From Kalmusia sp. IMI 367209 (Eukaryota > Ascomycota > Dothideomycetes > Pleosporales > Didymosphaeriaceae), in NCBI GenBank assembly GCA_027946365.1, contig JAPEUQ010000006.1, positions 2,170,001 through 2,234,000 on the forward strand: 64,000 bases of DNA, given 5' to 3'. Made by a program: the position numbers and the translations under genes. Below are positions 1-64,000 of this stretch, piece by piece. A model generated the notes under the pieces. The model was not told the origin of the DNA. It saw only the letters and a list, made by a program, of their open reading frames with translations, and searched no databases. The stretch's first letter is position 1; each line of letters starts with the position of its first letter.

Positions 1-1256
1 ATACACCTTTTGGTGGACGAAAGCTAAGTTTTATCGAGATGTTTTCCATTGTGGTGATCGTTGAGTTTAAGCTTAGCGTACATTAGACCTTACAGCGTGA
101 CTAACAGATCATAGAGGGGAGTACTATAGGACCCCGTCAGGTGCATACGTAGAGCCTAGTTAGCTAATTTTCTAGGTTGGATCTAGATAGTATACTACTT
201 ACTATGAGGATACTTTATAATTTATGAAGAATATGCTTTTACATTCTTTTTATACGCTATATACTTTTTTATAAAGATAGTCTATTTTTTCTAGTCTCAT
301 CAGATAATTACACGCTCTGGTTAAGCTTTATTAATCATTATTATATCAAGATTATCTAAATCTATAAACTACTAAACATCCTTATCTTGTATTGGGGTTT
401 TGGTTCCAGCTCACACTTGTCTGCTGTTTGTCTACTGTACCATACCTACTATACGCCTATTCATAATCACTTTTTACATCTCCTTACCGATGCTTCTACC
501 GACTGATATACTATCCCGTAAATAAATCATAGCAAGTCCTGCAAATAAGACATGAAGGGGTTCAAACAAAAACTTAGAGAAAGAGACCGATGAGCAGGTG
601 AGGGGATGTTATTTATGGGTGTGAAGCGAAGGCAGTTGTTAAGACTCTACGCTCAATTGGGAATAGGACTGGCATTCAATTTCCACCACAGCTTTAGTCC
701 CTTCCGATCTCCCTTTTGCAAGCATATCTTTAACATCGTGGGCGAACATGCTGATTTGGTGCCATTTCCATACTTCAGACTTCACCAAAGCAATCATGAA
801 CATCACGCAAGCAACCACAGAGCAGAATCCTTAGACACACTTAATTCATTGTATGGTGCCTTTTATCTCCGCCACTGTCACTCGGCACAGCAGAGTACGC
901 ATGCCCAGCTCGGTAGCGCAGTACTAATCATCCCCCCAACGCTACACGCATGCATTAACGTGTCAAACCATACCATACACATACAGCCAATTCCCCCATG
1001 CCCTGTCGCCGAGTAAATAGCTTCTCAGGACGAGCAGAGGGTACCCGTAACCAAATGTATACAGAATGCCCCGACTCCGACGCTAAAAGAAAGGCCAGAG
1101 CGAGATGAATAAACTGATAATGAGCATGCAATCCGGCGTGCGATCCGATGGAGCACGCTAATGAGATGAAAGTGGCGAAGGAAGCCAAGCAGAAGGTACT
1201 ATTATTCCTGCACTCCCGTCGCGATTTCGAGCGCCTGTAGGCAACTTTGAGTATCT
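1..1256. other. AT-rich left flank, no convincing gene
   Basis: The first 600 bases are visibly AT-rich, with many TpA steps and T-runs, for example around 200-370. Such texture is typical of repeats decayed by repeat-induced point mutation (RIP) in ascomycetes. No transposase, reverse transcriptase or terminal repeat could be read. One ORF (606-1016, +, 136 codons) has no family resemblance, no intron signals and a His/Ser-rich composition, so I do not call it a gene. The part next to 1257 must hold the 3' end of the minus-strand gene that stops there. Confidence 0.4.
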
Positions 1257-3801
1257 CTAGTACATGTTCGGCGGGCGACCTTGCTGCTGTTGCCTTGGTC
1301 CGGGACCTCCAAACTGCTGCTCGAACATCATCCTGGGATCCTCTCCGCGTAGTCCCATCGGCGGTCCGTAGTTTGGTGGTGGGAAGTAGCCCTGCGGCGG
1401 ACCTGGCATGCCGTTTCCACCGGGTCCACCGGGTCCACCGGGTCCCCCAGGCCCTCCAGGTCCTCCTGGGAACATACCACCACGCATGTTATTCGACGGG
1501 TTGAAGCCAGGTGGAGGTCCCATGGGCGTATTGCCAGCAGAGAAGCTCGGTCCGGGGCCCATTTGGTGCTGCGGGCCAGGACCAGCTAGACCCGGCGGCT
1601 GGCGCATGGGACCATTGAAGCCAGGCGGTGGTCGGACAGTGGGGCCTTCTTGAGGTGTGGGCGGCATTCCGGGCTGGCGGCCACCCATGTATGGAAGATC
1701 GGGAACATGCTGAGACGGGATGCCCATGTTAGTCATTTGGCGGGGAATCTCGCTAGCAGTGTTACGGCGCTGGAGTCCTGCTAATGCGTCTCGCTCGTTC
1801 TCTTGGTATCCCATAGGCATGCCGCGGTTCTTGTGACGCATAGACTCCTGTTGCTGAAGTTCACGTAGATGCTCGCGGCGCATCATTTCGTTTTCAACGA
1901 ATGCGCGCTCATCCATAAAGCCTGGTGGAGGTCCGCCACGACCCTTCGGCTGCCCTGTTTGCTGTCTAGGCTGATCATAGAACGGCATGTTCTGATTCTC
2001 TGGGGGTTGGCGAGGAAGATTCTGGTTGCCTAATTGCGGTGGAGTTGCACGCGGCTGCTGCATAAGGTTCAGCAAGAAGTCACGCTCAGCCTTGCTGTCC
2101 CTATCTCGGTTTACCTCTCGTGCACGGCTGTTCAAGAGGGCGGCGAGATTGGGGTCTTGAGGGTTGTTGTTTCTGGAAGGCGGCTGCTGAAGAGGGTAGT
2201 CGTCCCTCGGCTGGTTGGAATCGGGACGTCCGAATTGCTCGAAAAGGGCATTGTCAGGTGACATACTATTGAACCTCGATTGCTGTGAGGGTCGACTCTC
2301 CAGACCAGACGGGCGGGGTGCGAGAATGTTCTCTAGTAAAGCCTGCTGCTCGAGGGTCCGCGACGGTATCTGCTGGTGGGGAATTCGACGCTCTTGCATT
2401 TCTTGGGGTGGAGGTGGAGATTGATGAAAGTCAAGAGAGATGCCACCACCCTGCCGTATGCCGTTTGTGGGTGTAGGCGCGTTTGGTTGAGCGCCTGTTG
2501 GAGCGTTCATATTTACACTACCAAGCATCTGAAGGATACGTTGGAAGCCTTCTGCGTCTGCATCCCTTGCAGGGGCTGCAGGTGCAGGTGAAGCTGGTGC
2601 TGGCGCTGCTGCAGGTGGAGTTGCAGCAGTAGGTTCTTCCGGCTTCGCAAACATATTCATGAATCGAGACTTCTTATCAGGCTTCGCTTTTACTGTTGTG
2701 GGTTCCATATTCGCCGCCTCAGCAGTCTTGGTGCTCCAATTGCCGAACATTTGTCCCAGGTTTGGCTCTGACGCTGAAGGAGCGCCGGCGGATTTCAGTG
2801 GCTGATGCGACGTAGTGGTTGGAGGCAACTCGAAGAAGCCAGCCTCTGCTTTCGGCTCCTCTTTCTCTTCGAGCGGAGCGTCCTTAGCTTTCATCTGCTC
2901 TTTCCAGCGCTGGAAATCTTCCTGCGTGTGGGACTTGGTCTCTTTCTTGGGTGCTGGCGTATCCATCCACTCCGGATCTTCTTCTTTTCCGCCGCCACCC
3001 CTAGTCCAGTCACGCTCTTTCTCACGCTCTCGGTTTCGGTCTCGCCAACCGCCCTGGCCAGTGGTACCGAATTTGCTAGTCTCGCTCTCCTTAGCATTAT
3101 CCTCTCGACGTCCCCATCGATTGCCAGTCCGACGTGGCAGTGTATCTCCGTTCTCCGGCTCTGCCTCTTTCCGGTCGCGATCACCGTTGCGACCAAAGCC
3201 TCGGTCGAAGTCCTCCTGCCCCAGGCTCTTGCGACCTTTGACATTCTGCCAGCCCTCGCCCTCCTCTCGCTGAGCACGCCGTCCATTCGTGAAACCCTTT
3301 TCACGAGTGCGGTCTCCATCTCTCCAGCGGTCATTGCGAGGAAAGCGATCGCCAGGGTGTTCTCCGTCCGTCGAAGTGATGCCAGTGGGCTCTTTTGACT
3401 GGCCTGGCTTCGAACGGGTGGCGGATGCGAAGTTGAGCTTCGGAGGACCACCAATCACAGGCTCATCGCCGTGTTCTATGAAGAGATGATTAATAGCTAC
3501 AACGATAGCGTGCGAATCGCCAGATCCAGACTTACGTGTGCTCGCACGCCTGCCAAACTGACCCATCGCGCCTAGCAGGGGCCGGTCTGCGCGGTGCTCA
3601 CCGGTCGAAGCTGCGTCGCCTTCCCCGTAGGTTGGTCCGCGGCCTGCGGTTGCCCGCGTTGCCCACATTGTTGGTGGTGTTGTTCTGATCGCTCGGTACG
3701 TCCATCCATTGCTCGATCGAGGGGAGTGTGTCTGGCTTCTTGACCAGTGGAGACTCTCGCAAGTGCTCCAGCTGGTTCACCGTGTACCTGATGCCTGCCA
3801 T
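1257..3801 (-). CDS. eIF4E-binding / 4E-T-like translational regulator
   Basis: Predicted 810-residue protein. Proposed exons, in transcript order: 3801-3602, 3549-3536, 3475-1257. The N-terminus carries an eIF4E-binding-type helix (YTVNQL followed by RESPLV and EQWMD), laid out like the start of metazoan 4E-T (EIF4ENIF1). The next ~250 residues are rich in Arg, Asp, Glu and Gly. The rest is low-complexity Pro/Gln/Asn sequence, with a run of GGP repeats near the C-terminus and the end RPPNMY. Such proteins bind cap-bound eIF4E and act in mRNA repression or decay in cytoplasmic granules; this role is inferred from the family. The GTGAGC...GGCAG (52 nt) and GTAAGT...CATAG (60 nt) introns flank a 14-base exon. 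Without them the start helix and the long downstream frame are out of phase. The position after the motif Leu, normally hydrophobic, is Glu. The family call is moderate; the gene itself is secure. Confidence 0.62.
1422..1475. repeat. GC-rich Gly/Pro triplet repeat inside the 4E-T-like gene
   Basis: An imperfect 9-base unit (ccgggtcca-like) is repeated about five times. On the minus strand it encodes consecutive Gly-Gly-Pro units. On the plus strand it reads as a collagen-like Gly-Pro-Pro ORF, which I treat as a shadow. Repeats of this kind usually vary in copy number between strains. Confidence 0.75.
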
Positions 3802-4907
3802 CCTCGCCGCGTTGCTGCGTGCTCGGAGGGAGGCTGCGGTGGCGTGGTCGTACTTTTATTCGGTTGGAACTGCTCGCGCCTAGTAAAGGTCGTGTGCTCA
3901 GTCGCTGGTAGCGGGCAGGCGTCAGGAAGTCGCCTTTAAAGGCGACCTTGCGTCGCAGAACGCCTAATTTGCGGATGCGTAGACAAGACTATTTCTACAG
4001 TTCAATGTAATTATAACGGTGGAACGATATAAGTGTGTGGAATGGGACGGCGGAAACCGAGAGAATGATAGGTGCCTGAAGAGATGTCAGCGCACGGGAT
4101 CGGCGTGCGAGTGGGTGAGGTTGTCGTGAAGGAGATTGGAGGAGAGGGGAGTGTGGGATGGAGTAGCGTACACGGAACACCCTTGCGGGCAGCAGTGAGA
4201 AGCGGAGAAGCTTGTCGCAGGCGGAATCGCACAGCGGAGCTCAGGGGCGCTGTAGGTGATTTGGAACAGAAAAGGTAAGGTTAGACGGGGTGTGGCAGTT
4301 GAGTAAAGCTGAGTTGATGCATATAACGGCTGTGGTGAGTTCTGCTTGTCTTTGCAGTCGGGCTGATGCAACAGCGCAGGTCGCAGCTGCCTGTCCGAGG
4401 TTCTTCCGATTTCAGCGGTGACACATAACGCCACAGCACCAGCCACTTCGCTTAGCCTAAGGCAGGGAATCATGGGGAATCTAACTTTCTTTCGAGACTT
4501 CGTGTCACAGTACATAGGTCGTGATGTTTGTCAAGAACAGATACGCTCAGAATAGTCTAACTAGCTGTGTATGTTCATGTGTATGACTTCAGATGTGGCA
4601 TGGAATATCAATAAACCTAGAATCTAGACCTTTGATCCAGTTGCAAAACGACTTGGACGAGTATGCACAGAGCAATACTGCTGAACTTAGGCTAAATCGG
4701 AATGACATCTTGCGACATGTATATCTTCCAGATCCGCAAAACCATAGACCGATCGCTATCTCTGAAGTTTCACATTCAAGTGACAGCGCACGCGATCAAC
4801 CTTCCCTAACAAAAACATATCGGATATCACTCAAAACTTGACTCATATGCCCAGAACGCCCGTCGCTTGGCCATGTTTCTCTGAGCTCCTAATGACGCGC
4901 AACGCCC
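3802..4907. other. Intergenic region upstream of the 4E-T-like gene
   Basis: This 1.1-kb gap lies between the stop of URB1 (minus) and the start of the 4E-T-like gene (minus), so it holds the promoter and 5' UTR of the latter and the 3' end of URB1. Small ORFs such as 4593-4841 (+) and 4087-4515 (-) show no family resemblance or conserved motif. I see no RNA gene here. Confidence 0.5.
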
Positions 4908-7900
4908 TCAAGCTGCCTCCATAATCCTTGCAACCACATTTTCAATCGTCCCAGCACTCCACTTCCCGACCTTCTCTCCATCACAAAGCGCCCACGCTCT
5001 CTCTGCCAAAACCCTCAACTCCCTCCCTCGATGATCATTCCCATCTAGCATCATCTTGATCCAATTGACCAGCCCACACCTTGTAATCAGTGTGGTACTT
5101 CCGCCCACCGCCGCCGCTCTTAATAGCAGTCTCACAATTTTATCTTTCGCCGAGATCGCACACGACTTCGAGATGTAATAACTAAGCAAGCGCTCAAAAA
5201 TGTTGTTCGTGCGATAGATTTCCATGTCCTCGGCCGTACGTAGGGCATCGATAAGATATTCGAGGAACCAGCCGACTTCCTTGTGGTAGCCGTCGTCTTC
5301 ATCGGGTTCGCTGTTGATGATGAGTCGCGAGAACTTTCGTGGAAGGTTGCGAACATCCCAATTGGGGCGGCTAGTGAGGAATTTGCTGATTTTGGGGAAC
5401 ATGAAATGGGTGGGTTCGGCAAGGACTTTCACGCAGCGAGCTGCGAAGATACCGCCTACATACGGGAAAGGCTCCGAGCCGGATGAGGAGTTGGCCGTCT
5501 CTAGGGTTTGATTGAGGAGCACGTAAAGCTGTTGTTGGTCGGGCTTGTCCTTGTCAAGTATCGCGATGAGCTGTCGGATATTATTGACGGCTTGAATACG
5601 GATTTCGGCATGCTTCGAACAGAGGCACAGCAGAAGATCGCCAACATCCCCGTCTTCAGTACTCTCTTCCAGGTCTTTCTTCCGCCATCGATTGAGGCCA
5701 GCATGCTTTTCGTCTTCTTCCGGCGGCAATTCTAGATCAATTGTACGAGACGGTTTTGTGGGCTCTTCAGTGGGCTGTTCGAATGGAGTGGGCGATGTTG
5801 ATGATCTTTCAGAACCGCTGAAGTCTACACCGGTAGCGAGTTTGAGGGCTTCTTTCGCCTTCTCTTTGCCCATCTTCCACAAAAATGAATCTGTAAGCAC
5901 GTCCTTGTACGCTTTGTCGGCAGATTCGGCTAGTGAGTCGCGCACCAATTCTAGAATAGACTGATCTTCTCCAACCAACTTGAGCAGATATATGAGCTTT
6001 GACAACCATTGTGCTAGCGGTTCTGCTGGGTTGCCCTTCTCAGTTTTCCCACCTTTGAAAGGCCATTGCTCGACCAATGTCAATAGCAGTGGACTGAAGG
6101 GCCCGATGTCAGCGCTTGATTCTGGGGCCTTTGCACGAAGCGTGTCTAGATCATCAAAGTACTTAATTGGACCTTTAGTGAAGCGTGCGCAGCAATCATC
6201 CAAAAAGTCTAATACCAGGGCAGATTGACCACACGATGCGCTTAAGCTAGCGATGAGTGCATCGAGTGCGTCCGGAGCAGTCTGCATCTGGAGCATCTCT
6301 TGATCCCGTACGATACCAACGAGGATAGTCTTGATGCCAGCGTAGAGTTCGCTTTCTGGTGAAGACGCGAGAAGCTTGATCAATGTCACGAATGGTGATT
6401 GCGAAAGTGATTCTTGGATGGTTAGTAAGTAGTCTAAATCAATGTGAAGAGCAACCTACTATTCTTATGCCACCAGCGCATCGCGGGCGAGTGTCCTGCC
6501 ATTTGTATCCAGTGCTCAAGCTCCATCACACAGAAAGCCTTTTCCTCTGTCGACTCTGTTAATTTCTCTATCTGCATTAATGCGCTGCATAGCGGTATAG
6601 AGACATCAAACTTTTCTTCGAGCGCTACTTGAGGCGTCACCTCGTAATATAACCTGAGAAGGCGAGTGATAGATTCACGCTTCAGTCCCTTCTGGAAAGA
6701 AGGTTGTCTAAAAGCCGTAATGATAGTCTTCATAGGGGGACACCGTTGGCTAAATTCATTCACAATTCTTTTCGACGCTGTAGACCATGATTTGCCCGGT
6801 CTCCGCAGGCGTGCATTGTCGAGCTCTATAAGTACTGTTCGGAGCTTGTGAAAGGCGACTATGAGAACCCGGACGGCGAACAGCTGGATGAGATCCGAGC
6901 TGCTATTTAAGCACTTCACAAGAACTTGTTGTGTCACAGGCTGTGGTAATACACTTTGAAGGAGGCTTTGAACAGGTGGTGGACCTTCCCGGTAACTCTT
7001 CCATGCGCCGAAGAACTGTGGTAGTGGCGTCTCGATCGTCTGGTAGAGGAACGCCGAGAAGCCTATCCAGGTAGACGTCAGCTTTGGTTCATAATTGAAG
7101 TCCTTCTTTTTGTAGAAATAGTCGCCTATGAGCTCCGGACAAGCTTTAAATATGTCGATGACGAGCTCTTGATGTAGAGTATGCGCGTATGGACGAAGCG
7201 ATTGTAGGAATTCGGAGAGAATGATATTGCGCACGGGACCGAGTCTCTGGGAGCCAGAGGCGAAATCAAGGCCAACGTCGCTATCAAAGTCAAGAGCATC
7301 GTCCATTTGCATATCGCAATCTTCGTCGTCAGTAGGTTGCGGGTAGAACCCTTGTGTCGGCAGCATTACGCCGTACGCCGGCGATGTGCATACTAGACGC
7401 AAGAAGTCATGCGCTAGCGCATCTGGTGCCTTTTGGCCTTCTTCAAGTGCACCTTCCGAAGCTTCATATCTATAGAGAGCGGCAATGTGTGAGAGTGCTT
7501 TGCCGTTCAGGATTCGACTCTTGACCGCGCGCGGTATCGTCTTGTCGAGGAACACGTGATTTTTCAGGGCATCGAAGATCTCGGAGATGAGGTGCGGTGG
7601 ATCGATGGTCAGATGATCCAGCACTGCCCGGACGACATCCTTATTCGCTAGAATCTCAATCTTCGTACGCTCGTCCTGGTATTTCAAATGCGCGAGGAAG
7701 TATCGGACGGAGACTGTTCTGACGCTGGGCTTCCGCTGGAGCTCGAGCGCGCTTTGTCCCTGTGTATCCTTCCACGCCCCGATATTCCTCGCCAGAATCT
7801 TCGGTTCGAAGGTGAAGTCCTTCCGCGCGTATACAGCCCGAGCGAATGCGCCCTCATTGAACCTTGTCATCTCAATGAGCATGCGCGCCGCCGGCAAGAT

Positions 7901-8502
7901 GACATTCTCCTTGGTCGTCTGTGCAGACAAACTGCGGACGAGACGTCTAGCGACAGAGGGCTGTAGAATGGTCTTGCAAAGAAGCGATCCATATTGTTCG
8001 AAGTCGGCGTGGGTGGAAAGGACTTTGAGTAGGAGCGCAAAAATGGCCGTGACCTGCGCAAGCAGCAGCTCGAAATTAGTTTCGGCGGCATAGTCCCATG
8101 CCTGTATAATTTGAGGCAGCAGAATTGTATCCTTTGCATCTTTGCCCTTCTCTTTCTGGGTATCGAGAAACTCTCGCAGTATGGCGCGCTTGCGGGGTAG
8201 GGCGTCTTCTTCGGCGGAGTATAGCGTCGAGTCGAGGAACTTTTTGAGAAGTTGAAGGCCTTCATGGTTAGCTATGCACGCACACTTGCTTGACATTGCA
8301 GCGTACCTGACCGGAACGCAGGAATGTTAGCCTGGTCGAAGACAAGGGCCGTCTGCAGCTGTCGCGCCGAGGTCACCTCCACGGTAGTCGCTTCCTCTTG
8401 CAGCTCGTGAGCATTGTGCGAGCCGTCTCTCCTCTGTTTCTTGAACTGTCGCCCCGCAGGACCAGTCTCCCCATTGGCATCGAACATTGTTCGTTTGCCC
8501 AT
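4908..8502 (-). CDS. URB1: Urb1/Npa1, nucleolar pre-60S ribosome biogenesis protein
   Basis: Predicted 1166 residues from exons 8502-8307, 8259-6460 and 6412-4908. The family acts in the nucleolus in early pre-60S particles and is needed for large-subunit rRNA maturation. A basic, Gln-rich N-terminus containing KKQRR precedes a long alpha-helical repeat region. It starts near GLQLLKKFLDS, matches the Npa1 (60S biogenesis N-terminal) domain, and ends in the NopRA1-type C-terminal half. An acidic patch of Asp and Met residues interrupts the first half. Both introns are 47 nt; the second has a clear TACTAAC branch site. The joins FRS|GLQLL and HKN|KSLSQ keep frame and sequence sense. The ATG at 8502 (MGKRTMF) is preferred over an in-frame upstream non-ATG extension. 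The length is near the lower end for this large family. Confidence 0.82.
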
Positions 8503-8921
8503 TGTTCGCGTCGTTGCTGTCACAAGCTTGTCGGGAAAGTCAAAAAGTTCGACCAACTAATTCCCAGGGACCCCCTGCTAGCGCGTAAGCACGAGCCGCA
8601 GAAGGACCTATCGATAGTGCGCCACGCGCCCCGCCGTTGTGAACATCCCTCTCAAACCATATTCGGAGGTAACCCGGTTCATGAGGGTCTTTACGGAGTT
8701 TGATCCCAACGCTGTACTTTAGCATTTTCCCCTAATGGACGGTCATCATGGTTCATTGCACAGTTCGAAGAGAATATTCTATTTGGGCCTCATGTGTGGC
8801 CATTACAAAGATTGTATGTACTCCTAGGCATGCTAAATGCAGGAAGCCGATGGACGAAGCGTAGCTTGCCTTCCAAGTCCAGAAATAGGGCGTCGGTGAC
8901 GGCGAAGAATGCGTAAACTTT
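8503..8921. other. Intergenic region, URB1 promoter
   Basis: This 419-base spacer separates the URB1 start (minus) from the stop of the MFS transporter gene (minus). It should hold the URB1 promoter and 5' UTR plus the transporter 3' UTR. I see no additional gene. Confidence 0.5.
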
Positions 8922-11033
8922 TCACACTTCCTCCTTCGCCTTCTCTATATCTTCTACTGTCGCCTCAGCCCTCTTCTCCTTGGCATCCCCTCCCTTCTTC
9001 TTTCTCACATCTATGAACCCCATGCCCCATGCGAATACGAACGCCAGGCAAGCAAATGCTACCAGCATGTACCAAATATTCTTCAAACTCTCGCTGTACG
9101 CATTCAAGACGCCCTCTATCTCCCATGGCTTGTCGGCTGGAACGAGCTTCCTTACTGCAGTTGCACTGGATCCAGCTTCGAATGCCGCTTGTGGAGAGAC
9201 TGACGGCGCGTACTGAGCGAGCTTTTTGTTAAGCGATTGTGTGAAAATGGTGTTGGCGACCACGAGGAAGATGGCGGCAGCGAGGTTCTGCATGAAGATG
9301 AGGAAGGCAAGGGAGACGGGCATGAGCTTCGCGGGAAGTGCGGCTTGGGTAGCTACCAGGGCCTGTGGAAATGTTAGGAAAACAGGCACGCAGCCGTAGG
9401 GAGGAACTTACCATCTGCATACCTGCACCGCGACCCGCACCCACAATGATCAAGTATCCGATCCATTTCGCCGTACTCGTTGTCGGAGAAAGTGTCGACA
9501 TCAGACCATTACCGATAGCCACGACCGCGCCGCTGAAAACTGCCCATGGCAGATAGTACCCCATCTTCGATACTGTGCACCCATTAGCTTTAACCCCTCG
9601 CTCCTCTATCCACAAACGACGTACCTGCCGCGCCAGACACGATCGCAAACAAAAGCTGGCTTAAGATCTGCGGGAGAACGTTCACTCCACTCTCAGTCGG
9701 ACCGGCACCCCTTACAGACTGGAAGTAAGTCGGCACCCACAGGCTGCCGACGAACACACAAACGCTGAGACAGATCGTCTGTGCCACGCAAGCCAATAAA
9801 ATACGACTTTTGAACAATGATCCCGGTATCATCGCCTTGTCGCCCACTCGTGCTTCCCAAATGATGAAGATAATAGCCGTGACGCCTGCGCCGACGAAGA
9901 GACCGATCACAGTGGCGCTATTCCATTCATATGACCCGTCACCACCGAACTGTAGAGCGAGCAGTAGCATTATGCATGCTGGTGCAAATATGGCAAAGCC
10001 TGGAAGATCGAGTTTGTGCGTGATTAGGTCCCGTAAAAGTGCGAGTGAGTAAGGCGCCTTTAAGATTGGCTCAGGGATGTGGATGAGGACAAGCACTGCA
10101 GCGGTGACGGCACCAATTGGAAGGTTCATATAAAAGCCTGCATGACAAGATCGTCAGTGCCAGCATGAGGCTAGTGATCTGTAACTACTCACACCAACGC
10201 CAGGTGGCATGTTCTGTTAAGGCGCCTCCGATCAAAGGACCCGAGACTAGACCCATCTGCCCAATCCCGATCATGATTCCAGTATATACTAAAACACCAT
10301 CAGGTTAGTCTGGAGAAATATTTATCTGGTAGCAAGACTACTTACAAGGCCGCTTCTCCAAGGGTGTAGAGTTACTCATAATGTTTAGTCCGCCGTTCAT
10401 AAGGCCCGACGCTCCCAAGCCCGCAAGCGCACGTCCGCCAATGAGCATCGAGGAGCTGTTCGCTACAGCACAGATGAGAGAGCCGAGTTCAAATATGAAA
10501 AGGTGGACCAAAAAGACGTGTTTTGTAGGCAGGTGGCTATACAGCTTGCCGCTAAGGGGCTGGAGAGCGGCGCTAGAAAAGTCAATCATCAGCAAATTCA
10601 TCATGTAAAGCCGTGATATCAGCGAAGATGGTATATACAAGGCCTGAAAAGAACAATAAACTTACGCAGCTAATTGATACGCTCCACTATACCACCCGAC
10701 ATCAGGAAGCGAATGAAACGCACTGGTGATCTGCGGTATAGCCTGTCCTTACCATCAGCACAACCCGTCGTTCAATACTTTATTCCTTTTCGACTTCCAA
10801 CTCACCGTACTAAGTATACTCTGATCAAGTAGCAGCAAAAACGTAATCAACGTGACACTCGCAACAGCTAGCGCAAGCCGAATACCCGTCAAATAATCAG
10901 TCTCCACCTTTGACTCCGCCCTCGAACTCGTAGGCATGAGTGCATTATCGGTAGTTAGAGCCGGAGGTTCTAGGGTCGTTGTCGTTGTCGATGTTGTCGA
11001 TGTTGAAGTTGCGGGTTTGGATGTAGAAGTCAT
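8922..11033 (-). CDS. MFS drug/metabolite exporter, DHA2-type (14 TMS)
   Basis: Predicted 580 residues from seven exons: 11033-10806, 10742-10666, 10572-10346, 10288-10193, 10137-9625, 9572-9412 and 9362-8922. The Ser/Thr-rich cytosolic N-terminus leads into a first helix ending [10 protein letters not shown]. Hallmarks in order are [11 protein letters not shown]...[42 protein letters not shown] (the motif C region), [12 protein letters not shown], and a charged Lys/Glu-rich C-terminal tail. This is the order in fungal 14-helix proton-antiport exporters of toxins and drugs at the plasma membrane. Each join restores motif sequence, for example KRP|LYTGIMIG and WRWC|FYMNLP. It sits 665 bases downstream of a Zn2Cys6 regulator on the same strand, a common pairing for inducible export. 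The substrate cannot be read from the sequence. Confidence 0.88.
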
Positions 11034-11698
11034 TTTGTCGGACAGAAGGAATATGTTATTGTAGCAAGGAAGCCACGAATTTTGAAAGGAAAGAGCGACA
11101 TGAAAAAAACAAAAGGGTATTGTGACATAACTTCGGTGAATTATAAGAGTTGCGAAATATGCATAAACAAATGCTGCCTGATTTCAAGCCCGGTCAAGGA
11201 CACGGGATTGGGAATACGAATGGTATTGAAATCCGCTCAGGACGATAAAGAGGATCCATTGGATCAGCGCTGCGGATTTCGTCCAGCTAATAAGGTCAGT
11301 CTTCATATAGAGTGGTCTCGCATTGGTTGGTCGGATTTGATAAGGGTGTTTTTGACGAATGCGAGTTATGCGAAAGCCTTCGTCCTCTATGAATCCCGCT
11401 CGTCTATTTTTAGTCAGCCAACGAAACCCGACACACCCCCATACCGGACGATTCACGCTCCATGGGCTTGGTAGCGCGTGGTTTCAATGTGTCGGTGTGA
11501 GTCAAAGTAGAATAGGGGATGCTATGCAAATGCATGCTGGGGTAACACTACAGAAGAACTAAACTAGATGCATAGCGCCGTGGGACACCACTGCGAGGGG
11601 TATCAACTAAGGTAACTAAAATTGAGAATCACCAAACACATTTGTGAACCTAAACGTCGCTTAGTTGATGTCTCAGCAGAGGGGTGGCCAAGAGGTAC
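11034..11698. other. Intergenic region, MFS transporter promoter
   Basis: This is the gap between the stop of the Zn2Cys6 regulator and the start of the exporter, both on the minus strand. ORFs at 11082-11474 (+) and 11184-11456 (-) overlap each other and have no recognisable content. The region should hold the exporter promoter; I could not point to a convincing CGG-CGG regulator site. Confidence 0.45.
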
Positions 11699-13707
11699 TC
11701 ACCACATATCCGCGTTGGTCATCCACATATCTCCCATACTCCCAAGGCCTGCTGCGAAGACTGTCCCGCTACCCGTTGCTGTCTCCAGGCTCTCCCTCCA
11801 CTTTGCACTCACAGCCTTCAGCCCCTCATGCCCCCCTGCAAGCGAATAGACATTGTCATCACTCCCGGACTCTTGTTGTAGTTGACGGCATGCTTCCTCG
11901 AACCTTATACACACATGATCAAAGTACCATAGCACATCTGCGGTAGCGCGTGCAGCATTGCGATCCCAGCCAAGATAGTCTATCACAGAGAGTGTGTAGA
12001 GGACTTGGCAGGAGTTGGAAAAGGCGAGGACGGTGACCATGTTCATTGTTATTGAGGGAATGGTGAGGTAGTTGTCGAGTGACGCTTTGCATGCGTGAAG
12101 GCAGGCGGTGAGGTATTCAATTCGTTGAAGGTCTAGCGTGTTAGATGGTGGAGGAGAAAGATCGTATAAAACCGCCTCGTGGATCTGCACCTCGGTGCTA
12201 TAGAGGTAGCATAAAACCATGCTGTCCTGCTGCTGTGCATGTGTGAAACTGCTCTTCACCATATCAAGCATAGTGCGTAATGCTCTGACCTGGGACACAG
12301 CGTGGGATGCACTGGCTGGGTCATCTAGTATTTGCTGGATGGTGTTGTAAGCATCCACTGATACTCGTGAGATGCGAGCCATCGCCACTAAGACTGCGTC
12401 TCCATTATTATCAACATTCTGCGCAAGCCGGTCGCATGCTCGTGCAATGCTTGCAGACCATCTCATTGGTTCAGCCTTGATTGCGAGAGCAGTCATCGCT
12501 GAAAGCGCAAAGCAAGCCACGAGAGCTCGACGCTCTTCATCATTATGAGTCTCATGCTGGTCTGGAAGTTGTCCGACAAGCACGGGAGGCTTTGGACAGG
12601 CCATTACCATACCAGTTGGTCGATTGTAGCCAAGATCTGCTATTACGTGTTTCGCCACATTGAGGAACATGCCCATGCCTCCTCTTCGTGAAGGAGTAAA
12701 GTAGACTTGCCAAGTCATGCAGACGAGTAAGCATAGTAATAAATCTATACTCCGTTCACCGCCTAATTAAGTCAGCATGTGAAGCGTTCCCACGAAAGGG
12801 TATCAGAATAATGTACCGGGAACAACGCGGAGAGTCACGTCTTCGCGCACACGAGTTCCATACTCATTTTGTCGTGCACGAGATTTCTCGCAAATGACCT
12901 GAATAGCTCTATAAGTGAAGGGTCGCTCACGGACAAAAGCCTCGACTGACTAAGAGAAGTAAGCGTTGAACAAAGGATCTGCGACGTAATGCGACGTATT
13001 AAATAAGTCCAAGGTGCAAGTGGCATATGAGGTCTTCTTATAAACTCTTGGAAATATGTTTGCAGAAGTCCGTAGTGTGTATGTATATCTTGGAATTACT
13101 TGGTTCATAATGAGAAGCGTAGGGATACTCACAGCGTCGGTCGGGAGATATATGAAGGGAAAATATTCAAGATATCGGGTACGGAACAATGAGAGCACTT
13201 GATGGACGCTTTGATCGGATAGAAAGGGGACCGGTGGTTCACGAGTCGATCCATTTATTGTGTCGTTTGAACAATATTGTGCCTGTTGGGACTGCACTGT
13301 TTGATCGGATGGTGGCGAAGGTGTCAAAGTCGGCGTCGGTGCATGCTGTGCCTAGAAAAGTTGGCTCATATATCATGAACTGAGAATCGACTCACTTGTA
13401 ATAGATTGACTAGGTTATCTAACTTGTCCTCGAGTTGCGACTTGCGAGCCGTCTTTTGCGGCCCTCGTTTCCGAACGAAAGTTGCCGGTTGGCAGCCTTT
13501 GTTGAGACGGTGACATCTACGTTAGATCAGCTGTTTACATATCTAGTTTTATATGCCAGATGCTAAGACGAGCATCTTTAGACAGGCATACCTTTCGCAA
13601 CTGCCACCTTCGCGAGGGACGCACTTGCACTTTGCCTTTACACAATTAGAGCAAGCGTGGCCGTAGGCCGCAGAGGCCTTTATTGTAGCACTAGCTGGTG
13701 GATCCAT
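11699..13707 (-). CDS. Zn2Cys6 fungal transcription factor
   Basis: Predicted 550 residues from exons 13707-13592, 13516-13396, 13351-13133, 12949-12817 and 12762-11699. The binuclear zinc cluster lies near residues 19-46 and is built across the first intron: HACSNCVKAKCKCV, then CERCHRLNKGC. It gives the CX2CX6CX7CX2CX6C spacing. A basic linker (RKRGPQKTARK) and a short leucine-heptad-like segment (LEDKLDNLVNLLQ) follow, suited to dimerisation. The rest is a helical regulatory region typical of this class, with VEAFVRERPFTYRAI, LLLCLLVCMTWQVYF and the pattern MGMFLNVAKHVIADLGYNRP. It is probably a nuclear regulator binding CGG-type sites. The 183-nt third intron (12950-13132) is longer than its neighbours and could hide a small exon. 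Its likely target is the exporter just downstream, by position only. Confidence 0.86.
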
Positions 13708-15082
13708 ATGTGCAAGATCGAATTCCGGCGGGGAGGGTTGCCAGAGTAAGTTGTTGGTCAGTTGCGATCGGTGTTGAGGATGAGACGGAGTAGGCGCGCC
13801 GTGTACACGGTATTCGGTCTTTACTCAACCCCGAGTGCCGAGGGCTCTTTCAGGCTTAGCGCTTGAGTAACTCAAACGCATCATTAATGTCCCGATGTCC
13901 CCACACAACATACCAGACCCAAATTATAGTTCCTCTTGCCGAATCACTATGCGCTCGTTAGGTCATAGGTATATTCTGCGCATGAATCGATCGTTCCAGG
14001 CGAGCATGTACATTTATTCACAGTCAAGGGTTTACTAACCCAAACAGATAACGTATATGGAGTAATTGTAGATGCGTGTCGCTAATATTTTTTTTTCTAG
14101 AACAACCTTTAAGAATAGGATACCGCATCGATCTTCTCTTATAGATAAACTATGTCTCGCTTAGGATGGAGACATTACGTGCTCACGTGCGACGCCCTCT
14201 AAGGTCCTCCTTCGATTCCATTTGATACTTGAACACATGTTACGTTCTGGGAATGCTTAGTATTTTGTAAAATGAGAGGGTTGTACCCCCTGAAGTAAAT
14301 GACAAGAGTGTTTTCCAGACTAGTCATGCCTACTAGCACTTTTGTATGGATCTAATTGAGGCCAGCAAAGACAATCTTCAAACAAATATTCAAGGACATT
14401 CGCCTGATCCGAATCACGAGCGCACTTTACGCTTTTAACACTAGATGCCTCCAACATAATGCGGTCGCTTCTCTCGCTTTATTGTTGTCTCATTTGATAT
14501 ACATATAAACCTAGCCAATGCGCTAAGTGTAATAAAAGTCCTGTAGCGCTGTGGTAAGTGCCAACTTGTAATACCCTAGAAAAGATTTTGCCACATTATC
14601 GCCTCGTAATTAATCGTACGGCCTTAGTCAAGGTTGATTGCCGTGCCAAAATTGATGTTGACGATGCGGCGGCCGTCTTAAAGTTGCTCACCGTCGTAGT
14701 ACTGCGTAAATTAATTGACCCTGGCCAAGGCTTTCGACGCCTTTATTGGGGACATATTCTCTCTTGATAAAATACCACTGTTTGTCGCGAGCTCTGATTC
14801 ACACAGCAGATGAACAACAGAATATAGGAAACGCATCTTCACTCCATCGAAGTGACGAGCAAATTTGGAACACCACGGAGCCAAGCCCGACGCTGTGACC
14901 AGGGGACCACGTCAGCTATAAATATTTGGGAAATGAAAAGACGCACTTGAGTTCAATATCCAGCGCCGCGTTCTTCGAGCAAGGCTCTTAACCAACCCAA
15001 CCGGACCACCACTCCAATCACGCCGCCAAGTCTTCACAATCAACACCAGCACTGTTTCAGGTTGTGTAACACAGCATCGATT
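13708..15082. other. Divergent intergenic region, AT-rich in parts
   Basis: About 1.4 kb lies between the divergent starts of the Zn2Cys6 regulator (minus) and an orphan gene (plus). The middle (13900-14550) is AT-rich with T-runs. A short ORF (14558-14767, +) has no recognisable domain. Promoters of both flanking genes must lie here. I see no transposon ends or RNA gene. Confidence 0.4.
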
Positions 15083-15955
15083 ATGTCGCACAGTACAAAC
15101 GACCTTCTCCAGGCCTTCTCTACCGCCTGCTCTACCCACATCAGCGCCAATGCTTCCGAATCGGCGGTAATCTTGAGAGGTTACGATATCATTTGCAAGC
15201 ACCATAGCTTCGCTGGGCTGGTTCCTGTATCTATCGTCAACCAGAGTGTGGATAATGTAAATGGCAATGCAGGATTGTCGGGACTCAACTTCGAAGTACG
15301 GTGGAAACAGCCATTCCTTCGCCTGCGCGATTGCTACATTCTCGACCACAGCGGCCGTCAGCGACCAATTCTAGTTGGTTTTCTCGAGGATCTCCTGTAC
15401 CTCCCTGATAAGCATGGCGTTATAGAATTGATCTACCCCGAGACTAATAACGAGACTCATAATGCCACATATGTTGTCATCAACAAGCCGGACGAGTACT
15501 CACGCATGCACCTGAGCGGCCCCTTTGCCTCGATCATCTTGGGAGACAGGGTAGACGATATTGCCGCTTGGGCTAAAGATAGACGCGCTGTCGGTTATGG
15601 CTGGAGATCTCTAGCGATCGTTGTTGAGTTCCTCTTCTTGCGCCTGAACGTCCCCTCACTTCTTCTCAATTGGGAGACGGACGCGAAAATCAGGTGGCTA
15701 CAAGAAGCATGCAAACGCGTTGGTGACAGTGCAGAGGCGTATGTAGCCAAAGATGGAGAGGACCATTCCAAGAGCATCCAGATCTCTACTCCTCAACACG
15801 CACCCAACAACACTCCAGGACACCTCTCGCAACGCGTTCATCACCACGACATCGAGGTCAAGAAGGCCAGGGGAAAGAAGCCTCGCTTGATACTCATTAT
15901 CCGACTTGAACGTGCGCGTCTTGCTGCGGCTACTCATATTACTTACAATGAGTAG
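15083..15955 (+). CDS. Orphan fungal protein, 290 residues
   Basis: This is an intronless ORF starting at the ATG at 15083 (MSHSTNDLL); the frame is open slightly upstream but without an ATG. I do not recognise a family. The protein begins with a helical segment, then a globular region containing FLEDLLYLPDK and GPFASIILGDRVDD. It ends in a basic tail with HHHD, KKARGKKPR and an Arg-rich last helix, which could bind nucleic acid or a nuclear import factor. No signal peptide or membrane helix is evident. It is flanked by the divergent regulator and the convergent GST. Length, an ATG start and plausible amino-acid composition support a gene. Confidence 0.5.
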   Translation: MSHSTNDLLQAFSTACSTHISANASESAVILRGYDIICKHHSFAGLVPVSIVNQSVDNVNGNAGLSGLNFEVRWKQPFLRLRDCYILDHSGRQRPILVGFLEDLLYLPDKHGVIELIYPETNNETHNATYVVINKPDEYSRMHLSGPFASIILGDRVDDIAAWAKDRRAVGYGWRSLAIVVEFLFLRLNVPSLLLNWETDAKIRWLQEACKRVGDSAEAYVAKDGEDHSKSIQISTPQHAPNNTPGHLSQRVHHHDIEVKKARGKKPRLILIIRLERARLAAATHITYNE

Positions 15956-16388
15956 ATTTACCGCTAAGGTGTCGATCTGGTTGTTGGAGCCGTTACAATA
16001 CTGGTCATTAAATAGTGAAGAGTGTGATACTCAGGTTATGTGGTATAAACACAGCTTAACTGTGAGTAAGTGTTGATGGCTTTCGGTAGTAAATGAGCCT
16101 TGGAATAGAAGGATCAGTGGATCAGCAGGAAAAGAATCAAAAAGCAGGGATGAGAGGAGTATGTTGCTCAATTGGAAATTCTATCGGCATTATTGAAATA
16201 ATTGTGTCGAAACCTGCACGGGACCTGTTCCGGCCCGACATTGTGCGGTAAGCTCTTTGGTTTTTTTTTCTAAGCGGAGTATCGAGGACGATGTGACTGC
16301 TTTCATCATTGATGAACCGTGCTCAATCTCCGTAGTCACATCTTCTCATTCCGCGCGCCCTGCTACAAACGGATATCTCGTGAGACCT
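15956..16388. other. Convergent intergenic region
   Basis: This is a 433-base gap between the 3' ends of the orphan gene (plus) and the GST gene (minus). It contains a T-run near 16260 and small ORFs without resemblance to anything I know. No gene seen. Confidence 0.5.
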
Positions 16389-17045
16389 TCAAATGAGACC
16401 CTCCGCCTTGAGCACCTCCTTCGCAGACTCTCTTTGAGTCACCTGCGTAGCAATGCGCGAGAAATTAGGATAGTCCTCCTCCATCGGCAATCCAACAGAC
16501 TTGGCACCCCATGAATAGAACACAAACAGATACGCGTCGACAGCAGTGAAATTGTCCCCGACTGCCCATTTCTTCCCTTCCAGCTTGGAGTCAATATACT
16601 TGTAGCACTCCTGAATCGTCTGCTTTCCTCTCGCCTGGACATGCTTGTTTAATGATCCATCCGTGACGTCAGTCCATCGGTCAGGGCGATAAAACATGCC
16701 ATATGCTTGGCCATGCACAGAGGAAGACAGGTAGTTAAACCACTCGTACGCGCGAACGGTCTCCAGGGGCGTCTTTCCGAGGAAGTTGTTCGATGGTGCC
16801 AGCTGGGAGATGTATGTGAAGATAGCCGGATTTTCAGTGATGACCTCATCGTCGACTTGCAAGACTGGGATCTTGGCTTTGGGATTGATTTTCTTGAACT
16901 CCTCTGGATAACCGCCCTTTTTGATGAGATCGTCCTTCAAGTAAATCGTCTCGTCGAATTCCAATCCGGCTTCTCGAAGAAGGATGTGGCCGGCCATTGA
17001 GCATGCGCCGGGCATCATGTGTAGGTGAAGCTTGGGGGCGGACAT
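16389..17045 (-). CDS. Glutathione S-transferase, bacterial beta-like
   Basis: This is a single-exon gene of 218 residues, the usual length for a cytosolic GST. The N-terminal thioredoxin-fold domain begins KLHLHMMPGACSMAGHILL, and the Cys in PGACS sits where beta-class GSTs place their active-site Cys. It continues with NPKAKIPVLQVDD (the cis-Pro loop) and ITENPAIFTYIS, which binds the glutathione gamma-glutamyl part. The all-helical C-terminal domain includes KKWAVGDNFTAVDAYLFVFYSWG, the GST-C N-capping and hydrophobic staple region. The family conjugates glutathione to electrophiles or binds it in stress defence. Lack of introns in an intron-rich window, and closer similarity in motif to bacterial GstA than to fungal Ure2-type GSTs, hint at an old transfer, but this is inference. 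Confidence 0.85.
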   Translation of the reverse strand: MSAPKLHLHMMPGACSMAGHILLREAGLEFDETIYLKDDLIKKGGYPEEFKKINPKAKIPVLQVDDEVITENPAIFTYISQLAPSNNFLGKTPLETVRAYEWFNYLSSSVHGQAYGMFYRPDRWTDVTDGSLNKHVQARGKQTIQECYKYIDSKLEGKKWAVGDNFTAVDAYLFVFYSWGAKSVGLPMEEDYPNFSRIATQVTQRESAKEVLKAEGLI

Positions 17046-19262
17046 GGCTGGATATCGATGTCTGAGATTTCAAAGACAGTGGGTTCGAAGTGAACAGTTT
17101 GTGCCTCTTTTTCAAGGGAAAACACTCGTATTTGTAGTGTCTTCTTGTTGGAATGTTTAATAGCTCTTACGGTTAGCGTGGCTTGAATTTCGTCCATGCT
17201 GTGTCTCGATGCACAGACTTTACAAATACGAGAGCGTTTAGAACACGTTGCTACTTCCATCCCGGCCGCGGTGAGATAGATCTGGTGCACGGTCGTACAT
17301 CGATTGTTTCGAAGTCAGACTGCTACCGGAAACCTCTCTCAACCAAACGCGCATCCCGGGCGGTTATAGGCCATTTGGGTTCCGTATAAAGTGTCTGGAC
17401 GTCTGGACCGGAGAGAGGAAGTGGCATCTTCCGGGGTATTTTTTGTTATTTAGAAAAGGAGAGCTGGTTGAGCAATTGGCACTTGTTGTTTTTTTCGTAT
17501 TGATGTATCAGGAAAATAAGTAATCATTCTAATAATTAGTCAAGGCCGCGGAAAAATTCCGCGATCTTCGCAAACAATGTCATTTACGGCTCCTATACTG
17601 CATGTAAACACAGGGTCCTAAAAGATTGCTTACATCCTTTGATCCTTTCAGACGATCGTTTGTTCTAGATTTCTGAAAATGAATGGAAGTACGAGCAGTA
17701 TGTTGCTGAAGTAAAATAAACAAAACTATAGTCCCTCGCAGGATCGTTGTAACAAAGTGGAACCAAGAAGAAACAAATTATAGAAGACTCTGGGACAATA
17801 CTCATGTATCGATAGAGTCTCGGAGCCAAACCATCCATCCACCGGCACCCACCCTTTTGCTGACTACCCAAAAACACCCTTCTTGAGCTGGACCGAAATA
17901 TCTCCGAACACCGCAGCTGTAGCAGAAGCCGATCTACCACTCAAATCTAGATCTAATGATAGTAGCTCTCCGACAATATCGAACCCGAGCAATACGCCGA
18001 CGAACGCAACGAAGATCTGGAGAACGACTATGTCGTTGCTTAGCTTCCTTAAGTCGTCGCATCTTAGATGAGAGTTCGTTTTAGAGGAAAGGACGTGATG
18101 AGAATTTCTAGAACGAGAGAATCGAACATAGAACATGCATATATCTTTGCTGTAAAGAGAGGAAGGGGGCGGGGTTTGTTCATGGCTAGACCTGAGAAGA
18201 TGTATATATAACCGCGCCACGTGCTGCATCATTGTGCTAAGCGGTCTTTTCAACTCAATTCTTTACAATTTGTGTATGGTTCCGTATTGGACCATTTATA
18301 CCCCCAGTCTTTCGTCTCAAGATAACCAAGGAAATTGAACTCGAGCCCATATAATAACACGGAACGATTCTATCGTTGCTCGCTCAGCGATGGGGACTGA
18401 CCTCACCTATCGAAACGAAAAGGTTATTCATTTCAATCTAACTTCTACATCAGAGGGTATGTTAAAGGCCTCCAGTCCTTTCAAAATTTCATGCCAGAGC
18501 ATCATGGAACCTATGAGTGCGTTCAACTAACCCTCTTAATTCTCAAGCCCGCTCTTCTACCTCAAAACTTTTGTCGCATGGTTCTGATGTTAGTGTAAGT
18601 TGCAGTCTTCTTCATGAATCTCTCCTAGAGATTTTGACAGCATAAGACGTATGAAAAGAGAATTGCTCGTCAACCTAGAAACTACAAATCATAATATTGC
18701 TGGATGAAGACAATCAAAAACAAATAGCGGGACTGGTGACGACTATGAATACGGTTGTTGAAGATGCGATGAAGAAAGGGTAATATATTATAAGGTAGTA
18801 GTAGGTATATTGAATGACAGAAGACTTGACATGAATATGAATGCATGGACATTACTCGTTGGAAAGGAACATAAAATGCAACAACATTGCTCAATAGAGC
18901 AGTAGAAAAGAATGACAACAAGGTGCCAATCAATTGAAAACAAAATTAAGGCATCGGCCAATTTTTGCTTTCAAAGGTAGTTTTGCCTCCCGGACTCATG
19001 GTATGAGAATGCTTTTTGACGTGACAACATGGACCAGAATGGAGTGGTCCAAAACTTAGAAGAGAGATTATGGCCGTGGTGAACAACAGAGATAACCCGG
19101 AAAAAGGGAAGGTAAGTTGAATCGAGCAGAATGATCATGAGCAAAGGACGAGTGCTGACAAGCTGGAATAATGTGCGAAGATGGATGGAAAGTCTTTGCG
19201 GCAACGACTAACGACGGCTGCGGCGTGTGAGCCCACTGCTCCAGTTGAGAACGGTACATTAC
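17046..19262. other. Long intergenic region with weak small ORFs
   Basis: 2.2 kb without a secure gene. It should contain the GST promoter at the left and the 3' UTR, and possibly a last exon, of the 19.3-21.3 kb gene at the right. The ORF 17864-18253 (-) ends in a hydrophobic helix (LQIFVAFVGVLLGFDIVGELL) followed by a Ser/Ala-rich tail, so it could be a small membrane protein, but nothing else supports it. Stretches near 17440-17560 and 18640-18960 are AT-rich. Confidence 0.35.
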
Positions 19263-21329
19263 CTACCTGTAAGCTGCGTCGACTACTGACCGTCGTTTGC
19301 GCTTTGAGTGATCGTCATGCTGGCGTACATGCTCGTCCTCTTGATCCGTATCCTCATAGCTCCTCTTTCGAGTGAAAGAACTGTCGCCTCGTTTCAAGCT
19401 GGAAACAGCAGCAGTGTCTTTATCGACATTGTTTGTTGTTTTGTCCGGGCTAAAGTCAGACCCCACAGTAGATTTATTATTGGCCTCGGGAAGGACTGAA
19501 CTACCTCCTAAGCCAGCAGGCATGTTACTATTGCCTTGCGGATTGGTCTGGGAAATGGAATTCCAGGGATTCAGGCGATCGGCATGAGGTGTTAGAGGGG
19601 GATGTTGTGGGTATGCTGAAAACATAGGTCCATACGGGCGCGATACGGTGTTTGCGAACGTTGAATTGTGTTGTCCGCCGAATGACTGAGCTCTCTGCGG
19701 AGGTGCCTCAGGTCGTGGAGGAATATTGGCAGAGGGTGGCGCTGGGGGCTTTACCGGTAACGAAGCGGGTAATTTATCGTCGCGTAAGAAGGAAACTGGT
19801 AGCGGATCCTCATAGACCGGTTTAGGAGAACCGGTGACTCCTAACCTCGCAAGAACATCCTCCTGAGTTTGATCTCGGGTAGAGCTTATGGGTTCGCGTT
19901 GCTGAATTGGTTTTTTGATGTCTTCCACATCGTCCGACAATGCTTGTTCGAGGTTATCCATAACATTCCATGTAGGATCGTGCATATCCTCGTCCCCATT
20001 ATCTGCGAACTCCTCTGTAGGCTCGTCAGGCCGATCTCGTAGAGCGAGACAGTCTTCAATTGACACAAGATTGTGTGCAGTCCCTTTCCCGGTGAAAACC
20101 ACGAATGCAGGATCATTCTTGATATTTTCCCATTCGTCAGTCCTCCTTACATCTAAGAAAGCCTCATACGAGTTTTCGGCAGTGAAATATAGAGACACAG
20201 ATTCGCCATTGCCTAGTTTCTCGGCGGGCGGCTTAAATGACTGCTCTTCGGCTTCTTCGAATGTGGGCGGCAGTGCACGTGTTACTTGTTTAGCAGGTCG
20301 CCAGGTAATGACACCGAGGCTAAGATTCGGGTCGACAGGCTCGTTTGCCTTCGGCCAGATCGCCCCATCGAAATCGAAGTCCCAGTCATCCCAACCTAGG
20401 AACAACGGCGGCTTCTCCACTGGGGTATTGTCACTTGTAGCGCTCGTAGGCTGGGCGGTTGTGGGGGTTGATTGTGAAATGGAGGGATTAGCTGATGAAG
20501 GGGTAGGGGTTGCATTCGGGTCTGACATTGACTGGCCATTAGTTGGCCCGCCAAAGGCATTGTATTGATTCGTCGTCGGGTATGTCGCTGACGCAGGAGT
20601 ATGTTGCCATCCCTGTGGATTGGGCCAGGCCGGCTGGTTTGTATTTATAGGAGGCGGCTGGTTCGGAAACTGTTGATAAGCAACTTGTTGTTGTGGGTAA
20701 CTCTGTGTTGGGTAATTAGGCGGCTGCGTTCCAGGTGTTTGAGAAGGATGACTTTGTTGTGCCTTTTGCGCCCAATTATAATTTTGAGGCTGTTGGTATC
20801 CGGCCTGAGCAAATGTTTGCTGCGATGGATAGCTCTGTGGCGGACCATAGGTCTGTGGTGAATATGCTGGCGTTGGAGGACCTTGATAAGGCTGGCCCGG
20901 GTAAGGAGCTGAAACCTGTGGATACCCTTGCTGAGGAGGTTGATACTGATTTGCTCCCAAAGGACCTTGAGGTTGGGCAGGGCCACGATAACCCGGTGGA
21001 GGAGGATATCGGGTGATTATCGGGTTGCCTTTCTTTTTTAGGAGGGCTTCTTATTGTTAGAAAGTAAGGACAAGAGCTGTTTGTTGATTTGTTGAAGAAG
21101 CAATGTATTTCGCGTAAAGCGCTACGGGACGGACTTACCGGCTGTCCGACGGTTGCGCGGGTACGCCAGACTGGGGATATGTGTAGCCAGCTGAAAATTG
21201 ATTGAATCCTGGCTGTTTTCCATATTGATGTGTCTGTGGTTGGCCAGAAAGGGTCTGGCCATTGGTGTTGTGAGCGTAGGATGGTGGCTGAAATGGTGCG
21301 GCACCTGTCACAGGCCCGCTCCAAGACAT
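19263..21329 (-). CDS. Conserved Pezizomycotina protein, Pro/Gln-rich N-terminus, unknown function
   Basis: The main exon runs from about 21030 to 19263. An upstream exon (21329 to about 21140) starts MSWSGPVTG and ends at a GTAAGT donor. The first ~190 residues are Pro/Gln/Tyr-rich (PQQGYP, PYPGQPYQGPP). A folded core follows with WDDWDFDFDGAIWP, LSLGVITWRPAKQVTRALP and a SVSLYFTAENSYEAFLDVR segment. A disordered acidic and Pro-rich region comes next, and the end is basic (SKRKRRSVVDAAY), resembling a nuclear localisation signal. I recognise the core as a conserved filamentous-fungal protein without a named function. I could not find a phase-consistent acceptor for the first intron. The last codon before the stop overlaps a GTAGGT donor, so a short last exon ending SRRR downstream is possible. 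Confidence 0.65.
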
Positions 21330-22086
21330 TCCAATTCTTCAACGCAGACCCGGAAATGGGTTCGAGATAAGAGATGAAGGGCAGAAAGAGGAGAGTGAAA
21401 ATCAGAGGTGCATATGACTCAAAAAGAGATAATGACGAAGCTCGGGCGGACGTAGTTATCAATCCTAGGTCGGACACGTTCCAAGCAGTGTGCACATCCA
21501 ACGGCTCCAACTATTGAAAGATTTAATTCGACACAATAATGGTGCCCCGATGGTCGACTCGCATGATAAGTAGAGGTAGAATGAAGACTCGGACTTCTGA
21601 AAGTGTAAAGAAGCGGTAAAGCTGCACGTGAGACTGCTGATGTGAGGGGAAAGGCGCGACCACAGCATATGCAGGCGGATGCAGATGGCCGGATGCGGAC
21701 GGTGCGGATGTAGATGGAAATGGTGACAAGCAAACCGTAAAGCGACCGGAGGGGCGCCAAAACAATAAGAGAGATGGAATTGGGAGTGTCAGTGGCATGT
21801 TTTGGAAAAAAGTTCGAGGCATGAAGTCTGCTGGGGAAATTTGGCGCTAGCCACATCGGTCAATGGCTGCCGCGCGAGCGGGATGGACAAGCAACAGCGC
21901 GCGACGTTTTGCCTCGCAGTTCGCCCATCTTCTGCGCTTCTGCCGCCACCACCCCAAGCTGTGCGTCTCGATGCTTCCCCGAGGATGATTGTACGGTATC
22001 GCCATCTGCTCGCGACCAGTATTCACTCCGTGCCCTGAGCCCGCCGCGAATGCAGGACCTGCCTCGCCCGTCTTACAAATCCCACC
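21330..22086. other. Divergent promoter region
   Basis: 757 bases between the divergent starts of the conserved unknown gene (minus) and PPG1 (plus). ORFs across 21419-21856 (-) are Ser/Leu-rich shadows without domains. The region presumably drives both genes. Confidence 0.45.
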
Positions 22087-23166
22087 ATGCCTGGTCTCCC
22101 GTGTACGTCTCGCTACGGCGCCGGACAAACATGCTACGGTCGCCCTTACTGACTCATTCTAGCTACTGTTGATCTCGACGAGTGTATAGAACGTCTGCAA
22201 AAGAAGGAGCTACTGGCCGAGTCCGTCGTCGAGGCCATATGCGCAAAAACTAAGGAGCTGCTTATGAAGGAGAGCAATGTAGTGCACATCAGGGCTCCTG
22301 TGACCGTCGTTGGCGACATACATGGCCAGTTCTTTGATATGATGGAGATCTTTAAGATCGGAGGCCCATGCCCAGACACAAATTATCTTTTCCTCGGTAC
22401 GTTGGCGGCTTCCCTCTGGCTGCTGACCCTCCACGGCACGCGGCGGATCTAACAACCCATAGGTGACTATGTAGACCGTGGACTGTTTTCCGTCGAAACC
22501 ATTTCGCTGCTCGTATGCCTCAAGCTGCGCTACCCGCACCGCGTTCACCTCATCCGCGGCAACCATGAGTCTCGGGGTGTTACTCAGTCATACGGTTTCT
22601 ACACTGAGTGCTCACGAAAATACGGGAATGCAAACGTATGGCATTACTTCACCGACATGTTCGACTTCCTCACTTTATCTGTCGTCATCAACGACCAGAT
22701 ATTCTGTGTGCACGGCGGTCTCTCCCCGTCGATACACTCGATAGACCAAATCAAAATCATCGACCGTTTCAGAGAAATACCTCACGAAGGCCCCATGGCA
22801 GACCTCGTATGGAGCGATCCCGATCCTGAACGCGACGAATTTTCACTAAGTCCACGAGGGGCGGGGTATACATTCGGAGCGCAAGTGGTTAAGAAATTTT
22901 TAGAAGTAAACGGCATGTCACATATATTGCGGGCGCACCAGCTATGTCAAGAGGGCTTCCAGGTTCTATATGATGACCGCTTAAGCACAGTGTGGAGTGC
23001 ACCAAATTACTGCTATAGGTGTGGGAATATGGCGAGTGTACTAGAGGTTAGTGATACGGGGGAAAGGTTCTTCAATGTTTTTGATGCGAGTCCGGAGAAT
23101 GATGTTGCGAGGGCGGAGCAGCAGGCGCAGTCAGGGAGAGAGGTCACGACTGAGTACTTCTTGTGA
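22087..23166 (+). CDS. PPG1: PPG1, PP2A-like Ser/Thr protein phosphatase catalytic subunit
   Basis: Predicted 317 residues from exons 22087-22102, 22163-22396 and 22463-23166. The metallophosphatase motifs are intact: [24 protein letters not shown] (across the second intron), LIRGNHES, and later [11 protein letters not shown] and [12 protein letters not shown]. These provide the two-metal site and the catalytic His. Sequence closeness to yeast Ppg1 ([43 protein letters not shown]) separates it from PP2A and PP6/Sit4. The protein ends EYFL, the tail whose terminal Leu is methylated in this family. Ppg1 acts in yeast with Far/STRIPAK-type complexes and affects glycogen storage. The first exon is only 16 bases (MPGLP plus one base), with a good CCACC-ATG context and a GTACGT donor; this start is likely but less certain than the rest. 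Confidence 0.93.
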
Positions 23167-23494
23167 TACCCGTGATAGAGATACAATGAATGAGTGATAC
23201 CCTCCCAAGACACCGGAATCTATCTCGACCTTGTGCTGGACCGAAGTACTGCTCTTCTTTGACCCCTCTGGGCGATGTTAAACACTACTGAGATAGAGAT
23301 GCAATGACGCAATCAAGGCCGAGACACGTATAGTACGAAAAAGCACATGTCTACGAACCGCGGACTTTAGACAATGGAGAAAAGATCCTGATTCTTCGGT
23401 GTTATCTCTTAACATCAAAAGCATGCGAAGCTACAAGTTAAGAAATAGATCGGCTAATATACGCATTGGGAGATCACCCGTCCACAGCAGCAAG
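23167..23494. other. Convergent intergenic region
   Basis: 328 bases between the 3' ends of PPG1 (plus) and URK1 (minus). Only UTR sequence is expected; I see no gene. Confidence 0.55.
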
Positions 23495-24943
23495 TTAACA
23501 ACCCAAATACTTACACTCAACCCACCTCTCCTCTCCTCCATCTCCCATTCTCGCCACCACACATCTCACCCCTGGAAAAACCCTTAACACTCTATTAACG
23601 CCCATCTTTCCCGCCATATACGTCACAAACACGATCTTATCCTCCTGCACACCGTGGTCAACAAGCACCTTGACAGCCATGAGGGCCGCACCCCCACTAC
23701 TCATCTGCGGATCGAGAATGAGCACAAGGCCGTCCTTGTGGATGTTAGGAGGCAGCGCTCGGTAGTGCAGTTCCGGCTCGCCGGTGCGATAATTTGTCTG
23801 GATAAGGATGCGGCCGGTGCGGCAATCGGGGATTGTGCGACGGAGACCAGTTTCTAGGGCAGAGCCGCCGCGCAGGAGAATGACGGCTGAGATATCCGAG
23901 GACCTGTGGAGGCCCATATATAAATGACCTTGAGGTGTCTGAATCTGCGCTGGTTCAAAAGGCAGAAAATCAACAGCTGTTTCTACTAATAAACTGACTA
24001 TTCTGTCGAAGTAGAAAATGTAGTCTTCTCTGATGGTATTGGGGTCTAAGAGGAGGGTGTGGATGGCTGTAATTTGGTTTGTTTGCTTGAGAACGAGCGC
24101 GTTAGAGGACAAGGGGGAGTCTTCTGCTATCTTGCCTAACCGGAGGAGCTCGAGTTGGTGCTGGGAGGACTTGTGCGCGAGAGTGTTGCGAATTTGCGAG
24201 CTGACCATGGAAATGGCTACCTTGTTCTCAATGCCGCGGGGGACGATGATGTCGGCGGTTTCGCGTTGGGGTTGCACATATTTGTAGAAGTTGGGTTTGA
24301 CGTAGCCGAACCATTGTTTTATGCAGCCTTCCATATCGCGGCCACGCTCTTTAACATCTCGAGCTAGGCGACGAGAGAGACATGTGTCGGCATCTGCTTC
24401 GGCAAAGATCTTGAGGTCCAGCATGTCAAGGACACGTTGGTCGTGGAGAGCGAAGATGCCTTCTACAATGAGAACGTGCGGGGAGTAAATAGTCGTAGAC
24501 TGTTCCAATCGGGCATGCTTCTCGAACGAATAGACTGGTACTTCTGCTACCTTTCTGGCCCACGGTCAGTCGTAGTTCTTCTCTATGTTCTACTTGTAGC
24601 AAAATACCCATTCTTAATGTCTCGCAACTTGTCCACCAAAATGTCAAAATCAATAGCTTCAGGCGAGTCAAAGTCGTACTCATTTCTAAAAGCCTTCGCA
24701 GACTGTTCTGGAGTCAAAGGCTTGTAAAATGAGTCCTGCAGTAGGGGTCAGCGTTGCTCACGTGACACCTGCATATGGGTATTAGCGAACCATAGACATG
24801 ATGACAACCCATGGAAGATTCAAACTAGCTACGATAGCCAGAGCTAGGGATGTCTTCCCAGAGCCCGAGCTCCCTGCTACCCCAATGATACTCGCGTCTC
24901 CCCATGGTGGAGAGTAGTGTATACGAGAGTCCGGCGAGGTCAT
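23495..24943 (-). CDS. URK1: Uridine kinase with UPRT-like C-terminal domain
   Basis: Predicted 446 residues from exons 24943-24791, 24735-24608 and 24554-23495. The enzyme phosphorylates uridine and cytidine to UMP/CMP in pyrimidine salvage, in the cytosol. The P-loop GVAGSSGSGKTSLA lies near residue 20. SMDSFYKPL and NEYDFDSPEAIDFD form the nucleoside site, followed by IVEGIFALHD and the lid region RRLARDVKERGRD. From about residue 220 a phosphoribosyltransferase fold follows: LLRGGSALETGLRR and the PRPP-loop-like LILDPQMSSGGAAL. The end is ERWVECKYLGC instead of the uracil-binding GDFGDRYFGT tail of true UPRTs, so the second domain is probably regulatory or weak. Joins MSM|DSFYK and IKNG|KVAEVPVYSFEKH are clean. 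The start is divergent from GID8, with 393 bases between them. Confidence 0.92.
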
Positions 24944-25336
24944 GTCTGTGGGATAGAAATCGTGTCAAGGCCTTCTTGAATCACCTCATCACTTTCCAAA
25001 AGCAATCTTGAATAATATACTAGAAGAAATGCACAGCAAAGAGTGAGAAGAGGATATCGGACTCGACCGAGGGAACTCCAGACCGTGGGACGAATAATCG
25101 GGAAGGCGGTTATGTAAGGCGCGCACGGCCCTCTCGCTAAAGCACAGCTCGCTCGATCTCTGCTGTGAGCTCCACTGCACCTCATCTCTCCTCCACCTCT
25201 CAAAGCAAACTCTGCACAAGACTCGACTGCGGCCGGGCCGCCCGTCTCTCCTACTCATGGAAGCCGGATGAGGATACTCAGCCGCCATGGTGTGTTGCAT
25301 ATGTAGCAACAGCGCAGGGCATCCACTTACTATTGA
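24944..25336. promoter_or_regulatory. Bidirectional promoter region between URK1 and GID8
   Basis: 393 bases separate the divergent ATGs of URK1 (minus) and GID8 (plus). Overlapping ORFs on the minus strand here carry no known motif. A shared promoter is inferred from geometry; no specific factor site was identified. Confidence 0.5.
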
Positions 25337-26486
25337 ATGCAGAGTTCCTCTACCGTATCAGTGTCGGCGCCGACGCCGACCCAACAGCACCCATTCCAAC
25401 GGAAGATCGATGAGATCAAGCCTTCAAAGACGTAAGTTGCCCTTCGCAGTAGTAGCAGCCGCATATGCTTGTTCACATGATGCGCCAAAAACAAGTTGGG
25501 AATCTCTCCGAAACAACGTGTGGAGACTAAGTTAACTTGAGATCTGATCTATGAGCATATGCGGCTTGCTCAACTTCTCGTCTGACGCATAGCTGTTATG
25601 TTCAGAGTGAGCTGTGTTGACATATTTGGAATAGGGACATCAATTTCGTCGTCATGGACTATCTCATCAGCGAAGGGTACCCGCGGGCCGCTGCGAAGTT
25701 TGCGAAAGAAGCAAATATCCAACTGCCACTCGAAGAAGAATCCATCGAGGCCCGCGTAGAAATACGGCAGGCCATACATGCCGGCGATATTGATACCGCC
25801 ATCAACAAGATCAACGATCTCAATCCTCAGGTAGGCTTTACATCTCCTATTCTATCCACTCCTTTATGATTAAAACCAGTTTCATGCACCACGCATAGCA
25901 CTTGTGTGATGATGATAAACAAACCTTCAGTCCTCAGTATGATTTCGAACAATGTCAAACATATTTTGCCAGCTTCATCAAAGCCACAGCTGACACAAAT
26001 GACTAGATTCTTGACACAGACCCCGCCCTCCACTTCGCTCTTCTGCGCCTCCAGCTCATCGAACTCATTCGAAGCTGCACGTCCACACCCAACGCCGACA
26101 TAACCCCCGCCATAAACTTCGCCTCCTCCCAGCTCGCTCCGCGCGCAGCAACCAATGCCGACTTCCTCAAAGATCTCGAGCTCACCATGACTCTCCTCAT
26201 ATTCCTGCCCTCTAATGACCTTCAACCGCAATTGGCCGAGCTCCTCAAACCCGAGTTGCGCCGCCAAGTGGCGGGCAAGGTCAACGAAGCTATCCTCATT
26301 AACATGGGTGCGCAAGGAGAGGCACGCATGCGGAGCCTGTATCGTCTGCGTCAGTGGAGCGAGAACAAGGCTCGAGAGGCAGGCAAGGATATACCACTTA
26401 GCTTGCCGATAGGCCTACAAGACGTGGAGCACTATCCCGTGCAGGCGAACAGCAATGGTGAGGCGGCGGATGTCATGGTGCAGTAG
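25337..26486 (+). CDS. GID8: GID8, LisH-CTLH subunit of the GID/CTLH ubiquitin ligase
   Basis: Predicted 256 residues from exons 25337-25431, 25635-25830 and 26007-26486. The LisH dimerisation motif is DINFVVMDYLISEGYPRAA (about residues 32-50). The CTLH segment follows (IEARVEIRQAIHAGDIDTAI), then the CRA-type helical region (LHFALLRLQLIELIR through MTLLIFLP). This is the domain order and length of Gid8/Twa1. The subunit scaffolds the GID ubiquitin ligase that degrades gluconeogenic enzymes in yeast when glucose returns. Introns of 203 and 176 nt are long for this window; the joins KPSKT|DINF and LNPQ|ILDTD are in phase. The ATG at 25337 is the first in the restored frame and gives a Ser/Thr/Gln-rich leader. 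Confidence 0.93.
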
Positions 26487-27089
26487 ATTAGCCGTGTGGC
26501 GGCTGGTCTCATCACTCGAGAGGTTGACCTGGTGTATCTGCGATATGCAGTACTGAACGAAAGCCCGAGAACGTATCGTAAGCTAGGTTGACCTAGGATA
26601 CATAATACACATGGGAAAAGTTCTCAGGCCTTGATGCTCCGGCACTGGAGCAATTACTAGGGTGCCAGGCATTGGTTCTTTACGGTTTAGTGCATTGCAG
26701 ATTGGGGGGAGTTTTGGGGATTCTTGTCTCCCGTGTTATGATTCCACGACTGTTTACGATACGATACCATTGCAATTGAATGTTCATTCCTGCTTGAATT
26801 ACATGAGGATGACCTTTGCAGACGATGTCCTTATTAATTCGCGCTCTTCTCGATGTCTTCCGCTCGCTCCACGTGAAGGAGACTCTCCTTGTTCCCCCGA
26901 GAGGTGTGACAAAGTCTGCTCTTTGCAGTGTACATGCTCCCATTCATATCCTACTATGGTGCTCAAGCCATGCTACATACCCCGATCAATCCGAAACGCC
27001 TCATACCCGCTTTGATATCATTGACCTCGTTGCGCTGTTTATACATAGCGCAGCCTGCTCATTACTCATATCCCATCACGATCTTCCTA
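26487..27089. other. Convergent intergenic region
   Basis: 603 bases between the 3' ends of GID8 (plus) and MCM6 (minus). ORFs such as 26662-27015 (+) lack any recognisable domain and overlap the MCM6 3' UTR. No gene called. Confidence 0.5.
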
Positions 27090-30086
27090 CTACACGATAT
27101 CCTCCACCGGACAGTTCGGATGCAGCACATACACGACCCTACCGCTAGCTTCCGCCTGCCCCGTCTCATCTGCCAGTCCATCGCCGCGGATCTGCATGAG
27201 ATATTGCTCCTATTCGACGGGTTAACAGTCATCCTTAAAATGCAGCAAGGCTTTTCCAAAAGGTAAAAGAAGCCGGGCGAATACATACCTTGCAAACCTT
27301 CTTGAGCACCTTCTTTGCAAGCTCCCGTTCCTTTTCCAGATCCTCCTGCGTCTCCATCTCCGCTTCCTTCTGCTCGAGATACCACACGAGCAGCTCTTCC
27401 TCCTCTACGCCGTCTTCGGTAGAAGTCTGGTCTTCATTCACGCGCGTGATGAACAAGTTGCGCATAGCGACGTACTTGTCGTGTGTGATCTTTGTCTTCT
27501 CCTTCGCCACCGGTGCAGGGGTTCGACTCGCGCTTGCGCGCGTGCCCTCCTCCGTGTCTGCATCCTGGGCCTCTGCGGCCGCAGCAGCAGCTAGAAGCGC
27601 CTCGTCGTCTTCGTCTTCCATCTCGACATCGTCTTTCTCGACGCTGATGATTGATTGCCGAAGGAGGTTGTACGCCTCTTTTACGAACTCGGGCGTGATC
27701 TCGCTGACACAGTTCGCTTTTGCGATCGCCTCTGAGAGACGGATCATGCTCTCTAATTGACGGACCGTAATGCGGTAACTGTTTTTGCCGATACTACCAC
27801 CGGCGTCGTCGGCGCGGAGTTCCTTGTACTTTTCTACAAGCGTCTCCTTCGCTTCGTCCGTGAATTCGGGCTTGAAAGTACGCGCGAAGCGGATGTAGCG
27901 CTGGAGCTGCTCAGTGCTGAACTCAGGCACTATGGCATCGTCGCGGTCTTTGTGGATGCCTACGATGTGTTCTGCGAGGTGGCGATCTACGTCCTCATCG
28001 GACTCGTCGAGAACAACGAAGAACAGGTCAAAACGGGACATGATGGGGGCGGACATGTTGACATTGGCTCGGAGGGTGGTCTTGCGGTTGTAGCGGCCGC
28101 CGACCGGGTTCGCGGCGGCAAGGATGGAAGTTCGAGCGTTGAGAGTAGCTTGAATACCTGCTTTCGCGATAGAGATTGTCTGCTGTTCCATGGCTTCGTG
28201 AATGGCGACTTGGTCCGCAATGTCCATCTTGTCGAACTCGTCGATCGCACAGATGCCGTTGTCGGCTAACATGAGAGCTCCAGCTTCGATTGTGAACTCT
28301 CCGGTCTCTTCGTCTTTGACAACGGCGGCTGTCAGACCAGCGGCCGAAGAAGCCTTGCCCGAGGTATAAACAGCTCGTGGAAGGAAACTGCATATGTACT
28401 TGAGGAATTGGGACTTGGACGTCGATGGATCGCCGACAATGCAAATGTTGATATCTCCACGGAGAGCCATGCCTTCAGGTGTCTCCTTTGATACACCACT
28501 CATGAGCTGAAGCAGAAGACCTTTCTTGATAACCTGATGGCCATACACTGTGGGTGCAATGGAGTCGACTAAACGCATGAATATGTTGGGCTTATGCACC
28601 ATGTCCTTTAGATCATGAATTTCGGCCTGAGTCAGCGTCTCAAGGTAATCGGATTGCGCTTTTTCACCGCTTGCATCAGACTCCATTGCCTGTGTCTGGT
28701 TTAGCGATGCTAGTATATTGCTCGCTTGACCATTCATATGGTGATTCGACGATTGCCCCGGGGTTGATGTGTCTGGAGTCACCATGCAGGCTAAGAAGGA
28801 CATGCGATAAGTCAAGTCGCGAACACCTAGAGCCTTCAGACCACTAACGCCGGTCCCGCCAGCTTCGTTTCCGCGGTTGGCACCAGTGTTATCCCTCGTA
28901 GCTTGAGGCCTGACACCTGGTACCCTGAATTGGCTGACATCTGGAATGACAATGGCAGTACCAGTGAAGATGCACTTCTCTCCAGCCTTGGCGCGGTCCA
29001 CCATCTCTCCTCTTAGAATGACGTCCATTGTGCGGGGCATGCTACCTGTTGGAATTTCTGAACTGTTCTCTTGAATGCGTACTTTTTGCCAGTCGACGAA
29101 TGTGGATTGCCTGATGTCCAATCGCCAGCCTTCTCTGTTCATACAGATTGTGTTCGGGCACTGTGTCGGCTCTGTATACTTGAATGTCTGCTCGATGTTC
29201 GGTACAACGGTGTTACAAGCCTCGCAGATAAATGTAGCCATTAAAAGCTCGGGTCGGACTTCCGAAGTGCGTGTCGCAGTTCCTGAAATCGACAGCAGCC
29301 GACCAATTGACTCGGTTCGCAGCTGTCGGATGCGAGAGATGAGAGGCAAATTATAGAACGCCAAGGTGAAGATCTTGTCCGTTTGTTGGTTGGCCGTCTT
29401 CTCGTTCAAGCTTTCGTTATGGCTTATTGTATCTTCATACGCGCGTTCAGAACGCGACGTAGCCGTAGCTGAGCCCGTAGTGGTAGGCTGACGATGATCG
29501 CGAAAGTATTGCGGTTCGTACTTTGCTATCAAGTTGTGGAGGGCGCGAACCATGTATGGCAGGAAACGGTAGTACTCGCTCGCCACGGCAGCGGCTACAA
29601 CGCCATCTTCGTGCCTCTGCAAATGTGTGTAGTCGACATAGAGGGTAGATAAACCGTAAAGCTTCATGCCTCTGACCTGCGCAATGTAATATTTATCCGT
29701 GGTAGGTACGCTCGAAACAGGCCGCGCCGAAGGGGTCGGATCTTCTGTGTAGCTACTTGGTGTTGGCAGCCTTCTCTTGAACGAGGGGTTACAACTCACC
29801 TCTCTAGAAACTCCTGAAATCGCAGCGATAGCGTTTCCCCAGTCACGTCCACAACCTTCGGTATGTCCGTTCGTGGACCATTGGCTCTTCGACCAGGCCC
29901 TCTTGCGCCCACAACCTGATCATCTGCGAAGCCCTCATGGTCGCTATGGGCGCCAGCGCTTTCTGAAGGGGGGGCGCGCGGTCGTACTGAGGAGGAGCGG
30001 ATTTGTGGTGTTCTCACATCGCCAGGCTCACTGCCTGGTGTAGGTGCAGCATCAGAGCGGAGGGCAGTATCTAGAAGTGACGACAT
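27090..30086 (-). CDS. MCM6: MCM6, subunit of the replicative MCM2-7 helicase
   Basis: Predicted 956 residues from exons 30086-29800, 29752-27289 and 27209-27090. It is one ATPase subunit of the hexameric helicase loaded at replication origins and part of the CMG complex. After a Pro/Ser-rich N-tail come the MCM N-terminal domain and the OB/zinc region with CEAC...CPNTIC. The AAA+ core has Walker A GDPSTSKSQFLKY, Walker B/IDEFDKMD, sensor region ILAAANPVGGRYN and the arginine finger SAPIMSRFDLFF. The pattern SYRITVRQLESMIRLSEAIAKANC and the MCM6-type core identify the paralogue. An acidic/alanine-rich linker precedes the C-terminal winged-helix region, completed by the last exon (EQYLMQIRGDGLA...VEDIV). 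The 47-nt first intron and 79-nt last intron give in-phase joins. Confidence 0.95.
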
Positions 30087-30770
30087 TGTGAGATGGGTGT
30101 ATTGAATAGTCGTGCTGCGAGTACGTAAAGATTAGGAGTTTTGCCGCGGGGGAAAGCGCGTTCGCGACGCGAATCAATTAGAGTTCCTATTTGGGCTTAG
30201 GCCGCTGGCAACCAGGTACCTACGTGGATACGACCAACTACTGGTGCTGTGTAATCATGTGTGGCTCGATAAAAGAATATACTCCCAGTCAAAGATATCG
30301 TATATTTTGCGCTATCAGGTAATATGTGCAGTGATCGCTAACACGATAGTAGGTCGAGTTAGAACAGCTACGCCGTGGCTCGCTCACATTCAACACCACA
30401 TTGTGCTACATATTGCTCTTGTAGCTGTATACGAATGGGATTTTCATCGTCTGTCCGGTATAATGTTGTCAACATGCATGGAGGTATGAAAATACCGGTA
30501 GTATTCTCATTCATCACATTACAACTACAACGGAAACCCCGACCCCAAAATGCCCTTGCTGCTGTTTACTATGTAGCTTGACTCCGCTCCAATGAGCCGT
30601 CACCCTTCCAACTGGGCCTTATAATGGGTTGTACAACTACCCAGATTCCTCGTCTTTCGACATACAGATCCACTAGTCAAGCGCTTGCGAACAGCCTGCG
30701 GGACAAAGAATGGGCTAATGCAATTCTCTTCTATGATGCTTGTATCACGAAACAAGAAGTCCAGCGTAGT
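30087..30770. other. Intergenic region, MCM6 promoter
   Basis: 684 bases between the MCM6 start and the PP2A stop, both minus. It should hold the MCM6 promoter. A near-match to the MluI cell-cycle box class is not evident on reading. ORF 30244-30489 (+) is unsupported. Confidence 0.45.
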
Positions 30771-32016
<1,246 letters not shown>

Positions 32017-32953
32017 GCTGCAGGTATTGGGAGGATAGGCTTGCGGGTGGGTGTGCGTTGTTTTGGCGGGTAGCCCAGATGGTGCGCGGGGGTAATTGCC
32101 CCTTCAAACCTGGCAAATGACGTGCGGAAATGGTTGATGTCGCGTGGCAGCTCGCGAGTAGCGGTAGAGCGCGGTGAAAGGTGTAACAGGCGTCGCAGTA
32201 GTTCCAGATGAGCTATCGGGGGGCGAGTGGGGCAGAGTCTGAGTGGGAAAGTGGGCAATGGAGGCTGAATGGAGATGAAGTCGCGCGACGTCCGTGCGCG
32301 TTGAATTTCCCACCTGTATGACATAATCGGTGGCACTCACGTGATGGCTACATACTGAAAACATCTGAACTGTCTCAGTCACGCCATGTGTGTACAATGC
32401 TCGATGGCATTGATTCTGTTCAATTGCATATTCGCTTGAGATAGAACTATCTACGGGACTCGACCGACGAACTATGCGCGGCAGGAACGCTGCTCTTAGA
32501 CAACAAAAGGAAGGAACAACATATGCAAACCGTAGGACCTCGAGATGCACTATCCGAGGCCCTTTGATGCTTGAAACGCCCTGTAAGTGCTCTTTTATCC
32601 AGACCAGACAACAACATAAGAGACAGAAAGCGTCAACTCATCAGCATCATCAGGCTTACGCCTTGCTTTTCCCGAGCATCCAACACCTAAACTGCGTTGA
32701 AGACATAATGCATCAAACATGGACAGATGAAGAAAAAAAGGTATGCGAAAAATAATCAAACTTGTGTACAAGCTTTGATATAAGGGACATCGACAGGAAT
32801 CAATACGGGCCATTATCCTATTGTGAAATAGAGATGTAGGCCCAAAATCTTTACGAGGAAGGACACGTGTGTGTTTGGGGAATGTCAAATCGACAAGTGG
32901 GTTCCAGGATGTTCAGGGTAAGCGCAAAAGGTCGAATACGGAGGTCTAGACCG
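32017..32953. other. Intergenic region, PP2A promoter
   Basis: 937 bases between the PP2A start and the stop of the next minus-strand gene. It contains the PP2A promoter and 5' UTR. ORFs here (32104-32550 -, 32474-32755 +) have no family content. Confidence 0.45.
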
Positions 32954-34453
32954 TCAAAAGTCCACGCTCCATCTCATCCTAGGATCGCGTTCGGGCATGC
33001 CCACACTGTCAAACGGAACCCGTGCTTCACCATCGACTTGATCTGTGCCCCAGCTCCGGCTAATGGCAAACCCGCTGCCACACCAGGGTTCTGCACCTAG
33101 CATTTTTTGCTCGTCTTGATCTGACGGTGGTAACTTGATGCGGGCTTCCATAAGAGGAGCGGAGACGAAACGCGAGTTCAGTAAGGCACCTGGAGAAACG
33201 AGATCTTGGAGAACGTTGAGAGAGGAGCTGTCAGAGGAGGCGAGGGGGCGGCGGTGCTTCATGAGGTAGGGGTCCGAATCGGTGGACTGCGTCGAGTAGC
33301 GTAAAACTCGAGGGATTGAGGACTTGGGCAAGTTTTCCGTATCGAGTTCGGAGGCAGGACTTGTATTGGTCGGACCTGCAAAAGGGTCACTAGAGCCGCT
33401 CGACATCACGGTGGAGAGTTGTGGTCGACTGGTGCGCACGCGAACTAGTCTGAGACTTGGGACTGTCGAAGTCTTGGGCGAAGGGGAGCGCCGGATGATG
33501 GTGTCGCTGGATTCGCCTGAAGAGTGTTCCGTCGTAGATGTCTTCGTCATTGCGGTATCACGGCGCCTCCGGGACCGGTGGCTTGAGGCAGAAGGTGGTC
33601 GTGTTTGTGGTGTATTTGGCCGCTCGTGTCGTTGCCCCGAAAGCAAGTCACTGTACGAATTCCCCCTGGAAAGCGATGGAAGCTCAGGCGTCTCCCCACG
33701 GTCGAGCTTGTGGCGCAATTGCTTAGCGCTCACTTGACGCTGGAGACTCAGTTCTACTCTGCTGCTAGCCCCACTGCCACTCCGGCTGCGGAGGGTCGCA
33801 CGCTCCTTTCCACTCATGACACTAGCTTTGGGTGGCGGTTGGAGCATCCATTGATTGTTTGAGGGATGGGCTGATGGCAAACTGACCACTGGAGGGTGTA
33901 GATCGTTCACTGGCGGTGCTCGAGCAGAGTAGTAGCTGCCAGACCGTGAAGTACTTGGTCGCGTCAGACCGGTGACACCGATTGACGAGCCAGACACGGT
34001 TGGTTGCAGGGGTACGACTGCATCAGAAAAGCCCCAAAGATCCTCATCCTCCCGTTGGTAGCGCTTGCGGTTCCAATTGTCGCCGTCCAGCGAATCTTCG
34101 CTGAGGCGTACTTCGCCCGGTCGGTTCACATCGATGCTGCTCCCCGCCTGGCTCGTCACGCTGTCCTGCGTTCCTGCAGTTGTAGTTGCCCGCGTGTTGC
34201 CAGTGTTTGTCCTCCGAGCACGGCGCGGTGGGGGTCCAGGTCCCATGAATATCTCTTCCTGCCAGTAGGGATTCGTGCCTGTGGGTTCAGGGTGGTGGTA
34301 GAGCTCGGGCTGCTCCTCTTGCAGCTTTGATCTAGCTTTCCGCGCTTGCTTTGCATCCTTCCGTCTCTGTTTCTTATACATGTAGCCGGTGCATGGTGCG
34401 CACGAGGCATAGTGGAAGATGGCCGACTGGATTCCCCTCATAAGCCACGACAT
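32954..34453 (-). CDS. Conserved filamentous-fungal protein, Cys-rich N-terminus, Ser-rich disordered body
   Basis: Single exon of 499 residues. The first 35 residues (GIQSAIFHYASCAPCTGYMYKKQRRK) look like the conserved core: a hydrophobic segment with a CAPC pair followed by a basic stretch. PYWQEEIFMGPGPPPRR and a region including EDLWGFSDAV come next. The remainder is Ser/Arg/Thr-rich and probably disordered, with many SP and RS sites open to phosphorylation. The C-terminus refolds around LGAEPWCGSGFAISRSWG. I recognise the layout from unnamed fungal proteins but know no function. The short hydrophobic/Cys N-terminus could be membrane-associated or lipid-modified; that is inference. Confidence 0.7.
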   Translation of the reverse strand: MSWLMRGIQSAIFHYASCAPCTGYMYKKQRRKDAKQARKARSKLQEEQPELYHHPEPTGTNPYWQEEIFMGPGPPPRRARRTNTGNTRATTTAGTQDSVTSQAGSSIDVNRPGEVRLSEDSLDGDNWNRKRYQREDEDLWGFSDAVVPLQPTVSGSSIGVTGLTRPSTSRSGSYYSARAPPVNDLHPPVVSLPSAHPSNNQWMLQPPPKASVMSGKERATLRSRSGSGASSRVELSLQRQVSAKQLRHKLDRGETPELPSLSRGNSYSDLLSGQRHERPNTPQTRPPSASSHRSRRRRDTAMTKTSTTEHSSGESSDTIIRRSPSPKTSTVPSLRLVRVRTSRPQLSTVMSSGSSDPFAGPTNTSPASELDTENLPKSSIPRVLRYSTQSTDSDPYLMKHRRPLASSDSSSLNVLQDLVSPGALLNSRFVSAPLMEARIKLPPSDQDEQKMLGAEPWCGSGFAISRSWGTDQVDGEARVPFDSVGMPERDPRMRWSVDF

Positions 34454-35828
34454 GGCGGCGTTGAGGGGAGGGGGATGGATTTCTAGGGAGCGAAGGCGGA
34501 GACTGGCTGTGCGACTGGGTGACAGTGGGCCTCAGGTGAATGTCTGGCGTGCCCCGTGGATCCCTGGTGTGTTAGGGTAGGGCTGGTCGAGGCACGGTCT
34601 CACAAGGTCGGCGTCGCAGGGCGGAGGGTCCATTCTCATGGCCCAGCGCGCGAGGAAAGAGGCAATTGCGCGCAGCGTGAGATGAAGTGTCGTGGGAACA
34701 GCGGCACTTCCCCTCGGCGCCGTCCGCGATTGCTTAGCGACGTGTCGACGTAATGTTAGCGGCACGGGAAGCGGCCGAGGATGTCGAGCAGCGCCGATCT
34801 CGTGGGCGGTCTAGCGTGGAGCCTGGCTTCTATACGGGGGCCCCTGGTGGATGTGCTCAGGCCTCTCGTCTACCAGCAGAGTGAGGGTGTGTATATTCTG
34901 GCGGTCCAGAAGGCGACAATTGCAATATAGCGGGCCGGCAATCAAGCGCCAGGCAAAGAGCAAGGAGGAGGCGGGACGGGCGGGACCATGTGCAGTCCAC
35001 GGGAGTCCGACGCTTTAAAACATGGAACGAAACGTTTGCTTACCGTTTACGTTGCGAGATCGTACCTATCCGCTACACGAGACACTCGCGCCCCTTCATC
35101 CTACCGGCCCTCTGCACCGTGCTCCGGCCTGTAGCATGCGCCCTCTGCCCGCAGCCAGCGTGGAAAAGCGCGCAACCACGCCGCACGCACCAGGCCCATC
35201 GTGAGAGCGTACGACTGGCGACACTCGCCCTGGCTTTCCGTGGCACGTGGCCGGACCGTGGACGGGATCCGGAAGGATGCAATCGCGGGGAAGGAGGCCG
35301 AAGCGAAGATGCAAAGCGCGAGGATTGCTGAGTTATTAAACCCTGACGACGAATCCACTCACCGCAAGCCGGGCGTGAGGAGGAAGCACAGCAGCGGCTG
35401 AATCTGCGCCTGGGCATCCACCCCGCGAACCGGGCCTCCGTGCGTCTGCATTTTCGCTTTGGGCCTTGTGCAGACGCAGGCGAATCACAGCGACTGTGCA
35501 TCGTGCAACCCACCGCTAACCCACCGCCCTTCTAGGGCTGATCTCACTCAGCGAAGCGTGCACCGTGTCACAAAGGCCCCTATGGACAAGATCGGATAGA
35601 AAACGCGCGCATTGTTGCATCACTCAACCTGGAGGGTATGCCTAGTGTGAGCATGAGAGTCACAGCGAACACAGTCCTTGAAAGGTGACTATAGAGGACT
35701 TCGTGCCCGGCCAATATACCTTCTTTGTTTGCTACACTATACCCTTGCTCCCATTCTTTCCACCGCATATCTCTATCCACTACGACATCAAAATGACACC
35801 ATCACCTTTCAAACCCTCCCAAACCCCT
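34454..35828. other. GC-rich intergenic region
   Basis: 1.4 kb with many overlapping ORFs on both strands between 34530 and 35520. They arise because the stretch is GC-rich and stop-poor; they are Arg/Cys/Pro-rich, lack introns and have no domain. I call no gene here. The promoter of the 33-34.5 kb gene lies at the left edge. Confidence 0.4.
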
Positions 35829-36575
35829 TTACGGAATGAGATTATGACGCCTGGCATATATCATGAGCCGAATCCTGTTGCACAAACACATATGTCCAAC
35901 ACCAGCACCATGGACTGGCTCTTCATCCGACAACGCCTTCCCAGTTCTTTGATGCTCATCCATCAGCTCCTGCTGTATCTCATCCTCGGCAAATTCAACA
36001 TCATCTTCACTTATATCGTCCAAGGGTACATATCGCGCCCCCTCCCTAATATAGTACGCAAGACTTTGCGGAACGCCGTGTAGCGCACGCGAACTAGGTA
36101 AAGAAGTCTGCGTCGCTCTAGGAGTGCGTAAAGGGGGTGTAGGAGGGTGCCACGCAGCGCGAGGGTCGTCCAACTCTCCGTAGTGTGCATATCCGGCTCT
36201 TTCAGCCATGAGGTCTTGCTCGTCATCCTTGGAATCTTCTGCCTCTCCTTGCAACACCGGACCCGACGATCTCGATAAAGATGCTAGTCTATGCAGTTGG
36301 CGCCTCAGGTCCTCGACTGGACTTTCACTGATAGTAGCGTAGCTTTCGGCATCTACAGAAGCTGGCAGTGCAGTATGTGGCGACCTGGTCTCGCCTTCAT
36401 GCTCGCGTTCCTGTAGTAGCGAAGGGAAGCTGGTCGATATAGCGTAATGATACACTCGAACAGGGAACGGGAACCCGGTATTTACCCACTCGTAGAGCTG
36501 TGGAGATAGTGTTTCGGGCGTAGAAAACGCAAGAGTAAGGCGGTGGTGGACCCGACGCGGCGGTGGGGTGGACAT
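35829..36575 (-). CDS. Hypothetical protein, 248 residues
   Basis: Intronless ORF with a good ATG (MSTPPPRRVHHRL). The first 60 residues read like a folded domain (LTLAFSTPETLSPQLYEWVNTGFPFPVRVYHYAIS). The middle is Ser/Glu-rich and probably disordered. The C-terminus has an acidic segment (DDISEDDVEFAEDEIQQELMDEH) followed by CLCNRIRLMIYARRHNLIP. I do not recognise a family. It could be a fungal-specific regulatory or scaffold protein; no catalytic motif is visible. Confidence 0.5.
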   Translation of the reverse strand: MSTPPPRRVHHRLTLAFSTPETLSPQLYEWVNTGFPFPVRVYHYAISTSFPSLLQEREHEGETRSPHTALPASVDAESYATISESPVEDLRRQLHRLASLSRSSGPVLQGEAEDSKDDEQDLMAERAGYAHYGELDDPRAAWHPPTPPLRTPRATQTSLPSSRALHGVPQSLAYYIREGARYVPLDDISEDDVEFAEDEIQQELMDEHQRTGKALSDEEPVHGAGVGHMCLCNRIRLMIYARRHNLIP

Positions 36576-37319
36576 GTTGTGTTGAAGGAGATAGGTGGGC
36601 TCTGAAAAGAGTAGTGTGGAGGCATGGCTTTGAGAGATATGTACGAGGAAGAAGTTAAGTGAAGAGACGGGGCTTGAAGGTTTTGTGAAGCGTTCTGCAT
36701 ATGAAAGAGATGTTTACTTGGTGACGATGGGGGTGTCCGACATGGATTTATCTGCTTGAGCTTACACGGTCATTTCAGACATGTCTTCACAGCGAGAGCA
36801 ATCAATCTACGTGCAGTACTACTATCTTTCCCTTATCTCTTTCTCAAGAAGTATTCATGATAACTTAACCCATGATGCGTCATCAAAATCGTTATTATAG
36901 TGTTGTAGAAAATAAGATTCATTCCTTCAATGGCTGGGTATCTATATCCTCCTGCAACCTTGCACATCTCTAACGCCTACGCACATCAGCAGCATTGTGT
37001 GCCCTAAAATGTTTCAGACCCTGTCGCTTCCCGTGACAATTACGTGCCGCTAGTGCCCCTATATCAGTTCACTTCACGTCCACCCACTCACCGTCTCGCG
37101 CATCGCCGTTCCAGATATGGTGCTCGTCTTAGTTGCTGGCCTTCTGTCCGGCATGGCTTTGCTGGATCGCGAAGACTATCGCGAAGCAAGTGATCATCGC
37201 TCCTATGGACATGGGTAAGCTCAGCCATGTACACTTTTAGCGTGTTGTACACCCATCGCGTATGGGGGGGTGTAAAAGGTTTTTCAGACGTGGCAAGGTA
37301 GATTTCAAGCTTGGGAGGC
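36576..37319. other. Intergenic region with one tiny ORF
   Basis: 744 bases with no secure gene. A 33-codon ORF at 37117-37218 (+) starts MVLVLVAGLLSGMALLD, resembling a signal peptide or small membrane anchor, followed by a short charged tail. It is too short to support alone and lies just beyond the eIF2B-alpha stop. Confidence 0.35.
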
Positions 37320-38419
37320 TCAGAACCATATCTTGATCAGCTCCTCCGACACGGCTGAGGGCGTCAGGACACCAGACTCTGTGATGATACCGGAGATTAG
37401 ATCGGGCGGCTATCTACTTGTTAGCTGGCAATACAACGAAGACAAGGATAACGCACTGTAAAGTCAACAGCGTCATCGGCGTTAAGCCCTGAGCATTTGA
37501 AATTGCCTCCGTTCATATCAGCTATGCCTTCGTCCTCAGCGGATTTTGATGTTGTGCTTTTAAAGTCATCGGCCACCTTAAATTCCAGGACTTTCTGCTC
37601 GATAGGCAGATCGAATTGGCTGAGCGGGTATAGTCTGACAAACTTGTGACTCTCAGCCACAACATAGAATGGCTTTCCTTTACTCTTAGCCAGTAATCCC
37701 ATCTGGTACGTTCCCAGTCGCGATATAATGCCTCCATTTTCCACGACACCTTCGGCGCCCACAATGACCATATCCACTTCGCCCAGAGAGTATGCGACTG
37801 CCGAGTCCGGTATCGTAGCGACGGGGACGTTGTGCACCCTTAGATCTGCCACAGTCTGGTCTCCCTCCTTCACATCGGATGATTTGGAGCCCGACAGCAC
37901 GTAGACGACCTTGAACCGCATCGTGCTGGATTCGGCAGCTCTTCGCAACAGCGCACCCACAACTCTTGATCCGCCATTCGTGAGGACTGTCGCTCCGTCT
38001 CGAATAAAGTGCTTTCCAAAGCTGGCAATTTTCTCTCTGCTCTGCTTTGCGCGGTCGACGAATAATCTGCCGTTGGACAGCAGATGGTTACGGATCGCCC
38101 TGAAGTCATCGCCGGGGCCCAGGTTCAATGCGGCCGGCCTGTTCAGCGTGGTTATGAGGTAGCGCTGGAATAAATCGGTGCCCGCAGAGAGCGAGATAGG
38201 GTTCGCGATTGAGGCTTTGAGCACGGCTGTATGATGTTCGAGGAGGGCGAGCGTTTCAGCGACGGTGGACACGGAGCTATTGGCGATTGCTTCAACAAGC
38301 GCTTCAATTGCGGCAACAGGCATGGTAAGTTCGACGTCCCCGGCTAGGATAGAACGGTATGTCGACACGATGTCGAAATCGGGCAGCGGCTTCTCGGCCA
38401 TGGGCGTGGACGCGCTCAT
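37320..38419 (-). CDS. GCN3: eIF2B alpha subunit (translation initiation factor, GCN3)
   Basis: Predicted 350 residues from exons 38419-37457 and 37409-37320. It is the regulatory alpha subunit of eIF2B, the GDP/GTP exchange factor for eIF2. It helps sense phosphorylated eIF2-alpha in the general amino-acid control response. The helical N-terminal half is followed by the Rossmann-like core: FIRDGATVLTNGGSRVV, VYVLSGSKSSD, IPDSAVAYSLGEVDMVIVGAEGVVENGGIISRLGTYQ and PFYVVAESHKFVR. The last exon restores the conserved end PPDLISGIITESGVLTPSAVSEELIKIWF-type tail (residue order read from 37409 down to 37320). Without the 47-nt intron (GTGCGT donor) the protein would end in unrelated residues. The ATG at 38419 is chosen because the longer frame upstream begins with a non-ATG codon. 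Confidence 0.94.
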
Positions 38420-39192
38420 CTTGAGCAATTCGGTCAATGTGTTGGTTATTCTGAGTCAGTACAGAGCTTGATATACTTTCAGGCTTGGGTGGGGATGCTG
38501 AATCAATCTTCTGGAAAGATTTAGGCGCCTCAATATGTGAGACGCGATGGGAAGTTCGTGGGATTGAGTCATTGCCAAGCCTCAATGGGGATACTTAGTC
38601 ATCGCGGGGCAAATACACAACAACGCACCTGCCAGTTCCTTTCATTCGGAGGGATGCTACATCCTTTGATGCCGATATGTGAACAGTCTTGTATGAAACT
38701 TGATTCTATATCTCATCGACTACGCTTAGTGTGCGTTGGGAAAGCAACATTCAGATACTCAAACGGAGGCAGGCTGCTTTATGAGAATGGAGATACATTG
38801 GCTCCAGATTGTGTCGTTCAGAATGCATGATGTCAAATTGTGCTCTCCGCATTGAATCGTAGTTTGTGTATCGGTACCTAACTCTTGGCGATGTTGATTT
38901 GGGGGCTACGGAGTGATCTGACAACAATGACTTCCAATGGCTCTTCGCCAACAACGTGCAAATTTGATCATAGATTAGGCATTCGCTGTGTGCACTGTAG
39001 ATCTACCATTCTTAACTTCATACTGACAAGATCGGGTAAGACCAGCATTTCCTGAGCTTTTGGAGATCTTTCCTCAGTAAGATCGCGAATTGTGCCAAGA
39101 CGCTTAAGCCGTCGGCCATCTCCGAAGATCTTACACTTCACACCTTCATCCTTATCATTAACTGCTATTCTTGCTTTTCTTGCATCCCCGCC
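38420..39192. promoter_or_regulatory. Divergent promoter region of eIF2B-alpha and ALDH
   Basis: 773 bases between divergent starts. It should carry both promoters. ORFs inside (38537-38830 +, 38968-39246 -) have no domain content. No specific factor site could be named with confidence. Confidence 0.45.
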
Positions 39193-40875
39193 ATGGCCGT
39201 TGAAAATTACAAGATGTGGGTTGGTGGACAGGAAGTCGAAGGTCAAGCGGAGCAGTCAGTCAGCCTACCCCTCCAATGAAGCCGCGCTCATCGTATCTAA
39301 TCATACCTTAGACTACCTGTCGAAGATCCATCAACTGGGGAGATTTTCGCCTATTGCCATGCAGCGTCTTCCGAAGATGTGGACTCAGCTATTCGCAGCG
39401 CACACGCAACTTTTAAATCAGGCGTCTGGTCAAAAGCACCTCGGCATGTCCGCGCAGACACCTTGGAGCGCGCTGCTGACCTCCTTACGAAAAACCTACC
39501 CCGACTCATAGAGCTGGAAGTGCGACAGAGTGGACGCGCTATTCGGGAAATGAATGCACAAGTCCCGACACTTACGAAGTGGTTCAAATATTACGCCAGC
39601 TTGATCCGGACCGAGGAGCGAAGCGTCCTTCCCACGATGGGGAAATTACATAACTGGATCGATCGCGTCCCTCTTGGAGTAGTTGCTCAAATCACTCCTT
39701 TTAACCATCCTATGCTTATCGCGGTGAAAAAAATTGCGCCTGCTCTCGCGGCTGGTAATTGCGTGGTGCTAAAGCCGAGCGAGCTTACACCCCTCACCAG
39801 CATTGAGTTGGGCAAGCTGTTGAAAGAAGCGGGCATCCCAGATGGAGTCTTTACTGTACTGCCTGGAGATGGTGCAAACACTGGCAAAGCTCTTGTCTCG
39901 CATCCTCTTATTAAGAAAGTAGATGTTACGGGAGGTACACCAGCAGGCCGTGCGATCGGTGCAATTGCCGGAGGTAATCTGGCGCATTTTACTGCAGAGC
40001 TGGGTGGTAAAGCACCTCTTATCGTCTTTGAAGAAGCGAACATCGAGGCTGCTGTCAATGGCATTGCATTTGGTAGTTTCATCGCCAGTGGTCAGACGTG
40101 CGTCGCCGCTACGCGCATTATTGTCCACAAGAATATACTCAACAGCGTCCTTGGAAAGCTCCGGAAAAAGGCCGAGAGCATTGAACGCCGTATGGGTAGT
40201 CCTTCGAACCCCGATTCTATGATGGGTCCACTCATTTCAGCAAAGCAACTTGTAAACGTGCGATCGCTTGTTGACAATGCGTTGGAGTCTGGTGTTTGGG
40301 TGTATGCAGGCGGCAAGCGAATGAGTGGAACTTCCGAGCTTGATGGAACCGACTTTGAGAAAGGTTATTTCTATCCACCGACGATTCTTGCAGATAGCCC
40401 TGAACATAAGATCGTGGATACTAAAATTTGGAAAGAGGAAGCATTCGGACCTGTCATTGTGGTTGTGGAGTTTGATACAGAAGAAGAGGCGTTGAAACTT
40501 GCTAACGACAGCGAATTTGGGTTGGGCGCTGCCATATGGACGCAAGATCTCGCACAAGCGTACCGGGTTTCGGAAGCGATTGAGGCAGGTATCTGCTGGG
40601 TTAACACACATCACCGCAACGATCCAAGTAGTCCTTGGGGCGGTATCAAGAGCTCGGGTGTAGGAAGCGAGAACGGTGTTGGTAAGTCCTCCTCTAATGC
40701 GTTATGGTTACGATATCATGCACAGTTCAGGTATATCAAGCTGACATGTATCCTAGACGCATATCACGCCTACACCACGACTAAGAGTACGATCATAAAC
40801 TACGCAACGGCTGAAGAAAGCATCGCAAGCGATGATTGGTTTCGAGAGGGCACAGGTGAGGTCAGGTACGGATAG
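39193..40875 (+). CDS. NAD(P)-dependent aldehyde dehydrogenase
   Basis: Predicted 516 residues from exons 39193-39254, 39312-40681 and 40757-40875. It oxidises an aldehyde to the acid with NAD(P)+. The N-terminal MWVGGQEVEG and DPSTGEIFA are the usual ALDH opening. TPFNHP holds the oxyanion Asn, KPSELTPL and VDVTGGTPAGRAI the cofactor site, ELGGKAP the general-base Glu, and SGQTCVAATRI the catalytic Cys. EEAFGPVIVV and the final FGLGAAIWT...GGIKSSGVG segment complete the fold. It resembles the betaine/aryl-aldehyde dehydrogenase branch, but the substrate is not readable. The first intron uses a weaker GTCAGT donor; the second (75 nt) is in phase and stop-free, so a read-through protein is possible. 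The gene is divergent from eIF2B-alpha. Confidence 0.93.
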
Positions 40876-41077
40876 GCATAAGTCGCGAATCACAAAACCG
40901 TTGTTTATTTCATGAGTACAAGATAGAACTCGAACTACAATATTCAAAAAGCTACTCCATATAATACAGGGAAGTGAATATAGTATTAACACAAAAGAAG
41001 CATCTCTCAGCCCCGCTTCCAGATTTTCTTAAAGAAACTGGAAACTGTACCGTCAATTCTCAAGCCACCCCTCGTAT

Positions 41078-44000
41078 TCATAGCTCTTCATCATCATTAT
41101 GAGTCGACTCTTGGTCGTCAGATGGCATTGCCCACTTCGATGAGTGCATGCCTGTATTGTGTCCTTCAGGTGTGTCTGTGCTAGGCTCTGTCTGTGTGAA
41201 CATCTGCGAGCTAGAGTTCCCAAACTGAAAAGGTGTCGCGCCAGGAAGCAGAGTGGTTGTATTGGCCGGGCCGCTACTTGAGGCCTCCGAGGCCTGGAAT
41301 GAAGGTGACAGCAACTTCTTAGAACCTTCGTCCAGATTAAATTGTCCCGAAAATCTGGAGTCTGCGAGGCTTCGGGACAGTCCAGTAGGTCTCGATTCGT
41401 AGCTCTTAGCTTTACTGTCCCCTCGATTTTTGCCTTTACTATCCCCTCTGCTTTTATGTCCCTGAGGAACCTTTATGTCTCTTGCTACTGATCCTCTCCG
41501 TGGCTCTTTCTGACCTTTTTCTCCGTCATCGTCGCTGTTTTCAGGCGTAACATCGGTCCCTCGCGCATCACTACCCAGTCCTCCAAATATATTGGGAAAA
41601 GATGACCCCGATAGGGGACCAAAAGTACCAGCGTTACCTTGACTAAACAATCCTCCAGACTGTGCTTGAGACAACACCGACAATGGCTTAGCGAATGGAT
41701 TTCGCAACTCTCCAAACCCTGATCCAAACGTGACAGTAGAACCGGGTCCGAAAATGTTACTGCCAGGGTTTTGAGCGTCTTTCATTACTCCATGCTTGGA
41801 TTTAGAGATTGGAGCCTCGTCATCCGATTCAGTATTCGGAGGAGGTGCGAACATATCTTGTGAAAACATATCTTTGAAATTATCAACTTTGAAATTTGAT
41901 GCCACTGGTTCAGGTTTAGCCAGTTGCTTTTGATTGTGCTGGAGCAGCTTCTTAATCTCTTCCTCCTTTTTCTTGAGCTGCGTCTTGAGTTCATCTATTT
42001 CCTTTGTCGCGCTCAATCTCGATAACTTCATTTTCTCGTACTCGATCTGCTGCTTTGAAACTCTTTCAGCATACTCCTGGCGACCTTGTGCTATGAGCTC
42101 TTGTTGATCTGCCTTCGTGGGAGCGTTGGCCAGCTTCTTATTGGCTTCGATTAATTGTTTCTTCAAGTCCTGATATTTTTTCTTCAATTCCTGATTCCGT
42201 TCATATGCTTCATCATTATCCTGTTCAGCTTTTGCAAGGTCGTCCCTATACCTATTATTGGCTTCCTGAAGGTTCTTGTCGATTTCATTTCGCTCTGTAG
42301 TTATTTGATCTCTCGCCTTTGTTGTGTTACTAAGATCCTCTTTCATCCTTTCGAGTTGATCCTGGAGAGATTTTTCCTTTTCTGCGTTACCAACATTCGC
42401 TTCGTTCTGTGCCTTCGCAGCATCAAGTTCACTTCGAAGTTCTTTGTTGTTGACCGCTGTAGAATCGCGCTCTTTTGTTCTCTTTTCAAGTTCTTCCTCA
42501 AGTTCTCGTTTACTTTTCCTCTCAGTAACTACAGACTTGGTAGCTGTATCAATTATCGCATTCAGGTTCTCGGATTTCTTTTTGGCTTCGTCGAGTTCAC
42601 GCGTCAACTTTTCAATCAATGATTGATTATTAGCGAGCTCAGAATCCTTGTTGGCAGTAGAACTATGCTGGACTTTGAGCTTCTCGTTTTCCTCTCTAAG
42701 CGTGTCAGCTTGTTTTCGGTGGTCGTCAAGCTCACGGGTCAATACCGCCAACTTCTCGGTGATAGCCGCATCATTGTTAGCAGTGGACATATGTTGGAGT
42801 TTGGGTTCCCCATTCTCATCGACCTTTTCGGCATGTGAAGTATCGTTCTTAGCTGCTGAATCAAGTTGCGCTTGGAGCTTCGTCTTCTCAGCGCTCAGCG
42901 TGTCAGCTTGCTTCTTGAAATCATCACGCTCTTGGTTGACTTTAGTCAAAGAGTTGCGGATTTCTTGGATTTCCAAGCTCCCTTGGATGTTCTCGTCTCT
43001 CGAAGTTTTGGCTTCGTTTAGGGCATCATCACGTGCCTTGACCAATTCATCGACACGTTCCTGAAGAGATGTCTTCTCTTTGTGCGCTTCGGTGCTTTTC
43101 GCTTCACGTTCTTTCAGCCTCGCTACAATCTCAAAGTTCGTGGCTTTCCAGTTGCTGCACTCTTCCAAGGCTTCATTTCGCTCCTTGCTGGCAGTAGATA
43201 GCTTCTGCTCGAGACTCTTTTGACTTGCTTCAGCTTGTACCATCTTCTGTTTGACCTCTCTTTGTGCTTCATCTCGCTCCTCACGCGTCGTTGATAGTTG
43301 CTCCTCGAGACTCCTTTGACGCACTCCAAACTCTGACGTCTTTTGCTCGAGCTCTTTCTGGACCTTTTCCTGCTTGTTGCTTGCAGTGAATAGCTGGTGT
43401 TGGAGACTCTGTCGGTCCGTTTCAAGCTGTTTGATCTCGTGTTTCAGAGGCTCGATCTCTTTCTCAAAGTTATCCCGCTCCTTCCTTGAGGCGGCAAGCT
43501 CATCCCGGATATCCTTTTGAGTTGTTGTGAGGTTCTCGTATATCTCCCTCAAACTAGTCGCCTCTTTCCGATTAGCGTCTCGCTCACCAGTCACAATGGT
43601 AAGCTGCCTATCGAGTTCATTCCGAATTTCTTCAAGTTCGGTTACCTTCTGTTTCAGAGGATCGTGTTTGCTTTGAGCATCGTCCCGCTCCTGGATAATG
43701 GTATCAAGCTGATTCGCCTTCTCTTTGTGGCGATTGAGATCCTTACGAAGTTGGTATGCCTCTGTGAGGCGTCCCGCATTTTCTTTGTGCTTCTCTTTCA
43801 GGTCTTTCTCTAGCTTTGTAGCATACGATCGTGCCTCTAAATAGGCCGCCTTCAATCCGTCGTACGGCATCTCCGTTGGGTTTCGTGGCTGTGGTTTTGG
43901 GGATGTCTGCATACCAATACTAGATGTCTGCTCTCGCTCTGTTTGTTGGCCGTGAGAGTGGGTCTCGTTTTGACGTTGGTCGGGAGTTTGATCCTGACGC

Positions 44001-44488
44001 GAACTCACACCCTGATCGTGACTCTGGTTCTGGCTTGCGATGTAGTGCTCGCCTCGATTCAGACCCTGGCTTTCATTTTGACGTAGATCTTGACTTCCGC
44101 AGCACTGGAGCTGCACGAAAATGGTTGGGTGGTTGCGTCCGTCTTGACCAGAACCGTCGAAGTTCATCTCAGTCTGCTGTTCGTGCTGCCGTGCTCGGTC
44201 GTTGCGCTGAGGTTGTTCATTGACACCTCCATGTGGCTGCGTAGCATTATTTCCTTGCGGATACATTTGTTCGTTTCCTCCAGCACTCGTCTCGTTGTCT
44301 CCCAACGGTGGATGGCTCTCACCTCGTCGGGGCGGTTTATCTTTCTTTTCGCAATATGTACGGTAAGAGAAGACGAAAAAAGCCGTCACGAGATTGATAA
44401 GAGTGAAGAGGATAACCCAGTCCGTAAATTCCATTCCAGGCTCCTGCTTCCCATTGGGAGGGTCATTTTCAGGACGTACCTCACTCAT
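41078..44488 (-). CDS. Membrane-anchored long coiled-coil protein with FG-containing tail
   Basis: Single exon, 1136 residues. One clear transmembrane helix lies at about residues 24-43 (WVILFTLINLVTAFFVFSY), with only a short segment before it. A Gln/His/Asn-rich linker follows to ~210. A very long Glu/Lys/Gln/Leu heptad region (about 215-860) is typical of extended coiled coils. The tail (about 870-1100) contains scattered Phe-Gly dipeptides (NIFGPGS, VTFGSGFG, GTFGPL, PNIFGG, PFQFGNSS) and ends acidic (DDQESTHNDDEEL). I know no named family with this exact plan. It could be a tether at the ER or nuclear envelope, or a golgin-like protein; the FG tail suggests contact with transport receptors. 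All of that is inference from composition. Confidence 0.72.
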   Translation of the reverse strand: MSEVRPENDPPNGKQEPGMEFTDWVILFTLINLVTAFFVFSYRTYCEKKDKPPRRGESHPPLGDNETSAGGNEQMYPQGNNATQPHGGVNEQPQRNDRARQHEQQTEMNFDGSGQDGRNHPTIFVQLQCCGSQDLRQNESQGLNRGEHYIASQNQSHDQGVSSRQDQTPDQRQNETHSHGQQTEREQTSSIGMQTSPKPQPRNPTEMPYDGLKAAYLEARSYATKLEKDLKEKHKENAGRLTEAYQLRKDLNRHKEKANQLDTIIQERDDAQSKHDPLKQKVTELEEIRNELDRQLTIVTGERDANRKEATSLREIYENLTTTQKDIRDELAASRKERDNFEKEIEPLKHEIKQLETDRQSLQHQLFTASNKQEKVQKELEQKTSEFGVRQRSLEEQLSTTREERDEAQREVKQKMVQAEASQKSLEQKLSTASKERNEALEECSNWKATNFEIVARLKEREAKSTEAHKEKTSLQERVDELVKARDDALNEAKTSRDENIQGSLEIQEIRNSLTKVNQERDDFKKQADTLSAEKTKLQAQLDSAAKNDTSHAEKVDENGEPKLQHMSTANNDAAITEKLAVLTRELDDHRKQADTLREENEKLKVQHSSTANKDSELANNQSLIEKLTRELDEAKKKSENLNAIIDTATKSVVTERKSKRELEEELEKRTKERDSTAVNNKELRSELDAAKAQNEANVGNAEKEKSLQDQLERMKEDLSNTTKARDQITTERNEIDKNLQEANNRYRDDLAKAEQDNDEAYERNQELKKKYQDLKKQLIEANKKLANAPTKADQQELIAQGRQEYAERVSKQQIEYEKMKLSRLSATKEIDELKTQLKKKEEEIKKLLQHNQKQLAKPEPVASNFKVDNFKDMFSQDMFAPPPNTESDDEAPISKSKHGVMKDAQNPGSNIFGPGSTVTFGSGFGELRNPFAKPLSVLSQAQSGGLFSQGNAGTFGPLSGSSFPNIFGGLGSDARGTDVTPENSDDDGEKGQKEPRRGSVARDIKVPQGHKSRGDSKGKNRGDSKAKSYESRPTGLSRSLADSRFSGQFNLDEGSKKLLSPSFQASEASSSGPANTTTLLPGATPFQFGNSSSQMFTQTEPSTDTPEGHNTGMHSSKWAMPSDDQESTHNDDEEL

Positions 44489-45209
44489 CTGGTGTTTCTC
44501 TAATTTCCAATTGCTGAGTGATGTTGGTAAACACGTGCCCGTGTAGTTGAAATCGCGATGTTAATGGGAATCGTGTGGTTGATAGGTCGATCGAGTGGTG
44601 ATGTGGTTGATCGGGTTGAGTAATCTGGAACAGTTAATACGATACAGGAGTGCAGTGCGCGAGAAAAAGCTGGAATCGCACCACGTGCTCGAAGTTATCC
44701 ACTTTTACGCTCTATCAACCGTGTAATCTGTAGGTGCTGTGGTTAGTAAATGGGTGAAGGCTGATCTAGTGAATAGAGATTGAAAGTCAAAGTAGATGAG
44801 CGGATATATAACGGTGAGGTGGAGCGTGCGAAATAAAGCTATGGTCGCACAATGTGCTTGAAGCTATTCACGGGTGAATTGTATGTGAACTAAATAGATA
44901 TAATCAAGCAAGGACTTTTAGAACACGAACAACTACTGATGCCCATCATCGCAGAATTTAAACCTTGTTCCTCAACGGTACAACAGGCCAACATGAGTGC
45001 AGTTTGCGGAAACACGACAAAGAACCACGCAAGCCATTACTACGTGACAATCAAAACAAAACAAAGATATGTACGAAGCGAACGTTACGCAATTGGACTA
45101 GATCAAGTAATGGGTAAAAACTGAATGCGTATCTCAGATTTGTTACGTCCACCGTCAACAGTGTGCGTGGTAATTATAGCCTATGTACATGATCAAGTTG
45201 TGTTCGTGC
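44489..45209. other. Intergenic region
   Basis: 721 bases between two minus-strand genes: the promoter of the coiled-coil gene and the 3' end of the fusion oxygenase gene. The ORF 44939-45124 (+) is unsupported. No other feature seen. Confidence 0.5.
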
Positions 45210-48200
45210 TTAACGTAGAGTATCACCCCTTCTGCTCATGCCACCTGCCACAGCACTAGCTTGTAGCCTAAAAGCTCTCAAGCTCCCTGTCATGCTTCGT
45301 GAGCGCATGTGCGCTGCGTCTATCGATGGTGCCTCATGTGTTGTTGCTTCTCGGATAGGCAGGCGCTGTAAAGATCGCGCCCGATCGTTCATTGACAGCA
45401 TACCATTAACACTGTGAGGTGGCGATGGAGGCCTAGACTGATTTGGTTTAGGGCGTGTATTCATTTTGGTCATCAAAGCCGACATCGTGGCAGCTGGTGA
45501 CAGTTGTGTTGGTGTGGTGGCCATGTCTTCAGAGGCACCGGTGTTGCGACGTTGTAGGCCTGCGCCTGGCATATGGTGATTGTCCGTCACTGTGTTGCGT
45601 CTGGCAAGATTGCCACGCGCACCTGCAAGCGATGGCGAACGGCTCGTAGAACGGCTTGACGGTGGTGTTGGAAGCCCATTGCTTGCTTGCGGTAGGGATC
45701 CATAAGTATGCATCAGCTGTTCAAGATTGATGGACTGAGGCAGTTTGCTCAGCCGACGTATGGCTCGCTTATTGTCGTTAATGAACGTCGACATGGCATT
45801 GAGTGCATTGTTTTGATTGTGTTGCTCGTACGCTGGAGCACCATCAGATGTTTCCATAGCTCTCACTGCATGCTGTTCGTTCAGGTCCATGTTGCGATGT
45901 GATCGCAAATCAGCATGCTCGAGGTTCATTTCGATCTGCGAGACGATCTGGTCAAAATCCACGCGTTCACCAAGAGGTTGGTAGGCTGGCGCCACCCCAA
46001 TGGTGGCATTCTGGGACAAAACAAAGAACGAGCCGTTGCGCACTTTCCTTTTCAGGATGTTCCAACGAGCGCGAGCCGGATTTCTCTCTAGTCCCGGCTG
46101 GAAGACCGAGTGTCGGGCAAGCTTAGCGTAGAACCCTTCCAGTCGTTTCGCCATCCGCTCTAAGACCTGCATAAGGAATGCAGCGAGAGCAGCTACACGT
46201 TGGCTGTCGGAGGTAGCGTCGAGCTCCATGATAGTCCCGAAGGCATCCATCCCAGCGCATGCTTCATCACGGATGGCTTCCAGAAACTCCATGTCGTATT
46301 GCACAGAGCGTTGGGCATATGCAATGATTCCTTTTTCATGATGCCGCGCAGACTCACTGTTACAAGTGAACTGACCAATCTGTGAAATCTCGTTCGACGC
46401 TTTCATGGCATCGTTAGATCCTTTGGCACGAGCGATGATGCCAAGAACGTCGGGAAGCTTCGACGGTGTCGTAGATGAAGCAGCATTTGCAAAAGCGAAT
46501 GAGATCTTGAGATACATCTCTTGTAATTTGGGGCCGAATAACGCTGAGAAGGCACCTTGAAGAAGTCGAGATTGGTAGTGGTAGAACCTGCGAACACCGC
46601 CCATATTGAAAAGTTCACCCTGAAACCAAACGATAGATGACTCCATTATCATACCGACTTCAAAGTGAGAAGCGACGACTTGCTCAGTAGAAACTCGAAG
46701 AAAGCTGTTCCACAAATCGTACAGCATGCCGATTTCTTCCGAATGATAAGCGGGCTTTGGTGTCAGCTCCCCTAGGTAGTACTTTGTGAGCAGCGATGAC
46801 ACCTCGGGATTATTAGTATGCGCAAGGAGATCGAAAGATTTTGAGCAATCGACACCTCCATTAGACTTGATAATGTTTGTGCCACCTGGATGCATAGCGC
46901 AGAAGTCTGTGACATCGTAAACTTTACCATGCACGCCAATCCAAACTCTAGAATCGGGTGTATGGCCAGTATGGAGCGCAAGCTGAGAGAGCGGAATAGT
47001 TGGCTGATTGCACGGTAATGGTTTGGGAGTCATGAATACGTCGAGCATGAAGCGCCGCTCAGCAAAGGCAGTGGTGAGGATAGATTCCACGGTTTCCATG
47101 GTCGGCGAGCGGTGATTATACAGCGCTTTGCGAATGCCGGACATGACCGAGTCGAACACGCCGACTGATCCGCAGACGTAGAGGTAGCCACCAATGCCAC
47201 CTTGTTTCTTGCTCATGACCTAGACACATGTCGCAATTAGTAAAACTCTCTTCAGCTTGACAGTGCGAACATATCCTCACCAGATCGCAAATAGATTGCC
47301 CTTGCTCGACGATGAGGTTATCGATATAGCGGGGTGGAGTCTCCTTCTCGATAAGATCCTGAGAAATAGGATCGTATGCTAGGCCTCTTGAGTCGCGGGA
47401 GAAAGCAGTATGGACTTCCATCAGGCCTTCATTGACGTATTGGCGGAGCTCTGACTCATAGCATAGCTTCTCTCGAGACTGCACTCCAAGATAGAGCGTA
47501 GTTTTCCCCCAGGTTCGTCCACAGCGGGCTTGCCAAAAGCTTCGAAAGGGAGCGATGCCGCTGCCGCCAGCAAAGAGTGCAACTGGCGAGGTATCGTCGA
47601 ATGGGAGTTGGAATGCAAAAGGCCTTGAAACACCGAGCAATAGCTCCTCATCATCGAGAACATCCAGCTCGTCTCCTACTGGTGGGTTGAGGAAGCCGCT
47701 GCTGACACCGTGCCGAATGACCTTAGAATTGCCGGCAAAGGTCGAGCAGAGGTCGTAGTCAGATCGCGAAACTGTCAGGTCGACCGTACCTATTCTTGTT
47801 AGAAGAGTAACATCAAGAAACGTCACGAAACTTACTTGGTAAAAGTTCATCCGAGTGTGTGGAGATGCTGTACGTCCTAGGAACTTCTACGGGGATCAGG
47901 TCTGCGAGCCATGAGAGATTGCCAGACAGGTCAAAAGCTTGATCCCAGATGCGAGGAGGGGTGTCCTGAACGGCGGCTTGAAGAAGGTCACCGAGCGATG
48001 CGCGTACTGGCCATTCATTTGTCGCGAGCACCTGGAGAACCGTGTTTGAAGAGGCTCTAAGCATCGTATGTAATTTTGTTGCAAGCTCCTGCGTAATTGG
48101 AGCTAGATGCCCCTTACGCAGGATATCGATGACCGTAAGCCGAGGCTTTCCAGAGCGGGTCACACTGGCTATGTGATCAGCATAGCGCGACCAGACACGG

Positions 48201-50326
48201 TCGAGTGAGACCGCATCTTCAAGCATCGAGTCTAGGCCAAGGGCAGCAGCAACCTTTGCGCATTCGGTCCAACTGTTCATAGGCATGATTGCAAGTCTAT
48301 CGCCCGGTTGAAATGTGATGCCTGCCTCCTGAATGTCGAGAGTGACCATAGCGATAGATCGTAACGGATCCGAGTCGACATAGTTGCGACTCAAGATGCG
48401 GCCTCGGTAACGACATTCCTCAAATGTTCCACGCATCTCATGTGGTTCGATATCTCGATTCCCTCGGAATGGCTCGAGGCGCTCTTTCATGGATGCAGAA
48501 AATTCGTGATGTGTCTGCTCCCAGGGTCTCATGTCGTTCGCAGCCCCGGAAGCGCCATTGGTCTCGGTGCGACCAGTCTTTCCAGCACACTCAAGAAGCT
48601 AAAACATCATTAGCATACTGCCAAGCCTAGAATGCACAAGATGCCTGACTTACACCGAAGACTTTGTAGCGATGAACGCCCATGAAGCCACGCTCACCGG
48701 TGTATGCTTCCACTACTCCATCGAGAACACCAAGGAGTCTTGGATCTCCAGAGGCTTTGACGTATTCCGGAATGCTGTAGTGATATTCAATAGCGGCAAT
48801 GAACGCACGGAGGTTTGAAGGGAGCCATGCTCGTAGATGAACGCCTTCAGCACCGAGGAAGGAGTCATATTTCTTCCGCCCGAGAAACGCATCCATGACA
48901 AGATATCTATAAGAAGTTAGATGAGCAGAGAATAGAGAAGGACGACGTACGGAGGAAATTGGAGGCCAGAAGTGGCAGGGCATCGCTTTGACAATGGGGC
49001 AGAGAACTTTGCCCAACGGACCCATTCTGCCGGAGAGACGAAGTTTTCTCCTGATCCAGCCAAGGAGATCGTGTGGAATGCCTGAGGCATACGTTCTAGA
49101 ATCTCTTTGAGTCGGATGAGTTCACGTAGTAGACCTTCATTATTCCTGTTCATCACATGCTCCTGGCACGCAGCAATAGCGTCCGGCCCATGCTGGAAGC
49201 TCGCAGATGTCTCTGCACATCCTTTTAGGAATGCCCTCTCCGCACCATCGCCAAACATAGCCCACCGTAGTCTCTACATGCTGTCAATTGTGCTATTCAA
49301 GGTGTCAGGAGAAACGTACAGTGTTGTCAAATCGACCAACATATGGATAATCAGAGAGGGGATCGATGTAGTCGACATTGTAGGAAGACTGGTCGAAGAA
49401 GGTGAGATGGGGAATTGACCGACCCATGCGGATGCATATCTGGACATAGGGCAGCCCGATGCTACGTGGGATGCCTTTAACCTCGTCGCCGAGGTCGTCA
49501 CTCATTGGCACACCGTCCAATCTGAGGGGTTTCGCAGAAACATTGATCCCCTCATTCCCGTCATGCCTCTCTTCGTACCGGTAGATAGAGCAAAGCATCC
49601 CGAGAGAAACAAGTGCAGCCCACAGCGCTTTGTCGGGAATCACGTCCGCACTTCCCTCAATGATAGGAAGTGCGGCTACTGATTCCCTTACCCTACCGCG
49701 TGCAATGCACCCTGGCATCCTTTCGCAAAGGTCCATCCATACCCTCCCCGGGGAGTTTCGTAGTGCACCAGGTGCTTCACTGGTGTCAGGGGGTTGGAAG
49801 CCATACTCAACACTGAGGTAGCCATCGCGCCAGCCGGTCATCGGGCCAACCTCCTCGGCTCGAAGGATGACTTGCCGAGCAGGTGCCCCCAAAGCAACAG
49901 CTAGTAGATCTCGTTCATCGATGTTCAACTTATCAAGACTCTTTACACCTTTAGCATTTTGTATGGCTTTGATCTCATCCATTGAGGGTACGTTGGAGTA
50001 GAGCAACTCGTTGATGGCTTTACGTTCCCTTCACCGTGTTAGTGAATATAACGAAACTTGCCAATCTCAAAGTACCTTTGACGGAGAAAGTCTTCTACGT
50101 TAGCGTCATGCGGTATCTAGAAACTATAAGCTTGGGGCGAAGCAAATTTGAATGAGATGCAGCTCACTCCGAACGCAGCGTGAACGTCTCCCGGCTGTGC
50201 AAATCCCGACATAGTACATCCTCGAGGGCCAGTTCTGCTGCTTCTTTTACTTCCGGGAGCAGATGCTGGGCAGACGCCTCCCACTCGACCAGACACTGGG
50301 CACCCCGAAAGTGACTTCGAGGACAT
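45210..50326 (-). CDS. Fusion: IDO-like heme dioxygenase + FAD/NAD(P) reductase + cytochrome b5
   Basis: Predicted 1588 residues from eight exons: 50326-50168, 50116-50076, 50028-49320, 49273-48951, 48906-48654, 48598-47836, 47789-47281 and 47219-45210. Seven introns are 44-61 nt with GT-AG ends. Residues ~150-495 resemble the indoleamine 2,3-dioxygenase fold: GIPRSIGLPYVQICIRMGR, ERMPQAFHTI, LPSNLRAFIAAIE...YVKASGDPRLLG, then His489 in GVHRYKVFG where IDO has its proximal heme His. Residues ~540-950 form a P450-reductase-like FAD/NAD(P) module: FQPGDRLAIMP, R736-TYS-ISTH (FAD), GGSGIAPFRSF near 824-834 and YLYVCGSVGVF near 931. No flavodoxin domain is present. Cytochrome b5 follows at ~995-1073, with His1029 in MHPGG and His1053 in LAHTNN, 24 residues apart as in b5. 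A helical, then Ser/Pro-rich tail ends the protein. Likely electron path: NAD(P)H to FAD to b5 to the dioxygenase heme. The substrate is unknown. Confidence 0.85.
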
Positions 50327-53300
50327 CTTGGATTAGACAAAAAGATTTTTGGGTAACCTGCCCTTTGAAAAGAAGAAGAGAATGGAAAGACTTGCAAAGT
50401 CTGATTGAATTAAGGAAAGTCCGTCAAGGATGAAAGTCCATAGGAGGGAGCATCAAGCCACTGAGGATGAGGTGCAGAACATGCCTCTTTGAGGTCGTCG
50501 GGCAAAAGCGCAGAGTCGCTCGGCAAGGCTTGCTTTCCCATGGCGTGCCAAGAGTCTTTTCCGCCATGACCATGAAGACAGGAGAAACAAGGGCAGGTAC
50601 AGTCTTGGCTGGAACAAGAGACACTATGTACGGTGGAGCCTCAGCCGCCTGACTGGTGGGCGGAAGCTGGCCCGCCACAAGGGAAGAGCGGGCAACACAG
50701 ATGCTCGAGGAACATCTCGTGACGCGAGCGGTTCATTAGCCGCTTCGAGAACAGTGGTGAATTTTTTGGTTACCCATGTGTGTGAAGCGACGCATGTACT
50801 TACGCGTCACTCCAGGGGAGTGGATGTGAAAGCGGCGCGTGCGGGAACACTAGTCCCAATTCGCTCGAAATCGAAACTCCTCATGTTTGCTTTGCACGTC
50901 AACTTTTCACCTGTCAACTGTTTCTCCGTAACATTACCTTTGCAACGCACGATACAGGGCATAAAAGTGTGCGAAAAGGCGTCGTGGCATGCCTTGACCT
51001 CGAAACAGCACAGCGCCTTATGCCATTGTTTACTAAGATGAGCGCGGAAATTTCGACCACCTTCTTGCGGGCGGTGATCGCAAAAATTAGACGTAGGCAC
51101 TGTAAATTTCACATTGACGCTATGTAGGCTAGGAGCGACCGGACAGCATGCACAGATGCCTTATCCGCAATTAGGCCAGGGCGTTTCAAGCATGACGCCT
51201 ACGCCAAGGACGCGATGGCGCGTCTAGAAACTGTTACAGTTCCAGAGCGACAGCCTCAAATCTCGACCCCAATCGATGACTACAAAAAATTCGCAATTCA
51301 GATCACGTACACGGACGTTCTGAAGGTGCCATTGTCCATGATCACATCGTGGAACGCTGGTTGAGCGCAGAGCGTCTAACGAACCTAAGGGGGGGACCCG
51401 AACGCAGCCCAGAATCCGCACACTATCAACCACACTGAAAGTGCGGCACGCCTTTGTGACTTTACGAATGATTTTCGGAGAAAGTGAATTTATACATTCC
51501 AAAAAATCTTCGAAGGATGGACTCGTCAAGCCCATAAACGGTTTCTTATGCCTTCTCTCAACGACACTTCAATTCAGCGCCAGAAACTACTCATTTCTTG
51601 CGCTATTGATCAGCGAATTGGTGTCGACAACTGAGCCACAGGCTATGTTCATGAGAACGTGGCGAGGAAGGATGCACCTATTATATTTTACGTGGAAGGC
51701 ATAAGCGCACAGCTAATGACCACAATGTCACTGTAGGCGGCAAAGTCCTCAATTTTCTTTTGGTTTAGCAACTGGCATAGAAACAGCCGGTTGCTTCATC
51801 ACAACAAGGTGATCTTTACCAGTCGCCCTGGTTCCGATGTTTATACAACGTGTGTTCGATGCCGAAAGCGATGAGACGCTTCAGGAATCCTATCAAAGCC
51901 TGAGAAGCTGACCGTCGGCGTACGAACTTGAGGCCCTGTCATGGCTCACGGATGCAAAAGTATGTTGGGTCCTTGCCGGCTGCCGCTTTCGCTATATTTT
52001 GTCTAGCTCTACGTAGCGCCATCGAAACTTGCATGACACTAAGGTCCGCTCTTGCAGCTGTCAAACTAGCCGGCGGACGCACTACACCAATATTGCATTT
52101 CATAACTCCAGGGGCTATGTGGCCAAAGTCTTGTATGAAATAGGTATGGACCGCTGAACTCTTCATGAAACCATATTCTTTCCACTGGCTCGCCTGGCTG
52201 TGACTGAATACAACGCGTTTCTGATTCTCGAACATGATGATGCGCTTCAACGTCGCCTGAGTAATCCTGCCGAAGCCCCAGAAACTGACTACGAATCCTC
52301 GATCATCATGCCCCTATCTGGGTGTATCAGACCATTTGCCGGTAACCAACCTTGCCATATCCTCTGCGTCTCTTTGTTGCGCCATTAGGAATAACAAAGT
52401 TGATAATGACCATATATTTAATGTGGATACATTGATCTGGACCCTATCAAGGGTATACCTAAGATTGCTTCGCCTACAAAAAGAGCTAAGCTTGTCATCA
52501 TTACTACTCCATGTTGCGTCCCTTGAGTACTTTTTAATGTGAGTGACCTATGCCACTTAATGAGGTAAAGGTGGGACTTCACTACCTGCGGCTCCCAGAA
52601 GTTCGTCAACGATGTTTTTAGAGGGCCTGGGCAAGATGCCAGATGCTCCTTTGCCGGTTTCAAGAAGCCATGATCATTCACAAAGGTAATACTAGAATCC
52701 GTTTATCGCTTAAGAAACGTATCATCCGAGGACAATCTTCTCTGACTTCCATTGCACTACATCTAGAGTCACCACATCTCGCACAGGAAATCATTCGTCA
52801 TAACGACCCTCCCTCGACCACGACCTCGAACAATTTCTCTTTGATCATATCGCCCGGATGAACGAACCCCTCGTTGCGCCAGGAATACCCAACGCATCAT
52901 TTTTTGACGAGTATACAACCCGGGGCTACAATCCTTGGGAGCAATCGCTGTTCCGGTGGATATGTTATAGAAAGTTACGAGCGTGTAGGCATTAGAGAGT
53001 TCTGAGACGGCGGCAGAATCCTGGATGGTGGCGAAGACGGCAGGATCGATAGCTGCTTGCTTCAAGACACCGAACGAGACCGGAGTGCCCCTCCTCTTTG
53101 TCTTTCCATCTTCCTCTCAACGCCGTGAAAATCATACTAAGCCTTGCTTGCACTCGTAGTTGAGAGCTATGCCCATAGTAAGTGAACAATATCTGATTCG
53201 GATTGAAATAACAGAATTTCTACGCTGTGGGTAAGATTGGATAGTGCAGAATGGCTGAACAAGTAGGAAGGACACGCTCGTAGATGGTAAGCTCTGACCG

Positions 53301-53577
53301 CCCCACATTGCTCACGATGCGGCGGTCTGTTCGCTCTCATCATTGCGCTAGTGCTCGCTGGAGACCTGCAATGCTACCATGAAAGCAGGACGCTAGTGAG
53401 GTATCACAATGGACTCGTAATAGTGACACAACCGTTACTCCATCATGCAGTCAATGGAAGCACCGTATTCATTCACATACATAGCCTCGCTGATCAGTAG
53501 TCCAAAAAACACTGCCTATGTCACCCAACACCGAGATACATAGCCGTCCCTGCGTGAACTCATCTTGAATCCATCAC
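50327..53577. other. Gene-poor 3.2-kb region
   Basis: No secure gene. The left end must hold the promoter of the fusion oxygenase. Minus-strand ORF 52769-53065, extended upstream in frame to about 53110, reads like a plausible exon (GTPVSFGVLKQAAIDPAVF...LSNAYTLVTFYN) but I could not link it to neighbours or a family. ORFs 51224-51535 (-), 51928-52143 (+) and 52200-52388 (+) are also unrecognised. The stretch may be a decayed gene or insertion remnant, or an unannotatable multi-exon gene. Confidence 0.35.
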
Positions 53578-53958
53578 TCACTTCGCAAAGCTCACCTCCT
53601 TCACCTTCGTGCCGATCGAGATAACCGGCTGCACGCCGTCCTCCACGAAGTTCGGCATATCCTCCTGCCCTAGCCTCTTCATCTCCTGCAGCAACTTGAA
53701 CAGGTTCTCTAGCGCGTCGAAGTACCCGACCGTTTGGTACAGATACTCGGGCGGCTGGCTCGTGACGGGGTTCGGGTTGAGGAACTCGTTGAAGTGCCAG
53801 CCGAGGTAGCCGTAAGGCTTGGAGATTTCGGCGAAGCGGGGAATGTGCGTGTTGAGATAGTAGTCTTTATTGAAGTTGAGGGGGGCGCCAGTCTTGGGGT
53901 TGGTGTAGGGCCAGGATACAATCATGGTTACAGGAGCGGTGGAGTTGGGGGTGGACAT
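53578..53958 (-). CDS. EthD-domain protein (dimeric alpha/beta-barrel family)
   Basis: Single exon of 126 residues starting at the ATG at 53958 (MSTPNSTAP); a longer frame upstream is Ser/Thr/His-rich and looks like UTR. The sequence VTMIVSWPYT, then FNKDYYLNTHIPRFAEISKPYGYLGW with the spaced Tyr-His pair, and the later EYLYQTVGYFDALENLFKLL and MKRLGQEDMPNFVEDGVQPVISIG are the EthD layout: ferredoxin-like small proteins that dimerise. Members act in ether degradation clusters or as polyketide-handling or unknown accessory proteins. No partner gene is adjacent, so the role here is open. Confidence 0.82.
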   Translation of the reverse strand: MSTPNSTAPVTMIVSWPYTNPKTGAPLNFNKDYYLNTHIPRFAEISKPYGYLGWHFNEFLNPNPVTSQPPEYLYQTVGYFDALENLFKLLQEMKRLGQEDMPNFVEDGVQPVISIGTKVKEVSFAK

Positions 53959-55157
53959 GATGAATATTGTAGGGCGATTCTGACTCTTTGATGGACTGTG
54001 GGTTGTTGTGGTGTGTGCTGTTTGGTTCGAGGCACTCAGGTTCGTGGAAGAGGAGCGGCTGATTATATACATATGGGAACAGCCCACGACGCCCGATATC
54101 TTAGATGCTGACAGCAGCACTCCTTCGATTACCATCCCTATCGTATAGAAGTAAGATTTAGCGAGATGGCAAGTCGAAATACCGGGTCGGGATGGTTGCC
54201 AAGTTAGATCTAAATAGCGCTTATTTTACAGCAAGAATTGATGAACTCCTAGCTATGTGACCAATTTACACCTCGCGATTAATACCGAGAAAAGTTAGAA
54301 AGGGCGGATTCAGTTAGTCATCAGTCTAACGTGTCTTGCATCCTGTAGGTATCGGTGCAAAAGAATCCTCCGCCGCACTCCTTTAGAAACATTGCCCACG
54401 GACAAACCCTACGGAATCTAAACTTCTTGTGTGAATAGCTCACCTAGCCCAGCGGTCTCGCGCGTATTGAGGTGGGGTGGGGTTTCAATGTCACTCCACA
54501 GCACCAATTTTACACATCAGTTCTCAGGCCTCTGAGGACGAACCGGACGAACAGTCGTCCCGGAACCGCTACTTTGGTGTAGCGATATGGAGTTATGGAG
54601 TTAAGAGGCTCGTCGGATCGATATCCGATCCGATCTGCCGACCAATCGCAGGGCTGACAGTGAGATTAAGCGCGCGCTTATGCCTCAAGGTTGACTACCG
54701 AGAGCCACCGCGCTTGTACTCCATACAAGATGGAGATATATCATATTGTATCTACCTAGACACCACTGTCGCAACTAAGAAGGATTCGGTGTCTCGGATC
54801 GCACAAAGCACCGTAGCTTTGCATGCGTGAGCTGATCTGAACTTGTACTTGTTTGCGGAAGCTAGTGTGGTCCGACGTGACGACATGTTTTCTAGGTGTA
54901 CTCCGTAAGTGAGTAGCCAATTTTGAGAATCAAACCTTCAGAACAGAGAATGTACTTGATGTCAGTCAATATCACGAGCTCTGTGCCTTTCGTCAATTTC
55001 TCCAAAAAAAAAAAAATTGACGCAAATCAAATTTTATTCCAGCTGTTACCAAAGAACTAGAATTCATCTCAATGCAATACATTTTACATTTTTGACATTA
55101 CTCATTACTCTTTACTACTCTACAACACATTTTTCGTAACTCGTTTATCCCCCTCCT
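53959..55157. other. Intergenic region, AT-rich at right
   Basis: 1.2 kb between two minus-strand genes. The left part carries the EthD gene promoter. Around 54900-55150 the sequence is AT-rich with a 13-A run near 55002-55015, consistent with the 3' flank of the peptidase gene. ORF 54477-54830 (+) is unsupported. Confidence 0.45.
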
Positions 55158-56730
55158 TTAGACAAGTAGAGCACCCTGCCCACACGGCGCAGCATGTACA
55201 TGTCCCTTATGCGCCTCGGCAGTCGTATCCGCAAACCTCTCCATAAACCTATGTTTCTCCGCATCCCTCTTCCTCAGCGTGACATTCGCCTTCGGGATAC
55301 CCTCGAAGCTGACCGCATACTTGGCAACCGAGTTCGCAATCGACTGCGCGTTAATGAGGAACGCCTCTGTTGACAGATTGTCGATGGTATCGCCGGCCTG
55401 GTGGTAGTTCACGTCGAGGGCGACACCGGCTTCGCCGCCGAAAAGCGCGGCTTCGTCTTCGGTCTTGAGCTCTTCAGCACCGGTGAAAAGACCACCGGAA
55501 GGCACCCCGTTCTGGAGGAAGGCGGCGTAGTCAGAGCGGCCACTGAATATGGAGGGAATAGACGGGACACCCTTGCTCTTGAAGAAGTTTTCGAAGTCTT
55601 TCTCGATGGTGTCGGAGCCAGTGGGGCCGGTGAGATTGAATGCACTGCCGTCACCATCGTAGATGCCGAGAACGTAGTTAGGCGAGGCAATCATGTCGAA
55701 GTTGAGGTAGGCACGGATTTTTGCGACTTCGGCGGCGGAGCCAGAGATGGTACCGTTGAGGGTCTTGATGTAGTGGTAGGAACCGAGGAGACCGAACTCT
55801 TCAGCAGCCCAGAACGCAAAACGGACAGCATTCTTGATCTTGTACTTAGTGAGAGCCTTGGCGACGGTGAGAACACCAACTGTGCCAGAGCCATCGTCGT
55901 TAATCCCCGGCCCAGCGAATACGGAGTCGGTGTGACCTCCCAGGACGAGCACGTTATTCTTGTCGCCGGTCTTAGTCTCTGCGATAACATTGTAGGTCGT
56001 GCGGTTCTCGGCGATAGCATCGACAATCAAGGTCGCCGTCACTTCTCCCGCCGCAAGCAGATCAATGAGCGTCGCACCGGTCTCTTGAGTGACACCGACC
56101 GTAGCCGCATAGTCGCCAACACCACCGAGTGTTCCCGCGAGCGATCCTGGCACATTATTGTAAATGATTGTTCCAACCGCACCAGCTGCTTTGGCAAGAG
56201 TAGCCTTTTGAGCGAATGGGCAAGTTCCTCGCGAAATCAGAGCAATGTTTCCAGCAAGCTCAGCAGGATAATCCGCTGCGTCGCAACCGATGTTCGCGAC
56301 TTGGACTACAGGCGCAGTCGCATTGCCGGAAGGACCGTAAGTCTAATTAGCCGTTAGAAAAACGCCATTGACACTCAAGAACACGTCAACATACCATGTA
56401 GAAAGCATCGTACTCGGCTCCATTAGCTGAAAAATCTATCGTCGCGGCAGTAAACAGCTCAACAAAGGGCTGCTTAACGACATTGTAGTAACCGGTCTTC
56501 TTCAGCGAGTTGTAGAGCCAATCCACAGTAGCATTGTGACCGCCCCCTCCGAAAGCTCGGTTGCCGCCGTTCGCGTCGGCAAAGTCTTGCAGCTTTTGAG
56601 ACCCAGCAAGCAAGTCCTTTAGCTTGACATCCTTGACGAGCTCCCTAGGTGTGACGAGCTTCTTGCCTTTCTCTCCAGCAAAAGCAGGAGAGATCAAGCC
56701 TGCGGCGGCGACAATGGCGGAAAGTCTCAT
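55158..56730 (-). CDS. Secreted M28-family aminopeptidase with PA domain
   Basis: Predicted 506 residues from exons 56730-56395 and 56342-55158. The start MRLSAIVAAAGLISPAFAG is a clean signal peptide, so the enzyme is secreted or vacuolar. The protease-associated (PA) insert runs through ISRGTCPFAQKATLAKAAGAVGTIIYNN. The M28 catalytic region keeps its zinc ligands: GGHTDSV (His), GINDDGSG (bridging Asp), AAEEFGLLGS (catalytic Glu plus ligand), NFDMIASPNY (Asp) and NYHQAGDT (His). The order and length match fungal aminopeptidase Y-type enzymes that remove N-terminal residues from peptides. The 52-nt intron joins FYM|TYGPSG in phase. A frame upstream of the ATG begins with TTG and was not used. 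A long antisense ORF across this gene is a shadow. Confidence 0.94.
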
Positions 56731-57641
56731 TGTGTTCCAACGCAATCCCAATTACAAGGTGAAGACAAGGCAGAAGGAAGCTGTGGGATGAACGGATCCT
56801 TACCCACGCGTCGGTTCCAGCTCTATATACTCAGCAAACTTTCTCTTGTACAACATCGTAACCACGGGCGCTCAAACCCGATCAGGCAGCTCGCAATCGC
56901 TCTCGCTCAGGTACCGTCAGCCGAGGCGATTTCCGTGCGATATACAGCGCCAGCAACCTGGCGACAGGGAGCACAGCATCTTCGTCTATCTTGGCGGTAT
57001 GCCAACACGCTATGGATCCGGGCAAACGTCTACGATGCAACAATCTGCAAGGTCTTACACCGTACGACTCGGGAAGGAGCTTCAAATAGCCTCACGACGG
57101 GCCGTTCTGGGCGCCCCATGGATACGCTCGCGAGCGTGTGCTGATTGGGAAGGAAATCAAGAGTGCCAAGGTGGTGGGCGGGGGAGAGGCTGGGCGAGAC
57201 GCCACAATCTGGGTGCTTGATAACGCAATTCCGTTTTACGATCGCCACTTTGCGCTTCGCCACTGTCCAGATGTCGGCTATTCCAGGTTCACGAAAGGAT
57301 GGATGAAATAGCGTTGGGAGCTGTGGTAGCAGAGTGATGGTGGAAGAATGGTAGGAACGGCGGCGGCTCCATAACCGTTGATCGACGGCAGACGGTCCTG
57401 TGCTAACTAACTGTTTTAGGCATGCACCAGTGCGCGCTATTCCTGTCGCCCACGCTATCACGACATTGCTCGTTAGGAATACGACTCGGCGGAGCACAGC
57501 ACTTCAGGAAAATTGGAGCGAGCTCCAATGGAAGAAATCAAATACGAAGGCATTGGCATTACTATTATCCTAGACGTTCGATTCCTCCACCAATGCCCCA
57601 ATGTCGGTGGCTCCGATTGAAGCGGGTTGCCCGTCTGCATC
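56731..57641. other. Intergenic region
   Basis: 911 bases between two minus-strand secreted-protein genes; it holds the peptidase promoter and the 3' end of the LVIVD-like gene. Several GC-rich ORFs on both strands here lack domains. No gene called. Confidence 0.45.
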
Positions 57642-59484
57642 TTAAAATGCACCTGCCTGCTTCTTCAACACGAACGCGCCACGCTCCTGTTGGAAGTTAG
57701 CATCCACAATGCGCACTAGAGTTGGAACACTCACCATTGTGTTGACAAGAATGTATCCAGACTTGAACAGAGCGTAGCTGCTCCAGGTGCCGACGAAGTC
57801 AATAACACCGCCACCAGCCTGGTTGTCATCCTCGGGATAGATGTCAAAGAATCCGACTTCCTTTACACCAGCGCCAGTGGGATCCGATGGGATTGACGAA
57901 ACATCGAGAACGCGGAATCCAGTGCCATAGTTCGACTGATACGCGAACCCATTAGCGACGTACTGGTTGTGGTCGATTCCCTTGGCGCCGGATTTGTAGT
58001 AACCCGTCTGCTTCGGCGCCTTGAGTGATGATATATTCCAGATGTAAGTGATGGGGTTTCCAGATGCGCCCGGGCCGGTCTTGTCATACTCGTCATACTC
58101 GTCGTCAAGGAGGAGGAAGCGCTGGTCTTCAACGTCAAGAAGTGCACCTTGGTGCGTGTAGGAAGCTCCGGTGTAAGAGGTCCTGGAAATAACAACGGGG
58201 CTCTTCTTGTTTGTGATGTCGTAAATGGTGAGAGTGTCTTCATTGAATCCATAGCAAATCTCGCGGCCGTTGTACTGGGTATCCGGACCCTTGTAGAAGA
58301 CACACTGCGCGTCGTGGACATATCCGTCGGCAGAAGCACAGCCGGCGTTGGTAGGGTTCGAAGGGGTCGAAATGTCGATGAAAATGATACCTGGAGGAGG
58401 CCATATCAGTGTGAGCAGACAAGGCAAGTCAAATAAACAAGCGCGATAGATCTTGGCATAACGATAGTGGCCAACGGATACGTACCAGACTTGCAAGCAT
58501 CAGTTCTCGGTTGCGCTCCGACAGAGTAAATGTAGTTGCCCTTCGGGTTAGTGACAACGTTATGAGTGCGACCCGAAGGAAGCTTGTTGTAATGGCCAAC
58601 GAGACCCTGACCAACAGTGTTGGTGAATGTCACGGGTTTGGCAGGATCAATCGTCAAGAGTTTCTGTAACAGAGTTAGCTATGGAATCTATGGAAGCTTA
58701 GTAAGCTTCTTACCTTCCAATCGAAGATCTGGATGCCGTGACCGGAAGCTTCCTAAATATCACAGTCAGAGACTTGATCATACTTTAGGCATGAGGTACC
58801 TGAATGTGTCAAGTGGCTAATGATCCTTCTCTGGAGCCCATGCCATTCGAGACGTATTCGGCTTGTACCGTGAACACACATACACTCCCAATGATGACAA
58901 AGTCATTGTGACCTCGGATCTCGCGCCACTCGCTAGGGGTCGAGAACTGAGGCAGGCGCCCTAAGTAGGAAAGTTTGCCAGCCTTGGTGATCTCCGCGAA
59001 GGCGGTTCCATCCGACTGTCCGATGGCAACGAATTCACGGCCATCCGAGCTCGTCCATCCCCAAGATGAAGAACCGAAACCTTTCGTGCTGCCTAGTGCA
59101 GAGTGCGAGAGGAAATGGTAGAGATCAATCTAGTCAAATATTAGCGCAGGGTTGATAGGCGTCGGCAAGAGAGGACCAACATTCTTGCACCTGAACTTGT
59201 CTGCACCAGAGATGGCGGTACCGTTGGTGCAGGCCACAAAGTCGGCGATCTCAGCGTACTGCTCCGACGCATAGACACCGGCTGCTTCGTGCCTAGCCCA
59301 AGATTCCTTCTCGTGTCAGTGAAGTAATTGTGTACATTGCAGGAAGGCATACCCTCTTGAGCGCAACATTGTTCTGATGCTTGATACCAGAGTCATACAG
59401 CTGAGCGCCCTTGACTTCGTCTTTGGGTAGCTCTCTAGCAGCCGCAAGGGCGCTCAATGAGAGAAGGGCAGTTCGCATGAACAT
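57642..59484 (-). CDS. Secreted LVIVD / choice-of-anchor-B-like beta-propeller protein
   Basis: Predicted 473 residues from seven exons: 59484-59353, 59306-59181, 59129-58884, 58752-58714, 58663-58486, 58390-57735 and 57686-57642. The start MFMRTALLSLSALAAARELP is a signal peptide. Repeated beta-strand units follow, with GHGIQIFDWK, GIIFIDIST, LTIYDITNK and FRVLDVSSIP, characteristic of LVIVD-repeat propellers. His-bearing elements (THNVVTNPKGNYIYSVG, VHDAQCVFYKGPD, THQGALLDVEDQRFLLLDDEYDE, DHNQYV) recur as in the choice-of-anchor B family. Fungal members are often labelled regulatory P domain-containing and are extracellular with unclear function. A 39-base exon and a 45-base last exon are needed to keep the frame. 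The intron 58753-58883 is longer than its neighbours (131 nt). Confidence 0.8.
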
Positions 59485-61311
59485 GGCGGCAGGATCGTCT
59501 CGAGGAAGTCGAATAAAAGGACCTAAAGAGGCTTTTACTGCAGCCCCATACCGGCCTTATATACCAAACCGTCGTAATAATAGTGGCATTATCACGTCTT
59601 GAAAAGATGGCTCTGCAATGTCCAAGGCGGCAGGTGGACAAAGTGCCTTCCTAATTCCGATGATACAATCAGTCCCAAGCCTTCGGCCCTGATGAACATG
59701 GCAAACAAGCGAAGAAAGGTCGTTGAGTGTTGATGGGCGTTTGCAAAGTCACATTGGCCTGTATAAATTAAGTAAAGCTTGCCCAGTACTCCCGAACAGT
59801 GTAATTGGAAGGAGGAAGAATTACACCGGCCTTGGCGACAGCGATACCCCATCCTCGGATTATGCTGAGCACCATGTGCCGAGAACGCCCAGATTGCCGA
59901 TCCCGTAGGCTTAACTTCGATAAACGTAAAGTGCATGCTATACGGCGCAGCGGGCATCCCGTTTTCTCCCACTCCAGCGATGTGTTTGACCGCGATAGAG
60001 TCTGGTTGCTGTCTCGCTTTGGCCCCGGCTGACTGGGTCCACGGGCGATCGCATGGACACCAAGTCGAACGGCTTCGTCCGATGCACGCTGGCTCTAATG
60101 GAAGGTGCTTGTGGGTTTCATGTTCTTATCGGGGCCCATGGCGACAGCGCATAGTTAGATTAATTGGTGTGATAGCGCAATCGCTAGGTCGACTGAGCAA
60201 AGAAGTATTGGAGGTCTGTGTATGAGACTGCCTAGATGGAGAATCTTCGCCGATCCGCCAGGACCTGATGAGTCGGAAGGATGCTTCAGCGAAGCTAAGT
60301 AGCGAGTGGGAATGGCTATGGTCGCCGCAAGGCAAGACACCTTTGGACAGCCGGAGTGGTCGTCCCCAGAGCAGCGGCTTTTTGAGGCTGAACACCAGTA
60401 CCGAGATGAAAGACAGGCCACATTCGTGCATATTACTGATGCGCGGGGCGTCGGTCGTCGGCGTATTTAGGGAGGTGCACACTGCAAACACTTGTCACGA
60501 CTGCAGAGAAAGAAGGCACTAATCCCCAAAAGGTTTAGCGAATTGCTTAACGCGGTCCCCGTTTCACTCACGAGGAGACGTATTCAGACGGTGTTGCTTA
60601 AGCATTTCTATATATCTTAATGATCGAATAGGTTGGAATATGATTCAATGCATCGCGATGCATGCAGGGTACCCTTTTCTTGTGTGAATGCGCTTGCTAA
60701 GTGAAATCACCCAGCACTCCCCCTTAGAAAAATCGTGTCCAGAATTTCGACTTCGGCTTCGCTTCTGAAGAATCGATTCTAACCTATATTCCACTGAGTT
60801 TTGGTGTTAGCAAGAGCTAAACTATACGATAGCCCAAAAGATATGGGTGCATAGTAAAATATCAGTGCAAGGCGCTACCGCGTGACAACGTGTGAGCCAA
60901 GACTGTACGTGTGATCTATAGAGCTGCATTTACCAGGGATTATTTACGACTATCGTGATACCTCTACAATTGTGTGCTTTCAGCAAACAATCATTAGATA
61001 AGGATTTAAGACTTATTCTTTTACGTTCATGTGTAGTTAGCCGAGTTGGCTCAAAAAAACTTTTAGTCACTTATCTTCATGTTTGCTAATCCCACCGCTA
61101 AGTATAGGTTAGGTGGTGACCGCAATGCCACCGTTTGCGTTGTGATCTAACTATAACTAAGGCCGTGGTCATTTCGAACACCTAAGTGATCTCTTCGTTT
61201 GCAGGCCAGTAGGCTGCTGATACAGGCAGTCAAAGTCTGAGTCAGATATAAAAGGCTGCAAGTCGTCCGGATCATACTTTTCGAACTTCATTCCATTTCA
61301 GACTTATAACC
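59485..61311. other. Divergent intergenic region
   Basis: 1.8 kb between the divergent starts of the LVIVD-like gene (minus) and the NLR-like gene (plus). ORFs within (59592-59972 -, 60126-60491 -) carry no domain and sit in sequence that becomes AT-rich after about 60540. Promoters of both genes are expected; no RNA gene seen. Confidence 0.4.
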
Positions 61312-64000
61312 ATGATGACTGCTGGGCTTGCTCTTGGTATAGTTTCACTAGGTATTACGGTCTCCAGAGATTTGCTCCACTACTACAGCGACTGGAAGGG
61401 TTACAAAGATGATGTACGACAAGCATACGAAACAATTGATGCCCTGAGCAAGACATTCGCGTTTCTAGATCAATCATTGCAGACCGGACCTAAGACAGAA
61501 ATCTCCCTACACACTGTGGAATGCGTCGGAGCGTGCGAGGATGGAATTCAACGGCTGAAACAGAAGCTGAAAAAGATTCAGAGAGAGTCGCCACAGGATT
61601 TCCAAAACAAGCTCAAAGCTATGCAACTTCGTACGATCTATCCATTTCGGAAAAGTACACTCCAAAAGCTCAAAGAGATTGTACAAGATTTGATCCCGCG
61701 ACTGAGCTTAGCCATACAAGCTACGACACTGGACAATGGGAATGTGACTAGGACTGCGGTCGCTGCGGTCGAAGTCGCTGTTGGTGGAATTGAGCATCTG
61801 ACCAAGGCGATTAACGCATCCTCAATAGACATCCACCACATGGTAGCAGCGGCTGCGGCAGACGTCAAGGTCATACTGAGTACACAAGAGGCCAGAAAGC
61901 TGGAGAATATACTCACGTGGCTGTCCGCTCCGGACTCATCAACCAATCACGCAGCAGCGCGCGCCAAACATGAACCGGGAACTGGACAGTGGTTTCTCAA
62001 GAGCACGGAGTACCATGAATGGCTACTTGGTTCCTCTCCACGACTCTGGCTTTACGGGAAAGCCGGTTGCTGCAAGACCGTGCTCTGCTCTACCATTATT
62101 GAGGACATGCGACACCGATTGTTGGGACAACAAGGCACTGTCCTTGTGTACTTTTATTTCACATTCTCGGACGTACGAAAGCAGTCTTACTCTAGCTTGC
62201 TCCAATCAGTGATTACCGAGTTGAGCCGAGATCGACCTATCCATCCGAGCCTCTCTACAGCTTACGACAAGTACAAACCGCATGCTGCCAATCTCAATAT
62301 CCTCGAAGACATTACAAGAGATCTCTTCAAGAGAGTCGGATTGACATATCTCATCATAGATGGCCTAGATGAATGTCCAGAAGAGCAAAGAGAGGAGGTG
62401 ATGCAGGGGCTAAAACGCATTTTCTTGTTGGAAAAGTCAAGGCTCCTGATTACAAGTCGCAACGAGTCCGATATTGCCGATTGCATGACTGCTTGGTGTG
62501 AGAGAAACTATTACATTAACGAAGAGTGCGTTAATGCCGACATCGACACATACATCAAGAACGCTTTAGCTACTGACAAACGACTGGCTTGCCTATCCGT
62601 CACCACCAAGGAGGAGATTCAGGACGTATTTCATCAAAAATCAGAAGGAATGTAGGTACTCACTCAAGATTCGATAATCCATAAATCATTTGGCCAACGC
62701 TAACGCGGTTCACAGGTTCCGATGGGCGGCATTGCAGCTTCAAGAACTTCGAAACTTGAGGATTCGGAAGGCGCAGTACATCTCGAACAAACTCAATGAT
62801 ATGCCACGGACACTGGACGAAACGTACAATCGTATTTCGTGCGCAATCGACGAAAGTTACTCGGATGAAGTCCGGACAGCTCTTGAATGGATCGCCTTCA
62901 GCCAGAGGCCTCTTTCAGTTGCCGAACTAGCAGCGGCATGCAGCATCCAAATCGGTAGACAGAACGAGGTGTCATTGGAGGAAGGAGATCCAAATGTTCT
63001 CACCGGCATTATTGACGCAATTTCCTCTCTGATAACGACAAGGTGCAATTCGGGCGGCTCGCTCCCACCTATTCTCGTCGAGTCAGATGATGACGAGCCG
63101 CGTGTTATCAAAAGTCGGTACATCGGGAAACGTTACCCACGGAAGTTTGATGCTGTATGCTATACTAAAGAAGTAAGATTTGCTCATTTCTTGGTGAAGG
63201 AGTACCTGATGTCAAGCCGTCTGCGGCAATCGAGCTCTAAGGCGTCCAGGTTCGCGCTTTCTAAAGCTGAAGTCCATCACCATCTTGGTCAGAGATGTTG
63301 TGCATACCTCCTGTATGTTTGCAAGCGGTCGGAAGTACAGGGGTGGATTGACGAGGAAAGAATGCCGCATCCTGGTAATATGGATGAACATTTCCAGAAT
63401 GAGGGTAACGGAGAAAAACCAGCGGACGAGATCTTCCCAGAAAAGTACCTAGTGAATTTCACTTCGCCGTACCCATTGTTGCCTTACGCGACCCAACAAT
63501 GGTTTAAGCATGTAAAGTACGCAGAAGAGAACAGGGGTGAAGAGATTGGCTCCACGCGCTTCCAGGACACCATCTTGGAGGATGACCGAGTGAGAATATC
63601 ATGGCTACGCTTCGTCGATCCGAAAGGCGGTGATTATGTGAACAAGCGTGCGCTTTGGTGGGGGCAGGGCCAAGAACGTCTCCTAGGTTATGAAGGCGTT
63701 TGGCACGATGATACAAAGGTGCTTTATTGGGCATCGCTCCTCGGACTTCGCCAGACAGTCTCATTACTCACTTCAAGTCCCGGTGCCGATGTGAATCATG
63801 TCGGCGGAAGATTCGGTACGGCAATTCAGGCTGCGTCGTACCATGGTCATGAAGATATCGTGGGTATATTGTTGAGTAGTGGTGCTCAAGTCAAAATCGA
63901 AGGTGGCGAATTCGGATCCGCAGTTCATGCAGCTGCCGATCTCGGGCACCGGAATGTAATGGCCAAACTCCTTCTCTCGGAACCAAACGCAGTCAATATC
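61312..64000 (+). CDS. NLR-like protein: Helo-like N-domain, NACHT NTPase, ankyrin repeats (3' end outside window)
   Basis: Exons 61312-62651 and 62716 to beyond the window edge; the second exon is open to base 64000. Residues 1-~200 match the Helo-like N-terminal domain of fungal STAND proteins (GLALGIVSLGITVSRDLLHYY...YKDDV). The NACHT NTPase starts with GQWFLKSTEYHEWL, has the P-loop GKAGCCKT at 249-256, and Walker B YLIIDGLDE at 346-354. A winged-helix-like region (VRTALEWIAFSQRPLSVAELAAACSI) and a linker follow. Ankyrin repeats begin near TAIQAASYHGHEDIVGILLSSGA and SAVHAAADLGHRNVMAKLLL. Proteins of this plan are linked to nonself recognition and regulated cell death in fungi. The usual Gly in GxxGxGKT is Cys here. 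The 64-nt intron joins EGM|FRWAAL in phase. Confidence 0.9.

Follow-up and report, generated by a model that had tools for sequence, protein, structure and literature searches.

Closest described systems

The IDO family (PF01231) comprises human IDO1 and IDO2 and the fungal IDOs. The fusion protein described here shares with this family the fold and a profile match, but it is 1588 aa long, lacks the GTGGT loop, leaves Arg231 unmatched and carries a fused reductase and cytochrome b5. MarE, TDO and PrnB are His-ligated heme-dependent aromatic oxygenases, to which the fusion is related through IDO by a common superfamily fold, and which use external reductants in the published excerpts. According to the excerpt of PMC12921851, one priming electron is enough for continuous dioxygenation by IDO, and the turnover of human IDO in monooxygenation requires a reducing agent, which was ascorbate or NADH in that work. 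The same excerpt describes as "only partially understood" what steers IDO and similar heme enzymes towards mono- or dioxygenation. MarE favours monooxygenation with ascorbate, and replacement of the TDO loop GTGGS by GTGGA or SLGGS moves part of the reactivity to monooxygenation (PMC12312684, in excerpt). In human TDO, Thr342 lies within the GTGGS loop; PASG of hTDO and DATG of MarE are given as loops, and Arg235 in the MarE loop touches a heme propionate (PMC11904535, in excerpt).

CPR, the NOS reductase and the sulfite reductase flavoprotein share with the fusion FAD_binding_1, NAD_binding_1, the RTYS region, a Cys and an Asp; in the fusion, however, the flavodoxin (FMN) domain is missing and b5 comes next. 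P450-BM3 and CYP505 resemble it in their way of working, with oxygenase and reductase in one chain, but P450-BM3 relays electrons through FMN, and the fusion has an IDO fold instead of a P450 and b5 instead of FMN. Ncb5or and nitrate reductase lead electrons from FAD to b5 on one chain, as the fusion may do, whereas their FAD domain is of the b5-reductase type and that of the fusion is of the CPR type (Pfam). The b5-reductase fusions in the excerpt of PMC4557397 are of a different kind from the IDO fusion.

Gene structure and domain order

The window, which is the whole stretch of 64,000 nucleotides that was analysed, carries the fusion gene on its minus strand (45210..50326), as defined by the splice model and full-length relatives. 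The eight exons lie at 50326-50168, 50116-50076, 50028-49320, 49273-48951, 48906-48654, 48598-47836, 47789-47281 and 47219-45210, and all seven introns are bounded by GT...AG, with AAG as the acceptor of intron 2. The spliced frame has 4767 nt with the stop codon and encodes 1588 aa without internal stops, which reproduces the single eight-exon frame of 4767 coding bases proposed in the sequence-only reading. The positions given there for His489, RTYS (from 736), GGSGIAPF (from 824) and His1029/His1053 were also right. Pfam places the domains in the order IDO, FAD_binding_1, NAD_binding_1 and Cyt-b5, and all four scores exceed the curated cut-offs. Karstenula rhodostoma has a relative, P0001, that matches the protein at 90% identity over 100% coverage. 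No tandem repeats were found in 44000-52000 of the window.

IDO-fold heme domain and active site

The N-terminal heme domain (48539..49931, minus strand; about residues 100-515, with approximate limits) has the IDO fold, with about 20% identity to IDO in a structural alignment. A search against the IDO family, suggested earlier, gave a PF01231 match at residues 139-372 (Pfam, E 6.1e-9; 35.6 bits against a cut-off of 26). The TDO profile (PF03301) had no match in the fusion protein at E <= 1 or in the genome at E <= 0.001. Conservation was counted over up to 184 relatives (120 from the first list and 64 new ones from the second), with gapped rows dropped at each position. Asp416 (48891..48893, minus strand), aligned to hIDO1 Asp274, is invariant in 183 of 183 rows. 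His489 (48672..48674, minus strand), the candidate proximal heme ligand, is invariant in 182 of 182; a hand alignment puts it three residues away from hIDO1 His346, with the profile alignments ending short of it.

KTGRTETNG (residues 502-510; 48554..48580, minus strand) presumably corresponds to the IDO and TDO loop GTGGT/S, an equivalence based on spacing and motif and not on a model; the modelled N-domain fragment (pLDDT 76) stops right after the heme His and does not contain the loop. GTGG itself is absent from the N-domain sequence. The pattern after the His across relatives is K-[TSIA]-G-R-x-E-T-N-G, in which K502, G504, R505, T508, N509 and G510 are each kept in 183 of 183 rows, Thr503 in 162 of 183 and Glu507 in 181. 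The distance from the His to residue 503 is 14 residues in 170 of the 171 rows that match the pattern and 30 in the remaining one, with 14 of 185 rows (query included) having no pattern match. In human TDO, the heme ligand His328 likewise stands 14 residues before Thr342. Arg231 of hIDO1, the residue for the Trp carboxylate, lies within an insertion when the profile is aligned, and the single-sequence alignment pairs it with Glu386; of 182 rows, 119 have Glu and 45 have Gln at that position. Arg400, invariant in 177 of 177 rows, could take over this carboxylate-binding role. The presumed loop at 502-510 has charged residues, like SLGGR of MarE, and residues 402-406 are PA-x-SG, resembling PASG of hTDO and DATG of MarE (PMC11904535, in excerpt). 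By the conservation profile, few parts of the protein vary as little as His489, Asp416 and the putative pocket loops. These findings suggest an IDO-fold domain with a probably related pocket that does not keep the usual Trp-dioxygenation residues, because the GTGGT/S loop is changed and Arg231 has no clear match.

Two separate canonical IDOs are encoded elsewhere in the genome, and both sequences retain GTGGT as well as an Arg within a stretch that contains Phe; the profile-profile alignment to them is weak, uses a two-sequence template, is doubtful past mid-domain and serves for motif reading only. With GTGGT/S replaced, Arg231 lacking a clear match and two canonical IDOs present, the earlier view of the fusion as an IDO whose heme is kept ferrous is unsupported in that form. 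The neighbourhood scan covered 10 of the 29 open frames of at least 200 aa, namely those in the second half of the window, from 32957 to its end, apart from the fusion's own frames and one overlapping frame. Among these 10, no kynurenine-pathway gene was found; their Pfam matches are to aldehyde dehydrogenase, IF-2B, M28 peptidase, NACHT and ankyrin families.

Reductase and cytochrome b5 modules

The CPR/sulfite-reductase-type FAD-binding domain (PF00667; 47752..48397, minus strand) covers residues 563-762 with RTYS at 736, and the NADP-binding core (PF00175; 47386..47574, minus strand) covers residues 822-884 with GGSGIAPF and Arg855. The cytochrome b5 domain (PF00173, E 1.5e-14; 46764..46964, minus strand) covers residues 1005-1071. 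The FAD/NAD(P) reductase module and b5 domain of the sequence-only reading are thus both found by Pfam, and they are kept together in fungi. The reductase segment is closest in the PDB to NOS, CPR and SiR (E about 1e-13). NCBIfam matches fall chiefly in the reductase part, the best being PRK06214, a sulfite reductase subunit alpha model (E 2.6e-21), with 75.9 bits against a model cut-off of 432. Arg736, Tyr738, Ser739, Arg855, Cys935, Asp979 and Phe981 are invariant where rows reach (Arg855 in 184 of 184), and position 854 is variable, with Ser in 102 of 120 rows. We take Ser739, Cys935 and Asp979 to be the counterparts of the CPR hydride-transfer residues, and Ser-Arg at 854-855 presumably favours NADPH. 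The b5 ligand histidines are invariant (His1029 in 180 of 180 rows, His1053 in 182 of 182).

No flavodoxin/FMN family was found in the fusion by Pfam at E <= 1, and none is present in the Pfam annotation of the relatives among the matches listed in both searches. The earlier analogy with P450-BM3 is a loose one, since it extends to an oxygenase and a reductase in one chain but not to the FMN relay. Behind its CPR-type FAD domain, the fusion would use b5 in place of FMN.

N- and C-terminal regions

Residues 9-37 (50216..50302, minus strand) form an N-terminal Cys-Pro motif (CPVSGRVGGVCP...GPRGC). Out of 184 rows in all, Cys9 is kept in 113 of 117 lettered rows, Cys19 in 111 of 114 and Cys37 in 124 of 128, and the motif is wholly or partly missing in some members, e.g. 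P0248, P0256 and the chytrid P0288. Roughly 500 residues extend beyond b5; neither they nor the Cys-Pro motif figure in the sequence-only reading. They contain a helical domain (46017..46745, minus strand; residues 1078-1320) for which no family was found, followed by a variable Ser/Pro/Arg-rich tail (45213..46016, minus strand) recognized by its sequence and conservation profile. The predicted model of residues 1078-1432 has a pLDDT of 81.6, and the helical domain gave no Foldseek match at E <= 0.001 and no Pfam match at E <= 1. A BAR/F-BAR fold was considered for the C-terminal domain, and the fold comparison gave no significant match. The helical stretch is present, at 227-251 residues, in all 19 inspected rows of the second list, including basidiomycetes and the chytrid.

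Relatives and history of the family

A protein search with the fusion scored 7991 candidates and gave at least 367 relatives at E <= 0.001. All four Pfam domains are present in 117 of the best 120 of the 367 relatives, the exceptions being P0024 (without IDO), P0064 (without NAD_binding_1) and P0066 (without Cyt-b5). Among the matches listed in this search are Dothideomycetes, Leotiomycetes, Sordariomycetes and Phaeomoniella, with organism names from the sources and classes as we take them to be. The same genome, of 42.8 Mb and 30 contigs, carries this domain order a second time at C9:790799-795981 (tblastn), in a copy with 52-54% identity to the window gene in the IDO, reductase and b5 pieces and 43% in the C-terminal part. 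A search with this copy gave at least 335 matches among 7987 scored candidates, of which the best 120 were examined. Among the matches listed, it adds Polytolypa, Fonsecaea, Pezizomycetes, the chytrid Gaertneriomyces and basidiomycetes (Rhizoctonia, Serendipita, Marasmius, Mycena and others). Pfam found the four domains in all five of P0240, P0267, P0276, P0288 and P0266, with FAD_binding_1 slightly below the cut-off in P0267 and P0266, and these five score 47-66 bits against PF01231. A profile search with the IDO-type domain gave at least 111 matches among 7999 candidates, apparently all family members or exon fragments as judged by identities. Stand-alone relatives of this domain were not found among those 111 matches, a search that requires shared five-residue words and may miss distant kin. 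Judged from these comparisons, the fusion is a real, old and widespread fungal protein family, and no function assigned to it was found.

A quick maximum-likelihood tree with midpoint root was built from 49 rows, selected from both lists together with both genome copies. The window gene clusters with 20 Pezizomycotina rows (SH-aLRT 100), and the other side holds 28 rows, including the second copy, the basidiomycetes and the chytrid. P0293 from the second list is placed on the side of the window gene. Lentithecium, Amniculicola, Periconia, Paraphoma, Leptodontidium and one Pseudogymnoascus have members on both sides. This split, with several genera on both sides, fits one duplication within Ascomycota and otherwise mostly vertical descent in the midpoint-rooted tree, and transfer between phyla is possible. 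The chytrid and Geoglossum rows form long branches.

Proposed electron chain

The fusion is probably one multidomain, self-sufficient IDO-fold oxygenase with its own electron supply. This is suggested by fold and sequence, namely an invariant His and Asp at the IDO heme site, an FMN-less FAD/NADPH module of the CPR/NOS/sulfite-reductase type and a b5 with both ligands. NADPH would deliver a hydride to FAD, from which electrons would move one at a time to the b5 heme and on to the IDO-type heme, which would then bind O2 and oxygenate a bound substrate, probably an aromatic one. The fused b5 would act as a one-electron relay, the role of FMN in CPR, NOS and P450-BM3. A self-sufficient electron chain can reasonably be inferred from the sequence. 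Within this explanation, monooxygenation with NADPH spent at each turnover falls somewhat short of an even chance, dioxygenation in which the reductase serves to rescue ferric heme is a fainter prospect, and some other activity is rather doubtful.

PrnB, which has the IDO fold, gave no product with cytochrome b5, CPR or the other donors and oxidants tried, as described in the excerpt of PMC11791213. This inactivity with b5 or CPR counts against a self-sufficient oxygenase of the kind proposed.

Competing functional readings

The reading that survives best, tentative as it is, describes an NADPH-driven, His-ligated IDO-fold monooxygenase, in which reductase and b5 are used at every turnover with an effect like that of ascorbate on MarE. 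It agrees with the need of human IDO for a reducing agent in monooxygenation turnover (PMC12921851), with the ascorbate preference of MarE and the shift caused by GTGGA or SLGGS in TDO (PMC12312684), and with Lys502 and Arg505, which never vary in the presumed loop and recall the Arg235-propionate contact of MarE (PMC11904535), all in excerpt, although the loop equivalence comes from spacing and motif instead of a model. Since dioxygenation requires just a priming electron (PMC12921851, in excerpt), a permanently fused reductase suits an electron-consuming reaction, and the fused electron chain together with the altered loop would be expected as the equipment of a reductant-consuming enzyme. 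It may be, with similar caution, that the whole family consists of self-sufficient, His-ligated IDO-fold monooxygenases driven by NADPH and widespread in fungi, in which a CPR-type FAD module feeds b5 instead of FMN, and in which the electron supply and the charged K[T/S]GRxETNG loop redirect IDO chemistry from dioxygenation to monooxygenation.

It is unlikely that the fusion is a true L-tryptophan 2,3-dioxygenase that forms N-formylkynurenine, with the fused reductase and b5 merely keeping the heme ferrous. The IDO fold, the profile match and the conserved His and Asp would suit such an enzyme, the title of one paper names cytochrome b5 as an IDO reductant, and the invariant Arg400 could bind the carboxylate. 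However, K[T/S]GRxETNG stands in place of the GTGGT/S loop, hIDO1 Arg231 has no clear counterpart, the genome already has two canonical GTGGT IDOs, and a single reducing equivalent starts continuous dioxygenation (PMC12921851, in excerpt). An identity as tryptophan dioxygenase is not established from the sequence.

Less likely still is a non-oxygenase, with the IDO-type heme as a sensor of O2, NO or redox state or with heme binding in a regulatory role, and with reductase and b5 serving other acceptors. The conserved N-terminal Cys-Pro motif, the helical C-terminal domain without an assigned role and the altered residues of the Trp pocket would be compatible with it, but catalysis explains more easily the very low variation at His489, Asp416 and the putative pocket loops. 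Two or more genes fused by a faulty splice model are hardly credible, because P0001 aligns over its full length and 117 of the 120 listed relatives have the four-domain set, so that a mis-joined neighbour gene is rejected and the earlier claim of a single gene holds. Many other genomes have relatives annotated at full length, and this genome has its second copy.

Literature and database names

No published study of the fusion was found among the listed open-licence papers on the fusion itself, fungal IDOs, NOS-like names and superfamily chemistry, as judged by titles, abstract openings and excerpts. Databases name members of the family sulfite reductase, nitrate reductase, related to nitric-oxide synthase, or NADPH-hemoprotein reductase. 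An identity as nitric-oxide synthase, taken from such source names, was rejected, NOS being matched through the reductase part only. A count of Aspergillus IDOs applied an E-value limit of 1E-30 (PMC7448278, in excerpt), whereas six fusion-type proteins scanned against the IDO profile gave E 6e-9 to 3e-18. The family is therefore easily overlooked, through these names and through this limit. With an IDO-fold domain and an apparently complete electron supply across fungi, the question of mono- versus dioxygenation becomes testable in one protein. NOL2 and NOL3 of Magnaporthe match NCU05185 and NCU05006 of Neurospora in the excerpt of PMC4948021, and the two Neurospora genes are candidates for membership of the fusion family.

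Features of the fusion protein and its neighbourhood

An LVIVD-like gene lies upstream of both fusion copies and in the same direction. In the window, it occupies positions 57645-58499 on the minus strand and matches Pfam LVIVD slightly below the cut-off, while near the second copy it occupies positions 394-1107 on the plus strand of L021, the stretch of the same genome that carries this copy. It is separated from the fusion by approximately 7 kb in the window and 1.2 kb in L021, and the two LVIVD-like proteins share 52% identity. The genome contains at least three LVIVD-like genes. The gene beside both copies was either carried along in the duplication or is functionally linked to the fusion.

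The fusion protein has a conserved N-terminal CPVSG...CP...GPRGC motif (window 50216-50302), which may bind heme or a metal; its Cys-Pro pairs resemble heme regulatory motifs. In addition to the two canonical IDOs, the genome encodes a diverged stand-alone IDO-like gene (C1:3257000-3260500).

A coiled-coil-like frame of 1160 aa (window 41081-44560, minus strand), with a sub-threshold CENP-F match in the Pfam scan, adjoins the fusion gene. At the window end (61252-64000), the same type of scan revealed a NACHT-type (NPHP3_N) frame followed by an ankyrin-repeat frame, which are perhaps a single fungal NLR-like gene.
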